DNA of 64,000 bases, from positions 62,001-126,000 of the forward strand of contig JAFLZH010000002.1 in the NCBI GenBank assembly GCA_029785615.1, in the 5' to 3' direction. The notes under the pieces are model-generated. The model did no database searches, was not told where the DNA came from, and saw only the letters and a list, made by a program, of their open reading frames with translations. The DNA comes from Nitrososphaerota archaeon (lineage in GTDB: Archaea > Thermoproteota > Nitrososphaeria > Nitrososphaerales > Gagatemarchaeaceae). A program made the position numbers and the translations under genes. Of this stretch, positions 1 through 64,000 are shown piece by piece. Positions within the stretch are counted from its first letter, which is position 1. The number at the start of each line of letters is the position of its first letter.

Positions 1-221
1 GCCGCGGAGGCTGCGCTGACAGCCACGATCTCCACGGCGAGGAAGGCTACGGACGAGACCGGCGACTTGGCCACTATGTCACTGACCGCCTCGCCGGTGA
101 GGAACGGGACCAGGACCCTGAACCCGGTGAGAGCGGTTACGCTGACAAGCATCACGACTACTGTGCGCCAGTGCCCTTTCGCGAGCGAAATCAGACGGAA
201 GTACTTACCGAACATCAACAC
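1..221 (-). CDS. ABC exporter-type permease, N-terminal fragment
   Basis: Partial gene running off the left edge. About 70 residues are visible. They begin with a short basic cytoplasmic segment (FGKYFRLISLAKGHWR), then a hydrophobic stretch, then a second hydrophobic segment. This layout is typical of the first membrane helices of ABC exporters with fused membrane and ATPase domains, but no ATPase motif is inside the window, so the family call is inference from the N-terminus only. Three candidate starts stand in tandem (GTG 221, TTG 218, ATG 215). A TATA-like run of T/A lies at 252-262, about 30 bases upstream. It is divergent from the MFS gene. Confidence 0.5.
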   Translation of the reverse strand, partial: MLMFGKYFRLISLAKGHWRTVVVMLVSVTALTGFRVLVPFLTGEAVSDIVAKSPVSSVAFLAVEIVAVSAASA

Positions 222-315
222 GGACCGCTGGATTGTAGCCCCGCCGTGCTCGCTTCTTAAAAACCGCGAAACCCCCGACTTATAGCGACCAGCCTGGGCG
301 GGGCATCTTCGTACC

Positions 316-1545
316 TTGAGCGGCGACCAGCCTGTGAACAGCGAGCACGAGACGGACAAGCGGTCCCTGGGCTACCTCGCCGCCCTTCGCGTCCTCAGGA
401 GCGTGGCCGCAGGGATGATCAACGTCGCGTTCCCGTTCCTGGTGCTCACCGAGTTGCACTTGGGCACCTTCATCCTGGGGGTGATGTACTCCGCCGCGAC
501 GATGGCCACTGCCCTCATGGGGCTCGGCGTGGGGGTCGCCGCAGACTTGGTGGGGAGGAGGATCTCGTTCGTGGTCGCCCTGGCGCTCCTGCCGCTGTCC
601 GCATTCCTGGTGGTGGCGAGCACCAGCGTCCCCTCGCTATTCGTCGCGGCGATCGTCGGCGGGATCTCAGCCACGGGGTCCCTCCCCGGCGGAGGGGTCG
701 GAGGGGCGGCCCAGCCCATACAATCCATCCTCACCACGGAGCTCACGTCGAGGAAGGACAGGACCAGATACTACTCGCTCCTGGCGTTCATATCGGGCGT
801 CGCCTCAGCCGGAGGCGCCTACCTCGGAGGTTTCGGTGCGATACAGGACGTCTTCGCGGTCGCCGCCGTCCTGGGCGCGGCCTCGGTGCTTCTCACTCCA
901 CTGGTGAGGATGGAGAAGTCTGTGCGGCGCTCGTTCAGGATAAAGTCTGGCTCGGCCATAGGCAAATTCAGCATCACTGGGATGCTGAACGGCCTGAGCC
1001 AGGGCCTGGTCACCCCCTTCCTGATACCGTTCTTCATCGTGCTCTATGGGGTGACCAGGCAGGAGATGAACGTCTTCGCCGCCGCGTCTGGGCTCATAGC
1101 GTCCTTCGCGCTCCTCCTCGCCCCTAGGATAGAGAGGCGACTGGGATTCCTCCGCGGGATGCTGGCCACCCGCGGCTTTTCGGTGGTGCTTTCTGTCTTG
1201 ATGCCCCTGATCCGCCTGTTCCCGGTGTCCCTCTCGATCTATCTGCTGCTGCCTGCCACCAGGGTGATGGCATTGCCGGTCCAGCAGGCGGCCATGATGG
1301 ACATGGTCTCCGGAGACGAGAGGGGGACCGCATTCGGCATCAACCAGACGACCAGGCTCGTGGCCTCGTCAGGCGGCACCTACTTCTCAGGGTTCGAGTT
1401 CGCGGCCGCGGACGCCGATCCGTTGGCCATAGACTACCCGTTCGCGCTGTACGGGGTGGTCCTCGCGCTCAACCTCGGCCTCTACTGGTGGTTCTTCAAG
1501 AGGTACAGGCCCCCGCCCGGGGTGACCGGCGCGGCTGCGAAGTGA
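316..1545 (+). CDS. Major facilitator superfamily transporter
   Basis: A 409-residue polytopic membrane protein of normal MFS length with about twelve hydrophobic segments. The loop after helix 2 carries a recognisable MFS motif A (GVAADLVGRR, about residues 73-82), which supports a secondary transporter of the drug-efflux or sugar type. The substrate cannot be read from the sequence. The start is TTG at 316. A TATA-like CTTATAG at 279-285 lies about 30 bases before it, which suits a short leader. It stands alone, divergent from the ABC gene and followed by the tRNA. Confidence 0.85.
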   Translation: MSGDQPVNSEHETDKRSLGYLAALRVLRSVAAGMINVAFPFLVLTELHLGTFILGVMYSAATMATALMGLGVGVAADLVGRRISFVVALALLPLSAFLVVASTSVPSLFVAAIVGGISATGSLPGGGVGGAAQPIQSILTTELTSRKDRTRYYSLLAFISGVASAGGAYLGGFGAIQDVFAVAAVLGAASVLLTPLVRMEKSVRRSFRIKSGSAIGKFSITGMLNGLSQGLVTPFLIPFFIVLYGVTRQEMNVFAAASGLIASFALLLAPRIERRLGFLRGMLATRGFSVVLSVLMPLIRLFPVSLSIYLLLPATRVMALPVQQAAMMDMVSGDERGTAFGINQTTRLVASSGGTYFSGFEFAAADADPLAIDYPFALYGVVLALNLGLYWWFFKRYRPPPGVTGAAAK

Positions 1546-1556
1546 GATTGGAGGCG

Positions 1557-1566
1557 TGCTTAACTC
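1557..1566 (+). promoter_or_regulatory. TATA-like box of the tRNA gene
   Basis: The sequence around 1557-1566 (TGCTTAACTC) is the only AT-rich stretch between the MFS stop and the tRNA. It lies about 25 bases upstream of the tRNA 5' end, the expected spacing for an archaeal box A. Assignment is by position and composition only. Confidence 0.4.
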
Positions 1567-1588
1567 GTCGGCCCCAGAAGGGTGACGC

Positions 1589-1678
1589 GGGCCCGTAGCC
1601 CAGCACGGACAGGGCGTCAGCCTCCGAAGCTGAAGCGCGAAAGCTCAGAGACCGTGGGTTCGAATCCCACCGGGCCCG
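1589..1678 (+). tRNA. tRNA-Arg (CCG) with a 14-base insertion
   Basis: The acceptor stem GGGCCCG (1589-1595) pairs with CGGGCCC (1671-1677), followed by discriminator G. The D arm is GCCC/GGGC, the anticodon stem TCAGC/GCTGA encloses loop CTCCGAA (anticodon CCG, Arg), and the T arm is GTGGG-TTCGAAT-CCCAC (1654-1670). Total length is 90 rather than 76. The extra 14 bases lie between the first GCTGA (1629-1633) and a near-repeat GCTCA (1643-1647), so they could be a minimal intron near position 37/38 or a long variable arm, which Arg tRNAs normally lack. The CCA end is not encoded. Confidence 0.85.
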
Positions 1679-1756
1679 TTCAGTTTCTCCGGACATCACC
1701 TGTGAGCAAAGCCGTAGATTTGTGGCTGTTAAATAGCAGACCGCGCCTTGTTATTT

Positions 1757-2044
1757 ATGATGGCCACGAAGGTCCCCGGCTGGCTCGAACGGGTGCTCCT
1801 CCCTCAGATGAACGAGTTGAAAGGGGAAATAAAAGCGCTCGATGCGAAGGTTGGTGGGTTCGAGAGCAAAGTAGAAGGAGAGTTCAGAGCCGTTCATTCC
1901 GAAATAGGACGACTAGACGAGAAGATAGAGTCTCTGGACAAGCGACTCGAGACCAAGATTGACGGCTTGGACAAGCGAATGGATGTGACCCAACGTGTCG
2001 CGGTCATCGAAGAGAGAATGCGCGAACTCGAAGCCAAGCACTAA
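1757..2044 (+). CDS. Small coiled-coil protein
   Basis: About 95 residues, almost all charged heptads (repeated LDKR, LDEK and LDAK units from residue 20 to the end) that should form one long coiled coil, preceded by a short hydrophobic/aromatic N-terminus (WLERVLLPQMNELK). No enzymatic motif is present. Small proteins of this pattern occur in archaeal accessory regions, often near PIN-toxin genes, but no function is established. Two ATG codons (1757, 1760) are in frame; an upstream TTG (1748) is less likely. It lies between the tRNA and a partial copy of the tRNA 3' end, so it may have arrived with an integrating element. Confidence 0.65.
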   Translation: MMATKVPGWLERVLLPQMNELKGEIKALDAKVGGFESKVEGEFRAVHSEIGRLDEKIESLDKRLETKIDGLDKRMDVTQRVAVIEERMRELEAKH

Positions 2045-2349
2045 CCCACGACGGCGCTAGGCGAGCACGACGTTGCGTACCTCCCCCGCCATTCAGATTC
2101 GAACCTGTTACGAGTCCAGACCCCACTGGGCCCGCGTTGAAATAGTTCGGAATGGGTTCCGTCTAGCTCGAGTAGCCCGAGTCAGGCGATTCTTTGGCAC
2201 GGCTTCAGACTGATGTGAAGTGATCGGCCAATGTGAATTACTACAACTTGCCCCTGTTCATCGCCGAGAGTTGCGGCATTGATCCCTACCACACGTGGGT
2301 CCGGGCAAACTTTTTAGGGTAAGAAAGTAAGAACGCTAAGTGAGTCGGC
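2045..2349. other. Gene-free stretch with tRNA-like debris
   Basis: No convincing ORF. It holds a copy of the tRNA-Arg 3' end (2122-2134) and an inverted T-loop-like GATTCGAACC (2096-2105). Towards its end an A/T-rich ACTTTTTAG near 2307-2316 probably serves as the TATA box for the antitoxin gene at 2350. Confidence 0.5.
2122..2134 (+). repeat. Partial copy of the tRNA-Arg 3' end (att-like)
   Basis: CCCACTGGGCCCG here matches CCCACCGGGCCCG at the tRNA-Arg 3' end (1666-1678) at 12 of 13 bases, in the same orientation and 456 bases downstream. Integrases that use tRNA genes leave such direct repeats of the tRNA 3' end. The repeat is short, no integrase is present, and chance is not excluded. 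Confidence 0.4.
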
Positions 2350-2622
2350 ATGGAGAAAGCTGATGTCGTGGTCGTAAGCAGCAAGGGCCAGGTCGTCATT
2401 CCCCAGGACATAAGACAAAAGCTTCGAATCGGAGCAAAGAGTAAGCTCTTGGTATATCAGTACGAGGATGCGCTCATTATGAAGAAGCTCGAAGTCGAGG
2501 GAGTCGAGAAGTCGCTGGAGGCGATTTATAGGCGGGTCGATGCCAGGAAGGCTAAGTTCGGGAAGCTCGGAGAGGCAGAGATAGAAGAGCTCGTGCAGAA
2601 ATACAGACACGTGAAGAGTTAG
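2350..2622 (+). CDS. AbrB/MazE-type antitoxin (SpoVT-AbrB domain)
   Basis: A 90-residue protein whose first 45 residues are a swapped-hairpin AbrB domain (VVVSSKGQVVIPQDIRQKLRI), the usual DNA-binding fold of VapB/MazE antitoxins. The charged C-terminal half would wrap the cognate toxin. It lies 8 bases before a PIN-domain gene and almost certainly forms an operon with it. As in other type II systems it should neutralise the toxin and repress its own promoter; that role is family knowledge. The ATG at 2350 follows a TATA-like box near 2310. Confidence 0.85.
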   Translation: MEKADVVVVSSKGQVVIPQDIRQKLRIGAKSKLLVYQYEDALIMKKLEVEGVEKSLEAIYRRVDARKAKFGKLGEAEIEELVQKYRHVKS

Positions 2623-2630
2623 CTTCTACG

Positions 2631-3071
2631 ATGAGGGCAGTCCTCGACACGAACGTCCTCATATCGGCGCTCATAAGAGGCGGAAAGCCTCGCAAGTTGA
2701 TGAACGCCCTTCTCGGCGCCAGACACACTCTGATCCTTTCAGAGCGCATAGTTGCCGAGTTCTCGCTGGTGAGCTCGGACGATAAGATCAAGAGGTATGT
2801 GGACGACGACGATGTTGCATCATTCCTGGGTGCGGTTCTGTCGAGGGCGACCTTCACAGTGCCCGAGGGAACAATTCAAGTCCTGGGTGACGCCGATGGC
2901 GATGTCTTAGCTGCGGCGAGGGCCGGAGACGCTGATACCCTCGTCACTGGTGACAAGCACTTGCTGGAGCTCGGCAAGTTCGGTCGCACCCAGGTGGTCA
3001 CAGTCAAGGGGGCCCTCTCTTTACTGGGACGTCAGAAGAGGGTCCGCGGTCAAAGGGTCAAATCGAACTAG
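2631..3071 (+). CDS. PIN-domain toxin, putative ribonuclease
   Basis: A 146-residue PIN-fold protein of the COG1569-like toxin family. The acidic residues expected to bind metal are visible: the Asp in LDTNVLIS at the N-terminus, a mid-protein Glu (IVAEFS), and Asp residues in GDADGD and TGDKHLL near the C-terminus. PIN toxins cut RNA when released from their antitoxin. The gene starts 8 bases after the antitoxin stop. The tail after the PIN core is basic and unstructured-looking, and the protein ends close to another tRNA-like fragment at 3091. Confidence 0.85.
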   Translation: MRAVLDTNVLISALIRGGKPRKLMNALLGARHTLILSERIVAEFSLVSSDDKIKRYVDDDDVASFLGAVLSRATFTVPEGTIQVLGDADGDVLAAARAGDADTLVTGDKHLLELGKFGRTQVVTVKGALSLLGRQKRVRGQRVKSN

Positions 3072-3090
3072 ACACGTCCTATCCTGGCTT

Positions 3091-3104
3091 GGATTCGAAC
3101 CCAC
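3091..3104 (-). repeat. Inverted fragment of the tRNA-Arg T arm
   Basis: Read on the minus strand these 14 bases (GTGGGTTCGAATCC) are identical to the tRNA-Arg T arm at 1654-1667. Flanking bases do not complete a tRNA. A further T-loop-like GATTCGAACC lies at 3841-3850. These look like debris of tRNA-targeted recombination, although T-loop sequences are common enough that independent origins are possible. Confidence 0.4.
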
Positions 3105-3231
3105 AATAGGTCTGTACCCTATCCCGTCCGTAATGCACTCTCCTTCAGTTACGGCAGTCTCCCGAGGCAAATTGATCTTTGCGATGAAAGGCTTATATCG
3201 ATAGTCTGCACGTTGAACGACTAGACGAACG

Positions 3232-3441
3232 ATGGAAACAGTGAAAGTTTCGCGGAAGTATCAAGTAGTTATTCCCGAGAAGTTGCGGGAAGAGGCGCAC
3301 ATCAAACCGGGCGATAAGATGGTGGCTATAGCAAAGCATGGAATCTTGCAGTACGTGCCCGTGCGTCCCCTGAGCAAGACAAAGGGGATGGTCCCCGGAC
3401 TCGATGTCAAGGAGCTTAGGGACGAGAGCGATAGTGCTTGA
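3232..3441 (+). CDS. AbrB-type antitoxin (VapB-like)
   Basis: A 69-residue protein formed mainly by an AbrB/SpoVT domain (VSRKYQVVIPEKLREEAHIKPGDKM) with a short tail. It should bind operator DNA as a dimer and inhibit the PIN toxin encoded next. The reading frames overlap by four bases (TTGA at 3438-3441), so the pair is translationally coupled. A TATA-like CTTATATC near 3190-3197 precedes it. Confidence 0.85.
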   Translation: METVKVSRKYQVVIPEKLREEAHIKPGDKMVAIAKHGILQYVPVRPLSKTKGMVPGLDVKELRDESDSA

Positions 3442-3809
3442 TCAGCGTGGACAGCTACGGCTGGATTGAGAGGTTCACAAGCGGCCCGAAGGCCCCCGCG
3501 TACAACCGGCTCATTGACGCCGAGAAGCCCGAGGATCTAGTGACCTCGGTGGTGGTGCTCTACGAGGTCTACAAGAAGGTGAAAGGAGTCAAAGGTGAAG
3601 AGAAGGCGCTCGAGGCGGTAGCGGCCCTCAGCCAAACCAAGGTCGTGGTCGCAGACCAGACCCTGTCTTTGGAGGCGGCAGACTACAGTCTCGAGCACGG
3701 GCTGCACATGGCGGACGCGCTCGTCTATGCCGCTGCCCGTCAGAATTCGGCCGTGTTGTACACCAGTGATGAGGATCTCAAAGGGCTTCCTGGAGTCGCC
3801 CTCGTCTAG
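3438..3809 (+). CDS. PIN-domain toxin (VapC-like)
   Basis: A 123-residue PIN-domain protein with the usual acidic set: Asp in SVDSYGW, Glu in VLYEVYK, Asp in MADALVYA and Asp in TSDEDL near the end. This fits a VapC-type endoribonuclease. The TTG start at 3438 overlaps the antitoxin stop. It differs clearly from the PIN protein at 2631 in length and sequence, so the two pairs are separate acquisitions rather than a duplication. Confidence 0.85.
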   Translation: MISVDSYGWIERFTSGPKAPAYNRLIDAEKPEDLVTSVVVLYEVYKKVKGVKGEEKALEAVAALSQTKVVVADQTLSLEAADYSLEHGLHMADALVYAAARQNSAVLYTSDEDLKGLPGVALV

Positions 3810-4345
3810 TCACGACAAACGGACGTCTTTGTGGCGAAAGGATTCGAACCTGACTCTCGCGGATTACTTGGCATTTCTATCCTTCAAGTAGGCTTCTGCG
3901 CCTCGTGCTAGGAGGACGAGCGCGCAGGCAAGGACGCTGGGGGGCCTTTACCGACTTCTGATGCTGGCCAATGGGAACACCGCCAAGTGTGAGTCGTTTA
4001 TGGCATGTTGAACCAAAGCTGCACTCGGTGCTCTTCAAGACGCACTGTCATAACTGAATGCCATGCCGAAAGTTTTGAATCAATCCGCGGGCACCGTTGG
4101 TTCTGGACAAGCATCAGCGGGCAGGGATGCAATTCGCGGTCAGGGCCTTCGTCGTGGGAGGAGACCCCCGCGTCGACGTGACGTGCAGGACCTTCTGCCC
4201 GATGGAGAGGACAGCCTACACCCCCCTGAGGGACAGCGCGAAGGTGGGTGCCGTCAAGGCACCGTGTCTGAAGGAATCTTGAGCGCACCAAGCACGGAAT
4301 CGCATTCATGCCGGACACCTGAAGCGAGATTCTCTGCTGAGCCCA
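3810..4345. other. Gene-poor stretch before the respiratory operon
   Basis: About 540 bases without a gene I can support. It contains an inverted T-loop-like sequence (3841-3850). Small open frames occur at 4063-4359 and 4097-4282 (plus) and 3998-4318 (minus), but they overlap each other, show no family signature and have no clear start signal. One plus frame reads QFAVRAFVVGGDPRVDVTC, which could be a fragment of a decayed gene; I could not assign it. Confidence 0.4.
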
Positions 4346-4347
4346 GT

Positions 4348-4363
4348 TTTCAATTCTGAGAAT
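4348..4363 (+). promoter_or_regulatory. Palindromic operator shared with the sulfur cassette
   Basis: TTTTCA-ATTC-TGAGAA is an inverted repeat (5 of 6 pairs match). On the minus strand it contains TTCTCAGAATTGA, identical over 13 bases to the palindrome at 14805-14824 upstream of the DsrE/TusA/SQR genes. It lies about 10 bases before the TATA-like CTTATATCATAT at 4375-4386, a spacing similar to that at the sulfur promoter. Confidence 0.5.
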
Positions 4364-4370
4364 CGACCCG

Positions 4371-5093
4371 ATGTCTTATATCATATTGAAAGACCGGTTT
4401 TGGTACTTGAGCACTCGGACTACCCTAATCGGAGGCCTTACCGTTGCGGTGCTTGCGGTAGCCCTCGTCATCTCCGGCTTTGGCGCGGCGCTTGCAGTCG
4501 GCGGAGTCGGGTCAAAGGTCGTGTCCACCACGACGGTGACTCCGACCACCAACTCCACCGCTGCTTCCCCCTATGTGGTGACCTTGGTCATCACGACGAA
4601 CAGCGTGTTCAACTCCACCGTCAAAGACCAACCCGCCTTCTTCGTTCTCGGCCCAAACGGCCTGGAGTCCACGGCGAAGATCTCGCTCCCTGCGAATCGC
4701 CTGATCAAGCTGGTGATCGTCTGCTATGACGACGGCAACGCGTCCCTCGTGCTCCCCAACGACAACGTCGTGTCCGGGACCACAGGCAACAGTATCTACG
4801 TGACCTCCAACGACAACGTCAACGCCAGCCAGGGCCCGTCCGGAATAGTGCTGAAGGGCGGAGCGAACCTCACTTCGGTCCCGCTCTCTGAAATCGCCCA
4901 CACCTTCACCGTGCCAGCGCTCAACCTCAACATCCCTGTGCCGCTCAGTTCGACGGTGGTCGCCTACTTCAAGGTGGGCCAGGCCGGGTCCTACTTCTGG
5001 TTCTGCGAGACCCGCTGCGGCTTCGGCCCCGACGGCACGCTGGGGGCGATGTCATCCTCCGGTTGGATGACCGGCTCGCTGGTGGCGAGCTGA
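4371..5093 (+). CDS. Membrane-anchored cupredoxin, CuA-like
   Basis: A 240-residue protein with one N-terminal membrane anchor (about residues 18-45), a Thr/Ser-rich linker and a cupredoxin-like beta domain facing outside. Candidate copper ligands are His177, Cys212, Cys216 and Met227. The Cys-x3-Cys (FCETRCG) copies the CuA loop of oxidase subunit II, but the His that normally follows is absent (Pro/Asp instead). First gene of the Rieske/cytochrome b operon, so it may carry electrons from that complex, replacing cytochrome c. The ATG at 4371 overlaps a TATA-like box (4375-4386); a leaderless TTG start at 4407, giving 228 residues, is a serious alternative. Confidence 0.7.
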   Translation: MSYIILKDRFWYLSTRTTLIGGLTVAVLAVALVISGFGAALAVGGVGSKVVSTTTVTPTTNSTAASPYVVTLVITTNSVFNSTVKDQPAFFVLGPNGLESTAKISLPANRLIKLVIVCYDDGNASLVLPNDNVVSGTTGNSIYVTSNDNVNASQGPSGIVLKGGANLTSVPLSEIAHTFTVPALNLNIPVPLSSTVVAYFKVGQAGSYFWFCETRCGFGPDGTLGAMSSSGWMTGSLVAS

Positions 5094-5135
5094 AATACCG
5101 GCGACGCATGCTCTGGGAGCGGTGACCTGGAACCA

Positions 5136-5780
5136 GTGAGCGCTGAACAGCCTGGGGACTCAACCGGAGGAGAGGCTGACAAGTCGAGGCGGGAGTTCCT
5201 GAAGATAGCTGCCGCCATCTCCGGCGCCCTCGCCGTGGGGGGGATAGCTTCGGTGATGAAGTCCGTTGTGATTCCTGCGGTCCCCACTACGTCTGGACCG
5301 CAGACAAGCTTCCCTCGTGTCAAGATCTCGAGCGTGTCGGAGCTCTCCACTGGGGTCGTTGTGATATTCAACTATCCGCTCGGCAACGAGCCGAACATCC
5401 TAGTGAAGCTCGGCCAGAAGGCCGAGGGCGGCGTAGGGCCCGACGGCGACATCGTTGCGTTCAGCCAGATCTGCCAACACCTTGGGTGCATATGGGGGTT
5501 CGTCGCCGCGGGCAAGTCCCCCACTGTGAACCCATCCTTCGTCGCCCCTGCCCCCGTAGGATACTGCCCATGCCACGGGAGCGTCTACGACCTGCTCGAG
5601 GCTGGCAAGGTGATCGGAGGGCCTGCTCCGAGGCCCGCGCCACAGGTCCAGCTACAGGCCGACTCGTCCGGAGACATCTATGCGGTGGGCATGGGGCCGC
5701 CCACGATATTCGGCCATGACACAGGGTCCACCGATGTGGCGGACGACCTCCAGGGCGGAACCCTGGTCAGCTCGACATAG
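5136..5780 (+). CDS. Rieske iron-sulfur protein of a bc-type complex
   Basis: A 214-residue protein. A twin-arginine signal (SRREFLK, about residues 17-23) is followed by one hydrophobic helix, so it is probably Tat-exported and held by an uncleaved anchor. The two [2Fe-2S] ligand motifs are intact: CQHLGC (C-x-H-x2-C) and CPCHGS. In quinol-oxidising complexes this subunit takes the first electron of quinol and passes it to a soluble carrier, here plausibly the neighbouring cupredoxin. The GTG at 5136 lies 42 bases after the cupredoxin stop, and cytochrome b follows at once. Confidence 0.95.
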   Translation: MSAEQPGDSTGGEADKSRREFLKIAAAISGALAVGGIASVMKSVVIPAVPTTSGPQTSFPRVKISSVSELSTGVVVIFNYPLGNEPNILVKLGQKAEGGVGPDGDIVAFSQICQHLGCIWGFVAAGKSPTVNPSFVAPAPVGYCPCHGSVYDLLEAGKVIGGPAPRPAPQVQLQADSSGDIYAVGMGPPTIFGHDTGSTDVADDLQGGTLVSST

Positions 5781-5793
5781 AGGTGTGGATCAG

Positions 5794-7269
5794 GTGGCAG
5801 AAAAGTCCGGTCTAATTCAGCGGATGGCTGGCTGGTTCGACTCGAGGTTCGGCCTGAGCTACCCCCTCCTCCGGCCGGTCCCGCGCTACGCACTGAGCCC
5901 GTTCTACTGGCTGGGCGCCCTGGCGGTGGTAGCCTTCGTCATCCAGGGTGTGACAGGGGCAATCATGATGCTCTACTATGTCCCCAGCCCGACCCAGGCG
6001 TACTCGTCCACCCAGTACGTCTTCCAGAGCGTCTACAACGGCAGGTTCCTTGAGACCATCCACCTCTACACGGCCTACGCCATGATCATGCTCGCGTTCA
6101 TGCACATGATGAGGGGGTACTTCGTGTCTGTCCACAAGAAGCCCAGGGAAGCCATGTGGATCATAGGGATGCTGATGGGCTTCGTGACCCTGGGGTTCGG
6201 ATTCACAGGATACCTGCTCCCCTGGACGGTCGTCTCCAAGTCAGCCACCGACGTCGGGATAGGGATGGTCACCGCCCTCCCCCAGCCTATCTCATCTCTC
6301 CTGACATTCCTGATAGTCGGCAACGGAGGGAACTCGGCGGAGCTCCTGAGGTTCTTCGACCTGCACGTCATGCTCCTCCCAGCGGCGCTGTTGATACTCC
6401 TGGTGGCGAAGATGTACATGCTCGAAGCCCACGGAGTGGCCGACCCCACGAGCGGGTCCCCCGCCGAGCCCAAGCCGAAGCTCTCCCCCATCTTCCCGGA
6501 CGTCACCATGTACCTCTTCGAGCTGTCACTGCTCTTCGGGGCCGGGATGCTGCTGATATCCGCCCTGTTCCCGCTCAACCTCCCGCCCCAGTATACCCCC
6601 GCGGCCGCTTCGCAGTTCATCCCCCAGCCCGACTGGTACTTCCTCTGGGTCTACCAGGTCCTCAAGATCAAGATATTCGAGGGCTCCACTGGCCTTGCCA
6701 TGGCGCTCACCGTGGTGTCAGCGATCTTTGTCCTCCTGATCATACTCCCGTTCATCGACCGGGGCAAGAACAGGGAGATCTCCAAGAGGCCGGTCTACAC
6801 CACCCTGGGAGTCATATTCGTGACGGAGGTAGTGGTCCTCTCTTACTGGGGCCTGGTGACGCCGGGAATGATCATCCCCGTAGAACAGGCCGCGCTGGTG
6901 GTAGGCGGTACAGCCCTGCTGATGGCGGTGGGCTCGGCCTTGGTCTACAGGCTGATGTATTCCAGGGCCAAGGGGAGGCTTGCGCTGGCGCCAGCGAAGA
7001 GCATACCTTCCTCGGAGCTGAGGAACGGGCTCGCGTTCACTGGGCTGGTCGCCCTGGGCGCTTTCTCGGTCGGGACGCTGGTGAACGGCTCCGCAGGGCT
7101 CCTGATGGGCGGCCTTTCTGTCGCCGGCCTGGAAGTGGTGAGCGTCTCCGCCGTGCTCCTCGGCCTCGACCTGCTAGGGAGCGTCTTCCTCATCTACAGG
7201 CTTGACCTCAGGACTGGGAACATCAAGCGGAGGGTCAGGGTCCTCGAAGCGGGATGGAGGGGCAATTGA
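5794..7269 (+). CDS. Cytochrome b, fused b6/subunit IV type with extra C-terminal helices
   Basis: 491 residues with at least eight membrane helices plus several at the C-terminus. Helix 2 carries the His pair H90/H104 (x13 spacing). Helix 4 has H191, but the partner expected 15 residues on is Lys206 (AAG at 6409-6411). The quinol-site motif is PDWY (279-282), a variant of PEWY. Cytochrome b oxidises quinol and moves electrons across the membrane through two hemes. The GTG at 5794 was chosen because GAGGTG (5780-5785) is an ideal Shine-Dalgarno 8 bases upstream; GTG 5785 is also possible. The last 16 bases overlap the next gene. Confidence 0.9.
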   Translation: MAEKSGLIQRMAGWFDSRFGLSYPLLRPVPRYALSPFYWLGALAVVAFVIQGVTGAIMMLYYVPSPTQAYSSTQYVFQSVYNGRFLETIHLYTAYAMIMLAFMHMMRGYFVSVHKKPREAMWIIGMLMGFVTLGFGFTGYLLPWTVVSKSATDVGIGMVTALPQPISSLLTFLIVGNGGNSAELLRFFDLHVMLLPAALLILLVAKMYMLEAHGVADPTSGSPAEPKPKLSPIFPDVTMYLFELSLLFGAGMLLISALFPLNLPPQYTPAAASQFIPQPDWYFLWVYQVLKIKIFEGSTGLAMALTVVSAIFVLLIILPFIDRGKNREISKRPVYTTLGVIFVTEVVVLSYWGLVTPGMIIPVEQAALVVGGTALLMAVGSALVYRLMYSRAKGRLALAPAKSIPSSELRNGLAFTGLVALGAFSVGTLVNGSAGLLMGGLSVAGLEVVSVSAVLLGLDLLGSVFLIYRLDLRTGNIKRRVRVLEAGWRGN

Positions 7270-7538
7270 GGATCGCAGCGACCTTGCTGGCTATCCAGGT
7301 GGTCTTCCTCGTCGCCCTGCAGGGGACCTCCATCGTGGTCATCTGGCTGCTCAACCCTCTCACGCAGTCCGCGACCGACACCTTCGCGCTCTACCTCAGC
7401 GTCGACCTGCTCGCCTTCGTCATGATGTCTTACCTGTACAGATCTAGGCGCTCCGGTGGGGAGCCTAGCTCCGCCTGGCTCGCCGTCGGCTACCTCGTCC
7501 TGGTCGTGCTGCTGGTGTCCAACCTAGCGCTCTCCTAG
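7254..7538 (+). CDS. Small membrane protein of the cytochrome b operon
   Basis: A 94-residue protein with three hydrophobic segments separated by a basic loop (YRSRRSGG). No known motif. Its ATG lies inside the end of the cytochrome b gene (16-base overlap), so it is translationally coupled and is probably a small accessory subunit of the complex. It ends four bases into the convergent ABC ATPase gene. Confidence 0.7.
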   Translation: MEGQLRIAATLLAIQVVFLVALQGTSIVVIWLLNPLTQSATDTFALYLSVDLLAFVMMSYLYRSRRSGGEPSSAWLAVGYLVLVVLLVSNLALS

Positions 7539-8518
7539 CGCACGGGCGCCGGGGTGCTCTTCTCTTCCTTGTGATATAGGAAGCAGGCCACCTCCCTCCC
7601 TCCGGCCGATGCAAGCGCGGGGGCCTTCTCCCTGCAGAGCCCGAAGGCGTACTTGCACCTGTTGCTGTACCTGCACCCCTTGGGTAGGTCGGTGAAGCTC
7701 GGCGGGTCCCCCGAAATCTTCACGTCGGCTACCTTCTTAGAAATGTCCATGGTCGGGACGCAGCTGAGCAGGTCCTTGGTGTACGGGTGCATCGGATCCC
7801 CGATCACGTCCTTCGAGGCCCCGCGCTCTACCATCTCCCCGGCGTACATCACGGCGACGCGGTCTGAGACATACTGGGCGACCGCCATGTTGTGGGTGAT
7901 GAAGAGATAGGAAGCGCCTGACTTGGACTGGAGGTCCAGGAGGAGGTTCAGGATCTGAGCCTGGATGGAGACGTCCAGGTTCGAGGTCGGCTCGTCTAGG
8001 ACCACGAACTGCGGATCCCCGACTATGGCCCTGGCGATCCCGATCCTTTGCCTCTGCCCACCCGAGAACTCGTGGACGTACCTCGACTTTGCCGAGGGGT
8101 CGAGGCCGACAAGAGCCATGGCACGAGCGGTCCTCTCCTCGATATCGGCCCGGTCCTTCATCCCAGACCCGTAAAGGGGCTCCGACACTATGTCCTTCAC
8201 ATGGAGGCGGGGGTCGAGGCTGGAATATGGATCTTGGAAGACGATCTGCATCTTCCTCCGGAGCCTGCGGAGCTCCGAACCCTTCAGTTCGCCTATGTCC
8301 TGACCGGAGAACACCACCCGCCCTGCGCTCGGCTTCACCAGCCTCAGCAGCGCGAACCCCAGGGTCGACTTGCCGCTCCCCGACTCCCCTATGACAGTCA
8401 TGACCTCTCCCTTCTTGACGGAGAGGCTCACGCCGTCCACAGGCTTCACCTCCCTGTGGACGCTCCCGAGGAACCCGGTCCTGACCTTGTAGGTGACGCT
8501 GAGCGCTTCCGCGCTCAT
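7535..8518 (-). CDS. oppF: Oligopeptide/dipeptide ABC importer ATPase, OppF/DppF type
   Basis: About 327 residues. Walker A is GESGSGKSTLG, the signature is FSGGQRQRIG, Walker B is VVLDEP, and the C-terminal Opp/Dpp extension has the clustered cysteines CRYSNRCKYAFGLC seen in this family. It pairs with the OppD-type ATPase to drive peptide uptake. ATG 8518 lies just after the OppD stop; an in-frame TTG at 8548 would overlap OppD. Last gene of a five-gene leftward operon. The transported peptide class cannot be told from sequence. Confidence 0.9.
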   Translation of the reverse strand: MSAEALSVTYKVRTGFLGSVHREVKPVDGVSLSVKKGEVMTVIGESGSGKSTLGFALLRLVKPSAGRVVFSGQDIGELKGSELRRLRRKMQIVFQDPYSSLDPRLHVKDIVSEPLYGSGMKDRADIEERTARAMALVGLDPSAKSRYVHEFSGGQRQRIGIARAIVGDPQFVVLDEPTSNLDVSIQAQILNLLLDLQSKSGASYLFITHNMAVAQYVSDRVAVMYAGEMVERGASKDVIGDPMHPYTKDLLSCVPTMDISKKVADVKISGDPPSFTDLPKGCRYSNRCKYAFGLCREKAPALASAGGREVACFLYHKEEKSTPAPVR

Positions 8519-8525
8519 CACGTCG

Positions 8526-9560
8526 TCAGTAGAGATGGCACGCGACAAAGTGGTCTTTCTCCATCTCTTTCAGAGCCGTCTCTTCAACCCTGCACCTATC
8601 CATGGCGAACTTGCAACGCGGGTTGAACTTGCACCCCGACGGGAGCTTCATGATGTCCGGCGGGGACCCCGGTATCTGCTCTATCCGCTTCTCCCCCTTG
8701 AATCCGCCTGGGATAGAGCCGATGAGCCCCCTCGTGTACGGGTGGAGAGGGTTATGCAGCACCGCCTCGGTGGGGCCGAGCTCCACCACCTCCCCAGCGT
8801 ACATCACAGCCACCCTCTGAGCCACCTGCCCGACCACCAAGATGTCGTGGGAGACGAATATGATAGACGTCCCCTCGTCCCTGCTGAGCTTCAGCAGCAG
8901 CGAGAGGACCTGGGCCTGGGTGGTGACGTCCAAGGCGGTGGTGGGCTCGTCCGCGACCAGGAGCCGGGGGCGCAGGAGGAACGACATGGCTATCATCACC
9001 CGCTGCCTTTCTCCTCCTGAGAGCTCGTGCGGATACTTCGCCGCCGTCCGCTCGGGGTCGCTTATCCTCACCTGGCGCAGCGCCTCCACCGCCTCCTTCG
9101 ACGGGGGTGCCCGTCTCTCTGGGCCCATGGAGAACCTCGGGTCCGGGCCCCGGGGGACGGAGACGCTGTCCGAGCGGAACATCTCGAGCTTGTGGTGCTC
9201 CCTCCTGGAGACCACCGCTTCGGAGAGCTGGTCCGAGACCCGCATCACCGGGTTGAGGCTGGTCATCGGCTCCTGGAATATCATGGTCATCCCCGCCCCC
9301 CTGTAGAGGTGGGCGTCCTTGCTGGGCAGCCCCACTATGTCCTTCCCCAAGACGTCGACCTTTCCCCTCGCCCGCGCGTTGGCCGGAAGGAGCTTGATGA
9401 TGGCCAGGGCGAGGCTGCTCTTCCCCGAGCCGCTCTCCCCCACCACACCGATTACCTCGCCGGCACCGACCGAGAGGTTGACCCCGCGGACCGCGCTTGC
9501 CCAAGCCGACTTGGTCCGGTAGTCTACCCACAGGTCAGAGACGGCCAGCGTCTCTGTCAT
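8526..9560 (-). CDS. oppD: Oligopeptide/dipeptide ABC importer ATPase, OppD/DppD type
   Basis: 344 residues with Walker A (GESGSGKSSLA), signature (LSGGERQRV), Walker B (LLVADEP) and the family C-terminal domain with clustered cysteines (SGCKFNPRCKFAMDRC). It forms a heterodimer with the OppF-type ATPase. A charged insert (about residues 125-165) between the Q-loop and the signature is longer than usual. The ATG at 9560 overlaps the OppC stop by four bases, so translation is coupled. Confidence 0.9.
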   Translation of the reverse strand: MTETLAVSDLWVDYRTKSAWASAVRGVNLSVGAGEVIGVVGESGSGKSSLALAIIKLLPANARARGKVDVLGKDIVGLPSKDAHLYRGAGMTMIFQEPMTSLNPVMRVSDQLSEAVVSRREHHKLEMFRSDSVSVPRGPDPRFSMGPERRAPPSKEAVEALRQVRISDPERTAAKYPHELSGGERQRVMIAMSFLLRPRLLVADEPTTALDVTTQAQVLSLLLKLSRDEGTSIIFVSHDILVVGQVAQRVAVMYAGEVVELGPTEAVLHNPLHPYTRGLIGSIPGGFKGEKRIEQIPGSPPDIMKLPSGCKFNPRCKFAMDRCRVEETALKEMEKDHFVACHLY

Positions 9561-10441
9561 CTCTGTCCCCTCAGCCTGGGGTCGAACACGTCCCGCAGCC
9601 CCTCACCTGCCAGGGCGAACCCCAACGCGAGCATCATGAGAGTGAGCCCGGGGAAGAAGGACCACCACCAGTTCCCAGGCAGCGCGCTCAGGCCGTCGTA
9701 GACCATCCTTCCAAGCTCCGGGGTCGGAGGTGACGCCCCAAGCCCGAAGAACGCGAACACCGAGTAAAGGAGGAGCACCGTCCCCATGTCAAGTGTGGCG
9801 TAGACTACCATCACCGAAGCCAGGTGGGGGATCACATGCGTCCTTATGATCCTCAGCTTCCCGAGCCCGGAAGCCTCGGCGGCGCGCACGAAGGGCATCT
9901 GTTTGATCATCAACACCTGCGCCCGCGCGAGCCTGGTGTAGAACGGCCATCCCACGATTATCAGGGCCATCTCGCTGTAGAAGACCCGGAGGCCTTCGGC
10001 ACTCGCACCCAGGATCGCGGCTATCGTGAGCGCGAGCACTATTGAGGGGAACGCGAAGAAGAGGTCCGCGACCCTAAGCACCAGCTCCTCTATCCATCCC
10101 CCGTAGTAGCCCGCGAAGGTACCGAGGAGGAGCCCGATCCCCACGCTCGCCCCGACCACCTCGAAGGGTATGGCTATGTCGATCGGGAGGGCGGCGACGA
10201 CCCTGGCGAAGATGTCCCTCCCCTCTCTGTCGGTGCCGAAGAGGTGGGCCAGGGAAGGGGAAGCGTTAGCGCTGCCGAAGTTGAGGGTGTCAGGAGAGTA
10301 GCGTGCGACGAGGTGGTAAGCAGGGGGCCAGGTCGCAAGGGCGGTGAGCACCAGGAAAGCGACCAGTATCGCCACGCCTGCCACGGTAGCCCAGTTTCCG
10401 AACACGATGCTCAGCGTTACCGACGACTCGCTCCTGCTCAA
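9557..10441 (-). CDS. oppC: Oligopeptide/dipeptide ABC importer permease, OppC type
   Basis: 294 residues, about six membrane helices, normal for the family. The N-terminal helix is followed by the FGTDREGRDIFARV segment that marks OppC/DppC proteins, and the coupling loop reads EASGLGKLRIIRTHVIP, which contacts the ATPases. The TTG start at 10441 overlaps the OppB stop. Confidence 0.9.
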   Translation of the reverse strand: MSRSESSVTLSIVFGNWATVAGVAILVAFLVLTALATWPPAYHLVARYSPDTLNFGSANASPSLAHLFGTDREGRDIFARVVAALPIDIAIPFEVVGASVGIGLLLGTFAGYYGGWIEELVLRVADLFFAFPSIVLALTIAAILGASAEGLRVFYSEMALIIVGWPFYTRLARAQVLMIKQMPFVRAAEASGLGKLRIIRTHVIPHLASVMVVYATLDMGTVLLLYSVFAFFGLGASPPTPELGRMVYDGLSALPGNWWWSFFPGLTLMMLALGFALAGEGLRDVFDPRLRGQR

Positions 10442-11505
10442 TATCCCACCCTGGTCCTCGGGTCGAGGAAGCCGTAGCCGATGTCGACAACCAAGTTGCT
10501 GAGTATGATGACCACGGTGATGAGGATGAGGCTCCCAATCAGCGAAGGCGTGTCGAAGGTGATGAGGCTCTGGGCCACGTAGTAGCCCAGCCCGTAGTAG
10601 CTGAAGACCGTCTCGACCACCAGGCTCCCGGCCACCAGCCCGGCGAACACCACCCCCATCAGTGTGAACGCCGGGAGGAGCGAGTTCCTCAGGGCGTGCT
10701 TGAAGATCACGGCGTTCTCCCTGAGCCCCTTCGCTCTGGCCGTCCTGATGTAGTCCTGGTCGAGGACCTCGAGCATGGAGACCTTGACCAGCCTGACTAT
10801 CCCGCCGAAGCCGAAGAGGACCAGGGTCACGACGGGGAGGACCGCGTGGGCCACCGCCGATGAGAAGGCCGCCCAGTCACCGACGAGAAGGGCGTTGAGG
10901 ATGGGCATGTTGTCCACAAGCCAAAAGCCGGTGACCTTCCCCGCAAGAGGGTTGTAGAACTGGAACGGAGGGACGGTGGCGCCAAGTATGGGGTTGATGG
11001 GCTGCGAGGACGGGAAGGTGTGCGTCCCGTAGGCGAAGACCAGAAGCAGCCCCAGGGCGACGAGGAATGGTGGAGCGCTCCTGACCGTGGTGTACGTCAC
11101 CTTGATCAGGCTGTCCGCTGCGCCGTTGGGTCGCATGGCTGAAACGACCCCTAGGACAGTCTCGAGGCCTATCTTGATGACGAACGCTATGAGCGTCAGC
11201 TCCAGCGTGACCGGGAGGTACTCCTCGATGAGCGACAGGACCGGCTGCTGGTAGAGTGGAGAGGTCCCCCAATTCCCCGTGAAGACGTTCATGATGTAGT
11301 AGTAGAACTGGACATACCAGGGGCTGTAGAGATGATAGGTCTGGGCCACAAGCTGGACCTGTGCCTGAGTAGACTCAGGCCCAGCCCAGATCACAGCGGG
11401 GTTCGGCGCGGCGATGTTGGTCAGGTAGAAAATAATCAGCAGCTCTCCGATGATGACGAAGAACCCGAAGAGAACCCTACGGGCTACGTAGGTGGCCAGC
11501 CCCAA
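10438..11505 (-). CDS. oppB: Oligopeptide/dipeptide ABC importer permease, OppB type
   Basis: 355 residues with six helices. The N-terminus (YVARRVLFGFFVIIGELLIIFYL) and the coupling loop (QDYIRTARAKGLRENAVIFKHALRNS) are characteristic of OppB/DppB permeases. It forms the channel with the OppC-type subunit. The TTG at 11505 follows the binding-protein stop by 9 bases. Confidence 0.9.
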   Translation of the reverse strand: MGLATYVARRVLFGFFVIIGELLIIFYLTNIAAPNPAVIWAGPESTQAQVQLVAQTYHLYSPWYVQFYYYIMNVFTGNWGTSPLYQQPVLSLIEEYLPVTLELTLIAFVIKIGLETVLGVVSAMRPNGAADSLIKVTYTTVRSAPPFLVALGLLLVFAYGTHTFPSSQPINPILGATVPPFQFYNPLAGKVTGFWLVDNMPILNALLVGDWAAFSSAVAHAVLPVVTLVLFGFGGIVRLVKVSMLEVLDQDYIRTARAKGLRENAVIFKHALRNSLLPAFTLMGVVFAGLVAGSLVVETVFSYYGLGYYVAQSLITFDTPSLIGSLILITVVIILSNLVVDIGYGFLDPRTRVGY

Positions 11506-11514
11506 CGTTACTGC

Positions 11515-13455
11515 CTAGGTTAGGGTAGCGTAGAAGGTCCCGAGCAGCGCCGCGTTCCAGGCGAACCCCTGAAGGCTCGATGAAGCGACGGTATAGGCGG
11601 TGAAGTCATCCAGCCATACGTATTGCGCCTGCTGCTTGTATATGCTGGTCATGTTGTTGTAGTACTGCTGAAGCAGCACTGGGTTCGAAGTGTGTATCGC
11701 CTCGTTGATGAGCTGGACTACCTGGGTGTTGTTGAAGTACGCAGGGTCGCCGTGGTGGCACCTCGCGGGGCAGTTCCCGAGATACGCCGATGGGTCAGAC
11801 GGCCCTACGAACACGACCGAGTTGCCGGAAATCTGGAAGGCAGGGTAGTTCGAGGAGGTCGCTGGGTTCAGTTCGTCCTCGATGATCGTCGCGAAGGCCT
11901 CAGGCGAGGGCGTGACAGTCACCCCTATCTTTGCGAGCTGCGACTGGATGATGTTCGCTTCTTCCTGGTCGGCGCTGCTGCCGGAGATGTAGATCAGGTT
12001 GAGGACAGGAAGCGTTTTGCCTCCGCTGTTTATCACGGTGCCGTTTGGCAGGTTAAGCTTGAACCCCGCCTGCGACAGAAGGTGGATGGCCATGTTCGCG
12101 TTGTAGGGGTAGCCGGGGAAGGTGGAGTTGTAGTATGCCATGGCCGGGTCCAGGGGCCCCACATAGGACTGGCTGTATCCTGCGTACACGCTGTGCTGGA
12201 TCTGGGACGCATTGACTCCGTACTCCAAGGCCAACCTGACGCCGGTGATGTTGTAGGGATACTGGTACGCGTCGATCGCCAAGAAGTCAATCGTCGGGGT
12301 CGGTCCCCAGTTGTGAACCGTGATCCCTGTGTAGTTGCTCACTTCGTGCAGGTCCGGAATCTCCACTTGGGAGATCTGGGCCACGCCCTGCTGTATGTCG
12401 CTCACACGGATCGCCTCGTTCGACTGGTAGTCGATGACCACCGTCTGAATCGACGGAGGAGTCAGCCACACGCTGCGCTGGGAAGCCGACAGCTTTGCCG
12501 CCCAGTAGTTTGGGTTTGCCTTCAGCACGACGTTCGACCCTCCGAGAGGGGTCGTCAGGGTGTAGGGCCCTGAGCCCAAGGCGTTCTTGGTCGTGTACGA
12601 ATTCGCGGTGTCTATCTGTACCCCTCCATGGGAGGTTACGAAGGCCGGGTCGACTGCGTCGCCGAGTCCGCCGGAGATCACCTGGAGGAAGTCGGCGTAT
12701 GGGAAGTCGAGGTTGATCTTCACCTGGTCCGTCCCTGACACAGAGACCGCCTGGTTGGAATACGACATTATGCTCTTGACCGTGGAGTTCGCGGCATCAA
12801 AGTGCGAGAGTATCGACGCCAAGTCGTTGGCGGCCTTCTGATACGCCTGCGTCTGGCCCGAGGGGAAGCTGTAGCCGGCGGAGGCGAGCGCCTGCTCAAC
12901 GCCGAATGGGAGCCTGATGTTACCCTTTGTCGTCGCAGTCACGTTCCCGGTGAAGCCTGCCCCTCCGTTGACGGCCAGGACCTGGCTCACGTAGGAGGAT
13001 ATGCCTAGGTTGAGGACCATCGTCCTGTAGAACGAGTACCAGATAGTGCTGGCGTTAAGGGGAGTGCCGTTGCTGAACGTCTCGGCAGGATAGAGATTGA
13101 ACGTATAGTTCAGCCCGTTGGACTCGGTCCAAGTCTGCGCGAGGACGCCCACGAAGCTGGAGCCGCTCCTGCCGTTGTAGAACACAAGTCCCTGGTACAC
13201 GTTCTGCATTATCTCCCCTCCTGGGACATCATAGCTTGACGCGGGGTCGACGCTCACGGGAGCCGGGATCTCGTCCACTGTGATGGACCCCGGAGCCTGG
13301 ACGGAAGCGCTACTTGTGGTGGTTGTGGCGCTAGAGTGACTCGGGGGAACTACCACGAAGAAATATGCTGCGCCTGCTACCACGAGGATTGCAACAACGA
13401 TCACCGCAACAGCCGCTCGGGCAATGCCTGACTTTCGCTGGCGCAACCAATCCAT
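11515..13455 (-). CDS. Membrane-anchored substrate-binding protein of the peptide importer
   Basis: 646 residues, family 5 extracellular solute-binding protein. A basic N-terminus and one hydrophobic helix (about residues 13-36) anchor it. A Ser/Thr/Val-rich linker follows, then the binding domain, with the early LAQTWTESNGLNYTFNLYP segment typical of the family. Many N-x-S/T sites suggest glycosylation. It is the first gene of the importer operon, so binding protein and transporter are co-made. On the minus strand CTTATATC at 13472-13479 is a good TATA box about 20 bases upstream of the ATG, and a TGTACA palindrome lies just beyond it. Confidence 0.9.
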   Translation of the reverse strand: MDWLRQRKSGIARAAVAVIVVAILVVAGAAYFFVVVPPSHSSATTTTSSASVQAPGSITVDEIPAPVSVDPASSYDVPGGEIMQNVYQGLVFYNGRSGSSFVGVLAQTWTESNGLNYTFNLYPAETFSNGTPLNASTIWYSFYRTMVLNLGISSYVSQVLAVNGGAGFTGNVTATTKGNIRLPFGVEQALASAGYSFPSGQTQAYQKAANDLASILSHFDAANSTVKSIMSYSNQAVSVSGTDQVKINLDFPYADFLQVISGGLGDAVDPAFVTSHGGVQIDTANSYTTKNALGSGPYTLTTPLGGSNVVLKANPNYWAAKLSASQRSVWLTPPSIQTVVIDYQSNEAIRVSDIQQGVAQISQVEIPDLHEVSNYTGITVHNWGPTPTIDFLAIDAYQYPYNITGVRLALEYGVNASQIQHSVYAGYSQSYVGPLDPAMAYYNSTFPGYPYNANMAIHLLSQAGFKLNLPNGTVINSGGKTLPVLNLIYISGSSADQEEANIIQSQLAKIGVTVTPSPEAFATIIEDELNPATSSNYPAFQISGNSVVFVGPSDPSAYLGNCPARCHHGDPAYFNNTQVVQLINEAIHTSNPVLLQQYYNNMTSIYKQQAQYVWLDDFTAYTVASSSLQGFAWNAALLGTFYATLT

Positions 13456-13490
13456 TAGTGTTGCTGATGTCAGATATAAGTAAACTTAGC

Positions 13491-13508
13491 ATGTACAAAA
13501 GTGTACAT
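13491..13508 (-). promoter_or_regulatory. Palindromic operator of the peptide-importer operon
   Basis: ATGTACA-AAAG-TGTACAT is a perfect inverted repeat with 7-base arms. It lies about 11 bases upstream of the TATA-like CTTATATC (minus strand, 13472-13479) of the binding-protein gene. Position and symmetry suggest a site for a dimeric regulator. The regulator is unknown. Confidence 0.6.
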
Positions 13509-13549
13509 TCGTCCAGCTATTGCCTCCGCGACGCTCCCGCCGGCCGCCG

Positions 13550-14680
13550 TCATCCGCGCCGTGCCCGGAGGTGCTCGGATATCCTTGAGATCCCCGCACT
13601 GATCCTCGGCGCCTCCTCGGCGCAGAACACGAGCCGGATATGGCCTTCGCCGCTTGGCCCGTACTTGACCCCCGGCATTGTCTTGACCCCCGCCTCCTCG
13701 AGCTCTGACGCCAGCCGAACCGTGTGCCTTGAGTAGGCAGAGAAGTCAGGGAACACCTCGAACCCCGCGCTGGGAGTCTCGAAGGAGACGTCCTTCACCT
13801 CGGCCAAGGCGCCCAGCATGACCCGCCTCCTCCTGTCGAGCTCTTCTATCATAGAGCGCACCGACCCCGAGCACCGGGCCAGCGCCGCGGCCCCGGCATA
13901 CTGCACGGCGTAGCTGACCCCGCCGTTGTACTCCTCCGAGAGGTGCTTTATCCTGTCGGCGTTCCTCCTGCCTGTGACCAGGTAGCCCAGACGCCATCCG
14001 GTCATGGCGTAGGTCTTTGAGAAGCTGCTGACGACGTAAAGCTGGTCGAGGAGCCCCCTGTCGTCGAGCAGGGTGTGGTGGGCGGACCCGTCATAGAGAA
14101 TCCTCGCATAGCACTCGTCGATCAGCAGTGAGACCGTCTTGTTCTCCTTCAGCAGTTCTGAGAGAGCGTCCAACTCTGCGCGGGTGCACACGCTCCCGGT
14201 CGGGTTGTTCGGGTCGCAGAGGTAGATCATCTTGGTCTTCTCCGACACCGCTGATCTCAGGGCGTCAATGTCCAACTTCCAGTGCTCCTCTTCGAGGAGT
14301 GGGACGAACACCGGCTTCACGCCGAAAGCCTCCAGTTTGTCTATGAAGGCACTGTAGGTCGGTTCAGGGACGACTATCTCGTCGCCGGGCCTGGTGGTGG
14401 CCTGCACCGAGAGCGACAATGCCTCCTGGGCGCCATGCGTCGGGCACACCTCTCCCAGCGGGTCTACCTGGACGGCCATGTCATCCAGGTAGTATTGGGC
14501 GATGGCTCTGTGCAGGACGTGTCCGTCGAACCCTCGGGCAGGGAAGTAGTGGGTGCAGCCGTTGGCCACCGCATAGTTGAACGCCTCGATGATTTTTTCG
14601 TCCGTCTTGAAGTAGGGGTCGGCGACCCACATGTTGATCGGGCCCTCGACGCCGTCACCGCGGTCCTCCGATCTGGCCAT
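13550..14680 (-). CDS. Class I/II aminotransferase (PLP-dependent)
   Basis: 376 residues, fold type I. The PLP lysine is in SSFSKTYAMTGWRLGY (about residue 218). The cofactor-binding Asn/Pro segment DPNNPTG (about 155-161), the Asp-containing LLIDECY and the C-terminal Arg motif GHIRLVF are all present, so the enzyme should be active. It resembles aspartate/aromatic aminotransferases; the amino acid cannot be fixed from sequence. ATG 14680 is two bases from an upstream frame on the other strand that I reject. It is divergent from the sulfur cassette. Confidence 0.85.
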   Translation of the reverse strand: MARSEDRGDGVEGPINMWVADPYFKTDEKIIEAFNYAVANGCTHYFPARGFDGHVLHRAIAQYYLDDMAVQVDPLGEVCPTHGAQEALSLSVQATTRPGDEIVVPEPTYSAFIDKLEAFGVKPVFVPLLEEEHWKLDIDALRSAVSEKTKMIYLCDPNNPTGSVCTRAELDALSELLKENKTVSLLIDECYARILYDGSAHHTLLDDRGLLDQLYVVSSFSKTYAMTGWRLGYLVTGRRNADRIKHLSEEYNGGVSYAVQYAGAAALARCSGSVRSMIEELDRRRRVMLGALAEVKDVSFETPSAGFEVFPDFSAYSRHTVRLASELEEAGVKTMPGVKYGPSGEGHIRLVFCAEEAPRISAGISRISEHLRARRG

Positions 14681-14804
14681 GGATGACCGTGACGTCGGGG
14701 TTCCCTATATCTCCCTTCGCCGCGCCGGCCGACAGAGGAGGGGGCAGCCTTGGACAGCCGCAGCGAGGGTGTCCGGCGAGTTGCAGGAGAAAAGGCACGC
14801 TGGG

Positions 14805-14824
14805 GTTTCTCAGAATTGAGAAAC
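14805..14824 (+). promoter_or_regulatory. Palindromic operator of the sulfur cassette
   Basis: GTTTCTCA-GAAT-TGAGAAAC is a perfect inverted repeat with 8-base arms. It lies 8 bases upstream of the TATA-like GATTTATTA (14833-14841) of the DsrE gene. An ArsR-family repressor is encoded at the end of the same operon and is the obvious candidate to bind. The core recurs at 4348-4363. Confidence 0.65.
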
Positions 14825-14874
14825 GGGTTTCCGATTTATTAGCCATCTGTGGCTGTGAACATTCGTGGATTCGA

Positions 14875-15375
14875 ATGTCCCAAGTAACATCGCTGAGGAC
14901 TGAAGAGGAGGAGGAACAGACAGAGAGGATGCTCATCATCCTCTCCAAGGGGTCGATGGACATGGCGTATCCGGCGCTGATGATAGCCACGACCGCGGCG
15001 ACGATGGGGAAGGAAGTCCACATGTTCTTCACGTTCTGGGGCCTGCAGGCCGTGAGCAAGAAGAGCGTCGGCTCGCTCAAGGTGTCCCCGGTCGGAAACC
15101 CCGGGATGCCGATGCCGAACATACTAGGCATGATCCCCGGCATGACCGCCATGGCCACCAGGATGATGGGCGGGAAGATGAAGAAGGCGAAGGTGCCGAG
15201 CATCCCGGACATGCTCAAGATGGCGAAGGACCTCGGGGTGAAGCTGCACGCGTGCTCGACCACCATGGAGGTGATGGGGGTCTCGAGGGAGGCGCTCGTC
15301 GACGAGATAGACGACGTGGTCGGCGCAGCCACCATGGTGTCGCTGGGGGAGGGTGGGCAGACCATCTTCATCTAG
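14875..15375 (+). CDS. DsrE/DsrF-like sulfur-carrier family protein
   Basis: 166 residues. Residues 17-60 form the first beta-alpha units of the DsrE fold (ERMLIILSKG), a hydrophobic Met/Gly-rich middle follows, and the conserved Cys127 (LHACSTTMEVMG) corresponds to the persulfide-carrying cysteine of DsrE proteins. It probably receives or hands on sulfane sulfur together with the TusA protein encoded next; that role is from family knowledge. The ATG at 14875 follows a TATA-like box (14833-14841). Upstream codons open in the same frame have a different composition and cross the promoter, so they were excluded. First gene of the cassette. Confidence 0.85.
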   Translation: MSQVTSLRTEEEEEQTERMLIILSKGSMDMAYPALMIATTAATMGKEVHMFFTFWGLQAVSKKSVGSLKVSPVGNPGMPMPNILGMIPGMTAMATRMMGGKMKKAKVPSIPDMLKMAKDLGVKLHACSTTMEVMGVSREALVDEIDDVVGAATMVSLGEGGQTIFI

Positions 15376-15384
15376 GTGATCAAA

Positions 15385-15630
15385 ATGTCGACAACAGAGC
15401 AACGCAAAGTAATCGATTCGAGGGGGAGCTTCTGCCCAGGGCCGATCACTGACCTCTTCAAGGCATACAGGAGCGCTCAGCTGGGAGATGTCATCGAGCT
15501 CCTGGCTACCGACCCGGCAGCAAAGGCTGACGTCACCGCCTGGACGCAGAAGAGCGGCAACGAGCTCGTGGGGATAGTAGACGAACAGGGATACGCCCGC
15601 ATCACTGTGAGGGTGACGAAGAAGAGATGA
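15385..15630 (+). CDS. TusA/SirA-family sulfur carrier
   Basis: 81 residues with the diagnostic N-terminal DSRGSFCPGP (Cys17), the persulfide-bearing cysteine of TusA proteins, and the small beta-alpha-beta fold after it. It should relay sulfane sulfur between the DsrE-like protein and the flavoprotein. ATG 15385 is favoured because GGTGAT stands five bases upstream; GTG 15376, directly after the previous stop, is possible. The stop overlaps the next start (ATGA). Confidence 0.9.
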   Translation: MSTTEQRKVIDSRGSFCPGPITDLFKAYRSAQLGDVIELLATDPAAKADVTAWTQKSGNELVGIVDEQGYARITVRVTKKR

Positions 15631-16898
15631 CGGATGAAATGAAACGAGTCGTCATAGTCGGGTCGGGCGACGGAGGGACGTTCACCGCCAACCTGCTTGC
15701 GTCCAAGCTGCGCAAGGAGATCAAGGGCGGACTCGTCTCCGTGCAGCTCGTCGGAGAGCATCTGCTTCACCCCTTTCAACCCGGTAACCTGGACATCGCC
15801 TTCAAAGGGGCGGTCCCGGACAAGTACGTGAGGGCTGAGACTGACCTCATCCGGAAAGGCGTCGAGTTCATCAAAGACCCTGCTGTCAAAATCGACTTCA
15901 GTGCGAGGTCGGTGGCTACCAAGAGCGGCAGAACCCTCCCGTATGACTACCTGGTCATCGCGACAGGGGCCGTGGCCGACCCGTCGAAGATCCAAGGCCT
16001 AGCAGAGGGCGCGCTGAACTTCCACACCGGAGGGGCCGACTCCCGGCGCGTCTGGGAGGCCCTGCAGTCGTTCGAGGGCGGGACCATCGTGGTCGCCATC
16101 GCAGGCACCCCCCACAAGTGCCCCCCGTCGCCCAACGAGGCGGCGTTCATGCTGGATGAGTTCTTCCAGAAGAGGGGGACGAGGGGCAAGGTGAAGATCA
16201 GATTCCTCACCCCATATCCGCGCCCATACCCGGCAGAGAAGGTCTCCCACGTTGTGGAGCCGATGTTCCAGAAGAAGGGGATAGACGTCGTCACCTTCTT
16301 CAACGTCGATTCGGTGGACCCAGCGAAGCACAAGATCTACTCTCTGGAAGGCGAGGCATTCGACTATGACCTGCTCATAGCGGTCCCGCCGCACCACGGC
16401 GCGGATGTCATCGTCAACTCAGGCATTGGGGACCAGGACGGGTACGTGCCCACAGACAAGGGGACCATGAGGGTGGTCGGCCAGGAGGGGGCCTACTGCA
16501 TCGGGGACGCGACCACCATTCCTGTCTCCAAGTCAGGGGTCGTGGCGCATCTCCAGTCCGTCGTGGTGGCGCACAACATCATCGCCGAGATGAACCGGGC
16601 CAAGGGGCTCCTGGAGTATAACGGCAGGATCAACTGCCCCATGGAAGTCGGCAATCACAAGGGCATCTTCGTGTCAGCCACCTACACGTCTCCGCCGGTG
16701 GATCAGTCTCCTTCGACCGTCAAGTATTACATGAAGAGGTCGTTTGCCATGATCTACTGGCGCGCCCTGGGTGGAGGCCTTGAGAGGGTGTTCGACGTCT
16801 TCTTCGGGCAGACGAGGTTCCCAGCGACCGAAAAGGAGGAGCCCGAGAAGACAGCTGTCGCACCTGTGGCCTCCCAGGGCGGAAAGCGCGAAGCGTGA
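15627..16898 (+). CDS. Sulfide:quinone oxidoreductase-like flavoprotein
   Basis: 423 residues, two-dinucleotide-binding FAD fold. GSGDGG at residues 12-17 is the FAD P-loop, and YCIGDATTIP (290-299) the second FAD motif. Cys165 (PHKCPPSPNEAAF) and Cys337 (INCPMEVG) match the two redox cysteines of sulfide:quinone oxidoreductases that form the polysulfide bridge. Residues near 365-385 are amphipathic (YYMKRSFAMIYW), fitting membrane attachment. It would oxidise sulfide or a carrier persulfide and reduce quinone. It overlaps tusA by four bases. The family also contains other flavoproteins, so the substrate is inferred from the cysteines and neighbours. Confidence 0.8.
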   Translation: MTDEMKRVVIVGSGDGGTFTANLLASKLRKEIKGGLVSVQLVGEHLLHPFQPGNLDIAFKGAVPDKYVRAETDLIRKGVEFIKDPAVKIDFSARSVATKSGRTLPYDYLVIATGAVADPSKIQGLAEGALNFHTGGADSRRVWEALQSFEGGTIVVAIAGTPHKCPPSPNEAAFMLDEFFQKRGTRGKVKIRFLTPYPRPYPAEKVSHVVEPMFQKKGIDVVTFFNVDSVDPAKHKIYSLEGEAFDYDLLIAVPPHHGADVIVNSGIGDQDGYVPTDKGTMRVVGQEGAYCIGDATTIPVSKSGVVAHLQSVVVAHNIIAEMNRAKGLLEYNGRINCPMEVGNHKGIFVSATYTSPPVDQSPSTVKYYMKRSFAMIYWRALGGGLERVFDVFFGQTRFPATEKEEPEKTAVAPVASQGGKREA

Positions 16899-16899
16899 C

Positions 16900-17241
16900 A
16901 TGAACAGCACCGAGGCAGAAGAGGAGTTCAACAAGCTGCAGGCAGAGTTCTGCAAGGGGATGGCTCACCCAAAGCGGATACGCATCCTCAGGGCTTTGAA
17001 GGGCGACGAAAGGACCGTAGGCGAGCTGGCAGAGCTCACTGGGCTGCCGCAGTCAAATGTCTCACAGCACCTCGCCGTCTTGAGACAGATCGGGCTCCTG
17101 TCGGCGCGCCGGAGCGGCACCAACGTCTACTATGCCATCAGTGACCGCAGGATAGTGGAGGCGTGCGAGTTGGTCAGGGGATGCATCAGCGAGAGGCTGA
17201 GAAGGTCGCAGCGGGTGATGCTGGCAATGGAGCCGTTGTAG
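16900..17241 (+). CDS. ArsR-family winged-helix regulator with three cysteines
   Basis: 113 residues. Winged helix: helix 1 (FCKGMAHPKRIRILRAL), recognition helix (LPQSNVSQHLAVLRQIGLL), wing (ARRSGTNVYYAIS). Cys18 lies in the first helix and Cys89/Cys95 in the last helix. ArsR proteins of the BigR/SqrR type sense persulfide through paired cysteines in these helices, so this protein may do the same; that is inference. The ATG lies one base after the flavoprotein stop, so it is in the operon it probably controls through the palindrome at 14805-14824. A metal sensor is the alternative. Confidence 0.85.
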   Translation: MNSTEAEEEFNKLQAEFCKGMAHPKRIRILRALKGDERTVGELAELTGLPQSNVSQHLAVLRQIGLLSARRSGTNVYYAISDRRIVEACELVRGCISERLRRSQRVMLAMEPL

Positions 17242-17360
17242 AGTTCGTCCTCGCTCCCGTTTTCTGACGTGTGACTCTGACGCGCCAGCTAGCGGTTGAA
17301 CAGAGCCGGCGCCAATTGACCAACAGATATTAACGAGTGAGAATTTCTGAACAACACTTG

Positions 17361-18632
17361 ATGAAGTTTCTCTTCGTGACCGAAGAAAGCCTCTCGGCGG
17401 ATCTGGCGTGGCAGCTCAAGAAGGAAGGGCACGATGTCAAGATGTACTGCCACGGCCAGGGGGAGAAGGACGTCGGGCTGGGATTCTTCGACAAGGTGGA
17501 GGAGTGGGATTCTCTGAAGGACTGGGCTGATGTCATCGTGTTCGACGACGTGGGGACCGGAGCCAAGGCAGAGATGCTCCGCGGCGAGGGGAAGTTCGTC
17601 GTCGGGGGGAACCCGTACACTGACAAGCTCGAGCTGGACAGGGAGTTCGGCCAGTCGGAGCTGAACTCGGTCGGAGTCGACGTGCTGCCGAGCTGGAACT
17701 TCACCTCCTTCGACGAGGCCATAGAGTTCGTGGGAGGAAACCCCGACAGGTACGTCCTGAAGCCGAGCGGCAAGGCGCAGAGTGAGAAGGAGCTCCTCTT
17801 CATCGGCCAGGAGCCTGATGGCAAGGACATACTCCAGGTCCTGGAGCACTACAAGGCGACCTGGTCCAAGAAGATCAAGGAGTTCCAGCTTCAGAAGTAT
17901 GCAGAGGGAGTGGAGGTCGCGGTGGGGGCGTTCTTCAACGGGAAGGACTTCGTCATGCCAGTCTGCGTTAACTTCGAGCACAAGCGGCTGTTCCCCGGCG
18001 AACTCGGCCCCAGCACCGGTGAGATGGGCAACTTCTGCTACTGGACCAAGGACAGCCCGGTGTTCGAGCGCACCCTGGGTAAGACGAGGGAGAAGCTTGC
18101 CGCCAGCAAGTTCGTAGGCTACATAGACATCAACTGCATCGTGAACGGCAAGGGCATCTGGCCCCTCGAGTGGACGCCGAGGTTCGGCTACCCGATGATA
18201 AGCATACAGATGGAAGGCATCACCAGCGAGTGGGGCCAGTTCCTCTATGACATAGCCCGCGGCAACGAGGCGCAGCTGAAGGCGAAGAAGGGGTATCAGG
18301 TTGGGGTCGTAGTCGCTATCCCCCCTTGGCCCTTCGAGGACGAGAAGGCGTTCAAGAAGTACTCCGAGGGGGCGACCATCCTCTTCAGGCGCCAGGCCCT
18401 CGACGGGGTCCACATCGGCGAGGTGAAACAGGAGGGAGGGGACTGGCGCATCGCCGGGAACTCAGGCTACGCCCTGATCATCACCGGCTCAGGAGCCACC
18501 ATGGCAGACGCCATCGACAGGGCGTATCAGAACGTAAAGAACGTGATGATTCCCAACATGTTCTATCGTAGCGATATAGGGAAGCGCTGGGCCCGCGAGA
18601 GCGACCTGCTGATCAGCTGGGGATACATCTAG
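17361..18632 (+). CDS. GARS-like ATP-grasp ligase (PurD-related)
   Basis: 423 residues. The ATP-grasp core is clear: VGGNPYTDKLELDREFGQSEL (about 83-103), a glycine/lysine ATP loop (YVLKPSGKAQSEKE) and the metal-binding strand EWTPRFGYPM. The best family match I recognise is phosphoribosylamine-glycine ligase of purine synthesis. The N-terminal GGREHA motif of classic PurD is absent (MKFLFVTEES instead) and the usual acidic metal site is altered, so a different amine ligase is possible. The ATG at 17361 is 29 bases after a TATA-like GATATTAAC. No purine genes are adjacent. Confidence 0.65.
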   Translation: MKFLFVTEESLSADLAWQLKKEGHDVKMYCHGQGEKDVGLGFFDKVEEWDSLKDWADVIVFDDVGTGAKAEMLRGEGKFVVGGNPYTDKLELDREFGQSELNSVGVDVLPSWNFTSFDEAIEFVGGNPDRYVLKPSGKAQSEKELLFIGQEPDGKDILQVLEHYKATWSKKIKEFQLQKYAEGVEVAVGAFFNGKDFVMPVCVNFEHKRLFPGELGPSTGEMGNFCYWTKDSPVFERTLGKTREKLAASKFVGYIDINCIVNGKGIWPLEWTPRFGYPMISIQMEGITSEWGQFLYDIARGNEAQLKAKKGYQVGVVVAIPPWPFEDEKAFKKYSEGATILFRRQALDGVHIGEVKQEGGDWRIAGNSGYALIITGSGATMADAIDRAYQNVKNVMIPNMFYRSDIGKRWARESDLLISWGYI

Positions 18633-19018
18633 GGCATCTGGCTCCGCCGCCAGCCTGGGCGCGGCCTTCGCCGTGAGACCACATACCAGCCCACGAGCGC
18701 GATGATCAGCACCTCGACCGCCAGCCCGACGAGTAACGTCGCCGTCGCGGCCAGATCGCCGCTCGCTACGAGCTGATAGTGGGCAGGCTGGGAGACGGTG
18801 GAGGCGAAGGCGACGACCGCGAGGACGAGCCCAAGGTAATAGGAGGCCCTGGGCCGGATGAAGGTGAGTGCTCCGTCGACCACGAACAGGGCCTCCCCCA
18901 GGGCCACGGAGTAGAAGACATCAGTCGGGAGCACGGGGCGGACCTCGTAGAGGAACAGGACGCCGAAGAGCGCCGCGAAGATGATGACGCCCTGGATTAC
19001 CCTCGGCAGAGAACTCAT
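18629..19018 (-). CDS. Small four-helix membrane protein
   Basis: 129 residues with four hydrophobic segments and a basic C-terminal tail (RRRPRPGWRRS). I recognise no family. It overlaps the end of the GARS-like gene by four bases, tail to tail, and is divergent from the aminopeptidase. Confidence 0.6.
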   Translation of the reverse strand: MSSLPRVIQGVIIFAALFGVLFLYEVRPVLPTDVFYSVALGEALFVVDGALTFIRPRASYYLGLVLAVVAFASTVSQPAHYQLVASGDLAATATLLVGLAVEVLIIALVGWYVVSRRRPRPGWRRSQMP

Positions 19019-19130
19019 CGTCCGCCTCCTTCTGGCCGGTTATTTCAGAATATGCGCATGCAAACGGGTCGAAAACAGGGCACGCCGTCCCCTCGAAAGT
19101 CTTTTGAGACGTAACCGAGGCGGAAGGCCG

Positions 19131-21623
19131 ATGGCACAGGCGCACAGGTCTTTCAAGCTGCCGGAGTCGAAGCCGCACTACCCCCCGCCGCTGGAATTCC
19201 ATACGGCACACACCAAGGTCGAGCTGGCTGTCGACTTCGAGAAGAAGAGGATCTCTGGGTCGTGCACCCTGGAGATAGAGCCCATCAAGGAGGGGCTGAG
19301 GTCTGCCCGGCTGGACGCCTGCGGCCTGGAGGTGGCTGAGGTCAAAGTGGACGGGAAAGGCGTCGCCTACGAGTACGACGGCGCCACCCTCGAGGTGCCG
19401 CTCCCCGCAGGGGAAGGGAAGAGGACGATAATGGTGCGATACGCAGCGTCCCCCAAAATCGGGATTTACTTCATCGGCCCCGACAAGGAGCATCCGGAGA
19501 AGGAAGTCCAAGCATGGACCCACACCGAGACGGAAGAGTCGCGCTATTGGTTCCCGTGCCACGACCACCCTGGGGACAAGTCGAGCAGCGAGCTCGTGCT
19601 GACGGTCCCGAAGGACTTCAGGGTGATATCGAACGGGAAGCTGCTGTCGTCGAAGGTCGAAGGGGACAGGGCCACCTTCCACTGGCTCGAGGAGACCCCC
19701 CACTCGTGCTATCTGACATCCTTCGTAGCAGGGAGGTTCGGGGTCATCACCCAGGAGGCGCGCGGGGTGCCTCTGAACTACAACTTCTCCGAGTCCAAGA
19801 GGGAGGACGCGCTCAGGTACTTCGGGGAGACGCCGAAGATGCTGGAGGTGTTCGAGGACCTCACCGGTGTCAAGTACCCCTACGTCAAGTACGACCAGTC
19901 CGCCGTGCAGGACTTCGTCGCCGGAGGGGAGGAGAACCTCAACGCCACCACCCTGGCCGACAACTACTTCCCCGACGCCGCCTCCGAGGAGGACTTCTCG
20001 GTGAGCTACTCCAACGTGGCCCAGAGGCCCATGGACCTGGTCTCGCACGAGCTGGCCCACCAGTGGTTCGGCGACTACGTCACCTGCGCCGACTGGCCCC
20101 ACGCCTGGCTGAACGAAGGCTTCGCATCTTACTTCCAGGAGCTCTACGTGGAGAAGACCCGTGGGACAGACGAGATGATTTGGCACCTCAACCACAGGAC
20201 CCAGGACTACTTCGAAGAAGACGAGAAGGAGTACAGAAGGCCCATAGTGGAAAGAGACTATGTCTGGCCGGACGACCTCTTCGACAGCCACCTTTACCCC
20301 AAGGGAGCGTATAGGCTCCATGAGCTCAGGTTCGTCGTAGGAGACGGCCCCTTCTTCCGGGGCATCTCGCTCTACCTGAAGTCGCATGCCCTCTCGACCG
20401 CGGAGACCAACGACCTCAGGCGGGCCATGGAGAAGGCCAGCGGCATGCAGCTCGAGGAGTTCTTCGAGCAGGCGTTCTGCAAGCCGGGCCATCCGGAGTT
20501 CGACGTGGCCTACAGCTGGGACGACGCCACTTCAGCCGCCACCCTCAGGGTGAGACAGACGCAGGAGACAGAAGACGGGACCCCGGTGTTCAAGCTCCCC
20601 TGCGAGGTGGCCTTCTACGTCGGAGGCAAGAGGGAGAGCCACCGCGTGCTTCTGGACTCGGCCGACCAGACTTTCACCTTCAGCCTAGCGTCGAAGCCGT
20701 CCGTCGTAGAGTTCGACCCCAGGGGGTGGCTCCTGAAGAGGGTGAAGTTTGACAAGACCGTCGGCATGCTGCTGAACCAGCTCGAACAGAGCCAGGACGC
20801 CCTGAGCAGGGCCAATGCGGCCATGCAGCTTGGCGAGGCGAAGGACCCCTCGGCCGTCGGCGGCTTGGCCAGGGCTGCGGCCAGAGAGCAGTTCTGGCAC
20901 GTTCGGGCGTCCGCGTTCAGGGCCCTGGGTGACATAGGCACCGACGGGGCACTCGAGGCTCTCCTCGGCGCAGGACCCCCCAAGGACAGGCATGCGAGGA
21001 GAGGGTTCGTCGCAGCCCTCGGGAACTTCAAGGACGAGAAGGCGAGGGAGGTTCTCCTCAAGGTCCTGAAAGAGGACCAGAGCCCCTACGTGCGCTGTGA
21101 GGCGGCCCTCAGCCTGGCGAAGTCCTGGCCAGAGGGGGCGCTGCAGCCCCTGAAGGAGGCCATGAAAGTCCACACGGTCAACGAGACGCTGGCCGAGGCC
21201 TGCGTAGCGGCCATGGGGAAGCTGAAGGAAGAGGGGGCGAAGGCGATCGTGAAGGAGTCCCTGGCCTATGGACGGCCCACCAGGGTGAGGATAGGCGCCC
21301 TGAAGGCGATAAAGGAGAGGGGGGCGATCCTCGACGACGAAATCCAGATCATCAAGGAGGTGCTCTTGCACGACAAGGAGTACAGGGTCAGGCAGATTCT
21401 CCTGGCCACGGTGATCAAGGAGCTCCAGGACAGGAGGCTCCTCGACGCGCTGAGGGAGGTCTCGCGTTCTGACCTGCGCCCCGGGCTCAGGAGGAAGGCG
21501 CTCGAGCGGTACCACGAGATCGCCGCGTCGACGGGGCCCTCTGAGGAGCTCGAGAAGATCAGAGGCGAAGTAGAGGTGCTCAGGCAGGAGCTGAGGCGGT
21601 CGGCGGCCAAGACGGCCGCCTAG
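19131..21623 (+). CDS. M1-family zinc aminopeptidase with HEAT-repeat C-terminus
   Basis: 830 residues. The beta-sandwich N-domain (1-200) is followed by a gluzincin catalytic domain with HELAH-x18-E (zinc ligands near residues 305, 309 and 328) and the exopeptidase motif GGEEN, where the usual Met (GAMEN/GGMEN) is Glu. From about residue 555 the protein is alpha-helical with HEAT-like repeats (AMQLGEAKDPSAVGGLARAA and similar). It should trim peptides from their N-terminus in the cytoplasm and would complement the peptide importer. Start at ATG 19131; the open frame upstream crosses the promoter and the neighbouring gene. Confidence 0.93.
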   Translation: MAQAHRSFKLPESKPHYPPPLEFHTAHTKVELAVDFEKKRISGSCTLEIEPIKEGLRSARLDACGLEVAEVKVDGKGVAYEYDGATLEVPLPAGEGKRTIMVRYAASPKIGIYFIGPDKEHPEKEVQAWTHTETEESRYWFPCHDHPGDKSSSELVLTVPKDFRVISNGKLLSSKVEGDRATFHWLEETPHSCYLTSFVAGRFGVITQEARGVPLNYNFSESKREDALRYFGETPKMLEVFEDLTGVKYPYVKYDQSAVQDFVAGGEENLNATTLADNYFPDAASEEDFSVSYSNVAQRPMDLVSHELAHQWFGDYVTCADWPHAWLNEGFASYFQELYVEKTRGTDEMIWHLNHRTQDYFEEDEKEYRRPIVERDYVWPDDLFDSHLYPKGAYRLHELRFVVGDGPFFRGISLYLKSHALSTAETNDLRRAMEKASGMQLEEFFEQAFCKPGHPEFDVAYSWDDATSAATLRVRQTQETEDGTPVFKLPCEVAFYVGGKRESHRVLLDSADQTFTFSLASKPSVVEFDPRGWLLKRVKFDKTVGMLLNQLEQSQDALSRANAAMQLGEAKDPSAVGGLARAAAREQFWHVRASAFRALGDIGTDGALEALLGAGPPKDRHARRGFVAALGNFKDEKAREVLLKVLKEDQSPYVRCEAALSLAKSWPEGALQPLKEAMKVHTVNETLAEACVAAMGKLKEEGAKAIVKESLAYGRPTRVRIGALKAIKERGAILDDEIQIIKEVLLHDKEYRVRQILLATVIKELQDRRLLDALREVSRSDLRPGLRRKALERYHEIAASTGPSEELEKIRGEVEVLRQELRRSAAKTAA

Positions 21624-21979
21624 GGTGAGCTCTTCCGGGGGCTCGCGCCTCCTGTTGACGTGACCCTGGACTGCCTTGAAGAGAGCAGCCTCTTCATCTT
21701 CGGCCCCATGGCGTCAAAGACGCTTGCCAGGCTGTACCCTGTCTCGGTGAAGGAGCGGTTCTCGCGAGGCGTGAATATCTCGACGGAGACCTCGTATCGG
21801 GCGTGGTCCCCCGCCGGCTTTTTCGACTTCACCACCGCCCTTATCTCTTCGATGTGGGGATAGACCTTGCATAGGTCAGCAGACAGCCTCTCGAACTTCG
21901 CCTTCGCCTCAGAGGCCTCCAGTGGCTCCTCAGGGAGGCCGACGATGTAGTACGGCGCATGGGGTCCTTCGCTTGGCAT
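21620..21979 (-). CDS. HPF/RaiA-like ribosome-associated protein
   Basis: 119 residues. The pattern HIEEIRAVVKSKK...ARYEVSVEIFTP...SLASVFDAMGPKMKRLLSSRQ matches the beta-alpha-beta-beta-beta-alpha core of short hibernation factors (HPF/YfiA). Such proteins block inactive ribosomes, but the match here is by pattern only and no archaeal function is known for it. The basic C-terminal end is typical. It overlaps the aminopeptidase end by four bases, convergent. Confidence 0.5.
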   Translation of the reverse strand: MPSEGPHAPYYIVGLPEEPLEASEAKAKFERLSADLCKVYPHIEEIRAVVKSKKPAGDHARYEVSVEIFTPRENRSFTETGYSLASVFDAMGPKMKRLLSSRQSRVTSTGGASPRKSSP

Positions 21980-22035
21980 CTCGAAAACCTGGGGCTTGCT
22001 GCTTCAAGGTCCGCTTTATGGATTCCGTGGGCCGG

Positions 22036-22767
22036 TCAGCCGCGGACGTCACCGAGGCCATCAGGCTGGCCCATGGGGCGGAAAGCGGAGGCATGCTCCT
22101 GCTTGTCCAGGCCATCGAAGAACGACTTCAGCTCCGCGGCAGAAGCGACCGCGTAGTCTGCTCCCTCGCTCCGCAGCCTTTCTACGGAGTGGTTCCCCGT
22201 GGCGAGAGCGACTGCCCTCACCCCCGCAGCCTTGGCCGCCTGTATGTCGTAGGGGCTGTCCCCAACATAGTACGTCGAGTCCACAGGCAGGCCGAGCCTC
22301 GCTGCTGCCATGGCCACCCCTTCGGGAGCTGGCTTCATCAGCACCGTCTCGTCCCTCGTGAGGACGAACTCGAAGTAGCCTCCGATACCTGCGTTCTCCA
22401 GCTTGACCGAGGTGGCGTTCCTCCCGCTGTTGGTCAGGACTGCCATCCTGACGCCGAGACGGCGTAGCTGGTCCAGGGCATCGCGGACGCCCGGGAGGAG
22501 CTCGGCCGCGCCTACCCCGACGGCCTCGAACCTGTCGAGTATGCCGAAAGCGGCCCTGCGCGCCTCCTCGAAGCGGCGCTCGCCCCCCTTTGGCGTCTGC
22601 GACTTCGCCGCGTCCAGTATCAGCTGGGTGTATACCGACGAGTCCAGGACCGAAGTGTCGTACCCCCGGCGCCCCAACTCCTCGATGACCTCTTTCCTGG
22701 CGCTCCGAAGGTCCAACCTGAGGGCGACTAGGGTGCCGTCGAGGTCGAAGATAGCTCCGACTGCCAT
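22036..22767 (-). CDS. HAD-superfamily hydrolase (phosphoglycolate phosphatase-like)
   Basis: 243 residues with all four HAD motifs: DLDGT (8-12), TNSG (motif II), KPAPEG (motif III lysine) and GDSPYD (motif IV). The helical cap between motifs I and II is of the PGP/beta-phosphoglucomutase type. It should dephosphorylate a small metabolite; the substrate is unknown. The C-terminal extension (HASAFRPMGQPDGLGDVRG) is unusual. Confidence 0.85.
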   Translation of the reverse strand: MAVGAIFDLDGTLVALRLDLRSARKEVIEELGRRGYDTSVLDSSVYTQLILDAAKSQTPKGGERRFEEARRAAFGILDRFEAVGVGAAELLPGVRDALDQLRRLGVRMAVLTNSGRNATSVKLENAGIGGYFEFVLTRDETVLMKPAPEGVAMAAARLGLPVDSTYYVGDSPYDIQAAKAAGVRAVALATGNHSVERLRSEGADYAVASAAELKSFFDGLDKQEHASAFRPMGQPDGLGDVRG

Positions 22768-22773
22768 CTGACC

Positions 22774-22914
22774 CTAGATCTTCTTCTTCGCGAACAGGAC
22801 GAGAATCGCTATGCCCGCCACGCCTATGGCGACTACGAGGACGGCGATGGCAGTGAGCGTGTCCGAGCCCGCTGCCTGCAGGGCCGACAGGACCGGGGAC
22901 AACCTGGCCTCCAT
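22774..22914 (-). CDS. Single-pass membrane miniprotein
   Basis: 46 residues: a short polar N-terminus, one long hydrophobic helix (residues 20-42) and a terminal KKK. The ATG at 22914 lies a little downstream of a TATA-like AATAAATAC (minus strand, 22926-22935). The longer open frame in the same phase (to 24333) is the shadow of the RNase J-like gene. Small but supported by the tidy signal-anchor pattern and promoter. Function unknown. Confidence 0.45.
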   Translation of the reverse strand: MEARLSPVLSALQAAGSDTLTAIAVLVVAIGVAGIAILVLFAKKKI

Positions 22915-23052
22915 CTCTGGCACTTCGTATTTATTCGTTCCCGGGGAGCGCGGGGCAGCTCCTCCGTCCCTTGGCTCCTTGGCCGCCAACGTCCGGGCGC
23001 TCCGGCGGGCTGGCCTGCAACGATTAACTAGGACCATGGCAGGTTCGGGGGC

Positions 23053-24420
23053 ATGCCCTCCAGGCTCACCCTCTACGGCGGGGTCGGGGAGATCGGCGGG
23101 AACAAGTTCCTCTTGGAGGACAAGGGGGTCAGGGTGCTGCTCGACTTTGGCACCGGGTTCGCTGACGGCGCGGAGTTCTTCGACGGCAACATCTCTCCGA
23201 GGACAGTCAACGGGGCAGGGGACCTGTTCGAGTTCGGGCTCCTCCCTCAGATCCAGGGACTGTACTCGGAGAAGGCGCTTCAGAACACTCGCATGAAGTA
23301 CGGGAGCGCCGAAGTCGACGCCATCGTCCTCAGCCACTACCATTCTGACCATGCGGGGAGGATTGCCTACACCGACCCGAAGATACCTGTCTACTGCGGG
23401 GAGACCACGTCTCTCATCCACGAGGCTTACAGCGACTCGAAGAGCTCCCCCCTCGACGACCACGAGATCAGGAGGTTCAGGACAGGGGCGCGGTTCAGGG
23501 TCGGACCTATGGAGTTCATCCCGGTCCACGTCGACCACTCCATCCCCGGGACCTACGGCTTCGTCGTGCACATGAGCGAAGGGACGATGGCGTACACCGG
23601 GGACTTCCGGTTCCATGGACGCGCGGGTGCTATGACCCTGGACTTCGTCGAGGCGGCGCGCAGGGAGAAGCCTGGGACCCTCCTGACCGAGGGGACACGG
23701 GTCGGCCAGGGGGACGGGAAATCCGGCATGTCCGAGAAAGCCGTCCTCGAGGAGGCTCGAAGGCTGGTCGGCGGTTCTGAGGCGCTCGTGTTCTCGTCGT
23801 TCCGGGGGAACGACGTCGACAGGGTGAACACCTTCTTCGAAGCCTGCGAGGGCTCGGGGCGGAGGCTGGTCGTGTCGATGAGGGTAGCGAACCTGCTCGA
23901 GAAGCTGAAGGTGGACAGGAAGCTCAGGGTCCCGAGGGTCGGGAAGGATGTCGACGTCTACGTGAAGAGGAAGAAGACAGGGGGGATCGACGACTCCGAC
24001 TACTACAAGTGGGAGAGGAGGTTCCTGGACCGCGGGGTGACGGCTGCCGAGGTGAGAAGGCGCCAGAGGGGGTACTTCCTCCACCTTGAAACATGGGACT
24101 TCCCAGAGCTGATAGACATCAAACCGCGCAGGGGAGGGACATACATCCACTCGGCGACCGAGGCGTTCAACGAAGAGGGAGAGAAGGAGGAGGCGGTGGT
24201 CAAGAACTGGGTCCGCCACGTCGGCTTCAGGTACGCCCAGCTCCACGCGTCCGGTCACGCACCAGAGGACGGTGTGTTCACCCTCGTAGACAGAGTGGGC
24301 GCCGCCAAAGTCGTACCCATCCACACAGAGCACCCGGAGTCTTTCGCCCTACGGTCCAGGCGCAGCGGACGGAAGGTCGAGGTCCCCGTCAAGGGGAGAC
24401 CGGTGGACATAGGCGCCTAG
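23053..24420 (+). CDS. RNase J-like MBL-fold nuclease
   Basis: 455 residues, metallo-beta-lactamase fold with beta-CASP-type insertion. Zinc motif LSHYHSDHAGR (about 96-106), the HVDHSIPG segment, the Asp motif AYTGDFRFHG and the C-terminal IHTEHPESF are those of RNase J and related RNA-processing nucleases. It should degrade or trim RNA, probably 5' to 3'. The N-terminal GGVGEIGGNKFLL is also RNase J-like. The C-terminal domain is short. ATG at 23053. Confidence 0.85.
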   Translation: MPSRLTLYGGVGEIGGNKFLLEDKGVRVLLDFGTGFADGAEFFDGNISPRTVNGAGDLFEFGLLPQIQGLYSEKALQNTRMKYGSAEVDAIVLSHYHSDHAGRIAYTDPKIPVYCGETTSLIHEAYSDSKSSPLDDHEIRRFRTGARFRVGPMEFIPVHVDHSIPGTYGFVVHMSEGTMAYTGDFRFHGRAGAMTLDFVEAARREKPGTLLTEGTRVGQGDGKSGMSEKAVLEEARRLVGGSEALVFSSFRGNDVDRVNTFFEACEGSGRRLVVSMRVANLLEKLKVDRKLRVPRVGKDVDVYVKRKKTGGIDDSDYYKWERRFLDRGVTAAEVRRRQRGYFLHLETWDFPELIDIKPRRGGTYIHSATEAFNEEGEKEEAVVKNWVRHVGFRYAQLHASGHAPEDGVFTLVDRVGAAKVVPIHTEHPESFALRSRRSGRKVEVPVKGRPVDIGA

Positions 24421-24434
24421 GGCGGTCTCGACGT

Positions 24435-25046
24435 TTGCCTACCTTTTTCTGCGACGTCGGCGGGGTGCTGATCGAGAACCCCTGGGCGAGAACAGCGCAG
24501 GACGTCGGTGCGCAGTTCGGCAGAGACCCAGGGGAGATGCTCAGGCTGCTCTCCGCTCTCAGCAGGAGGCTCGACAGGGGGGAGTTGGCCCTGGCGGGGG
24601 TCCACAGGGAGCTGGCGGGGGCCCTCGGGGACGGCTACCCTCTTGCGCGCTTCGAGGCTACCCTGGACGCGGCCCTGAGGAAGGTCCAGCCGGTGTGGGA
24701 CGCCGTCCAGGCCCTGGGGCACGGCGGCGACTGGGAGGTCATAGCCCTGAGCAACATGTCCTCGGAGGTGTGGGCGTCCCTGCAGAGGAAGTTCGGCATC
24801 GGCGCCCTCTTCAGCTCCGCTGTGCTGTCGTTCGAGCACTGCGTCCTCAAGCCCGACCCGGCAATCTACCAGCTGGCCCTGAGACAGGCGAGGTCCCCTG
24901 CTGGAGAGCGCGTCTTTGTGGACGACGTCCTGGAGAATGTCCAGGCGGCCAAGGCGGCGGGGATGAAGACCTACCTCGCAGAACGGCCTTCCGATACTGC
25001 GCGCTTCATACTCTCCCTTGGAGGCATCCAGGGGACGTCGGCGTAG
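24435..25046 (+). CDS. HAD-superfamily hydrolase
   Basis: 203 residues, HAD fold. Motif I is the variant CDVGGVLIENP (Asp then GGV, as in haloacid dehalogenase-like and epoxide-hydrolase N-domain proteins), motif II LSNMSSE, motif III KPDPAIY, motif IV FVDDVLENVQ. It is probably a phosphatase for a small molecule. The TTG at 24435 is the only reasonable start after the RNase J-like stop, 14 bases upstream. Confidence 0.8.
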   Translation: MPTFFCDVGGVLIENPWARTAQDVGAQFGRDPGEMLRLLSALSRRLDRGELALAGVHRELAGALGDGYPLARFEATLDAALRKVQPVWDAVQALGHGGDWEVIALSNMSSEVWASLQRKFGIGALFSSAVLSFEHCVLKPDPAIYQLALRQARSPAGERVFVDDVLENVQAAKAAGMKTYLAERPSDTARFILSLGGIQGTSA

Positions 25047-25114
25047 CGCGGCAGCTTCGGGCCTCAGGTCGGAGCGAAGTCAGGTTAAGAAGCACCGTCG
25101 AGGCGAGGTGAGCC

Positions 25115-26554
25115 ATGGAGACCCAGGAAGCGAGGGACCTCGCGGAGGCGGCCGTCTCGAAGGCCCTGAAGGCGGGGGCGTCGTATGCAGAGGCCAGGGT
25201 GCAGGCGACCTGGGAGAGGGAGTTCGGGCTGAAGAACGGGGAGCCGCAGCCGTCGATCTTCGTCGAGGGGTACGGGATAGGGATCAGGGTGATCGCCGGC
25301 GGGGCCCTCGGATTCGCGGCCACCAACGCCATGCAAAGGGCATCGGTGGGCGAGGTGGCGGTGAAAGCGGTGAAGCTGGCGAAGGCGTCACGGAGCATGC
25401 TGCGACGGCCGGTGGTCTTCGACTCAGCGAAGCCGGCTAGGACCAACTGGGCCGCTCCTGAGACCAAGAAGATCGAGAACGCGGACTCCGCTTGGCTGAG
25501 GCGCGTCCTGGTGGACATCGACGGCAGAGTGGCGGACGGGAGAGCGGGAGTGAAGCTGCCGGGGAGGCTCTTCTACCTGTCCGCCGAGCTCCAGGAGCGG
25601 TATTTCGTCAACAGCGACGGCGCCAGGGTGGCGGGGCGGGTCCCCCGCGTGAGCTTCGGGGGCTCCCTCACAGCCGTGGAAGCAGGCTCAGCCGCCCAGA
25701 GGTTCGTCCAGCAGGGGGAGACGGGAGGGCTCGAAGTCGTGAAGAGGATCGGGCTCGTCGAGAGGGTGGTCGAGGAGGCGAAGGCGATGGGGAAGGTGCT
25801 GAAGGCGTCGGCCAAGCCTCCGACAGAGACGATAGACGTCGTCCTCAGCCCGGAGCTCTCTGGGATCGCGGCCCACGAGTCGGTGGGGCACCCGCAGGAG
25901 GCGGACAGGGTCCTGGGGAGGGAGGGCGCCCAGGCAGGGGAGTCGTATCTGACGGCAGACAGCCTTGGGAGGAAGATAGGCAGCCACGAAGCGAACGTGA
26001 GCGACGACCCCACGCTGCTGCACTCCAACGGGTACGTCCCGGTGGACGACGAGGGGGTTGCTGCGAAGAAGCGCCTCCTGATCAAGGGAGGGGTCATCAA
26101 CGAGTTCCTGCAGAACAGGGCTACGGCCGGCAAGTTCGGAGTCAACAGCAACGGCTCGGCGAGGGCGGTCTCCTTCGACAGAGAGCCCATCATAAGGATG
26201 GCGAACACATTCGTGGAGCCTGGAGACTACACCACCGACGAGATATTCAAGGAGGTGAAGCACGGCGTATACTTCAAGTCGTTCACTGAGTGGAACATAG
26301 ACGACAAGAGGCTGAATCAGAGATACGTGGCGCTGGAAGCATACCTGATAGACCGCGGAGAGCTGAAGGGACTGGTCAGGTCTCCGGTCCTGGAGATCAC
26401 CACGCCAAAGCTCTGGGGGAGCGTGAAGGCCAGGAGCAGGCACGTGGAGTTCGAGGCAGCCACCTGCGGGAAGGGGGACCCGATGCAGGGCGCGCCCGTG
26501 TGGACCGGCGGGCCGGAGACCCTGCTGACCGGGATAAGGCTGGGGGCGAGATAG
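25115..26554 (+). CDS. tldD: TldD-family metalloprotease subunit
   Basis: 479 residues. The zinc motif HESVGH (H-E-x3-H) within GIAAHESVGHPQEAD and the C-terminal CGKGDPMQGAPVWTGGP are diagnostic of TldD. With TldE it forms a protease that cleaves unfolded or leader peptides; TldD carries the active site. The ATG at 25115 is well placed after a purine-rich GAGGTGAG. tldE follows after two bases. Confidence 0.93.
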   Translation: METQEARDLAEAAVSKALKAGASYAEARVQATWEREFGLKNGEPQPSIFVEGYGIGIRVIAGGALGFAATNAMQRASVGEVAVKAVKLAKASRSMLRRPVVFDSAKPARTNWAAPETKKIENADSAWLRRVLVDIDGRVADGRAGVKLPGRLFYLSAELQERYFVNSDGARVAGRVPRVSFGGSLTAVEAGSAAQRFVQQGETGGLEVVKRIGLVERVVEEAKAMGKVLKASAKPPTETIDVVLSPELSGIAAHESVGHPQEADRVLGREGAQAGESYLTADSLGRKIGSHEANVSDDPTLLHSNGYVPVDDEGVAAKKRLLIKGGVINEFLQNRATAGKFGVNSNGSARAVSFDREPIIRMANTFVEPGDYTTDEIFKEVKHGVYFKSFTEWNIDDKRLNQRYVALEAYLIDRGELKGLVRSPVLEITTPKLWGSVKARSRHVEFEAATCGKGDPMQGAPVWTGGPETLLTGIRLGAR

Positions 26555-26556
26555 AC

Positions 26557-27885
26557 ATGGACCTGGACGAGCTTAACCGCCTGGCTGTCCGCGCGGCGGA
26601 GGCGCTAAAGGTCGACGACGCGGTTGCGCTCAGCGCCCGGACGGCAGACAGCATGGTCAGGTTCGCAGACAACTCGGCTACGGTGGCCAACAGAGTCGAC
26701 GAGGCCGAGCTGACGGTGTACCTGGCGAAGGCGGGGCGGAGGGCGATCGCGTCCACCTCGAACCTCTCGCAGGCTGCGGTGGAGGGGTTCGTGAAGGACC
26801 TCCACGCCTCCATGAAGGGCCTCCCTCAGGGCGAATACGCCCCGCTCCCCGACGGGGCGGCAAAGTACAGCCAGAGCGGCCGGTTCGACAGGAAAGTGGC
26901 AGATGCGGAAGAGAAGCTCCCGGAGCTGGCCAAGGCGGCCATAGACTCCTCCCTGGCCGCAGGCGGGAAGAGGTCAGCCGGGGCCATCAGCGCGTGGAAA
27001 GCGACGGTCGCCATCCTGACTACCTCCGGGACCAGGGGCTCCGACTCGAGGACGGCCATCACGTTGAACATCCGTTCCTTCGGCGAGGGCGACGCCAGCG
27101 GCCATGGCCTGTCATGCTCGTCTACGCTGCGGGGTTTCGACCCGGTGGAAGCCGGCAGGAGGGCGGGGGAGGGCGCGAAGAGGATGCGGCAGGCCGCGGA
27201 GCCGGACGCAGGGAAGTACGAGGTCCTTTTGAGCCCGGCCGTCGCCTCGAATCTGACCGAGACGGTCGCTGGGGCGGCGTCGGCGTTCTCGGTAGACGCA
27301 GGGACGTCGTATCTCGCCGGGAAGCTCGGGAAGAAAGTCGCCGCGCCGCCCTTCGACCTCACGGACCACGGCGTGGTGGACGGAGGCCTTGGAGGGAGAG
27401 CGTTCGACGACGAAGGGTCCCCCACCAGAGCCACGAAGATCATCGAGGGAGGGGTCCTGCGAGGCTACCTGCACAACCTCACGACGGCGAAGAAGTGGAA
27501 GGCCGAGACCACCGGGAGCGCCGGGCTCATCGCCCCCCACCCGTGGAACCTGGAAGTGGGCGCCGGAGACTCCAGCTACGAGGAGATGGTGAAAGAGATG
27601 AAGAAGGGGATCGTGCTCACCAGCAACTGGTACACACGTTTCAACAACTACAGGACAGGGGAGTTCTCTACCGTCCCCAGGGACGGCGCATACCTAGTGG
27701 AGGATGGGGAGATCGTGAGGTCGCTGAAGGGGCTGCGCGCCGGAGACGACCAGCTGAGGCTGTTCTCCTCGGTGAGGCTCCTCTCGAAGGAGCGCGAGTG
27801 GGTCCAGTGGTGGGAGGTCGACACCCCCACTCTGTGTCCCTGGATCCTCGTCGACGGCGTCAGCATCACCAGGGCCTACGACTAG
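26557..27885 (+). CDS. tldE: TldE/PmbA-family protease partner
   Basis: 442 residues of the PmbA/TldE family. It aligns in layout with TldD but lacks the zinc HExxxH. The segment GIVLTSNWYTRFNNYRTGEFS near residue 350 is characteristic. It should cap the TldD active site in a TldD2/E2-type assembly. It begins two bases after the tldD stop, so the two are co-translated. The convergent trpB2 gene ends 9 bases away. Confidence 0.92.
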   Translation: MDLDELNRLAVRAAEALKVDDAVALSARTADSMVRFADNSATVANRVDEAELTVYLAKAGRRAIASTSNLSQAAVEGFVKDLHASMKGLPQGEYAPLPDGAAKYSQSGRFDRKVADAEEKLPELAKAAIDSSLAAGGKRSAGAISAWKATVAILTTSGTRGSDSRTAITLNIRSFGEGDASGHGLSCSSTLRGFDPVEAGRRAGEGAKRMRQAAEPDAGKYEVLLSPAVASNLTETVAGAASAFSVDAGTSYLAGKLGKKVAAPPFDLTDHGVVDGGLGGRAFDDEGSPTRATKIIEGGVLRGYLHNLTTAKKWKAETTGSAGLIAPHPWNLEVGAGDSSYEEMVKEMKKGIVLTSNWYTRFNNYRTGEFSTVPRDGAYLVEDGEIVRSLKGLRAGDDQLRLFSSVRLLSKEREWVQWWEVDTPTLCPWILVDGVSITRAYD

Positions 27886-27894
27886 GCAGACCAC

Positions 27895-29262
27895 TCATCT
27901 GACCACGGGGAGGGCGGCCAGAGCCTGCGCCAGCGCCCCCTCGTCTGGTTCGAAGTCCACCAGCCTGTTGGCGAGCTTGTCTTCGTACGCCTTCAGGTCG
28001 AGGAGGCCGTGGCCGCTGAGGTTGAAGAGTATTGTCTTCGCCTCGTTCTTCTGCTTGCACCGCAGGGCCAGATCTATGGCTGCCTTGACCGCGTGGTTCG
28101 ACTCTGGGGCAGGGACAATGCCCTCCGTCTGGGCCATGAGCACCCCAGCTTCCATCACCTCGTTCTGTGAGTAGGAGACGCTCCGCATGAAGCCTTTGTC
28201 GATGAGCATGCACATCGAAGGGGCCTTGCCGTGGTACCTCAGCCCCCCGGCGTGGATGGGCGGGCACTGGTAGGTGTGGCCCACGGTGTGCATCTTGATC
28301 AGCGGTGTCATCTCACCCGAGTCCGCGAAGTCGTACCTGTAGGACCCGCGGGTGGTCGAAGGCACAGCCTTCGGCTCCGACGCGACGAACTCCGCGTCGC
28401 TCTTCCCCCTGAGTTTGTCCTTCATGAATGGGTAGGCCAGGCCGGCGTAGTTGCTCCCTCCGCCTATGCATCCTACTATGTAGTCGGGGTCCTCGCCGAA
28501 CTCCTCCATCTGGAGCTTCGCCTCCTGCCCTATGACTGACTGGTGGGTGAGGACGTGGTTTAGGACGCTACCTAGGGCGTACTTCGTGTTGTCGTGAGTG
28601 ATGCAGTCCTCAACCGCTTCGCTGATGGCGATGCCAAGGCCACCGGGATGGTTCGGGTCTTTCTCGAGGAACTTCCTCCCGGCGCTGGTCCTTGAGCTGG
28701 GCGACGAGTGCACCTCGGCCCCGTACACCTCCATCAGCGTTCTGCGATATGGTTTCTGCTCGTAGCTGCTCCTCGTCATGTACACCGTCAGGTCTATGTC
28801 GAACATCGCTGCTGCCAGGGCGAGCGCGCTCCCCCATTGTCCCGCCCCCGTTTCTGTGGTCAGGCGCTCTGTCCCCTCCTTCCTGTGGTAGTAGGCCTGG
28901 GCTATGGCGGTGTTCGGCTTGTGGCTGCCGGCAGGGTTGAGATCCTCGCGTTTGTAGAATATCTTGGCAGGGGTCTTCAGCTTTGCCTCCAGTCTGGCTG
29001 CCCGGTGCAGCGGGGTCGGCCTTCCTAGCCGAAGATATGCCTCCCTGACCTCGTCGGGGATCGGGATGAACTCCTGGGTGGAGACTTCCTGCATCACGCA
29101 CTCCTTTGCAAAGAGCCGGAGGAGCGGTTCGGGCGCCATCGGCTGCATGGTCCGCGGATCCAGAGGCGGCGGGAGTGGCTCCGGGAGGTCGTGCTGGATG
29201 TTGTAGTACGCCGCGGGGAGCTTGTCGGAAGAAAGGACTGACTTCAGCTGTGTGGGACTCAT
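27895..29262 (-). CDS. trpB2: Tryptophan synthase beta chain, TrpB2 type
   Basis: 455 residues, longer than TrpB1 as expected for TrpB2. PLP lysine Lys115 in AGSHKPNTA, catalytic-loop TTETGAGQWG, phosphate-binding CIGGGSN, and LSGHGLLDL near the end. TrpB2 makes tryptophan from serine and indole, often without TrpA, and may salvage free indole. No other trp gene is in the window. The minus-strand TATA-like CGATTTAACC (29284-29293) lies about 22 bases before the ATG, so the transcript should be leaderless. A palindrome stands next to that box, and an ACT-domain regulator is divergent. Confidence 0.93.
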   Translation of the reverse strand: MSPTQLKSVLSSDKLPAAYYNIQHDLPEPLPPPLDPRTMQPMAPEPLLRLFAKECVMQEVSTQEFIPIPDEVREAYLRLGRPTPLHRAARLEAKLKTPAKIFYKREDLNPAGSHKPNTAIAQAYYHRKEGTERLTTETGAGQWGSALALAAAMFDIDLTVYMTRSSYEQKPYRRTLMEVYGAEVHSSPSSRTSAGRKFLEKDPNHPGGLGIAISEAVEDCITHDNTKYALGSVLNHVLTHQSVIGQEAKLQMEEFGEDPDYIVGCIGGGSNYAGLAYPFMKDKLRGKSDAEFVASEPKAVPSTTRGSYRYDFADSGEMTPLIKMHTVGHTYQCPPIHAGGLRYHGKAPSMCMLIDKGFMRSVSYSQNEVMEAGVLMAQTEGIVPAPESNHAVKAAIDLALRCKQKNEAKTILFNLSGHGLLDLKAYEDKLANRLVDFEPDEGALAQALAALPVVR

Positions 29263-29292
29263 GGCCCCGGCCCCACCCCAGCAGGTTAAATC

Positions 29293-29363
29293 GAATCGTG
29301 CACGAAACTGTGCATTGTGTCTCCGGTTCAGACGGTGCGGAAACCCTCAATAGCGCACGATTC
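29293..29363. promoter_or_regulatory. Operator region between trpB2 and the ACT regulator
   Basis: TCGTGCACGA (29296-29305) is a perfect 10-base palindrome beside the trpB2 TATA box. GAATCGTGC (29293-29301) is repeated inverted as GCACGATTC (29355-29363), just before the divergent regulator gene, and a TGTGCA half-site lies between. The layout suggests cooperative binding to both sites. Confidence 0.55.
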
Positions 29364-29375
29364 CGGACACGGTTC

Positions 29376-29882
29376 GTGTGGCCTAGCATCAGGAAGCAGT
29401 TCGAGAGGCAGGTGGTCAGGCCAGATATTGTGAGGAAGATGATCGAGTGCGGGATGCGGGTCTCCGAAGACGAGAAGATCTACGTGGGGGACGTGGAGGT
29501 GGGTTTCACTGCTGTAGCCAGGGCGGTGAAAGTGGACAGAAGGGTGGTGAAGCAGACGGTGCAGCAGATACGGCAGAACCGCTACCTCTACTCTCTCTTC
29601 TCAAGGACGGCCCCCCTCGGGACCAGTTTAGTCGACGTCGTGAACATGCTGGGCTACACTGCTCTGATCATTCAGGCAGACCCCAAGTCCCCGGGGATCA
29701 TGGCAGAGGTCGCGGAGATACTCTCGCGTCATGGCATGGTGGTGAGGCAGGCGGTCGCGGAAGACCCGGAGATGGTGCACGACGCGAAGATGACGTTAGT
29801 GGTGGAGGGGCAGCTCACCGGGCATGTCGTCGAGGAGCTCCATGGCCTGAAGGACGTCCGGAGCATAAAGATCCTGAAGTAG
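29376..29882 (+). CDS. HTH plus ACT-domain regulator of amino acid metabolism (COG2150-like)
   Basis: 168 residues. An N-terminal helical DNA-binding region with VGFTAVARAVKVDRRVVKQTVQQI (about 42-65) is followed by an ACT domain (ALIIQADPKSPGIMAEVAEILSRHGMVVRQAV, about 90-120) that normally binds an amino acid. It is divergent from trpB2 with paired palindromes between them, so it may respond to tryptophan or serine and control trpB2; that is inference. The GTG at 29376 is the best start; the frame upstream lies inside trpB2. Confidence 0.8.
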   Translation: MWPSIRKQFERQVVRPDIVRKMIECGMRVSEDEKIYVGDVEVGFTAVARAVKVDRRVVKQTVQQIRQNRYLYSLFSRTAPLGTSLVDVVNMLGYTALIIQADPKSPGIMAEVAEILSRHGMVVRQAVAEDPEMVHDAKMTLVVEGQLTGHVVEELHGLKDVRSIKILK

Positions 29883-29883
29883 G

Positions 29884-30840
29884 ATGCCCCGCAAGTACGA
29901 CGTGGCCGTGATGCACGACTACTTCGTGGACAGGCTGGTCCATGTGAGGGGGCTCGAGAAGACCATGGCAGAGGTCGCGGAGAAAGCTGCGTCCGGAGGA
30001 GGCGGCATCCATGGGGTGCCACAGGAGGAGATCAGGGGCGGGAACGCCGTGAACCTCGCCCACGCCCTGGCCCGCCTGGGCCTGAGGACCCTGCTGATTA
30101 CCCACTGCGAACCCGCACACGAGCACCTCCTGAAGAGCGCCTTCAGAGGGCTGAAGGCAGACCTGAAGGTGAAGCCTCTGCCGGCGGGGCTGACGGTCGC
30201 ATTCGAGGAGAGCACCAACGTGATGCTGTCCGACGGGAGGGGCGCCTCTGACTTCGGACCTTCGGCCCTCGACGAGGACGACTGGACGGGGCTCGAAGGC
30301 TCGAAAGTGGTCTGCTCGGTCAACTGGGCGGCGAACAGGCGGGGGACCGAGCTGCTGCAGGCGCTGAGGCGGCGCCTTGGCGCCGAGAAGACCATCTACA
30401 TAGACCCGGCGGACTTTCGGGACAGGCTGGACAGGTTCATGGCGCTTGCCAGGCTCATCTCGAAGGGGGGGCTCGTCGACTGGGTCAGCATGAACGAGTT
30501 CGAGAGCCTCTCGGCGGCCACCGCCATGGGGATCGAGTCCGCGGACAGGGCGTCCAGGTGCCTTTACCTTGCGAGGGCGCTCGGGGTCGTATTCGACATG
30601 CACTGCGTCGATGGGGCATACACCAGCGAAGGGACGAGGGTGACAGCCAGCTCCACAAGGTCGATCCGGACGCGCCGCCTCACGGGAGCCGGGGACGTCT
30701 GGGACGCGGCTTCCATCTATGGTAGGTTGAAGGAGATGGACGAGCAGGGGCGCCTAGGTTTCGCCAACAGGGCCGCCAAGCTCTACCTGGAAGGCAAAGA
30801 TCCTGTTCCGCCTACCTTGTCGGAGCTGAAGGGGCGCTAG
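29884..30840 (+). CDS. PfkB-family sugar kinase-like protein
   Basis: 318 residues of the ribokinase fold. The ATP/catalytic motif is LTGAGDVWDAASIYG (about 258-272), close to the DTxGAGD signature but with Arg-Leu before it. An N-terminal Gly-rich segment (GGNAVNLAHALARLG) contacts substrate in this family. The substrate is unknown. It begins one base after the ACT regulator stop, so the two are cotranscribed. Confidence 0.8.
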   Translation: MPRKYDVAVMHDYFVDRLVHVRGLEKTMAEVAEKAASGGGGIHGVPQEEIRGGNAVNLAHALARLGLRTLLITHCEPAHEHLLKSAFRGLKADLKVKPLPAGLTVAFEESTNVMLSDGRGASDFGPSALDEDDWTGLEGSKVVCSVNWAANRRGTELLQALRRRLGAEKTIYIDPADFRDRLDRFMALARLISKGGLVDWVSMNEFESLSAATAMGIESADRASRCLYLARALGVVFDMHCVDGAYTSEGTRVTASSTRSIRTRRLTGAGDVWDAASIYGRLKEMDEQGRLGFANRAAKLYLEGKDPVPPTLSELKGR

Positions 30841-30843
30841 CTC

Positions 30844-31368
30844 CTACTTCTCCAGCATCCGCGAGAAGGTCCAGGCGACCGTGTTGAGGATCTCGTTGAG
30901 CCTCGCCTTCTCCCCGTAGTTCTCGATTATCAGCTTCCCTATGGACCCGTTGGCCTCTTCCACGTCGAACCTCAAGCCAGACCCCTTCGCGAGCTTGCCC
31001 GCCTTCATGAGCTCCTCGTCCTTGGATTTCATCCCCTCGAGTATCTTGCCGATCAGGAAGGACCTGAACGGCGGGGTGGTCGCCTTCAAAGCGACCCCTG
31101 AAGGCTCCACGGCGACGGCGTCCGAGGTTATCGTGGCGACAGCTATGACCTGGCCGCCCTTGTCTCTCTTCAGCTCGCGCGTCTCTGGGACGTCTTTGGA
31201 TTCCGCGAGCATCTCTATGGCGGGCTTGAACGTAGACACCCTGAGCGTGGCGTCGACGTAGCCCAGAGTCTCGCTGAGCCTCTCTATCTCTTCCTGCAGC
31301 TGTGCTATCCTCCCCTCGAGCCAGAGCTTCAACTCCGCGGCCCTCTTCACTTCGGCGTCGGAGGACAT
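30844..31368 (-). CDS. Coiled-coil protein of unknown function
   Basis: 174 residues. A coiled coil at residues 10-40 (LKLWLEGRIAQLQEEIERLSETL) is followed by a compact alpha/beta domain ending in a helix. I do not recognise a characterised family; it looks like a conserved archaeal hypothetical. ATG 31368 was chosen over an in-frame GTG at 31386 that would overlap the divergent gene. Confidence 0.6.
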   Translation of the reverse strand: MSSDAEVKRAAELKLWLEGRIAQLQEEIERLSETLGYVDATLRVSTFKPAIEMLAESKDVPETRELKRDKGGQVIAVATITSDAVAVEPSGVALKATTPPFRSFLIGKILEGMKSKDEELMKAGKLAKGSGLRFDVEEANGSIGKLIIENYGEKARLNEILNTVAWTFSRMLEK

Positions 31369-31371
31369 TGA

Positions 31372-32202
31372 ATGCAGTCCGGACACGTCGCGCTAAAAAC
31401 GTTAGTCGACGGCCTCGGAACAGGGGCCCGGAGCGATGAAAGTGTCAAGTCGGCAGTGGTTGGGGTGCCCCCGTTGCTGAGGCTGAAACGGAGGACATCA
31501 ATCGTGGCTTCGGCCTCGGCCTTCGCCGCCGTGTATGCGGTGCTGGGGACCATCCCGATATCGAGGCTTGTCCTAGGCGCGGGCAACTTCCTCACCGCTA
31601 GCAACTTCGTCACCCCCCTGGCGGGGATGATGTTCGGCCCCTATGTGGGGGGGTTCGCGGCCCTGATGGGGGACATCATGGACATCTATGCCGGCAGCGT
31701 AGCGTTCAACGGCATCGGCATCTCGATTCTTGCGGCCGACCTTGCCACGGTGGCGGTGGCCGGCCTAGCATACAGTGGGAAGAGGAAGGCGGCCCTTGCG
31801 GTTCCTCTCATAGTCATCGCGCTGTATTGGGCCGACCCGATATCTGTGCTCTTCATCGGGCCGGTCCCCTTCACGTGGCTGCACGTGGCTTCCCTGTTCC
31901 CCCTGGCGGGGGCTCTGTGGCTGGAGGGCTCCGGGAGGATGTCAAAGCTCAACCCGGCGTTCGTGGTGAGCATCACATTCGCAGCCCTTCTCTGCGGACA
32001 GCTCACCGGGACCCTGGTCGGCCAGGAGCTTTCGGTGAGAGTGTTCGGGACGCTGTCACTGCAGGCCTGGCGGGGGACGGTCGAGCTCTTCTTCCCCCTT
32101 TATCCTCTAGAACGCACGTTCTTCACCGCTGTGGGGTCGGCCATATCTCTCCCGGTCCTCCGCGCGGTCTCGCGGAGACGCAGCCAGAGCCCGCCAGCCT
32201 GA
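31372..32202 (+). CDS. Membrane protein resembling an ECF-type transporter S component
   Basis: 276 residues: a polar N-terminus of about 40 residues, then six hydrophobic segments. The Gly-rich loop LAGMMFGPYVGGFAALMGDIMD after the second helix is typical of small-molecule-binding S components of energy-coupling-factor transporters. No ATPase or T component is nearby. The vitamin or metal substrate is not readable. The start codon (ATG 31372) lies three bases from the divergent gene. Confidence 0.6.
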   Translation: MQSGHVALKTLVDGLGTGARSDESVKSAVVGVPPLLRLKRRTSIVASASAFAAVYAVLGTIPISRLVLGAGNFLTASNFVTPLAGMMFGPYVGGFAALMGDIMDIYAGSVAFNGIGISILAADLATVAVAGLAYSGKRKAALAVPLIVIALYWADPISVLFIGPVPFTWLHVASLFPLAGALWLEGSGRMSKLNPAFVVSITFAALLCGQLTGTLVGQELSVRVFGTLSLQAWRGTVELFFPLYPLERTFFTAVGSAISLPVLRAVSRRRSQSPPA

Positions 32203-32259
32203 GGTTCGGCGGCTTCTTCGGGAGCACCCTTTAATGGTCTGACAGGAAGGCGGAGACTC

Positions 32260-33465
32260 ATGGCTGGCGAAGACGTCTCCCTCGCGGAGGCGGCCGAGCG
32301 CTTCCGGGGGCTGCTGCAGGAGCAGATCGAGAGAGCCAAGAGGATCAGCAGGCCCGTCGAGTGGCTGGACTACTCGAAGCTAGACAGAGTAGTGATCGGG
32401 GTCATCGGAGGAGACGGCATCGGCCCCGTCATAGCGAAGGAGGCGACGAAGGTGATGGAGACACTCCTCCAAGACGAGCTCAAGGCCGGCAGGGTGGAGA
32501 TCAGGGAGATAGGCGGGCTCACCATCGAGAACCGGGTCAAGCAACTGAAGTCGCTCCCCGAGGAGGTCCTTGCGGAGATCCGGAAGTGTCACGTCCTCCT
32601 GAAGGGGCCGACGACCACCCCAGAAGCAGGGAGCGGGATGCCGAACATCGAGAGCGCGAACATCGCGATCAGGACGGCGTTCGACCTTTTCGCCAACGTG
32701 CGGCCCGTGAAGATGCCGTCCGAGGGGATCGACTGGGTATTCTTCAGAGAGAACACCGAGGGGGAGTATGTCCTCGGCAGCAAGGGGTTCATGGCCACCC
32801 CTGACCTGGCCGTAGACTTCAAGGTAATCACCCGGCCGGGGGCGGAGAGGATAATCCGGCTCGCCTTCGAGCACGCTAGGAGAACGGGGAGGAAGCGGGT
32901 GACGGTCGTGACGAAGGCCAACGTGATCAAGGCCACCGACGGGCTGTTTCTGGACGCGGCGAAGCGCGTGGCAGGGGGCTTCCCGGAGATCAAGTGGGAC
33001 AGCTGGTACATCGATGTGTTCACCGCGAAGCTCATAGACGAGAAGAGGAGGCGCGACTTCGAGGTGGTCGTCCTCCCGAACCTCTACGGGGACATCGTGA
33101 CCGACGAGGCCGCAGAGCTGCAGGGCGGGGTCGGAACCGCGGGGAGTGCCAACATCGGGGCGAGGTTCGGCATGTTTGAGGCGATCCATGGGTCGGCGCC
33201 GAGGATGGTCACCGAGGGGAGAGAGAGCTACGCGGACCCGCTCAGCCTCATGAGGGCGGCGGTCATGCTCCTCGAACACATCGGGATGCTGGAGAAGAGT
33301 AGAAGGCTCGCGATGGCCCTCGACCTCTGCTCGTTATACGAACAGAAGGTGAAGATCACAGGGAGGTCCGACGGAGCGACAGCCGCACAGTTCGGGAGCT
33401 ACGTGACCTCGGCGCTCTCCGATCCGCACCTCGACGAGAAGTGGGCATCCCATCAGAGAGGGTGA
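32260..33465 (+). CDS. icd: Isocitrate dehydrogenase
   Basis: 401 residues of the isocitrate/isopropylmalate dehydrogenase family. The substrate motif ESANIAIR has the Ser-x-Asn-x3-Arg pattern of isocitrate dehydrogenase rather than the isopropylmalate type. GGDGIGP, FRENTEGEY and the metal-binding NLYGDIVTDEAAELQGG are intact. It decarboxylates isocitrate to 2-oxoglutarate in the TCA cycle. The N-terminal 35 residues form an extra helix. Cofactor preference is not certain. Confidence 0.85.
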   Translation: MAGEDVSLAEAAERFRGLLQEQIERAKRISRPVEWLDYSKLDRVVIGVIGGDGIGPVIAKEATKVMETLLQDELKAGRVEIREIGGLTIENRVKQLKSLPEEVLAEIRKCHVLLKGPTTTPEAGSGMPNIESANIAIRTAFDLFANVRPVKMPSEGIDWVFFRENTEGEYVLGSKGFMATPDLAVDFKVITRPGAERIIRLAFEHARRTGRKRVTVVTKANVIKATDGLFLDAAKRVAGGFPEIKWDSWYIDVFTAKLIDEKRRRDFEVVVLPNLYGDIVTDEAAELQGGVGTAGSANIGARFGMFEAIHGSAPRMVTEGRESYADPLSLMRAAVMLLEHIGMLEKSRRLAMALDLCSLYEQKVKITGRSDGATAAQFGSYVTSALSDPHLDEKWASHQRG

Positions 33466-33472
33466 GGCCCCG

Positions 33473-33745
33473 TCAGCCGTGGATGCGGAAGTCGCGGTGG
33501 TTTCTCGGAGAGGCCGCCTTTACGTCGACCCGGTCAACCCTGGCCCGGGGCGGGCCTAGCTTGGCCCAGTCTATGACCCTCTGAACCATCATATCATCCC
33601 CCTCCAAGAAAGCTTCCACGGAACCGTCCGGGAGGTTGCGGACCCAGCCGTGGACGCCTGCATCCGCCGCCAGCCTGACCATGCTCGCCCGGAAGGAGAC
33701 GCCGTGGACGAGTCCCACTATCCTGACGCGGACCGCTCTGGTCAT
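33473..33745 (-). CDS. Acylphosphatase
   Basis: 90 residues, normal length. The phosphate loop reads GLVHGVSFR (usual G-x-VQGVGFR) with the catalytic Arg kept, and the catalytic Asn is in GWVRNLPDGSVE. It hydrolyses acyl phosphates such as carbamoyl phosphate. ATG 33745 lies 8 bases after the MarC stop, so the two genes probably form an operon. The Gln-to-His and Gly-to-Ser changes in the loop are mild. Confidence 0.9.
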   Translation of the reverse strand: MTRAVRVRIVGLVHGVSFRASMVRLAADAGVHGWVRNLPDGSVEAFLEGDDMMVQRVIDWAKLGPPRARVDRVDVKAASPRNHRDFRIHG

Positions 33746-33753
33746 GGCCGCCA

Positions 33754-34371
33754 CTATAGCACGGGGAACAGTCCCTTCAGCCCTTCGGCTACGAATGCGA
33801 CTGCCAGGGCCGCGATCAGCAGGGCGGTTATTCTGGAGAGGGCGACGGTCCCGTTCTGTCCCATGAACCTGCTCACCCAGTCGGAGCTGGAGAGGACGAA
33901 GTAGGCCACGGCTGCGTTGCACCCCACCACGAGCAGGGCCAGGAGCGGGCTGTAGGGAGGGGCAGATATGATGATCACCGTGGAGATCGCACCAGGTCCG
34001 GCCAGGAGGGGGGTGGCGAGCGGGAAGGCGGCGATGTCAGATGGGGCCAGCCCTCTCTGCCGGTCCTGCTCCCCCCTGAGGTGGTCGACGGCGACGATGA
34101 ACAGTATGATCCCCCCTGCGACCCGGAAGTCGTTGATGTTGATGCCGAAGATTTCGAAGATCAGCCATCCGAAGAGCGCGAAGAGTACGAGTATGACAGT
34201 CGAGATGACGACCGCCTGCTTCACTATCTTCTTTCTGGATCCCCCGGACCCCTCGGTGAGCCCGATGAATATGGGGACCGTCCCCACGGCGTCGATTACA
34301 GCGAACAGAAGCACGAAGGCCTCCACGAAGAGCCCGACGTCGAAGGCGAAGAAGGAAGCGAAAGCCGGCAT
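33754..34371 (-). CDS. MarC-family integral membrane protein
   Basis: 205 residues, six hydrophobic segments. The first helix (FVLLFAVIDAVGTVPIFIGLT) and LATPLLAGPGAISTVIIIS are the two half-motifs of the MarC/YchE family. Function is unsettled for the family. The acylphosphatase gene follows in the same direction. Confidence 0.85.
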   Translation of the reverse strand: MPAFASFFAFDVGLFVEAFVLLFAVIDAVGTVPIFIGLTEGSGGSRKKIVKQAVVISTVILVLFALFGWLIFEIFGININDFRVAGGIILFIVAVDHLRGEQDRQRGLAPSDIAAFPLATPLLAGPGAISTVIIISAPPYSPLLALLVVGCNAAVAYFVLSSSDWVSRFMGQNGTVALSRITALLIAALAVAFVAEGLKGLFPVL

Positions 34372-34427
34372 CGCTACATGGCCTTCGCCGCCAAACGGAT
34401 AAATAATCAGTTGAGCACAATGAGCCG

Positions 34428-34739
34428 TTGTCCCAGGTAGATCAATCGGCCATCGACGCGGCCATGGCCAAGATCATGGACCCCGAGCTCGGGAGGCCCA
34501 TCACCGACCTCAAGCTCATTGACAAGCTGGCGGTCAGCGGCGGTTCCGTGGACCTCGAATTCCACCTGACGGCGCCTTTCTGCCCCCCCATGTTCGCGCT
34601 GAAGATTGCCAGCGACATCAAGGCAGGATTGATGTCAGTACCTGGGGTCACCGAGGCCAGGGTCACCCTGCGCGGCCACTATCTGGCTGAAGCGGTCAAC
34701 AAGCAGGTGAACAAGGCCGCCCCCGCCCCGGCGCAGTAG
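34428..34739 (+). CDS. MIP18/DUF59-family iron-sulfur assembly protein
   Basis: 103 residues. IMDPELGRPITDLKLIDKL and the central TAPFCPPM (Cys about residue 50) are the signatures of the DUF59/MIP18 family, which helps mature Fe-S proteins. Single-domain proteins of this type act beside ApbC/Mrp ATPases in archaea. The Ala/Pro-rich tail is dispensable-looking. The start is TTG 34428; a TATA-like ATAAATAATC lies about 25 bases before it. Confidence 0.85.
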   Translation: MSQVDQSAIDAAMAKIMDPELGRPITDLKLIDKLAVSGGSVDLEFHLTAPFCPPMFALKIASDIKAGLMSVPGVTEARVTLRGHYLAEAVNKQVNKAAPAPAQ

Positions 34740-34791
34740 AGCCGCGGGCTCTCCGAATGACGTATAGAGAGCGGGTACCAGCCATAGAGAC

Positions 34792-35781
34792 GTGCCTGCG
34801 AGGAAGGCGATAGAGATGGGGAGGGGGACGATCCTGGTTTCGCTCCCCAAAGACTGGATCAGGAAGAACGGGATCAGAAAGGGGGCGGACCTTTCGGTGG
34901 AGGAGCTCTCTCCGCGCAAGCTGATCGTAAGGCCCTACGAGGGTGCTGAAGAGGAGCAGAGGCAGTTGGTCATCGAGCACACGGGGAAGGACTTCGCCCA
35001 GGTGGTCAACGACGTCACCGGGGCGTACCTCCTGGGCTACGACCTGATTAAGGTCGTAGGCACGAAGACGATCACCAGGGAGGAGAGGCAGGTCATCAGG
35101 GACACCATGCGGAGGCTCGTCGGCCTGGAGGTGCTCGACGAGGACTCCAGGCGGATCACCCTGCAGTTCCTCCTCGAGCCGACCGCCATCACCCCTGAGA
35201 ACATCGTCAGGAGGATGTCTGGGCTCCTAGACGGGATGCTCAAGGACACCGCAGACGCCCTCTCAAAGGGCGACTCCAAGCTGCTCACCCTCGTGAGCGA
35301 GCGGGACGACGAGGTGGACAGGCTCTACTTCCTCCTCGTCAGAGCAACGAGGGCGGCCATCGTCAGGGCAGAGGTCGCAGAGCGATACGGCCTCTCCCCG
35401 GTCGACCTCCTCGACTACAGGGTCCTGGCGACCTTTCTCGAGAGCGCAGGGGACGCGGTCAGCGAGCTCTCGGCGAAGTTCCATGAAAGCCGAGTCCCGA
35501 AGCATCTCGCCAGAGAGTACTCGAGGTGCGTCGCCAAGCTGAAGGTGATGAACGACCTGGCCACCCAGGGGTTCCTGTCGAGACGGGCCGGGAGGCCTAG
35601 GACAGTCAACAGCCGGATGGATGCTATGGCGAAGGACGTCACGTCCAGCCTCGCCTCGATAGCGAAGGCAGCCGCCGGGGATAGCGCCAGCACGGCCGAA
35701 ATCTTGGCTTCGCTGGAGCGGGTGAGCAAGCTGCTGGTGGACGTCTCGGACCTGGCTGTGATCACCCGGCAGGTGACCTAG
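34792..35781 (+). CDS. PhoU-domain regulator with N-terminal AbrB-type domain
   Basis: 329 residues. Residues 1-45 form a SpoVT/AbrB DNA-binding hairpin (GRGTILVSLPKDWIRKNGIRKGADLSV). The rest is a PhoU-like helical bundle with acidic metal-binding patches (SERDDEVDRLYFLLVR). This archaeal architecture is thought to link phosphate status to transcription. No pst transport genes are adjacent. The GTG at 34792 is the only start that includes the whole AbrB domain. Confidence 0.88.
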   Translation: MPARKAIEMGRGTILVSLPKDWIRKNGIRKGADLSVEELSPRKLIVRPYEGAEEEQRQLVIEHTGKDFAQVVNDVTGAYLLGYDLIKVVGTKTITREERQVIRDTMRRLVGLEVLDEDSRRITLQFLLEPTAITPENIVRRMSGLLDGMLKDTADALSKGDSKLLTLVSERDDEVDRLYFLLVRATRAAIVRAEVAERYGLSPVDLLDYRVLATFLESAGDAVSELSAKFHESRVPKHLAREYSRCVAKLKVMNDLATQGFLSRRAGRPRTVNSRMDAMAKDVTSSLASIAKAAAGDSASTAEILASLERVSKLLVDVSDLAVITRQVT

Positions 35782-35829
35782 GTCAAGAGCCTCGCAACCC
35801 TTAATTAACGTGAACTGTAAAGTTGTAAC

Positions 35830-37458
35830 TTGCCCAAGTACCTGTTTGTCACCGGCGGGGTCATGTCGGGGCTAGGCAAAGGCATCATCACGTCTTCTGT
35901 CGCCAAGCTGCTCCAGTTGTCCGGGGTCAGGGCCACCTGCCTGAAAATCGACCCCTACCTCAACTTCGACGCCGGCACCATGAACCCCTATACCCACGGC
36001 GAAGTCTTCGTCACCGACGACGGCGGAGAGACCGACATGGACATAGGAAACTACGAACGGTTCCTGAACAGAGACATGTCGAGGGCCAACAACATAACTA
36101 CGGGCCAGATCTACAAGAAAGTAATCGACGACGAGCGGAGGGGGCTGTTCCTGGGCAAGTCCGTGCAGATCATCCCGCACGTCACGGATGAGATCAAGAG
36201 GAGGATAAGGGACCTGGCGGAGAAGGAGAAGGTCGACGTCCTGGTGGTGGAGTGCGGGGGGACGGTCGGGGACATAGAGAGCCTCCCCTTCCTTGAGGCG
36301 TTCAGGCAGATGAGGATGGAAGACGGCCCCTCGAAGACCCTCTTCCTCCACGTCAGCCTCGCGCCGGAGCTGTCTGTGGTGGGGGAGATGAAGACGAAGC
36401 CCACGCAGCATAGCGTCCAGGAGATGAGGAGGATAGGGGTCCAGCCCGACGTCATGGTGATACGCGGGTCCCGTCCGCTCCCCCCAGACGCCAAGGAGAA
36501 GATAGCGCTGTTCACCAGCGTTCCGATAGAGAGCGTGGTCTCAGACCCAGACGTCGAGTCGATCTATCTGGTCCCCAGGCTCCTGGAAGGCGAAGGCGTC
36601 CTGGCACCGATCAGGAGGCAGCTCGGGCTGAAGGCAAGGGGCTCGATGCGCGCCTGGAACACGGTCGCCGACAGGTTCGTCGGCCACGGGTCGACGGTCA
36701 GGATCGCCATGGTGGGGAAGTACGCCAACCTGGCTGACAGCTATGTCAGCGTGAATCAGGCGCTCGCCCATGCTGGCGCGGTCAAGGGGGCAGACGTCAG
36801 CATATCCTGGATAGACTCCGAGACGATCGAGAAGGACGAGTCGCAGCTCCGCCAGATAGACGCCTACGACGGGGTCGTCCTCCCTCAGGGGTTCGGAGGG
36901 AGGGGGATAGAGGGGAAGATCGCCGCGGCCAACGTGGCGAGGGTGGACAAGGTACCGTTCCTAGGACTGTGCTACGGCTTCCAGCTGGCGAGCGTTTCCT
37001 TCGCCCGGAACGTCCTGGGGCTGAAGGGGGCCAACAGCACAGAGGTCGACCCGAAGACGCCGCACCCGGTGATCGACCTTCTCCCGGAGCAGCGAGACGT
37101 AGCCGACCTTGGCGGGACCATGAGGCTCGGGGGCCATGATGTCTTCATCGAAAGGCCCAGCAGGGCGTTTGACATTTATGGGGAGGAGAAGATCAGGGAG
37201 AGGCACAGGCACAGGTACGAGCTTAACCAGACGTACCTCAAGCGGTTCGAAGAGAAGGGGATGAGGTTCACCGCGTTCAGCGACGGCAGAAGGAGGGCAG
37301 AGGTGATGGAGCTCGAAGGGCACCCATTCTACATGGGGACGCAATACCACCCGGAGTACGTCAGCAGGCCCGAAAGGCCTGAGCCTATCTACGTCGCCTT
37401 CGTTGAGGCCTGCGTCAAGCGGGCCCGAAGGTCCAGGGCGCCCGAAAGGCGCCGATAG
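35830..37458 (+). CDS. pyrG: CTP synthase
   Basis: 542 residues, full length. The synthetase domain begins KYLFVTGGVMSGLGKGI and contains KIDPYLNFDAGTMNP; the glutaminase domain has the nucleophile in LCYGFQLA (Cys about 381) and the His/Glu pair in QYHPEY. It converts UTP to CTP with glutamine. The start is TTG 35830. TTAATTAA (35802-35809) is a good TATA box about 25 bases upstream, so the message is probably leaderless. Confidence 0.97.
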   Translation: MPKYLFVTGGVMSGLGKGIITSSVAKLLQLSGVRATCLKIDPYLNFDAGTMNPYTHGEVFVTDDGGETDMDIGNYERFLNRDMSRANNITTGQIYKKVIDDERRGLFLGKSVQIIPHVTDEIKRRIRDLAEKEKVDVLVVECGGTVGDIESLPFLEAFRQMRMEDGPSKTLFLHVSLAPELSVVGEMKTKPTQHSVQEMRRIGVQPDVMVIRGSRPLPPDAKEKIALFTSVPIESVVSDPDVESIYLVPRLLEGEGVLAPIRRQLGLKARGSMRAWNTVADRFVGHGSTVRIAMVGKYANLADSYVSVNQALAHAGAVKGADVSISWIDSETIEKDESQLRQIDAYDGVVLPQGFGGRGIEGKIAAANVARVDKVPFLGLCYGFQLASVSFARNVLGLKGANSTEVDPKTPHPVIDLLPEQRDVADLGGTMRLGGHDVFIERPSRAFDIYGEEKIRERHRHRYELNQTYLKRFEEKGMRFTAFSDGRRRAEVMELEGHPFYMGTQYHPEYVSRPERPEPIYVAFVEACVKRARRSRAPERRR

Positions 37459-38373
37459 CTAGCTCGCCGAGTAGGACGCAGCCAGCCTCAAAGCCAGGGA
37501 GGCGACCTCGCGCGCGCCCGAAGCGAAGAGATACAGGTTGGGCTCTATGCCGTTCCCGCCTTCGTCAACCACGGCGTCGAATGCATCAGGCGAGCTCTCC
37601 AGCCTCCTCCGGAGGGCTTCGACCGTCGGGTCGTCCGTCGAGGCGCGCGACCGGCCGCCGACCGAGAGGACGCGCAGGCCAAACCGCTTCAGCACCGACG
37701 CGACCTTGTCGTCGTACCGCAGGTTGATGCAGGCCTTGAACTCTGGACGGACCGCCCGGGCGAGGAGCAGGACCCTGGCCATGTGTGCCGACGCCCCGGC
37801 CTCGGGCGGGAGCATCGCCTTCGCCCTGCCCCGGACCTTCACGATCCGTCCGGGTATGGCCACCACGTCAGACGGGCTCGTCGCCTCTCCGGCCGCGAGG
37901 GCCAGATTGACAGACACCTCAGGCATCACGCTGACGAAACTGGCCGCCGACTCCAGCAGTCGGACGGCCTCTGAGACGTCTGCCACGGCCCGGGCCTTGG
38001 CGCCGGCCTGGCCCCCATAGGCCCTGACGCATACGTCACAGTCGGCGAGGCCCGGATACAGCGTCCTGTGGGCACCGCAGGCGGCGCCGCTCCCGAGGAT
38101 CCCCGTCCATATGGAGGCGAGGGTCCCGACCCCTTCCGCCGCACCGCTGGAGACAGCCGAAGCCAGTCGGGCAGAGTAGAGTTCGGCGTCAGCCTTGGAG
38201 ACTGAGAACCGCGACAGCGCAGAGTCGGCCTTGGCTGACCCTGACGAGAGATACATGCTGACAGAGGCTTGGGTCGTGCCGAGGAGCCGCGCGATTCTGC
38301 TCTGAGAGAGCCCCTGTGACCGTAACCGGATCGCGACCAGCTGGCGCATGGCTGGGAGGAAGAACTGGGACAT
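37459..38373 (-). CDS. thiR: ThiR-like regulator: HTH domain fused to a ThiN domain
   Basis: 304 residues. Residues 1-60 form a Xre-like HTH (LSQSRIARLLGTTQASVSMYL). A middle segment with Cys-x2-Cys-like pairs (LADCDVCVRAYG) leads into a C-terminal ThiN domain, which binds thiamine phosphate. HTH-ThiN proteins are the archaeal repressors of thiamine genes. It is divergent from a membrane transporter with an 18-base palindrome between them. I place the start at ATG 38373, about 25 bases after a TATA-like ATTATA; the frame also has GTG 38406, which touches the palindrome. Confidence 0.8.
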   Translation of the reverse strand: MSQFFLPAMRQLVAIRLRSQGLSQSRIARLLGTTQASVSMYLSSGSAKADSALSRFSVSKADAELYSARLASAVSSGAAEGVGTLASIWTGILGSGAACGAHRTLYPGLADCDVCVRAYGGQAGAKARAVADVSEAVRLLESAASFVSVMPEVSVNLALAAGEATSPSDVVAIPGRIVKVRGRAKAMLPPEAGASAHMARVLLLARAVRPEFKACINLRYDDKVASVLKRFGLRVLSVGGRSRASTDDPTVEALRRRLESSPDAFDAVVDEGGNGIEPNLYLFASGAREVASLALRLAASYSAS

Positions 38374-38406
38374 CAGCTCGTCAGGAGGCTGCACGCTATA
38401 ATTCAC

Positions 38407-38424
38407 TTATTAGGTAACTTATAA
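38407..38424. promoter_or_regulatory. Palindromic operator of the thiamine locus
   Basis: TTATTAGGTAACTTATAA is an 18-base imperfect palindrome (14 of 18 positions symmetric). It overlaps the TATA-like CTTATAAAC (38418-38426) of the rightward transporter and lies just upstream of the ThiR-like gene. This is where a repressor would block both promoters. Confidence 0.65.
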
Positions 38425-38446
38425 ACGAGTCCCCTGACGGAAGAGT

Positions 38447-39055
38447 GTGGGAGAGACAGGCCCGCGGCCCGCTGGCGCGCCCGGGGTTCGGCCAAGCATC
38501 AAACTGTCCGTGGTGACAGTGTTCTCCGCGCTGATAACCGCGAGCGTCGTGTTCTCAATCCCGCTGCCGCCCCCGGTCTACGAAATCACCTGGTCCCCCG
38601 CGATCATAATGGTGCTGGCGGTGTTGATAGACGTGCCCACAGCAGCCGCGGCCACCGGAATAGGCGGTTTCATAGGCGAGGCATACAACGTGGCATTCAA
38701 GGGAGGGGGGTCCCCCATCTACCCATTCGGGATGATCTGGGCCCGGGTCCCGGAGGTCATCATCATAGCGTGGGCCAGGAACCGTGGGACGAAGACGTTG
38801 GTCGCAGCCATGGTGTGCGCGACCGTATTTGAGACGCTTGCGTTCTTCTTCTCCGACTGGTTCTTCTACGCCTATGGCCTCTTTTCCTACAGCGTCCCTG
38901 CAGGGCAGTCGCCGCTCGGGCTCGCCTCGTTCGACTTCGCCACCATGGTGGACCTGGTCTACATCCCCGCCGCCCTCGCGATAATCCGGGCAGCCGCCCC
39001 CGCCTTCCGCAAGCTGGGGTTCATGCAGTACCACGGCGGAGCCGCCAAGCCTTGA
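38447..39055 (+). CDS. Membrane transporter, probable thiamine-related ECF-type component
   Basis: 202 residues with five or six hydrophobic segments. A short Pro/Gly-rich head is followed by a helix pair and the Gly-rich GIGGFIGEAYNVAFKGGGSPIYPFG loop, as seen in small vitamin-binding membrane proteins. The substrate is inferred from position: it is divergent from the HTH-ThiN regulator and shares its operator. GTG 38447 is about 25 bases after the TATA-like box, so translation is probably leaderless. The next gene overlaps its stop. Confidence 0.6.
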   Translation: MGETGPRPAGAPGVRPSIKLSVVTVFSALITASVVFSIPLPPPVYEITWSPAIIMVLAVLIDVPTAAAATGIGGFIGEAYNVAFKGGGSPIYPFGMIWARVPEVIIIAWARNRGTKTLVAAMVCATVFETLAFFFSDWFFYAYGLFSYSVPAGQSPLGLASFDFATMVDLVYIPAALAIIRAAAPAFRKLGFMQYHGGAAKP

Positions 39056-40095
39056 GCGCCGCTGGGAAGCTTCCACCGAGCTCGATGGAGGCCGTCTACG
39101 GGCACCTCGGCGCGCGGTCGGAGAAGGTCGTCCACGGTCCAGGCAAGGGACTCGACAACGGCGTGCTGCGCCTGGGCGGTGGTAAGGTCATGATAGTCTC
39201 GGCCGACCCGGTTTCGGTCATGCCGGTGGTGGGCATGAGGCGCTCTGCCTGGATGAGCGTGCACCTCATCGCGTCGGACTTCACCGCCGCGGGGGTGGAC
39301 CCCGAGTTCGCTGTCTTCACCTATAACTTCCCACCAGATATGAAAGCCGGCGACAGGGTGGAGTACGTCGGCGCCATCGGGGACGAATGCGCGGAGCTCG
39401 GGATCACAATAGCAGCCGGCCACAGCGGGAGCTACCCGGGCGCAGGGTACACGGTGATCGGTGGGGGGGTGATGTTCGGACTCGCTCCCGATGACGGGTA
39501 CGTCACCCCCTCCATGGCGCGGGCGGGGGACGTCGTCCTGGTGACCAAGCATGCTGCCATAGAGGCGGCTGCGTCCTTGGCCTTGTCTTTCCCCGAGTTC
39601 ACAGAGAGGGCGGTCGGCGGAAAGGAGGCCAGACTGGCCCGGTCCTTGCTCCAGCGGTGCTCCACGGTGGCCGACGCCAGGGCGGCCCGCAGGGCCGGAC
39701 TGAAGACTGCTGTCACCTCCATGCACGACGCAACCGAGGGCGGGGTGCTGGGGGGGCTGGACGAGATGTCAGCGGCGTCAGGCAAGTCGTTCGTGGTGGA
39801 CGCGGACAGGATCCCCGTCCCGCGGGAGGCAGCCGACGTCTGCGCTGCATTCGGCGTCGACCCTCTCCGCACCATGGGGGAGGGGGCGCTCCTCATCACC
39901 TGCAGGCCCGGCCGGGCGAAGAAGCTAGAGGAGACCCTCGGTGGATCGGGGGTCGGCGCGACGGCGGTTGGCCGAGTGTCAGCCGGGAAGGGCCTCTGGG
40001 TCAGCAGGGGGGACGGTCGGCCGCGGCGATTCGAAGAGGCCCCAGATGCCTACTGGGCGGCATATGCCAGGGCTGCGGCCGAGGGGCTACGCTGA
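39052..40095 (+). CDS. AIR synthase/ThiL/HypE-superfamily protein
   Basis: 347 residues with the two-domain fold of AIR synthase-related proteins. GPGKGLDNGVL stands where the family has its Gly-Asp-Asp ATP/metal motif. MRRSAWMSVHLIASDFTAAGVDPEF and the C-terminal DATEGGVLGGLDEM and GEGALLITC are typical. The locus suggests thiamine-phosphate kinase-like work, but HypE-like or other roles fit equally. TTG 39052 overlaps the transporter stop by four bases, so the two are coupled and probably under the same operator. Confidence 0.7.
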   Translation: MSAAGKLPPSSMEAVYGHLGARSEKVVHGPGKGLDNGVLRLGGGKVMIVSADPVSVMPVVGMRRSAWMSVHLIASDFTAAGVDPEFAVFTYNFPPDMKAGDRVEYVGAIGDECAELGITIAAGHSGSYPGAGYTVIGGGVMFGLAPDDGYVTPSMARAGDVVLVTKHAAIEAAASLALSFPEFTERAVGGKEARLARSLLQRCSTVADARAARRAGLKTAVTSMHDATEGGVLGGLDEMSAASGKSFVVDADRIPVPREAADVCAAFGVDPLRTMGEGALLITCRPGRAKKLEETLGGSGVGATAVGRVSAGKGLWVSRGDGRPRRFEEAPDAYWAAYARAAAEGLR

Positions 40096-40137
40096 ACCGA
40101 GAAAGCTCAATTACGATGCCCCGCCGAGGGGCGAACC

Positions 40138-40824
40138 ATGGACAAGAGGCCCCCAGACCCGGAAGCGTTTGCGAAGAGGATACATGACACGTTGGTGGCA
40201 CCCGAAGCCACGCTTTCTGACCTGAAGGCGTTCTGCGCCGCGGCGAGGGAGTACAGGTTCGGTGCCGTGGTGGTCCAGGGGTGCTGGGTGAAGCAGGCCA
40301 AGCAGTTCGTCGGGGACGACGTGAAGGTCTCTGCAGGGGTGGGATTCCCCATGGGAGGGGTGACCACCAGCGCGAAGGTGGCGGAGATCAGGGAGACCGC
40401 CGGGCTCGGCGCGGACATGTTCGACGTGATGCCCAACATAGGCTTCCTCAGGTCAGGGATGGATGAGGAGTTCAGGGACGAAGTGGCAGCGATGGTGGAA
40501 GAAGCCCGAGGCAGGCCCGTGAGGGTGATGCTGGAGTTCACGGTGCTCGACCGGGAGCAGAAGGTCAGGGCGGCGAAGCTGAGCGAGCAGGCCGGGGTGG
40601 CAGGGGTGAAGAACTCGAGCGGTTGGGGGAGGGGTGGACCTGCGACGGTGGAGGACATCAGGCTCCTCAGGGAGTCGGTCAGCCCGAAGGTGCACGTGAA
40701 GGCGTCCGGCGGGATTCGGGACCTCGACAACGCCCTCAGCCTGGTGGACGCCGGGGCCGACTACCTGGGGACGAGGGCCGGAGTGGCGATCATCGACGAG
40801 CTGAGGGAGCGGCTCGCCCGGTGA
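40138..40824 (+). CDS. deoC: Deoxyribose-phosphate aldolase
   Basis: 228 residues, TIM barrel. The Schiff-base lysine is in VAGVKNSSGWG and the second active-site lysine in HVKASGGIRD; the entry GVGFPMGGVTT is also typical. It splits 2-deoxyribose 5-phosphate into glyceraldehyde 3-phosphate and acetaldehyde. It overlaps the ribokinase start by four bases. Together with the convergent nucleoside hydrolase it suggests nucleoside and pentose salvage. Confidence 0.92.
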   Translation: MDKRPPDPEAFAKRIHDTLVAPEATLSDLKAFCAAAREYRFGAVVVQGCWVKQAKQFVGDDVKVSAGVGFPMGGVTTSAKVAEIRETAGLGADMFDVMPNIGFLRSGMDEEFRDEVAAMVEEARGRPVRVMLEFTVLDREQKVRAAKLSEQAGVAGVKNSSGWGRGGPATVEDIRLLRESVSPKVHVKASGGIRDLDNALSLVDAGADYLGTRAGVAIIDELRERLAR

Positions 40825-41726
40825 AGCCGATAGTAGTCGTAGGGAGCTACCTCACCGGGGTGACGATGCGGGTGGACCGCCTCCCGAAGATTGGGGAGAC
40901 CGTGGCCGGTTCAAGGTACCAGCGGGTCCCCGGGGGAAAAGGCTCCAACCAGGCGGTGGCCGTCAGGAGGCTCGGAGGGAAGGCGAGCATCGTCGCCTGC
41001 GTCGGCTCGGACGAGGATGGCGACCAGGCCATGGCTATGTGGCTGCGGGAGGGCGTGGACACGGACCAGGTGAGACGGACATCCAAGCACACTGGCCTTG
41101 GCTTCGTGATGGTCGACGGCGAGGGTGCCAACTCCATAGTCATCGACCCTGGGGCAAGCTGGGAGCTGGCGCCGTCAGACATCGAAAGGGCCTCCGGGAC
41201 CATTGCCCGGTCTGGGATCATGCTCGTGCAGCTGGAGATCCCCCCAGAGACAGTGGCCGCGGCTAGGCGGATCGCGAAGGAGCGCGGACTCACGGTCATC
41301 CTCAACCCGGCCCCATGCGTGGGAGGGGGCGCCGACCTCTCGGGCGTAGACATCGTCACCCCGAACGAGGAGGAGTTCCGGGAGCTCACTGGGGAGGCCG
41401 AGTTTGAGCCAGGAGCAAAGGCGCTCCTGGCCAGGGGGGCCGGGGCAGTCGTCGTCACGCTCGGCAGCCGCGGAGCCAGGGTGATGACTCGGGGGGACTC
41501 CTATTCTGTCCCCGCGCCCTCCGTGAGGGCTGTCGACTCCACAGGCGCCGGCGACGCTTTCAATGGCGCGCTGGCGGTGGCCCTCAGCGAGGGCGAGCCG
41601 CTGAGGCAGGCGGTGAGATTCGCGAACTATGCAGGGGCGCTCTGTGCCACAAAAGCAGAGGTCGTGGCCGCCATCCCCAGACGGGGAGAAGTAGACGGTT
41701 TCCTGAGGTCTGACCCGCTGGAGTAG
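40821..41726 (+). CDS. rbsK: Ribokinase (PfkB family)
   Basis: 301 residues. Signature 1 is VPGGKGSNQAVAVRRLGG (about 33-50); signature 2 is VDSTGAGDAFNGALAVAL with the catalytic Asp. The length and the KGSNQA motif favour ribokinase over other PfkB sugars kinases. It phosphorylates ribose at O5. The GTG start overlaps the deoC stop (GTGA), so the two proteins are co-made. Confidence 0.88.
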   Translation: MKPIVVVGSYLTGVTMRVDRLPKIGETVAGSRYQRVPGGKGSNQAVAVRRLGGKASIVACVGSDEDGDQAMAMWLREGVDTDQVRRTSKHTGLGFVMVDGEGANSIVIDPGASWELAPSDIERASGTIARSGIMLVQLEIPPETVAAARRIAKERGLTVILNPAPCVGGGADLSGVDIVTPNEEEFRELTGEAEFEPGAKALLARGAGAVVVTLGSRGARVMTRGDSYSVPAPSVRAVDSTGAGDAFNGALAVALSEGEPLRQAVRFANYAGALCATKAEVVAAIPRRGEVDGFLRSDPLE

Positions 41727-41728
41727 CT

Positions 41729-42673
41729 CTAGACCCGGCCGCCCCTGAGCATCTCATACAGCATGCGGCGGAAGGCCTGCTGCGAGGCCTGGTAGACCAC
41801 CCTCACGTTGGGCTTCTTTTTCAGGGCCCCCAGCTCGTCGACCCAGGTCACCCCCCTCGAGATTCCGTCGCCGGCGTCGACTTCGACGAAGCGGTCCCGG
41901 GTTTCGGTCGCTACCTCCGGGTTCAGCACGATGGCCATGGTGATGCTGTCAGGGCAGCTGGTCCCGTCTATCCCCCGCTCGATCTCCATGAACTTTCTCA
42001 CCTGCCTGTTCACAGCCAGATAGAACTCCGACTCCTTGGTCTTCATCCTCTCGATCTCTTCCAGTTCGGGGACCCCGATGAGCCCGTGCCGCATCACTAT
42101 CTCCCATCCCACCATGGTGATCGGCATCCCCGAGTTCAGGACTATGCTTGCGGCGTCCGGGTCGACCCAGATGTTGAACTCGGCGGCCGGGGTGACGTTG
42201 CCGAGGTACTGGTTGGCGCCCCCCATGAAGTAGAACTCCTTCACCTTCTTGGCTATCCCCGGGTCTTTCCTCAGGGCGAGGGCGACGTTGGTCATGGGCG
42301 CTATCTCGACGAGCGTGATCTCTCCGGGGCTCTCGTTGATGGCGTCGATGATGGCGTCCACCGCGTGCTTTCGCTCGGGCCGCTGCCTGGCCCGGGGAAA
42401 CATCGAGTTCCCCATGCCGTCGGTCCCGTGGATGTCCTCCACGGTCCTCCACTCCTTGAGCAGAGGGTGCCTTGCACCAGGATAGACAGGGACCTTCCCG
42501 GACTCCCCCGCGACCTCGATGGTGTAGAGGGCGTTCTCGACCTCCTGGTCGAAGTCGATGTTCCCGCAGTTGATGGTGATGCCCTCGAGCCTCGCGCCCT
42601 TCGCCCTCATCGCCATCATGATGGCGATCGTGTCGTCGCCCGCCGTGTCCGTGTCGAGGATGATCCGCTGCAA
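41729..42673 (-). CDS. Inosine-uridine-type nucleoside hydrolase
   Basis: 314 residues. The calcium/ribose motif DTDTAGDD starts nine residues from the N-terminus, and EFNIWVDPDAA with its conserved Asn, Asp and Pro follows mid-protein. The enzyme cleaves nucleosides to base plus ribose, which the neighbouring ribokinase can phosphorylate. The TTG at 42673 is preferred; a longer frame to 42769 would overlap the RIO2 start. The RbsK and hydrolase genes are convergent with only two bases between. Confidence 0.88.
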   Translation of the reverse strand: MQRIILDTDTAGDDTIAIMMAMRAKGARLEGITINCGNIDFDQEVENALYTIEVAGESGKVPVYPGARHPLLKEWRTVEDIHGTDGMGNSMFPRARQRPERKHAVDAIIDAINESPGEITLVEIAPMTNVALALRKDPGIAKKVKEFYFMGGANQYLGNVTPAAEFNIWVDPDAASIVLNSGMPITMVGWEIVMRHGLIGVPELEEIERMKTKESEFYLAVNRQVRKFMEIERGIDGTSCPDSITMAIVLNPEVATETRDRFVEVDAGDGISRGVTWVDELGALKKKPNVRVVYQASQQAFRRMLYEMLRGGRV

Positions 42674-42762
42674 GGCGTATGGGTACGGAGGGGCGGCTGA
42701 TAAGAACGATGGCCGGCCCGCGGTGGCAACATCAATAGGGAGGGCGTCCGAGCGGCGGACGG

Positions 42763-43650
42763 ATGTCAACTACGGAGAAGGCGGCAAGGGTCCTGAAGTC
42801 GCTGAAGGACGAGGAGTGGAGGACCCTGGCAGGGGTAGAACGCGCGTCCACTGGATATGGGACCCCCGACGCCGGAAGGCTGTCGCGCATGAGCCGCCTC
42901 CCTCCTGAGAGGGTGAGTTTTGCCACGGGCGACCTGGAGAGGAAGGGGCTCCTGACGAGAAAGGGCCAGGGCTTCGCCCTGACGAGGGAGGGGGTGGAGG
43001 TGATGGCCCTGAAGGACTATGTGAAGAAGGACCTCATCTTCGCGCTGGGGGCAATCATCGCGAAGGGGAAGGAGTCAGACGTCTACGAGGCACTCAGTGA
43101 AGAAGGGTCGGCCTACGCCCTCAAGCTCTACAAGATAGGGAGGACGTCGTTCACTAGCGTCAGGAAGAAGCGGGCCAGGGAAGACGCGGCGTTCAGGAGC
43201 TGGATGACAGCCAACTATGAAGCGGCAAGGCGGGAGTATCACGCCCTGAGGAAGCTTGAGGGGCTCTCCCCCTCGTTCCCCCGGGCCGTGGCATACAGCA
43301 GGAGCACTGTCCTGCTGGAGGAGGTCTCCGGGGTGAGGCTGTCCCAGCGTCCGGGCCTCGAGGACCAGAGTGGTGCCCTGGGCGTCATCCTCGGCCTCAT
43401 GCGGACGGCGTACATGGTGGCCGGGCTGGTGAACGCCGACCTCAGCGAGTACAACATACTCACCGACGGCGCGTCATTCTGGCTGATCGACTGGCCTCAG
43501 GCGGTAGACGCCTCGCACCCCAACGGCAACGAGTTGCTGATGCACGACGTCAAGAGCGTCACCAGCTTCTTCAGGAGAGCCTATGGGATCACGGTGGACC
43601 CTCAGAAGGGCTTCGACTACGTCACAGGCAGGTCGCAGGCACTGGAGTAA
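42763..43650 (+). CDS. rio2: RIO2-type protein kinase
   Basis: 295 residues. An N-terminal winged helix (about 1-85), the hallmark of RIO2, is followed by the kinase: nucleotide loop AKGKESDVYEA, catalytic loop VNADLSEYNIL and metal motif IDWPQ. RIO2 helps mature the small ribosomal subunit. The catalytic Asp is present, but the residue two before it, His in RIO1/RIO2 (HADLSEYN or HGDLSQYN), is Asn. The ATG at 42763. Confidence 0.9.
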   Translation: MSTTEKAARVLKSLKDEEWRTLAGVERASTGYGTPDAGRLSRMSRLPPERVSFATGDLERKGLLTRKGQGFALTREGVEVMALKDYVKKDLIFALGAIIAKGKESDVYEALSEEGSAYALKLYKIGRTSFTSVRKKRAREDAAFRSWMTANYEAARREYHALRKLEGLSPSFPRAVAYSRSTVLLEEVSGVRLSQRPGLEDQSGALGVILGLMRTAYMVAGLVNADLSEYNILTDGASFWLIDWPQAVDASHPNGNELLMHDVKSVTSFFRRAYGITVDPQKGFDYVTGRSQALE

Positions 43651-43677
43651 GACTGAGATATCCTTCGAGACGCGTGC

Positions 43678-43938
43678 CTACAGGCGGTCTTCTATCTTCA
43701 CGTACAGCACGTTGTTGCCCCTGATCACGACCTTGCCGTAGTTCGCAATCTTGTTCCCGTTCTCCGACTCCTCGGCGTCGACCAGTATGACGTTCATGTA
43801 AGGGTCGACGTTGGCCATCTTCCCTCTGTACTCGATCTCGTTCTTCAAACGGACAGAGACCTGCTTGTTCATGGACTTCTGTAGTATGGTGAGAGGGCGC
43901 TTTGACTGCTGAGGTGGCTGGAACGGCTGTGGGCTCAC
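43678..43938 (-). CDS. Lsm (Sm-like) RNA-binding protein
   Basis: 86 residues. Sm1 is VSVRLKNEIEYRGKMANVDPYMNVILVDAEE and Sm2 is KVVIRGNNVLYV, as in archaeal Lsm proteins that form heptameric rings on U-rich RNA. The N-terminus is extended by Pro/Gln-rich residues (SPQPFQPPQQSKR). GTG 43938 is chosen; the minus-strand TATA-like TTTTTAAC (43967-43975) lies about 30 bases upstream and sits between this gene and the divergent RadB-like gene. Confidence 0.9.
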   Translation of the reverse strand: MSPQPFQPPQQSKRPLTILQKSMNKQVSVRLKNEIEYRGKMANVDPYMNVILVDAEESENGNKIANYGKVVIRGNNVLYVKIEDRL

Positions 43939-44011
43939 TTTCGGATTCCGCGTGGCCCGACTCACAGTTAAAAAGACATCGGTGCTGAAACAGCTCGGAT
44001 AGGGGGAGAAA

Positions 44012-44716
44012 ACGGCCGGGACCGAGACCGCCGCGGAAGCCATCAGGTGGGTCGCTTCGTTCCCCAGCTATACGTCAGGGTCCGAAGGGCTCGACGCACT
44101 GCTCTCCGGCGGATACAGGGCCGGCACCCTGACTGAAATCTATGGGAGGAGCAACAGCGGCAAGTCACAGCTGGCGATGCAGGCGGCACTCTGCGCGGCC
44201 AGGAAGGGGGACAGCGTCCTGTACATCGACACCGAGGGAGCATTCAGGCCGGAGAGGCTCGAACAGATCGCCGGGGCCAGAGGGTGGGACACGGAGGGGG
44301 TCCTCGAGAGGGTGGTGTACATGAGGTCAGACTCTGCCCCGGAACAGATGGAGACCGTCAGGGGGATGCAAGGCAGGGGCGTGACAGCCAGATGCAGGCT
44401 GGTGGTCGTGGACACGCTCACGCGCAACTTCTCTGTGGCGCTCCCCGGGCGGTCCAACACCCCGAGCAGGCAGGGAGCCCTGGACATCCACCTGAGCGAG
44501 ATGGCCAGAGACGCGTACGCCAATGCCAGGGCGTACCTCCTGACGAACCGGGTCACGTTCGGCGCCATCGGGGACGTCGGGATAGGAGGGAGGACTGTGG
44601 AGCAGCTGGTCCACAGGTCCATCCTCCTCGAGCGTCAGGGCGGGAGGGTGACAGCGACCGCCTCACCCCCAAGGGCGAAGGCAACCCTGGAGATCGGGGT
44701 ACTCGGGGTGACCTGA
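44012..44716 (+). CDS. radB: RadB-like RecA-family ATPase, start codon unclear
   Basis: About 234 residues. RecA core: TSGSEGLDALLSGGYRAGTLTEIYG, Walker A GRSNSGKSQL, Walker B CRLVVVDTLTR, and ANARAYLLTNRVTFG near the end. There is no N-terminal helix-hairpin-helix domain, so it is RadB-like rather than RadA. It should modulate homologous recombination. After an in-frame TAG (44000-44002) no ATG, GTG or TTG occurs before the Walker A. The first plausible initiation point is ACG 44012, just after the purine-rich AGGGGGAG (44001-44008). An ATG at 44177 lies inside the domain, downstream of Walker A. A frameshift is the other explanation. Confidence 0.7.
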   Translation, partial: TAGTETAAEAIRWVASFPSYTSGSEGLDALLSGGYRAGTLTEIYGRSNSGKSQLAMQAALCAARKGDSVLYIDTEGAFRPERLEQIAGARGWDTEGVLERVVYMRSDSAPEQMETVRGMQGRGVTARCRLVVVDTLTRNFSVALPGRSNTPSRQGALDIHLSEMARDAYANARAYLLTNRVTFGAIGDVGIGGRTVEQLVHRSILLERQGGRVTATASPPRAKATLEIGVLGVT

Positions 44717-44950
44717 AGCCGACGGGACCGCACGCCTGAAGCGAGGGCGTCGGCGGTCAGCCGCTGGAACTGCGGCAGGGTCAACTGGGTGCGGACGAGG
44801 TGCAGGGCCGCAGTGGCCGGCTGGCAGGTCGAGCCCGCAGAGAGCGCCGCGCGGCACAGGAGGCTCTGAGACCCGTGCGAGAGCAGGACATGGCTCGGGG
44901 CCGAGGATGGTTAAATATCTCAGGAAGTGCTGGTGTAAACGGGTAGGACT
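44717..44950. other. Intergenic stretch with several stem-loops
   Basis: No credible ORF. Potential hairpins include GCCGAC...GTCGGC (44718-44754) and GCCGCTGGAACTGCGGC (44760-44776). A TATA-like GTTAAATATC (44910-44919) precedes the next gene. None of the consensus elements of RNase P RNA or SRP RNA was found. Hairpins are expected at this GC content. Confidence 0.35.
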
Positions 44951-45268
44951 GTGCAGGCCAACATCATGTCGATACTAGACTCCCTTGTGAAGTCCGACCT
45001 TGATGAAGCGAAGCGGAAGATACAGGCGCTTCAGCCTGAAGTGAGGTCCGAGAAGGAGAGAGGGAGCCTGGCGGCGGCCGCCGGGATACTCACGAGCATG
45101 TCCAAAGGGAAGGACGGGACGCTGCAGGCCTGGGACAGCGCCAAGGTGGAGAGGGCGGCGAAGTCCATCGCGTCGAGCCAGATGGCAGACGACTTCGATG
45201 CGGGCTACGCGGACACTCTGCTGACCTACTCGAAGCTTACAGCGGGTACCCAGCAGTCTGCAGAGTGA
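44951..45268 (+). CDS. Small helical protein of unknown function
   Basis: 105 residues, predicted almost entirely helical (SILDSLVKSDLDEAKRKIQALQ...), with no hydrophobic segment and no recognised motif. Start is GTG 44951 or, less likely, ATG 44966. A TATA-like GTTAAATATC lies about 32 bases upstream. Its end overlaps the convergent membrane protein by 32 bases. Confidence 0.6.
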   Translation: MQANIMSILDSLVKSDLDEAKRKIQALQPEVRSEKERGSLAAAAGILTSMSKGKDGTLQAWDSAKVERAAKSIASSQMADDFDAGYADTLLTYSKLTAGTQQSAE

Positions 45269-45581
45269 AGCCGAGCATCCAAGTGAACAGGAAGACCATC
45301 ACATATCCGCCGACACCGGTCGTGTAGACCTTCCCCTGCAGCTCCCTTGGAGCTCCCCGGTACCACCCATACAACGCGAGATAGTAGGAGATGAGATAGA
45401 CGCCTATCCCTATGCTGACCCCGAAGGACCAGTCGAAGCCGTAAGCCTGGTTGAGGGCCTGGGTACCGACCCCCGCGAGGGCCGCCATCCCTATCCTCGT
45501 CCAGTATAGCTTATCAAACGCCGCCGTCGGCTGAGGCTTCGTGGCCGAATTATCCGGCTTTGAAGTCTTGGTGCTCGCCAA
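45237..45581 (-). CDS. Small three-helix membrane protein (possibly EMC6-like)
   Basis: 114 residues: a polar N-terminus of about 25 residues, then three hydrophobic segments with conserved-looking LYWTRIGMAALAG and YLISYYLALYGWYRG. This pattern recalls the archaeal EMC6/Rab5-interacting small membrane proteins that may assist membrane insertion; I hold that call weakly. The only start that keeps the N-terminus is TTG 45581, which overlaps the divergent NFACT gene start by 41 bases. Confidence 0.5.
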   Translation of the reverse strand: MASTKTSKPDNSATKPQPTAAFDKLYWTRIGMAALAGVGTQALNQAYGFDWSFGVSIGIGVYLISYYLALYGWYRGAPRELQGKVYTTGVGGYVMVFLFTWMLGFTLQTAGYPL

Positions 45582-47325
45582 AGAAATCGACTCGACGTTG
45601 TGCGGAACCTACGTTAATAACATTTACAGAAGAGGAGGCGCCCAGCTCTTCCGTTTCAGGAGGCCAGGGGGCGAAGACGTGTGGCTGGTCGCGTCCCCGA
45701 AGAAGGGCGCCTGGATTTCAAGCAGGGTGCAGGAGAGGGACGACACGACGGAGTTCACTACGAAGCTGAGAGGAGAGCTGGAGAGGGCGAAGTTCGTCGG
45801 CGCTACGCAGCTGGGCCTGGACAGGGTGTTCCAGCTAGACCTGGATGGGAGGGAGCGGCGAAGGATGGTGGTCGAGCTGATGCCCCCGGGGAACATCATA
45901 GTGCTCGACCCAGAGGGCACGATCCGTCTCGCGCTGAACGAGGTACGCGCCGAGGCAAGGCGGGTGGTCAGGGGGGTCCCCTATCGGCCCCCGAGCCAGA
46001 GCAGGCGCAGCCCGCTCGAAGTCGGGCCTGAGGACGTCGAAGGGATGCTGAAGACGGAGACGACCCTTGGGAGGGCCATCGGCAGGCATATCGCACTCCC
46101 CAGGAAGTACGTCGCCGAGGCCCTGAAGAGGGTGGGCGCGACCGAGGGCGACCCGGCCTCGAGCTTCTTAGGGAGAGGCGCGGAGATAGCGAAGGCCGTC
46201 GAGGACATGGTCGCTGAAGCGAGGGAGAGGCCGCGGCCCTGCGTGTGCGGCACCCCCGCTGGGGACGAGATCTTCGCGTTCCCCCCGAGCGGGCTCAGCG
46301 TCAAAGAGGAGGCCGAGACGGTCTCCGAGCTCTGCGACCGCCTCTTCCTCGGGGAGGCGCTGTCTGAGCCTGTGCAGCCTGGCCCCGAGGAGGTGAAGCG
46401 GAGAGAGCTCGAGGCGACGGTCGCAAAGCTCAGGGAGGAAGCGGGGTCGCTGGTCGCAGAGGCAGCGAGGGCCCGGGCCGCCGCGGCCGAGGCCAGGGGT
46501 GCGACCCTGGAGTCGGCGCTGAATGTCCTGAGGGGTGCGGGAGTCAGGTCGCAGAAGGACCCGGTTTCTCCGGCGGCGGTGGCGTCGGCCCTCTACGACC
46601 GCGCCAAGGAGCTCGAATCGAAGTCTTCGCGGGGGCTTGAGGCGGCGGCCAAGCTCGAAAAGAAGGCATCCAGGGTGGCCCCCGGGGCCCCGGCGCGAAG
46701 CCGGACGCTGGCCAGGAGGAGGGGGGAGTGGTACGAGAAGTTCAGGTGGTTCGTCACAGTCGAGGGGAAGCTGGCGGTGGGTGGGAGGGACGCCCAGACC
46801 AACTCCGCGCTCCTCGGCAGGCACATGGACTCCAACGACACGGTGTTCCATGCCGACCTGTTCGGCTCGCCCTTCTTCATACTGAAGGGAGGAGCTGGAC
46901 AGACCGAAGAAGAGGCCAGGCAGGTCGCCCAGGCAACAGTGGCGTTCAGCAGCGCCTGGAAGACAGGCCTCGGCTCCGCCGACGCCTACTGGGTGGCACC
47001 AGACCAGGTCGGCTCGGCTGCTCCCAGCGGCGAGTACCTGCCGCGAGGCTCCTTCGTGATCAGGGGGAAGAAGAACTTCATCTCGAGGATGATCGTCGAG
47101 GTGGCGGTGGGCCTGGACCAGGAAGGTCGGGTGATGGCCGGACCCGAGGACTCGGTCAGGAAGAGGTGCGCCAACTACGTCGTCCTGCGACCCCACAACG
47201 AGAAGGGCTCAGAGACAGCCAAGCGGGTCCTAAAGGACCTCGGCTCAGAGCCCAGGGAACCAACCCTCGAAGAAGTGCAGAGAGCGCTCCCCGCCGGGGG
47301 AGGAAAGGTCGTCAGACGAGGCTGA
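45541..47325 (+). CDS. NFACT-family protein (archaeal Rqc2/NEMF homologue)
   Basis: 594 residues. NFACT-N (1-200), helix-hairpin-helix-like middle, long Ala/Glu/Arg coiled coil (about 285-350), then NFACT-R with the hallmark VGGRDAQTNSALLGRHMDSNDTVFHAD (about 415-441). NFACT proteins bind stalled large ribosomal subunits and recruit tRNA for tailing nascent chains; archaeal ones are less studied. The GTG at 45541 stands about 30 bases after the TATA-like TATAGCTTATC. Confidence 0.93.
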   Translation: MAELSGFEVLVLAKEIDSTLCGTYVNNIYRRGGAQLFRFRRPGGEDVWLVASPKKGAWISSRVQERDDTTEFTTKLRGELERAKFVGATQLGLDRVFQLDLDGRERRRMVVELMPPGNIIVLDPEGTIRLALNEVRAEARRVVRGVPYRPPSQSRRSPLEVGPEDVEGMLKTETTLGRAIGRHIALPRKYVAEALKRVGATEGDPASSFLGRGAEIAKAVEDMVAEARERPRPCVCGTPAGDEIFAFPPSGLSVKEEAETVSELCDRLFLGEALSEPVQPGPEEVKRRELEATVAKLREEAGSLVAEAARARAAAAEARGATLESALNVLRGAGVRSQKDPVSPAAVASALYDRAKELESKSSRGLEAAAKLEKKASRVAPGAPARSRTLARRRGEWYEKFRWFVTVEGKLAVGGRDAQTNSALLGRHMDSNDTVFHADLFGSPFFILKGGAGQTEEEARQVAQATVAFSSAWKTGLGSADAYWVAPDQVGSAAPSGEYLPRGSFVIRGKKNFISRMIVEVAVGLDQEGRVMAGPEDSVRKRCANYVVLRPHNEKGSETAKRVLKDLGSEPREPTLEEVQRALPAGGGKVVRRG

Positions 47326-47333
47326 CCTCGCGA

Positions 47334-49154
47334 TCAGATGCACTCGGCGACGATCTCGGCCACATCGCGGACGTCCATCCCCGAGTTCGACACCTTGGTG
47401 GCATCGTCGAGCATGGAGAGGCAGAAGGGACACTCGGTAGCGATGGTCTTCGCACCGGTCCCTGCGGCCTCCTGCGTCCTGATACCGGCTATGGACTCCT
47501 GCTGGGGGACCTTGAACCAGTAGTTGGACCCGCCCGCGCCGCAGCAGAAGGTCTTCTCCTTCCTCCTGCCCATCTCGCGCAGGTCGTCGACCGAAGCCTT
47601 GAGCATCGCCCTCGGCTGGTCGAAGACGCTGTTGTACCGCGAGGCGTAGCAGGCGTCGTGGAGGGTCACGGAGATCTTCTGCACCTTCTCTGGAGGGATG
47701 GACAACCTCCCTTCCCTGATGAGGTCTGAGATCAGCTGGGTGTGATAGACCACTTCGAACTCTCCCCCGAACTGGGGATATTCGTTCTTCAGCGCGTTGA
47801 AGCAGTGGGGGCAGGTGGCGATTATCTTCTTCACGCCGTAGGACTTCAGCTTCTCTATGTTCTGGAAGACGAGCTCCTGATACCGTCCCTCTTCGCCCAG
47901 CCTGCGAGCAGGGTCGCCGACGCACATCTCTTCCGCCCCCAGGATTGCGAAGGATACGCCAGCGCCCTTCAGTATCTTCGACAGCGCCTTCGCGATCCTC
48001 TGGGCCCGCTGGTCGAAGGAAGAGACGCAGCCGACCCAATAGAGATACTCGGCCTTCGGGTTTGATGACAGGGTGTCGATGCCCAGCCCCTCGGCCCAGG
48101 CGGCCCTGGTGGAGTTCTTGAAGCCGTATGGATTCTGGCTCTGGGCGAGGTTCGCAAGCATCCCTGACTTCTCTTTGTCCAGCCTCCCCTTGGAGACAAG
48201 CTCTCTTCGGAGGTCGTAGACCAGGTCGAGGTGCTTGACGCTCACCGGGCAGCTTGCTACGCATGCCCCGCAGGAGGTGCAGGACCAGAGCTCATCCTCC
48301 GACACCGAGGACAGCACCTCCGACTCTCTGCCGGTGCCGGTCCTGGAGAGGAGGCTGACCTTCCTGACGAGGACCCGAGGCGAGAGGGGACGCCCGGCTG
48401 CCGTCGCCGGGCACGACGCCTCACAGGCCCCGATCTCTACGCAGGAGTCGAAGGACAGCGACTGGTCGGCGGGGAACTCTGAGACCTTGCTTACCCCCAC
48501 GCGGATGGCCTCCGGGTCGGTCTTCCCTGCCATGACGTCCGCCAGGTTGAACGGGGCCCTGATGGAGTGTAGGGGGCGGTCGAACTTGGCGATCAGGTTG
48601 ACGCTGGGCCTGGCGTAGTAGATAGTGATCAGGGTGTTCCTGAGGGCGCCCAAGAGGAGGTCCGCCCAGCCAAGGGCAGGGAACCAGAGGAGGACGAGCT
48701 CCGAGGTGGTGAGGGCGATGGCGCCCATGAGCACCAGCTGGAGGGTAGCCGACGCCGACGCGAAGCCCTCGGTGACCCCGAGCCCCCGACCTATCCGCAT
48801 GCTCTGGGAGTACCTCTGGACGCGCCATCCGAAGGCTACCACCAGACCGGCGACAAGCGGGACAGACGCGGCCCTGAAGATGTCCAGGAGGAGAAGGGCC
48901 CCGCCCATGAAGGGGGCGATGATCGCGTCGGCGATCGTAACCCCGACGCCGAGCGCAATGGACAGGTGCATCAGGAAGACCGGGTCCCCGGTCCTTAGGC
49001 GACGCATCTCGTCCCGGCCCAGGCCCGCGACCCGCCCCGGGCCGAGGCTGATGGACAGCCTGTGGGCAAGGGAGGCGCCTGCAAGAGCAAATGCGGCCAC
49101 GCTGGCGAGGGAGAGCGCGTACGCGGCCAGGTACCCGACGTCGAGCCCAGCCAT
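47334..49154 (-). CDS. FadF-like membrane iron-sulfur oxidoreductase (ETF-linked)
   Basis: 606 residues. N-terminal NarI-like membrane domain with about six helices (1-190), then two ferredoxin-type clusters and two CCG domains (CPHCFNAL, CCGAGG, CPFCLSML) as in HdrD. The second cluster is complete (CTSCGACVASCP). The first has only Cys238, Cys244 and Cys248, with Ile241 at the second Cys position. It follows etfA by 59 bases in the acyl-CoA dehydrogenase operon, so it probably passes electrons from ETF to membrane quinone, as proposed for FadF in bacteria. ATG 49154 is preferred to GTG 49163. Confidence 0.85.
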   Translation of the reverse strand: MAGLDVGYLAAYALSLASVAAFALAGASLAHRLSISLGPGRVAGLGRDEMRRLRTGDPVFLMHLSIALGVGVTIADAIIAPFMGGALLLLDIFRAASVPLVAGLVVAFGWRVQRYSQSMRIGRGLGVTEGFASASATLQLVLMGAIALTTSELVLLWFPALGWADLLLGALRNTLITIYYARPSVNLIAKFDRPLHSIRAPFNLADVMAGKTDPEAIRVGVSKVSEFPADQSLSFDSCVEIGACEASCPATAAGRPLSPRVLVRKVSLLSRTGTGRESEVLSSVSEDELWSCTSCGACVASCPVSVKHLDLVYDLRRELVSKGRLDKEKSGMLANLAQSQNPYGFKNSTRAAWAEGLGIDTLSSNPKAEYLYWVGCVSSFDQRAQRIAKALSKILKGAGVSFAILGAEEMCVGDPARRLGEEGRYQELVFQNIEKLKSYGVKKIIATCPHCFNALKNEYPQFGGEFEVVYHTQLISDLIREGRLSIPPEKVQKISVTLHDACYASRYNSVFDQPRAMLKASVDDLREMGRRKEKTFCCGAGGSNYWFKVPQQESIAGIRTQEAAGTGAKTIATECPFCLSMLDDATKVSNSGMDVRDVAEIVAECI

Positions 49155-49213
49155 GCTTGTCACCGGGTGTCCCTCGGTTTATAGGGTGTTCGAGCCCGCA
49201 GGCGCCCGGGGGC

Positions 49214-50146
49214 TCATCGCCGCGCGGCGAGGGCGCGTTCGAGCGCTGGGATCACCTGGTAGAGGTCTCCCACTATGCCATAGTCTGACGCCTGGAAGAT
49301 GGGGGCGTCCTTGTCCGTGTTTATTGAGGCGACGACCTTGGAGTCTTTCATCCCGGCCACGTGCTGCAGCTGGCCGGAGATGCCCACCGCTAGGTAGAGG
49401 TCTGGCTTGACAGTCACTCCAGTCAGCCCGATGTGGTGCTCCTCAGGCAGCCAGCCAAGGTCAGCTGACAGCGGACGTGAGCACCCGAGGGCGCCGCGCA
49501 TGGCGGTAGCGAGCTCCGCCAGGATGGCCAGATCCTCCTTCTTCTTGACCCCCCTCCCGGCGGAGACGATCACCTTGGCGGACCTCAGGTCGACGGCGCC
49601 GGCGGGCTTCTTCTCCCTGCCGACGGTCTTCGTCTGGTCCGAGACCGGGCCGACGTCCTTCTCCTGGCTCTCCCCGGGCTGTGCGGCGGCTTTCGGGTAG
49701 GCGCCGACCTTCACCGTCGCGACCGCGGGAAACTGGCACCTCACCTTCGCCACCACCTTCCCGGCGAAGACGTTCCGCTCCCCCGTCATTCCCTGGCCGT
49801 CGGACGCGAGCCCGGCCACCTCTGCCATGCACCCTATCCCGAGCTTTGCCGCCAGCCTCGACGCCACCTCCCTCCCGTCCCTCGTCGCCCCCAGCAGGAC
49901 CGCCAAGGGCGCGAGGTCCTTTGCTGCCCGGGCGAGGGCCTCGGCCGCTACGGCGGGGGAGACCTCGTGACCGGCGGGCCCCTTCAGCAGGAGCCTCCCC
50001 CCCGAGCCCCTAGTCGCGGGCCGGACCGACCCGATGTCCACCATTCGGACCTCCGCCGACGCCCCCTGGGCTACCGCTGCTGCCGCTGTGGCGACTTCGT
50101 TGGCCACCGGCTCCGACTCGGAGTATACCCAGACCTGCCCGCTCAC
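49214..50146 (-). CDS. etfA: Electron transfer flavoprotein, alpha subunit
   Basis: 310 residues. The C-terminal FAD domain has VSAGRGVKKKEDL, VKPDLYLAVGISGQLQHVAGM and the signature INTDKDAPIFQASDYGIVGD. With EtfB it accepts electrons from acyl-CoA dehydrogenase. It overlaps etfB by four bases and precedes the FadF-like gene. Confidence 0.95.
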   Translation of the reverse strand: MSGQVWVYSESEPVANEVATAAAAVAQGASAEVRMVDIGSVRPATRGSGGRLLLKGPAGHEVSPAVAAEALARAAKDLAPLAVLLGATRDGREVASRLAAKLGIGCMAEVAGLASDGQGMTGERNVFAGKVVAKVRCQFPAVATVKVGAYPKAAAQPGESQEKDVGPVSDQTKTVGREKKPAGAVDLRSAKVIVSAGRGVKKKEDLAILAELATAMRGALGCSRPLSADLGWLPEEHHIGLTGVTVKPDLYLAVGISGQLQHVAGMKDSKVVASINTDKDAPIFQASDYGIVGDLYQVIPALERALAARR

Positions 50147-50907
50147 TTCAGGACACCCTCCTTCGATAGCGCGTCCAAGAGCTTCGCAGCGGCCTCGTCT
50201 GGGCTCCCATCGATCATGACGTGCTTCCTCGCCGTGGGCTGGGACGACATCGACAGCACCTCGACCCCCCTGCGGCTCCCGGCCGGGGCGATCTCCTCGC
50301 CGTTGAGCTCTTCGACCGGTTTCTTGGAAGCCTGCATTATCTGGATGAGCGTCGGATAGCGCGGGTCGTTGATTTCGCTCACCACGGACGTGGCGAATGG
50401 GACAGCTGCTTCGACTGACTCGACGCTGTCCTCGAGCGACCGTTCGATCTTCGCCGCTTTGCCGTCGATCTCTATCTTACGGGCGTAGCCCACATAAGGA
50501 ATCCCCAGCAGCTCGCCGACCATCGGGGGGACCTGCCCCGTGTAGGTGTCCGACGCTCCCTCCGAGCATATGACCACGTCGAAGGGCCCGGACCTCTTCA
50601 TGGCGGCTGCGAGCATGGTGGCGGTGCGGAGGGCGTCGATGGCCACCGTGTCGGCGGTCACCAGCACCCCTCTGTCGGCGCCCATGGCTAGGGCTTCCTT
50701 CAGCGTCTTCTTCGACTCTGTCCCGCCCACCATGAAGACCACCACCTCTCCCTGGTGGGCAGCCTTCAGCCTGAGCCCCTCTTCGACGGCGTTCTTGTCG
50801 AAGGTGCTCATCTTCCCGGCAGCCCCTGCCAGCAGCGGGCTCCCTCCAGGGCCGATTTTGAGCTCTGCCTCGTCGACGGCATGCTTCACGCAGACGGCGA
50901 TCTTCAT
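50143..50907 (-). CDS. etfB: Electron transfer flavoprotein, beta subunit
   Basis: 254 residues. It starts MKIAVCVKHAVD, and the AMP-binding region has VICSEGASDTYTGQVPPMVGELLGIP. This is the simple ETF beta subunit; nothing suggests the bifurcating type, although that needs structural comparison. It overlaps the dehydrogenase gene by four bases (ATGA type), so dehydrogenase, EtfB and EtfA are made together. Confidence 0.95.
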   Translation of the reverse strand: MKIAVCVKHAVDEAELKIGPGGSPLLAGAAGKMSTFDKNAVEEGLRLKAAHQGEVVVFMVGGTESKKTLKEALAMGADRGVLVTADTVAIDALRTATMLAAAMKRSGPFDVVICSEGASDTYTGQVPPMVGELLGIPYVGYARKIEIDGKAAKIERSLEDSVESVEAAVPFATSVVSEINDPRYPTLIQIMQASKKPVEELNGEEIAPAGSRRGVEVLSMSSQPTARKHVMIDGSPDEAAAKLLDALSKEGVLK

Positions 50908-52073
50908 TGGGCCCTCGCCAGCTCTCGCCTGGATATCAGCATCCTGAGCACCTCAGAGGTGCCCTCGCCGATGGTCAACAGCCGGGCGTCCCTCCAGTGC
51001 CTGTGAATGTCCTCTGTGGTGTAGCCGTATCCGCCGTGTATCTGGATGGCGTCGTCGCATGCCTTCAGCGACATCTCGGTGGCGAAGACCTTGGCCTGTG
51101 ACGCCTCTGACGAGTAGTCTCCTCCCAACTCCTTGATCCTCGACGCGTAGAGATAGAGGAGTCGGCCCGCGTTTATCCCTGTCTTGGTGTCAGCTATCTT
51201 CTCCCTGACGAGCTGGAAGTCCGAGATGGTCCTTCCGAAGGCGTGCCGCTGTCGCGCGTAGGCCAGCGCCTTGTCGTAGGCGAGCTGAGAGATGCCGACG
51301 TTGAGCGCCGCGACCACTATCCTCGCCCCGTGGAGTATCGCCTTCGCGTAATCCGCCCCCTTCCCCTCCTCGCCGACCAGGTTCTCTTCGGGTATCCGGC
51401 AGTCAGAGAAGATGACCTCGCGCGTCTTCGATCCCCTCATCCCAAGCTTCTTCAGCTCGGCGCCGAACTTCAGCCCGGCGCTGGGTGGCTCCAGCAGGAA
51501 GCAGGAAGGGCCCTTCGAGGTCTTGGCGAAGACCAGGTAGACGTTAGCCTCCCCGGCGTTGGTAATGAACATCTTTGAGCCGTTCACGACGTACTCCCCC
51601 GCGCGCTTTTCCGCAGTCGTGGCCATGTTGCCCGCGTCGGAGCCGGAGGCGGGCTCGGTAAGCGCGAACGAGGCTAGCCTCCGCCCCGTGATCATCGGCC
51701 CGAGATACCGCTCCCGCTGAGGTTCCGACCCGAACCTCAGCACCCCCTCCGCCACGGCGTTGTGTATCTCGACGCTCAGCGCTACGGAGGCGTCCGCGGT
51801 ACCGAGGAGCTCCACGGCCATGGCGTAGACTGAGAATGGGAGCCCGAGCCCTCCGTACTGGGCCGGGAACGGGATCAGGCTCATCCCCTGGGCGAAGAGC
51901 GCGCTCCTGGGCCTGTCTATCGGCTCATCTCCGGAGTCCAGCTTCGGGGAGAGCGGAAGAAGCTCCTTCTCCATGAAGGAGCCAAGGGAGGTCAGGACGT
52001 CAGAGTACTCCTGGTGCCTGCCCGGATGGAGCATCTGCATGAGCTGTCTGTGTTCGGCTGTGAATATCGTCAA
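50904..52073 (-). CDS. Acyl-CoA dehydrogenase
   Basis: 389 residues, normal length. FAD/substrate signatures ALTEPASGSDAGNMATTAEK and the C-terminal IQIHGGYGYTTEDIHRHWRDAR are present; the catalytic base is probably the Glu in TIGEGTSEVLR. It oxidises acyl-CoA to enoyl-CoA; chain length is unknown. First gene of the operon with etfB, etfA and the FadF-like protein. The TTG at 52073 follows a minus-strand TATA-like GATTAAATC (52107-52115), beside a strong palindrome. Confidence 0.92.
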   Translation of the reverse strand: MTIFTAEHRQLMQMLHPGRHQEYSDVLTSLGSFMEKELLPLSPKLDSGDEPIDRPRSALFAQGMSLIPFPAQYGGLGLPFSVYAMAVELLGTADASVALSVEIHNAVAEGVLRFGSEPQRERYLGPMITGRRLASFALTEPASGSDAGNMATTAEKRAGEYVVNGSKMFITNAGEANVYLVFAKTSKGPSCFLLEPPSAGLKFGAELKKLGMRGSKTREVIFSDCRIPEENLVGEEGKGADYAKAILHGARIVVAALNVGISQLAYDKALAYARQRHAFGRTISDFQLVREKIADTKTGINAGRLLYLYASRIKELGGDYSSEASQAKVFATEMSLKACDDAIQIHGGYGYTTEDIHRHWRDARLLTIGEGTSEVLRMLISRRELARAQ

Positions 52074-52113
52074 TTCGAGGCGCTGAGCCGCGTTCGCCCC
52101 ACGACAGATTTAA

Positions 52114-52133
52114 TCGTTCTCACTAAAGAACGA
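52114..52133. promoter_or_regulatory. Palindromic operator between the acyl-CoA dehydrogenase operon and prpD
   Basis: TCGTTCT-CACTAA-AGAACGA is a perfect inverted repeat with 7-base arms and a 6-base spacer. It overlaps the leftward TATA-like box and lies just before the rightward TATA-like CCTATTAGAG (52139-52148), so one bound regulator could control both directions. Confidence 0.65.
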
Positions 52134-52167
52134 GAATTCCTATTAGAGCCAGGGGCGGACGCGGGTC

Positions 52168-53538
52168 GTGGACCTAGCCGGCCGCCTCGCAGAGTATGTG
52201 TCCTCTGTCAGGTACCGGGCCTTGGACGCGGGCACCGTCAAGGAGATGAAGGCAAGAGTGGTAGACGCCGTAGGGTGCGCCATCGGCGCCTACCGCGAGA
52301 AACCCATCGCCATGGCAAGGAAGGCAGTCCTGGGCCTGCGGAACGGCGGGCCATCGAGCGTCTTCGGGACGGGAGAACGCACCTCGCCCGACCTCGCCAC
52401 GTTCGTGAACGGCTTCATGCTGCGGTACTTCGACTACAACGACACGTACCTGTCAAAGGAGCCCGCCCACCCCAGCGACAACATCGCCCCCTGCCTTGCG
52501 GTGGCGGAGGCGGAGGGCTCGACGGGGAAGGAGCTCATCTCAGCCGCGGTGGCGGCCTATGAAATCCAGTGCAGGCTCTGCGACGCGGCTGACATCAGGC
52601 ACAGGGGGTGGGACCACGTCAACTACGGGCTCGTGTCGTCGTCGCTGGCGGCGTCGAAGCTGATGGGGCTGGACGCGAAGCGGGCTGAGCAGGCGGTGAA
52701 CATTGCGCTGAACGGCCATGAGGCCATGCGCCAGGTCAGGGCCGGAGAGCTCTCTATGTGGAAGGGAGCCTCGTTCGCCAACGCCGCCAGGAACGGGGTG
52801 TTCGCGGCCGTCCTGGCCAGGGACGGCATAACGGGGCCGTCGCCCATCTTCGAGGGCGAGATGGGCTTCTTCAACCAGGTCTCGGGTCCATTCGACCTGG
52901 ACACCGGCGAGTTCGGAGGACGCCATGGGAGGTACAAGGTGAAGGACACCTATGTGAAATACTGGCCCGCCGAGTACCACGCGCAGTCGGCCATCTGGGC
53001 CGCGCTGGCGGTGAGGGAGGGACTGAGGGGGCCGGAGGACGTGGAGTCTGTCCTGGTCGAAACGCACGAAGCTGGGTATACGATCCTGGGCAAGGACCCC
53101 GAGAAGTGGCGGCCCGCGACCAAGGAGACGGCGGACCACAGCCTCCCATACATGGTGGGCATGGCGCTCCTGGAGGGGAAGGTCGACAACGGGACATACT
53201 CTGAGCGGAAGATCCGGTCCGAGAGGACCCTCCGGTTCCTGCAGAAGGTGAGGGTGAAGGAGGATCCAGGCCTGACGGCGCTCTACCCCGCGAAGGGGAT
53301 GGCCAACAGGGTGACCGTAGTCACGAAGTCTGGGGCCACCCTCTCGAAGGAGGTGGACGTCCCCCGGGGACACCCCCTGGATCCCATGGGGAGAGAGGAG
53401 CTGGAACAGAAGTTCATGTCCCTGACGGCCGGAAGGCTATCCCCCCGGAGGGCGAAGGAGCTCCTCGGCCTGCTGTGGAAGCTCGAAGCGGTCGAAGACA
53501 TCGGAGAGGTCTTCCCTCTGATGAAAGCCTCGGCCTAG
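52168..53538 (+). CDS. MmgE/PrpD-family dehydratase
   Basis: 456 residues of the MmgE/PrpD family. VDAVGCAIGAYREKP, RYFDYNDTYL and EYHAQSAIWAAL are the family's conserved segments. Members include 2-methylcitrate dehydratase of propionate breakdown. No methylcitrate synthase is adjacent, so the substrate is unproven. GTG 52168 is about 24 bases after the TATA-like CCTATTAGAG, fitting leaderless translation. Confidence 0.85.
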   Translation: MDLAGRLAEYVSSVRYRALDAGTVKEMKARVVDAVGCAIGAYREKPIAMARKAVLGLRNGGPSSVFGTGERTSPDLATFVNGFMLRYFDYNDTYLSKEPAHPSDNIAPCLAVAEAEGSTGKELISAAVAAYEIQCRLCDAADIRHRGWDHVNYGLVSSSLAASKLMGLDAKRAEQAVNIALNGHEAMRQVRAGELSMWKGASFANAARNGVFAAVLARDGITGPSPIFEGEMGFFNQVSGPFDLDTGEFGGRHGRYKVKDTYVKYWPAEYHAQSAIWAALAVREGLRGPEDVESVLVETHEAGYTILGKDPEKWRPATKETADHSLPYMVGMALLEGKVDNGTYSERKIRSERTLRFLQKVRVKEDPGLTALYPAKGMANRVTVVTKSGATLSKEVDVPRGHPLDPMGREELEQKFMSLTAGRLSPRRAKELLGLLWKLEAVEDIGEVFPLMKASA

Positions 53539-53583
53539 CCGCGCCTGTCTGACCTATATCATCGTCCGGCGTCCCCCCTGGTC

Positions 53584-54357
53584 ATGGAGTCTGAGGAGCT
53601 CCTCAGGGAGGCTTTCGGCCTGAACTCCTACGAGTCGAAGCTCTACATCACCCTGCTGGGCCGCGGGATGAAGGCAGGCGAAGCGGCCCAGGCTTCGGGG
53701 GTCCCCCAGTCGCGCACCTACGACACCCTGCGCTCTCTCGAGCAGAAGGGATTCGTCGTGGAGTCCGACGGGGTCTACCAGTCTGCGACCCCTTCGGCCG
53801 CCCTCGGCTCCAGGATAGCGAAGTACGTGGCGGACTTCGAGGCCAGCCTCGCGGGGAGGCAGTCCGCCATGAAGAAGATAGTCGTGGAGCTGGAGCCGCT
53901 CGCGGGGCCCGGGCACGGAGAGCAGGAGCCCGTGATGCTGAAGGGATTGGAGAGCATCGCCGCAGCCTTCCTCGAGGTCCTCCGCGCCTCGGAGGACGCA
54001 TTCCTCCTCGTGAGGAAGGGGATCGAAGCCAAGACAGCGTTCCTAGGGGTCCTGGGGCAGGCGAGCAGGAAGCCGAAGAGCGTCAAACTCATGATCCCGG
54101 CGAATCAGAGGCTGTCGCAGGCTGAGCTGCGGGACGCCCAGAAGCGCGGGCTGGAGGTACGCCGGTCCGAGGGCGTCCTCCTCGACATGATGGCCGGGGA
54201 CCGGGGCGGGGTCATCATAGGGGTCCCCGCCAGGGGCAAGGACGAGTCGTTCGCAGCGGTGGCGATATGGGTGAGGAGCCCCTCGTTCGCCATGTCGGTT
54301 ATCGAGTCCCTCGAACAACAGTGGAAGGCCGCCCGGCCCCTTCAGGGGAACCCCTAA
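53584..54357 (+). CDS. TrmB-family transcriptional regulator
   Basis: 257 residues. An N-terminal winged helix of TrmB type (LNSYESKLYITLLGRGMKAGEAAQASGVPQSRTYDTLRSLEQKGFV) and a short coiled linker (SLAGRQSAMKKIVVELE) precede a C-terminal effector domain of about 140 residues. Family members repress or activate by binding small ligands, often sugars. Its stop codon lies inside the first of two copies of a distinctive palindrome (54357-54378; the other at 56376-56397), so it is the natural candidate to bind them. Confidence 0.85.
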   Translation: MESEELLREAFGLNSYESKLYITLLGRGMKAGEAAQASGVPQSRTYDTLRSLEQKGFVVESDGVYQSATPSAALGSRIAKYVADFEASLAGRQSAMKKIVVELEPLAGPGHGEQEPVMLKGLESIAAAFLEVLRASEDAFLLVRKGIEAKTAFLGVLGQASRKPKSVKLMIPANQRLSQAELRDAQKRGLEVRRSEGVLLDMMAGDRGGVIIGVPARGKDESFAAVAIWVRSPSFAMSVIESLEQQWKAARPLQGNP

Positions 54358-54378
54358 TTACCACTATCTAGTGGTAAT
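54357..54378 (+). promoter_or_regulatory. Palindromic operator, copy 1
   Basis: ATTACCAC-TATCTA-GTGGTAAT, perfect 8-base arms with a 6-base spacer, ending three bases before the GTG start of the F420-type oxidoreductase gene. Copy 2 at 56376-56397 has the same spacing and 15 of 16 arm bases. Confidence 0.75.
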
Positions 54379-54381
54379 CAT

Positions 54382-55371
54382 GTGAAGCTCGCCCTGGGTT
54401 TCAACCCGATAATCAGCGTGAGGGACGCCGTGGCCGAGGCGTCGCGCGCAGACTCCCTAGGCTACGACTCGGTCTGGATGCACGAGAGCTTGTACCAGAG
54501 GGACGTGGTCACTTATATCTCAGCCATGGCGTCTGGCACTACGAGGGTCAAGCTCGGTTCCGGGGTGATAAACACGTTCACCCGCCACCCTGTCACCACG
54601 GCGACGACCTTCGCCACGCTCTCCGAGCTGTCAGGGGGGAGGGTGACGCTCGGGCTTGGGCTCGGGAGCTTCCCGACAGTCCCGCTCATAGGCCACCGGA
54701 TCTTCCCCGTCGGAGAGACGAAGCCGATCCGCAGGATAAGGGAGTACGTCGAGGTGGTCAAGAAGACCTGGGAAGGGGAGAGGGTCGAGTTCGACGGCGA
54801 CTTCTTCCAGGTCCATGGCCTCGCCCTGGGTTTCGAGGTGGCCCACGCGATACCGATCTTCGTGGCTTCCCTTTCGCCGAGGACGCAGGCGTTCGCAGCC
54901 ACCGTCGCCGACGGCGTGATCCTCTCCCCAGCCCTGGGCACGGCCCGCGGGACCGAGGCCATGGTAGAGAACGTCAAACGGGGGGAAGCTAAACGGGGCC
55001 GAGGGGTGGAGCGGGCGTCCTACCTGCTGACCTCGGTGGGCCGGGACCCCGCCAGGGCTGCCCAGGCAGTCAAGGACTACTACTTCTTCGCCTACCAGCT
55101 GTCCGAGGTGATACAGCCCGAGACACTCTCCTCCTACGGGGTGACGGAGGAGGACCTCCGCCCGTTGAAGGAGGCATGGAGGAGAGGGGACGAAGCAGGG
55201 GCGCGGCGGCTTATCCCTGAGGAAGCCGTAGAGGCGCTCACGGTCACAGGTACGCCGGACCACGCCATCGAAAGGATCAAGGAGTACAGGAAAGCGGGCG
55301 TCACCCTCCCCATACTGATGCCGATAGGGGACGTGAGCTACGCGGTCAACGAACTCGCGCCGGAAGCGTGA
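54382..55371 (+). CDS. LLM-class flavin/F420-dependent oxidoreductase
   Basis: 329 residues, luciferase-like TIM barrel. N-terminal ALGFNPIISVRDAVAEASRADSLGYDSVWMHE and the GRVTLGLGLGS loop are typical of the F420-dependent (Mer-like) subgroup; whether the cofactor is F420 or FMN is not certain. The substrate is unknown. GTG 54382 directly follows the palindrome, suggesting repressor control of this gene apart from the regulator gene. Confidence 0.82.
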   Translation: MKLALGFNPIISVRDAVAEASRADSLGYDSVWMHESLYQRDVVTYISAMASGTTRVKLGSGVINTFTRHPVTTATTFATLSELSGGRVTLGLGLGSFPTVPLIGHRIFPVGETKPIRRIREYVEVVKKTWEGERVEFDGDFFQVHGLALGFEVAHAIPIFVASLSPRTQAFAATVADGVILSPALGTARGTEAMVENVKRGEAKRGRGVERASYLLTSVGRDPARAAQAVKDYYFFAYQLSEVIQPETLSSYGVTEEDLRPLKEAWRRGDEAGARRLIPEEAVEALTVTGTPDHAIERIKEYRKAGVTLPILMPIGDVSYAVNELAPEA

Positions 55372-55383
55372 GGCGGTCGGCCT

Positions 55384-56370
55384 CTAGACAACTGGCAGAA
55401 AGATGGCGAGCGCCAGGGACACCATGTACAGGACTGAGAACTGAAGCGCCAGGGCCGCTGTCTTCGGGTCGGCGTTGTCTGGGATCGGCCCCCTGAACAT
55501 CCTCCACAGCGGAAAGGCACTGGGGAGGGTGACGAGGACGAGGAGGGACCAGGCACTGACGAAACCCGAAAGGACCTCGGCTAGGACGAAGGCGTATGCA
55601 ACGCCCAGGAGCCATCCGTAGGCCCTGGAGGCAGCCTTCAGTCCCAGGCGGACGGCAATCGTCCTCGTGTTGACCGACCCGTCGTAGTCGATGTCCCTGA
55701 TGTTGTTGGCGAGGAGGACCAGGGCGACGAAGATGCCGATTGGGACTGCGCCCACCAGAGGGACCCAGGAGAAGGCCCTGGCCTGCACCAGGTAGGCGCC
55801 CAGCGGGATGAGGAGCCCCCACATGACGAACACGGTCGCCTCGCCCGCGCCCCTGGCTTTCAGGACTACCGGGTCGGCGGTGTATAGGACGCTCCCCAGC
55901 ACGCCAGCCGCTGTGATGAACAGGATTACCGGCCCGGCGACCGACGCGAGGTAGGCGGCCGCGATGAGCGTGACGGCATAGAGGCCCAGGGCGAAGTACA
56001 ATATGGTGGAAGGGCGGACCTCGCCGGCCGCGCCCGGATGCAGCCTGTACCTAGTAGTCGGCGCACCTTCCTTGTCTACCCCGTGCCTGACGTCATAGTA
56101 GTCGTTGAGGATGTTGGTCGCCGCGTGGAAGGCCACCATCCCCCCAAGGGTCAGGAGATAGAGCGGGAGGTCGAATTCTCCGGCCAGGGTCGCGAAGAGG
56201 GTGCCCATGGTGACCGACGAAAAGGTCATCGTGAAGGACCAGGGCCTGGCAGAAAGAAGCGCTGTCCTAGCGCCGAGACTACGGCGCGGGGCCGTCGAGG
56301 CGGCCAGGGCCGCACCGGCGATGGGGCGGAACGAATCCCTCGGCGCGGCGCCTGATGACCTTGTCAGCAT
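55384..56370 (-). CDS. UbiA-family prenyltransferase (MenA-like)
   Basis: 328 residues with eight or nine membrane helices. The two Asp-rich motifs are NILNDYYDVRHGVD and NNIRDIDYD, which bind the prenyl diphosphate. It resembles MenA-type enzymes that attach a prenyl chain to the quinone head group; ether-lipid or other prenyltransfer is possible. A quinone role would fit the respiratory genes here. The start ATG 56370 lies five bases after palindrome copy 2, with a TATA-like CTTAATATTAC just upstream of it. Confidence 0.82.
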   Translation of the reverse strand: MLTRSSGAAPRDSFRPIAGAALAASTAPRRSLGARTALLSARPWSFTMTFSSVTMGTLFATLAGEFDLPLYLLTLGGMVAFHAATNILNDYYDVRHGVDKEGAPTTRYRLHPGAAGEVRPSTILYFALGLYAVTLIAAAYLASVAGPVILFITAAGVLGSVLYTADPVVLKARGAGEATVFVMWGLLIPLGAYLVQARAFSWVPLVGAVPIGIFVALVLLANNIRDIDYDGSVNTRTIAVRLGLKAASRAYGWLLGVAYAFVLAEVLSGFVSAWSLLVLVTLPSAFPLWRMFRGPIPDNADPKTAALALQFSVLYMVSLALAIFLPVV

Positions 56371-56375
56371 GTGTG

Positions 56376-56397
56376 ATTACCACCTGCCAGTAGTAAT
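56376..56397 (-). promoter_or_regulatory. Palindromic operator, copy 2
   Basis: ATTACCAC-CTGCCA-GTAGTAAT. Same arms (15 of 16 bases) and spacer length as copy 1. On the minus strand it lies between the TATA-like box (56391-56403) and the ATG of the UbiA gene, where a bound protein would block transcription. GTGGTAATCA is identical in both copies on the side of the controlled gene. Confidence 0.75.
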
Positions 56398-56494
56398 ATT
56401 AAGATTGACAGAGCGTGACTTCGGGGACGGAACCCCAGGCAAGGGTCCGCAGCTGTGCGATGAGGATTTAACGTCGGCCCTGTGGGGAGAGAAA

Positions 56495-57112
56495 GTGGAC
56501 AAGGCGCGAAGGTCCGCGCTGGGGCTGGCCATTGTCGCGGCCGGGATGATGCCACTCTTCTTCCTCCCCAAGGACGACTTTGCCCTATCGACCTTCATAG
56601 CCACAGGGTGCATGGCCGCGGTGGCCGTGGCGTCGGGCGGCTACCGCAGGCTCTTCGCTCCCCGGGTGTGGACCCTGGGGGTGGGGGCGGTGTCGGCCGC
56701 AGGGCTCTATGCCCTGTTCTACGCCGGGAACCTAGCCGTAGTGGCGTTCCATCCCCTCGGCGTCGGGGCCCAGGCGGAGACGTCCATCTACGCTCTGATA
56801 GCGTCATCGGGCAACTTGCTCCCGCTGCAGGTCCTTGTGCTGGCCTGTGACTCCGTAGGCTTCGAGTCGTACTTCAGAGGGACGCTGCAGTCTCTCGCGG
56901 CACCCAGGCTCGGGCCAGCGGCCCCCTTTGCCGTGGCCGCCGTGGACGCTCTGATCCACGCCGCCAGCTTCAACATCCTCTGGGTCGTCGCCACGTTCCT
57001 CGCCGACTCCGTCTGGGGCCTCACATACTACCGGACCGGCGACCTGAGCTCGAGCATGCTGAGCCACTTCGCGTGGGACGTCGCGATATTCATGGTCGCC
57101 CCCATAGGCTGA
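56495..57112 (+). CDS. CPBP-family (CAAX-like) membrane protease
   Basis: 205 residues with about six membrane helices. The family motifs appear as GFESYFRG (in place of EExxxR), HAASFNI and SHFAWD, the Glu and His residues being the proposed metal site. CPBP proteins are intramembrane proteases or bacteriocin-immunity-like proteins; the role here is unknown. The first motif has Phe-Glu rather than Glu-Glu. GTG 56495 is 25 bases after the TATA-like GATTTAAC (56464-56471). Confidence 0.75.
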   Translation: MDKARRSALGLAIVAAGMMPLFFLPKDDFALSTFIATGCMAAVAVASGGYRRLFAPRVWTLGVGAVSAAGLYALFYAGNLAVVAFHPLGVGAQAETSIYALIASSGNLLPLQVLVLACDSVGFESYFRGTLQSLAAPRLGPAAPFAVAAVDALIHAASFNILWVVATFLADSVWGLTYYRTGDLSSSMLSHFAWDVAIFMVAPIG

Positions 57113-57183
57113 GGCGCACAGGGGCAGGACCAGTCTCCGCCTCGGCGCTTATAACTCCCAGAAAGGCGCGGTGAGTGGATACG

Positions 57184-59136
57184 ATGCCTGAAGGGAAGCT
57201 GCTCTGGGAGCCCGACTCGGGCTTCGTCAGGAAGACCGCCATGACAGCCTACACGAAGTGGCTGGAGAAGCGAGGCTTCGCCTTTGAAGGATACGACGAC
57301 CTTTGGCGTTGGTCAGTGGAAGACCTGGAGGGATTCTGGGGGTCCATCTGGAAGTACTTCGACGTGGCGGGCGCCGACTATCCGGTGCTGGCGGAGAGGA
57401 AGATGCCCGGAGCCAAGTGGTTCGAGGGGGCCGAACTCAACTTCGCCGAACGCGTCTTCGCCAGGGAGAGAGAAGGACCGGCGCTCATATGCAGAGGGGA
57501 ACGCGGCTCAGAGAAGACGGTCACATGGCAGGAGCTGCGGAAGAAGACGGCGGCCCTGGCCACGAGGCTGAAGGAGTCCGGCGTGGAGCGCGGGGACAGG
57601 GTGGCGGCGTTCCTTTCGAACGGGGCCGAGGCCGTTGTGGGCGTCCTGGCCACGGCGAGCATTGGAGCCGTCTGGTCGAGTTGCCCTCCTGAGTTCGGCA
57701 CACAGTCGGTGATAGACAGGTTCGGTCAGATACGCCCGAAGGTCCTAATCGCGGCCGACGGCTACGGCTACGGAGGCAAGTGGACCGACAGGACAGAGGA
57801 GGTCGCTTCGGTAGTGAAGGCGATCCCAAGCATAGAGAAGACCGTCGCGGTTTCCGGCGGGAGCAGAAGCAGGGGGATCCAGGGGGCGGAGGACTGGGAG
57901 GAAGCGACGGAAGGCAAGTCAGGATTCGACAGTGAGTTCGTACCCTTCGACCACCCGCTTTGGGTCCTCTACTCGTCGGGGACCACGGGACTCCCGAAGC
58001 CGATTGTGCACTCTCATGGAGGGATACTCGTGGAGCTCCTGAAAGCTCTGGCGCTGCACAACGATGTGAGGGAAGGAGACCGCTTCTTCTGGTATACCAC
58101 GACCGGGTGGATGATGTGGAACTACCTCGTGGGGGGCCTGCTCCATGGCGCCACGCTCGTCCTTTACAGCGGCCACCCCGCCTGGCCGCACCCTGACTCC
58201 CTCTGGTCTGTGATGGAGCAGACAAAGACGACATACATGGGTACAAGCGCCGCCTACATCTCAGGCTGCGCGAAGGCCGGGATCGAGCCGCGGAGCACAC
58301 ACAGGCTGGGCTCACTCAGGGGGATCGGCTCTACTGGGTCGCCGCTCTCGACGGACGGCTTCGAATGGGTGTACGCCAAGGCGAAAGAGGACGTCTGGCT
58401 CGAGTCGCTCAGCGGCGGGACTGACGTGTGCACCGCCTTCGTCACCGGGTCGCCGACCCTCCCCGTCCACTCAGGGGAGCTGCAGTGCAGGGCCCTGGGG
58501 GCCAGCGTCAAGGCCTTCGACGACGGCGGGGCACCGGTGGTGGGGAAGGTGGGTGAACTGGTCATCACCGAGCCGATGCCCAGCATGCCTGTGTTCTTCT
58601 GGGGGGACGAGGACGGGAGCCGCTACAGGGAGAGCTACTTCGACGCGTTCCCGGGGGTCTGGAGGCACGGGGACTGGATCAAAGTGACCAGCCGTGGGAC
58701 GTGTGTCATCTACGGCCGCTCCGACGCCACGATAAAGAGGCAGGGGGTGCGGATAGGGACCAGCGAAGTCTACAGGGCCGTCGAGAAGGTGCCTGAGGTC
58801 TCGGACTCCCTCGTGCTCGATGTCCCCACCGGCTTGGGAGGAGACGAGATGGTCCTTTTCGTGTCTCTGAAGGAGGGCACATCACTGGACCAGGAGCTCC
58901 TCACGAAGATCAGGGCTCAGATAAAGTCTGACCTTTCGCCGCGGTATCTCCCCGAGAAGGTGGTCGCCGTCCCTGCCATCCCCCGGACCCTGAATGGGAA
59001 GAAGCTCGAGGTGCCCGTGAAGCGGATCCTCGCCGGGGCTGACCCCGACCGGGTCTTGAACAGGGGGTCCCTGGCAGACCCTGCTTCTCTGGACTACTTC
59101 GTGAAGCTGGCAAAGGAGACCGCCGCAGGCGCCTAG
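57184..59136 (+). CDS. Acetoacetate-CoA ligase
   Basis: 650 residues, adenylate-forming enzyme. The length, the N-terminal DLWRWSVEDLEGFWGSIWKYFDV and the core YSSGTTGLPKPIVHSHGG (AMP loop) with the C-terminal lysine in NGKKLEVPVKRIL match acetoacetyl-CoA synthetase. It activates acetoacetate with ATP and CoA. It heads a block with a thiolase-like protein and a DUF35 protein, in line with ketone-body or short-chain acid use. ATG 57184 is preferred to GTG 57175. Confidence 0.9.
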   Translation: MPEGKLLWEPDSGFVRKTAMTAYTKWLEKRGFAFEGYDDLWRWSVEDLEGFWGSIWKYFDVAGADYPVLAERKMPGAKWFEGAELNFAERVFAREREGPALICRGERGSEKTVTWQELRKKTAALATRLKESGVERGDRVAAFLSNGAEAVVGVLATASIGAVWSSCPPEFGTQSVIDRFGQIRPKVLIAADGYGYGGKWTDRTEEVASVVKAIPSIEKTVAVSGGSRSRGIQGAEDWEEATEGKSGFDSEFVPFDHPLWVLYSSGTTGLPKPIVHSHGGILVELLKALALHNDVREGDRFFWYTTTGWMMWNYLVGGLLHGATLVLYSGHPAWPHPDSLWSVMEQTKTTYMGTSAAYISGCAKAGIEPRSTHRLGSLRGIGSTGSPLSTDGFEWVYAKAKEDVWLESLSGGTDVCTAFVTGSPTLPVHSGELQCRALGASVKAFDDGGAPVVGKVGELVITEPMPSMPVFFWGDEDGSRYRESYFDAFPGVWRHGDWIKVTSRGTCVIYGRSDATIKRQGVRIGTSEVYRAVEKVPEVSDSLVLDVPTGLGGDEMVLFVSLKEGTSLDQELLTKIRAQIKSDLSPRYLPEKVVAVPAIPRTLNGKKLEVPVKRILAGADPDRVLNRGSLADPASLDYFVKLAKETAAGA

Positions 59137-59183
59137 GCGCATTTTGGAAGGAAATTAATACCTGTGCCGAGCCGGCGGAAGTA

Positions 59184-60536
59184 ATGCCGGCGCCTAGGAA
59201 GGTCTACATGATATCCGGCGGCGTGACCAAGTTCGCCAAGGCACACCCGGACATGGACTTCCGCCTGATGGTCAAGCGGGCCTTCGACTACGCCATGAAG
59301 GACATCCCCGAACTCAGGACGTCGGACATCGAAAGCAGCAGGATTTCTTACTTCTCGGACCACTTCGCACGGCAGTTGAAAGCCGCCTCGATGGTCCAAG
59401 ACTATCTTGGCCTCAACCCGAAGGATTCGCGGAGGATCGAGTGGGGAGGAGCCACCGGCGGGCAGGCGATCCAGGCGGGGTGGGAGACGGTCGCCAGCGG
59501 GAGGAACGAGGTCTGCCTGGTCGCAGGCTTCGAGACAATGTCGCACGTCGAAACCTGGAAGGGGAACGAGTTCATCGCCCTCGCCTCAGACACCAACTTC
59601 GACTACCCTGTGGGAGGGTTCTACACCGGCTACTATGCGCTCATGGTCCAGCGGCACATCTACGAGTACCTGAGGAAGACGAAGTTCGCCCACGTCAAGG
59701 ACGAGAAGAAGGCGCAGAGGGAGGCCACCCAAGAGGCGAAGAGAATCATGGCCATGGTCTCCGTGAAGAACCACGTCAACGCGGAGCACAACCCGTACTC
59801 CCAGTATCCTGAGAAGCTGACGATGAAGGAAGCCCTCGGGAGGGAGATGGTGGCCTATCCGCTGAACAGGCCAATGATATGCACCATGAGCGACGGAGCC
59901 GCGGTGGCCATACTAGCCTCCGAGGACGTCGCTTTCAAGTACACAGACCACCCCGTGCTGATCAAGGGGGTCGGGTGCGGGACAGACACCATGAGGCTGG
60001 CAGACAGGCCCCACGGGAGCGTGCCGCTCTTCCCATGGGAAGAGGCTGGATACTACTCCGACCTGAGGTATCCCGGCGTCCATTCTTTCCGCGCAGGGAG
60101 GGCCGCGGCACTCGAGGCGTACAAGAACTCAGGCATAAGGGACCCGAAGAAGGAGCTGGACTTCGTCGAGCTCCACGACGCCTACGCGAGCTCAGAGATA
60201 CAGACGTACGAGGACATCGGCCTGTGCAGGTACGGGGAAGGATACGAGTTCGTGGACCAGGGCCACCCGTTCCTCGAGGACATAGACTATGGGCTGGACC
60301 TCCCCCACAGGGGGACCATACCAGTCAACCCCTCTGGAGGGCTGATCGCCTGCGGGCACCCGGTGGGGGCGACCGGGATAATGCAGGGGGTCTTCGCGTT
60401 CTGGCAGCTTCAGGGAAGCATACGCAAGCACTTCGGGAACGACAAGCTCCAGATTAGAGGCGCGAAGCGCGGGCTGATTCACTCCCACGCTGGGACCGGG
60501 AGCTCGGTGACCGTCACGATCATGGAGAGGGCCTAG
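59184..60536 (+). CDS. SCPx-type thiolase-like protein without the catalytic Cys
   Basis: 450 residues of the thiolase superfamily (lipid-transfer/SCPx branch). His in ELHDAYASSE and the C-terminal CGHPVGATG are present. The nucleophile position, normally Cys in a GCASG- or ACASG-type motif, reads EWGGATGGQ (residues 86-94), with Gly89 there. So it probably cannot do normal Claisen chemistry. A DUF35 protein is encoded one base downstream, the usual archaeal partner of such thiolases. A different acyl-transfer or lyase role is possible. Confidence 0.8.
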   Translation: MPAPRKVYMISGGVTKFAKAHPDMDFRLMVKRAFDYAMKDIPELRTSDIESSRISYFSDHFARQLKAASMVQDYLGLNPKDSRRIEWGGATGGQAIQAGWETVASGRNEVCLVAGFETMSHVETWKGNEFIALASDTNFDYPVGGFYTGYYALMVQRHIYEYLRKTKFAHVKDEKKAQREATQEAKRIMAMVSVKNHVNAEHNPYSQYPEKLTMKEALGREMVAYPLNRPMICTMSDGAAVAILASEDVAFKYTDHPVLIKGVGCGTDTMRLADRPHGSVPLFPWEEAGYYSDLRYPGVHSFRAGRAAALEAYKNSGIRDPKKELDFVELHDAYASSEIQTYEDIGLCRYGEGYEFVDQGHPFLEDIDYGLDLPHRGTIPVNPSGGLIACGHPVGATGIMQGVFAFWQLQGSIRKHFGNDKLQIRGAKRGLIHSHAGTGSSVTVTIMERA

Positions 60537-60537
60537 C

Positions 60538-61071
60538 TTGGCCCAGCCGAGGAAGTTCACGAAGTTCAGGGACGTGATGAAAGAGGTCAACACCAAGGGC
60601 GCTGCCCTCTACAAGAACCCTGCGGGGACCGAGGACCTCGTCATACTCTCCCCCTACGCCATCAACTACATCCACAGCTACGCGGAGGACTCGCCATTCT
60701 TCCTCGGGCTGGCGAAAGGGAAGATCCTGGGGAGCGAGTGCAAGAGCTGCCACTACAGGTATGCCACGCCGCGGAGCCACTGCATGGCCTGCGGGGCCGA
60801 GACGGAGTGGTTCGCCCTCCCGAAGGAGGGGCGGGTACACTCCTGGACGACCTGCTACTACGGAGGGGAAGAGTTCCTGAAGGAGACCCCATTCAACCTG
60901 GCGCTGGTCGAGTTCGACGGTGTGGACACGCTCCTCCTGACGAGGCTGAAAGATGCCAAGGAGGCAGACATATTCATCGGGATGAAGGTGAAGGCTGTGT
61001 TCCGCCACCCCCCGCGGTATCTCATCTCCGACGTGCACTTCGTGCCCTCGGAGAAGCCAAGGAAGAAGTGA
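60538..61071 (+). CDS. DUF35 OB-fold acyl-CoA-associated protein
   Basis: 177 residues. A zinc ribbon CKSCHYRYATPRSHCMACG (C-x2-C-x12-C-x2-C) precedes an OB-fold domain. In archaea DUF35 proteins bridge thiolase and HMG-CoA synthase and shelter the acyl-CoA. Here it would pair with the thiolase-like protein, whose stop is one base away; the start is TTG 60538. An N-terminal helix of about 40 residues is extra. Confidence 0.85.
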   Translation: MAQPRKFTKFRDVMKEVNTKGAALYKNPAGTEDLVILSPYAINYIHSYAEDSPFFLGLAKGKILGSECKSCHYRYATPRSHCMACGAETEWFALPKEGRVHSWTTCYYGGEEFLKETPFNLALVEFDGVDTLLLTRLKDAKEADIFIGMKVKAVFRHPPRYLISDVHFVPSEKPRKK

Positions 61072-61080
61072 ACCCGACCC

Positions 61081-61995
61081 CTAGGGGCTGACAGGGGTCA
61101 GCCACTTCGAGTAGCGTCTGACCTTCCCGTGGATGGTCTGCTCGTAGAGCTTCGCCAGTCTGTCCGTGATCGGGGTCCCGTTGTCTCCGATCTGCCTGCC
61201 GTCAATCTCGCTCACCCTGGCGATTCCGGCCGCGGTGCCGCTGAAGAAGACCTCGTCGGAGGTGTAGAGCTCCTCCTTGGTGGCGTCGTTCCTGTAGAAG
61301 GTGATCTTCTCGTCGCGGGCGAACTGGATGACTGTGTCTCGGGTTATCCCCCGCAGTATCCCTGAGCTGGCGGGAGGGGTGCTGAGGATGCCGTCCTTGA
61401 CCCGGAATATGTTCTCCCCCGGTCCCTCGGCCACCATGCCATTGACGTTCAGGAGAATCGCCTCGTCGTACCCCGCCGCCACGGCCTGCATCTTGGCCAG
61501 GGCCGAGTTGGCGTAGTTGGCCGCGCACTTCGCCTGCACCGGCATCGCCCTCGAGTCGATCCTGACCCAGTTGGTGATGGTCGCCCTCACCCCCTTCTTT
61601 GAGGCGTCGCCGAGGTAGGCCCCCCACTCCCAGGATGCGATCGCCACTGATATCTTGCTGGTAAGCGGGTTGAGGCCCATCTCCCCGTAGCCCGTGTACG
61701 CTATGGGACGGAGGTAGCACTCCTCCGCCGGGTTGTTCCTGACGAGGTCCACGCAGGCCTGGGCTATCTCCTTCGCCGAGAAGCCCAGGTTCATCCGGTA
61801 GATCTTCGCGCTGTTCATGAGGCGCTCGATGTGTTCAGGGAGCCTGAAGATCGCGGTCCCGCTGGGTGTCTTGAACGCCCTGATACCTTCGAATATCGCC
61901 ATGCCGTAGTGTAGCCCGTGAGTGAGGACGTGTATCTTCGCGTCGTCCCAGGGGACAAGCTTCCCGTCCATCCAGATCTCCTTTTGCGGCTTCAT
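61081..61995 (-). CDS. ilvE: Branched-chain amino acid aminotransferase
   Basis: 304 residues, fold type IV. It begins EIWMDGKLVPWDDAKIHVLTHGLHYGMAIFEGIRAF. The PLP lysine is in VQAKCAANYANS, and GTAAGIARVSEIDGRQIG is the cofactor-side signature. It interconverts Leu/Ile/Val and their oxo acids. ATG 61995 lies 27 bases after a minus-strand TATA-like CTAAATAC (62021-62028), so it is probably leaderless. A longer frame to 62514 is the shadow of the thiolase gene. Confidence 0.92.
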   Translation of the reverse strand: MKPQKEIWMDGKLVPWDDAKIHVLTHGLHYGMAIFEGIRAFKTPSGTAIFRLPEHIERLMNSAKIYRMNLGFSAKEIAQACVDLVRNNPAEECYLRPIAYTGYGEMGLNPLTSKISVAIASWEWGAYLGDASKKGVRATITNWVRIDSRAMPVQAKCAANYANSALAKMQAVAAGYDEAILLNVNGMVAEGPGENIFRVKDGILSTPPASSGILRGITRDTVIQFARDEKITFYRNDATKEELYTSDEVFFSGTAAGIARVSEIDGRQIGDNGTPITDRLAKLYEQTIHGKVRRYSKWLTPVSP

Positions 61996-62080
61996 ACCTG
62001 AACTCGGCCCTGGGGATTCGGTATTTAGGGAAAGCGATTTCCGCTGACCGGTTCCGTTTAAAACGAAGTATTGACGAAGT

Positions 62081-63265
62081 ATGGCCATGGCCGAACCAGT
62101 CATACTGTCTGCCTGCAGGACCCCCATCGGGAAGTTCGGGAAGAGCTTGGTGGGGGTGGCGGCCACCAAGCTCGGGGCCCTGGTCATAGAAGAGGCGATG
62201 AGGAGGGCCAAAGTCGCCCCTGGGGAAGTCGACGAAGTGATTATGGGGAACGTCGTGTCGGCGGGCCTCGGCCAGAATCCTGCGAGGCAGGCCGCCGTGC
62301 ACGCGGGGGTGCCTTTCGGCGTGGGTTCGTTCACGGTCAACAAAGTCTGCGGGTCCGGCCTGAAGGCAGTGATGCTGGCCGCGCAGTCGGTCAAAGCCGG
62401 GGACAACGAAGTCGTGGTCGCCGGGGGGATGGAGAACATGAGCAACGTCCCGTACCTCGCCAAGGGCGTCAGGTGGGGGACGAAGTTCGGGGACGCGCGC
62501 CTCCTCGACGGCATGATAGTGGACGGCCTTTGGGACGCCTATCATGACTACCACATGGGGGTCACGGGCGAAAACGTGGCCAGGAGGTTCCACATCTCGA
62601 GAGAGGAGGCGGACGAGTTCGCCTACTCCAGCCACATGAAGGCGGCCAAGGCCTCCGAAGAGGGCGCGTTCGATCTGGAGAAGGTGAAGGTGAGGGTCAA
62701 GCGCGAGGGAGGGGAGATCGCCGAGTTCTCGGTCGACGAATGCGTGAGAGAGGACACCACCCGGGAGAAGCTGGCCAGGCTCAAGCCGGTCTTCAAACCA
62801 GACGGCGTGCTGACCGCGGGGAACTCATCTCAGCTGAGCGACGGCGCCTCGGCCCTTGTCATCGCGTCGCAGGAGGCCGCGGACAGGCTGGGAGCCAAAC
62901 CGCTCGCGAAGGTCATAGGGTACGAGACCGGAGGGCTCGAGCCTGCGAGGGTCATGGAGGCGCCCATCCCTACGACGAAGGCGCTCCTCAGGAGGCTGAA
63001 GATGGACGTCGGCGACATCGACGTCTTCGAGCACAACGAGGCATATTCCACGGCGTCCATAGCCGTAAGGAGGGCCCTAGGCGTCGACCAGTCCAGGTTC
63101 AACGTCTGGGGCGGGGCCGTGGCGCTCGGGCACCCCATCGGGTGCAGCGGGGCGCGGGTGCTCACCACGCTGATCTACGGGCTGAAAAGGAAGGGCAGGA
63201 AGACAGGTCTTGCGACGCTCTGCCTGGGCGGCGGGAACGCTGTCTCTATGGTTGTGGAGGCTTGA
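62081..63265 (+). CDS. Acetyl-CoA acetyltransferase (thiolase)
   Basis: 394 residues with all thiolase residues: nucleophile VNKVCGSGLKAVMLA (Cys about 90), NEAYSTASIAV, GHPIGCSGAR with His, and CLGGGNAVSM with the second Cys. It condenses or splits acetoacetyl-CoA and may complete the acetoacetate and fatty-acid route here. ATG 62081 stands 21 bases after TTTAAAAC (62057-62064). A second ATG at 62087 is equally good. Confidence 0.95.
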   Translation: MAMAEPVILSACRTPIGKFGKSLVGVAATKLGALVIEEAMRRAKVAPGEVDEVIMGNVVSAGLGQNPARQAAVHAGVPFGVGSFTVNKVCGSGLKAVMLAAQSVKAGDNEVVVAGGMENMSNVPYLAKGVRWGTKFGDARLLDGMIVDGLWDAYHDYHMGVTGENVARRFHISREEADEFAYSSHMKAAKASEEGAFDLEKVKVRVKREGGEIAEFSVDECVREDTTREKLARLKPVFKPDGVLTAGNSSQLSDGASALVIASQEAADRLGAKPLAKVIGYETGGLEPARVMEAPIPTTKALLRRLKMDVGDIDVFEHNEAYSTASIAVRRALGVDQSRFNVWGGAVALGHPIGCSGARVLTTLIYGLKRKGRKTGLATLCLGGGNAVSMVVEA

Positions 63266-64000
63266 GCTCCCTTAGCTTCCTGCGGAGGACCTTCCCTATC
63301 AGGGTCTTCGGCAGCTCCTGGACGAACTCCACCTCCTTGGGGACCTTGAACTTCGCGAGCCTCTCCTGACAGAACGCCGTGATCTCCTGGGCGGTGACCT
63401 TCTTGGCAGGGTCCTTCAGGACCACGAACGCCTTCACGGCCTCACCGCTGAAGTCGTCGGGGATTCCGACGACCCCGGCCTCCTTCACGTCGGGGTGCTC
63501 GAAGAGGACGTCCTCCACCTCTCTCGGGTACACCTTGAGCCCGCCCACGTTCACCATGTCCTTCTTCCTGTCCACGATGTAGAAGTAGCCTTCGGGGTCC
63601 ATCTTGGCCACGTCGCCGGTGATGAACCATCCGTCCTTCAGGACGGCGTCTGTCTCCTCCTTCTGGTTCCAGTAGCCCTTCATGACCTGCGGCCCCTTCA
63701 CGGCGAGCTCTCCGACCTCGCCCGCCTTGAGGACCTTGTCCCTGTCTGACAGGTCGACTATCATGGCGTCCGTCTCGCTGAACGGGGGCCCGATGGACCC
63801 GTCCTTCACGACCCCGCCGCTCACGGGGTTGCAGTGCGTCACGGGGCTGGTCTCCGAGAGCCCGTACCCTTCGACGAGGTTCCCCCCGGTCAGCTCGATG
63901 AACTTCTTCCTGACAGCCGGTGGGAGGGCCGACCCGCCCGAGAGGCAGGCACGGACGGAGCGCAGGTTGAACTTGCTTGCTTCGGGCTTGCTGTTGATGG
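63246..64000 (-). CDS. AMP-forming acyl-CoA ligase, C-terminal part
   Basis: About 251 residues of the C-terminal half; the gene continues past the right edge. Motifs EGYGLSETSPVT, DGWFITGDVAKMDPEGYFYIVDRKKDMV and the acyl-adenylate lysine near PKTLIGKVLRRKLREL match long- or medium-chain fatty-acid CoA ligases. It would feed the acyl-CoA dehydrogenase and thiolase genes in this window. Its last 20 bases overlap the thiolase gene, convergent. Confidence 0.85.
   Translation of the reverse strand, partial: INSKPEASKFNLRSVRACLSGGSALPPAVRKKFIELTGGNLVEGYGLSETSPVTHCNPVSGGVVKDGSIGPPFSETDAMIVDLSDRDKVLKAGEVGELAVKGPQVMKGYWNQKEETDAVLKDGWFITGDVAKMDPEGYFYIVDRKKDMVNVGGLKVYPREVEDVLFEHPDVKEAGVVGIPDDFSGEAVKAFVVLKDPAKKVTAQEITAFCQERLAKFKVPKEVEFVQELPKTLIGKVLRRKLRELKPPQP

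Follow-up and report, generated by a model that had tools for sequence, protein, structure and literature searches.

The window analysed here, a stretch of 64,000 nucleotides of archaeal DNA, contains two operons that raise a question of common control. One begins with a cupredoxin-like gene and continues with genes for a Rieske iron-sulfur protein and cytochrome b; the other is a sulfur cassette that ends with the gene of an ArsR-family regulator. Similar palindromes precede both. The original prediction held that these palindromes are one operator, and that the ArsR protein encoded at 16900 probably acts on both. We asked whether the operator is indeed shared, how far it extends beyond the window, and which protein is likely to read it.

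Two copies of one operator

The palindrome of the sulfur cassette, GTTTCTCA-GAAT-TGAGAAAC, is present on the plus strand exactly where it had been reported, at 14805-14824, with a 16-nucleotide core at 14807-14822. Its counterpart before the cytochrome b operon is also real, but occupies 4347-4362 and not 4348-4363 (Table 1). Each is followed by a TATA-like box, as had been claimed, although the gap is 13 nt at both promoters, and not 7-10 nt. We assign a promoter to the proposed operator A regulon if a palindrome TTYYCA-N4-TGRRAA is followed, at 12-15 nt, by a TATA-like box and then by a gene; both window sites and a third one, at L008:10909, have all three attributes.

Table 1. Operator sites, TATA-like boxes and genes of the two operons in the window
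Feature	Position	Strand	Evidence or remark
Operator A copy, cupredoxin-Rieske-cytochrome b operon	4347..4362	+	TTTTCA-ATTC-TGAGAA, then TCG
TATA-like box TTATAT	4376..4381	+	13 nt past operator (gap 4363-4375)
Cupredoxin-like membrane-anchored protein	4407..5093	+	ORF; no Pfam or NCBIfam match
Rieske iron-sulfur protein	5136..5780	+	PF00355, 1.1e-7
Cytochrome b (SoxC-like)	5680..7269	+	PF13631, PF00033, PF00032; NF041076 below cut-off
Small membrane protein, last gene of the operon (inferred)	7254..7538	+	ORF; no Pfam match
Operator A copy, sulfur cassette	14805..14824	+	10/12 orthologous DsrE2 promoters at >=69.9% identity
TATA-like box TTATTA	14836..14841	+	13 nt past operator core (gap 14823-14835)
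Second palindrome ACATTCG-TGGATT-CGAATGT, spans DsrE2 start codon	14859..14878	+	ATTC-N8-GAAT at 14861-14876
DsrE2-type protein	14875..15375	+	PF13686, 5.5e-41
TusA sulfur carrier	15376..15630	+	PF01206, 6e-18
Sulfide:quinone reductase-like flavoprotein	15627..16898	+	PF07992; type III SQR model below cut-off
ArsR-family regulator, last gene of the sulfur operon	16900..17241	+	PF01022; NF033788 87.7 bits, cut-off 55

Some gene boundaries in Table 1 call for comment. We take the first protein of the cytochrome b operon to be cupredoxin-like from its C-terminal motif; its gene appears to start at TTG 4407, and would be about leaderless. The true start of cytochrome b is probably downstream of 5680, because the open reading frame overlaps the Rieske gene, and the small membrane protein gene is assigned to the operon because of the gene overlap at its start. 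Elsewhere in the window, at 2350-3071, there is a pair of small AbrB-like and PIN-domain-like genes, named by eye, which is probably a toxin-antitoxin system.

The window by itself is unconvincing, because a search that allows up to two mismatches returns 5 matches there against 3.1 expected, and 18 of 100 shuffles reach that count; it is the genome and its relatives that convince. The genome bin of the window (G000; 908,269 bases in 21 contigs, 65.7% complete) contains three exact copies of TTYTCA-N4-TGARAA (TTYTCANNNNTGARAA), all within 23 kb on contig C15, and no copy of the reversed control. Under a first-order model fitted to the window and L008, 0.06 copies are expected, and the probability of three or more is about 4e-5. 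After the third copy, L008:10909-10924, a TATA-like TTAAAT begins at the same gap of 13 nt, and 36 nt separate the copy from the ATG of a second cupredoxin-like gene, the product of which has 41% identity to the cupredoxin-like protein of the window and no Pfam match. About 300 nt from it, at C15:10602, a variant, TTTCCAAGGTTGAGAA, precedes a divergent VKOR-type gene; the interval L008:10554-10925, 8 kb before the window, holds two operator A-type sites, with the VKOR-type and cupredoxin-like genes oppositely oriented. G000 has two further sites of the TTYYCA type with the TCG flank, one before a gene for an HTH_10 protein (see below) and one at C14:81332.

The site is also kept in relatives. 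Among 30 cupredoxin loci tested (drawn from 37 matches, with 7 weak matches left out), 24 have operator A in the promoter, including all 16 loci with at least 64.9% identity. No site was found at the cupredoxin loci of G003, G010 and G007 or at the second copies in G005 and G021, and the locus of G006 has no upstream sequence. DsrE2 promoters carry operator A at 11 of 17 loci, and at 10 of the 12 with at least 69.9% identity; of the two exceptions in the latter set, the site of G035 is weak (1 of 200 shuffles reaches its score) and G025 has none, while the site counted for G002 lacks the TATA spacing. Sites called at both kinds of promoter beat all 200 mononucleotide shuffles, with a matrix that had been built partly from the very promoters tested. 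The independent count is lower than these fractions, because some of the rows nearly repeat one another: the sequences of G000 and G029 agree at 99.98% over 14 kb, and within each of the pairs G027/G028, G020/G032 and G026/G031 both the identity and the site are the same. The two palindromes of the window are almost certainly copies of one shared operator, and the part of the original prediction that linked the two operons through a common site holds, within a much larger set of promoters.

Distribution in the family and in the phylum

The family Gagatemarchaeaceae consists of uncultured soil archaea and corresponds to Thaumarchaeota group I.1c (PMC10640624). The operator A pattern was found in 113 copies in 37 of 45 genomes of the family, against 3 copies of the reversed pattern, a count that includes sites within genes (e.g., L077, L106:3811, L107 and L071-L073); matches inside coding sequence look like noise. 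A flanked, asymmetric form, TTYYCANNNNTGRRAATCG, occurs in 32 of the 45 genomes, and its control in none. The motif is rare in G000 (3 copies) and retained upstream of both operons in relatives. In a sample of 300 genomes of the phylum, the strict TTCTCA form was seen in 72, and the regulon looks confined to the family, because these copies are mostly single and the reversed control matches some genomes as well. Two genomes of other families, G205 and G235, have 6 and 5 copies, respectively, of TTCTCA-N4-TGAGAA and no control match.

We found no description of such a regulon of Gagatemarchaeaceae in the literature searched, and a text search returned no paper for the motif halves together with archaea. 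PMC10640624, a paper on this family in particular, has in the main-text passages searched no mention of a regulon, promoter, transcription factor, hydrogenase or sulfide.

Architecture of the promoters

The consensus of operator A is CGATTCTCA-N4-TGAGAATCG, with variants of the TTYYCA type; the site is a dyad of 16-22 bp with a free N4 centre. The 42 sites (of 78) that were picked for a recognisable TATA box, and from which the consensus and matrix were derived, give CGATTCTCA-N4-TGAGAATCGT with the TATA box about 13 nt after the core. When the 78 sites are left unoriented, 73 starts of TATA-like words lie within 60 nt of them, 54 at a distance of 12 or 13 nt; a single box can yield two starts in this count. 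Counted per site, 49 of 78 have a TATA-like word 11-16 nt away on one side or both, compared to 2 of 78 and 1 of 78 in two control windows, and the other 29 have none at this distance.

An almost fixed distance to the TATA box is also what one might expect if the motif belonged to the core promoter and were recognised by a special TFB or TBP. Such a reading is highly improbable, given a dyad of this length with a free centre, which occurs at few promoters (three exact copies in G000) and mostly before genes of a single functional class. A dimeric regulator that binds next to the basal machinery appears to be a better description. The operator centre is about 24 nt upstream of the TATA box, and archaeal TATA boxes stand at a usual distance from the transcription start, which would place the centre about 50 nt upstream of that start. 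Placement of the operator there, 13 nt before the TATA box, is the ground for reading the predicted regulator as an activator, and we hold activation to be somewhat more probable than repression. Bat, for one, acts from an element just upstream of the TATA box in the bop promoter.

Targets of operator A

Pfam-supported targets include the Rieske-cytochrome b operon, DsrE2, the small subunit of [NiFe]-hydrogenase, a NicO nickel transporter, a CtaA-like protein, multicopper oxidase, FAD flavoproteins of the fumarate reductase type, and ferredoxin. Others were named by eye, i.e., TatA, the gamma subunit of pyruvate:ferredoxin oxidoreductase, citrate synthase, HSP20, universal stress and CBS proteins, and TusA of relatives. 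Genes for arginine deiminase and an amino acid (carbamate) kinase share clusters with targets. The common theme of these genes is energy supply, respiration and related stresses. To judge from the promoters, a single regulator probably switches respiration and the oxidation of sulfur in concert.

Bacterial oxygen-control regulons, such as those of Fnr/Anr and DosR, contain a mixed set of genes that resembles this list. The likeness extends to the uptake hydrogenase, the fumarate-reductase-like flavoprotein, universal stress protein and HSP20, as well as to the arginine deiminase pathway, which here is clustered with targets; however, the operator A system has a different regulator fold and a different operator.

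A second palindrome in the sulfur cassette, a proposed site of its own regulator

One of the two operons includes the gene of the ArsR protein, a clear member of its family, and both points speak for it as the shared reader. Its distribution argues otherwise. Orthologues with at least 60% identity are found in 7 of 45 genomes (G000, G029, G030, G035, G036, G016 and G034), plus a partial one in G028, against 37 of 45 for the operator. Furthermore, operator A is kept before DsrE2 in G026, G031, G039 and G005, where no ArsR orthologue at that threshold was found; some of these genomes are incomplete, and G039 has a homologue at 43% identity. The association of the ArsR gene with sites is not significant, with a Fisher p of 0.08 over 45 genomes.

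The same regulator has a likelier site of its own. A second palindrome lies across the start codon of DsrE2, a repressor-like place, and contains ATTC-N8-GAAT. This is the only match to that pattern in the window, and hence there is none at the cytochrome b promoter; with 0.28 matches expected, and 24 of 100 shuffles giving one or more, it is not rare by itself. A passage in PMC9774250 gives ATTC-N8-GAAT as the deduced recognition site of SqrR; the site letters were not found in PMC10451225. Like elements occur in relatives that have the ArsR gene and, of those without it, in G025: the word GAAYATTCGTG is seen at DsrE2 promoters of G000/G029, G016, G035 and G025 (and in two places away from DsrE2, L076:6749 and L259:9208), G034 has ATATTCG-N6-CGAATAT, and G036 a one-base variant. 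The second palindrome is absent at DsrE2 of G026, G031, G039, G002 and G005. Its fit to the presence of ArsR is good though imperfect, since G025, a genome 70% complete, has the element and no ArsR match of note; G030 has the ArsR gene and no DsrE2 match. In G028, an ArsR-like stretch of low identity with a stop codon is found 2 kb past DsrE2 (G028:C20:357874-358110), and the site at the start codon is changed too.

On these grounds 14859-14878 is the likelier, though putative, operator of the ArsR protein. Spread and the likely separate site lead us to reject this protein as the common reader, and the original idea that it controls both operons through operator A is extremely improbable.

Like the sulfide-responsive SqrR/BigR/YgaV repressors, the window ArsR shares an operon with sulfur enzymes and has ATTC-N8-GAAT across the start, a likeness that covers this protein and the second palindrome and does not extend to operator A. 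Unlike BigR, it scores 48.1 bits against a cut-off of 155 (NF040642), and for this reason we suggest that it may work like SqrR and do not call it one. Its invariant cysteines are C18 and C89. We take Cys41 as the SqrR cysteine for comparison; by residue offset, its equivalent is expected near residue 32, where the window ArsR has no cysteine.

An HTH_10 regulator within the proposed regulon

The protein encoded at L101 has an HTH_10 domain (PF04967, 58.8 bits against a cut-off of 23.1). Operator A, with up to two mismatches, precedes all 22 clear orthologues of this gene (19 distinct upstream sequences; 19 have the exact TTYYCA form), and none of the eight more distant homologues L135-L142. 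Might this Bat-like protein read operator A? The gene is absent from all 13 genomes that lack strict sites, a circular argument, since a site can come from the promoter of the gene itself. Four site-rich genomes of another genus (G005, G008, G009 and G010) have no close orthologue, and the gene tracks another palindrome instead: CCTAA-N4-TTAGG has 91 copies (14 for its reversed control) across the 22 genomes that carry the HTH_10 gene, compared to 14 copies (20 for the control) across the 23 that do not. These two facts are the basis for rejecting the HTH_10 protein, and it is improbable as the reader.

Most HTH_10 promoters have, by eye, CCTAA-N4-TTAGG-like repeats both before operator A and near the start. 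The motif is seen near the transcription start of the HTH_10 and pyruvate:ferredoxin oxidoreductase genes (L113-L134; L076, L096 and L111). We read CCTAA-N4-TTAGG as the putative site of the HTH_10 protein itself, which would therefore act one step below operator A. The system resembles Bat and HTH_10 of haloarchaea in having an element just before the TATA box and an HTH_10 gene inside the regulon; it differs in that the HTH_10 gene here tracks CCTAA-N4-TTAGG. The sequence of operator A is also different from the bop element of Bat.

A small winged-helix protein as candidate reader

Four candidate regulators were compared. The one that we favour is a winged-helix protein of 120 residues (wHTH), the gene of which lies near many sites. 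In the main genus, it belongs to a cluster with genes for a universal stress protein, a CBS protein, a membrane protein of 190 residues and a DUF7521 protein of 91 residues; our text search returned no paper for DUF7521. Operator A is found between the divergent arms of this cluster and, in several genomes, also between the wHTH and DUF7521 genes. In Gagatemarchaeum-type genomes the wHTH gene is close to hydrogenase, arginine deiminase or flavoprotein genes, and in G011 it directly follows the HTH_10 gene.

Homology searches gave 52 wHTH loci. The first 31 (L233-L263) contain 36 operator copies, with none in either of two reversed controls; at least one site is present in 24 of these loci and none in 7. 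The other 21, mostly more distant, contain 2 copies, both in records titled Nitrosotalea, a genus that NCBI places in a family other than Gagatemarchaeaceae. At the level of genomes, wHTH is found in 27 of the 32 with strict sites and in 4 of the 13 without, 9 genomes having neither (Fisher p 0.0009, kinship ignored). When genomes below 85% completeness are set aside, a weak link is left (18 of 19 vs 3 of 5, p 0.10, kinship again ignored). G040, 90% complete, has sites and no wHTH; G017, G019, G043 and G006 have wHTH and no strict site. The gene was not found in the 65.7% complete bin of the window itself, and was found in the near-identical G029.

More distant homologues, at about 30% identity, extend the association. 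In 11 of 16 such loci, an A-like palindrome with a TATA box is found upstream of the wHTH operon, a result that beats all 100 shuffles, with the matrix derived from the 42 sites picked for a TATA box and in a scanned region that was set after sites there had been seen; the palindrome was not found upstream of the other 5. The titles of these 16 records give Nitrosotalea for 5, Nitrosopumilales for 1 and Thaumarchaeota only for 10, and the arrangement is present in 4 of the 5 titled Nitrosotalea. In 15 of the 16, a gene for a membrane protein of 89-90 residues (116 as called in one case) precedes wHTH. Two membrane proteins, one from a distant locus and one from the family, were run against DUF7521, and both score above the cut-off.

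The wHTH model (pLDDT 85) has a winged-helix fold, nearest to Phr and other ArsR proteins; the comparison with Phr from Pyrococcus furiosus (2p4w) gives Z 12.3 and rmsd 2.7 over 96 aligned residues, with the first three structures tied. The fold alone cannot pick the class of regulator, because ArsR, MarR, PadR and other winged-helix chains lie within a few Z units. Among curated families, HTH_20 comes at 21.3 bits, below its cut-off of 27, and there is no NCBIfam match. Phr is autoregulated, and its sites overlap the start. Although Phr is the nearest solved fold, wHTH has 15% identity to it, consists of a single short domain, and has its candidate site upstream of the TATA box.

A divergent ribbon-helix-helix-like gene faces wHTH in the Gagatemarchaeum-type genus (L048:1364, L054:1194 and L337:3813), and G010 has 17 matches to it. 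As a reader this neighbour was rejected: its distribution is patchy, since of the site-rich genomes G002 gave no match and G034 a weak one, and its association with the sites is not significant (Fisher p 0.09 over 45 genomes).

It is conceivable, too, that another regulator of the family, for instance of the Crp/Fnr, Lrp or response-regulator type, reads operator A, and that the wHTH-DUF7521 cluster is merely one of the targets. The resemblance of the targets to bacterial oxygen-control regulons would suit a protein of that kind. On the other hand, a palindrome-TATA arrangement of this type is retained at the wHTH operon even where the homologues are distant, including 4 of the 5 loci titled Nitrosotalea; since the phylum sample is not generally rich in the strict site, distant wHTH operons with a site fit the expectation for autoregulation. 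We regard such another reader as unlikely. The wHTH protein paired with DUF7521 remains our candidate for the reader of operator A, and we hold this assignment to be somewhat better than even.

A model of the regulon and its biological meaning

The explanation that we prefer as a whole, with a probability of roughly 0.6, is an operator A regulon read by wHTH-DUF7521, with the ArsR protein acting locally on ATTC-N8-GAAT. Operator A would mark a promoter class of an energy-metabolism regulon common to Gagatemarchaeaceae. The predicted dimer would sit about 50 nt upstream of the transcription start, with 13 nt between it and the TATA box, and help to recruit the basal machinery, i.e., serve as an activator. 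This dimer would be the small ArsR-like wHTH protein encoded together with the DUF7521 membrane protein, its own cluster being under operator A. The sulfur cassette would have a second, local control, in which its own ArsR protein sits on ATTC-N8-GAAT over the start codon as a repressor, probably relieved by sulfur compounds. In this model, the sites with their spacing and conservation, the downstream genes and the tie between sites and wHTH cluster are observations; the binding protein, its mode of action and its signal are predictions. Our best guess for the signal of the operator A dimer, judging from the targets, is the supply of oxygen or the redox state.

A more far-reaching scenario is tentative, and we consider it possible rather than probable. 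In it, wHTH and DUF7521 would form a membrane-coupled one-protein switch that mainly regulates its own operon in ammonia-oxidising relatives such as Nitrosotalea and has expanded into a global respiratory regulator in Gagatemarchaeaceae. It would read the energy or redox state of the membrane, stand above the HTH_10 protein with its CCTAA-N4-TTAGG sites, and couple the oxidation of sulfide and of hydrogen with the cytochrome b complex.

If true, this would amount to a predicted global energy regulon, complete with operator, spacing, list of targets and candidate regulator, in archaea known in this analysis only from metagenomes, and would offer a route to asking what the archaea of acid soils respire, and when.
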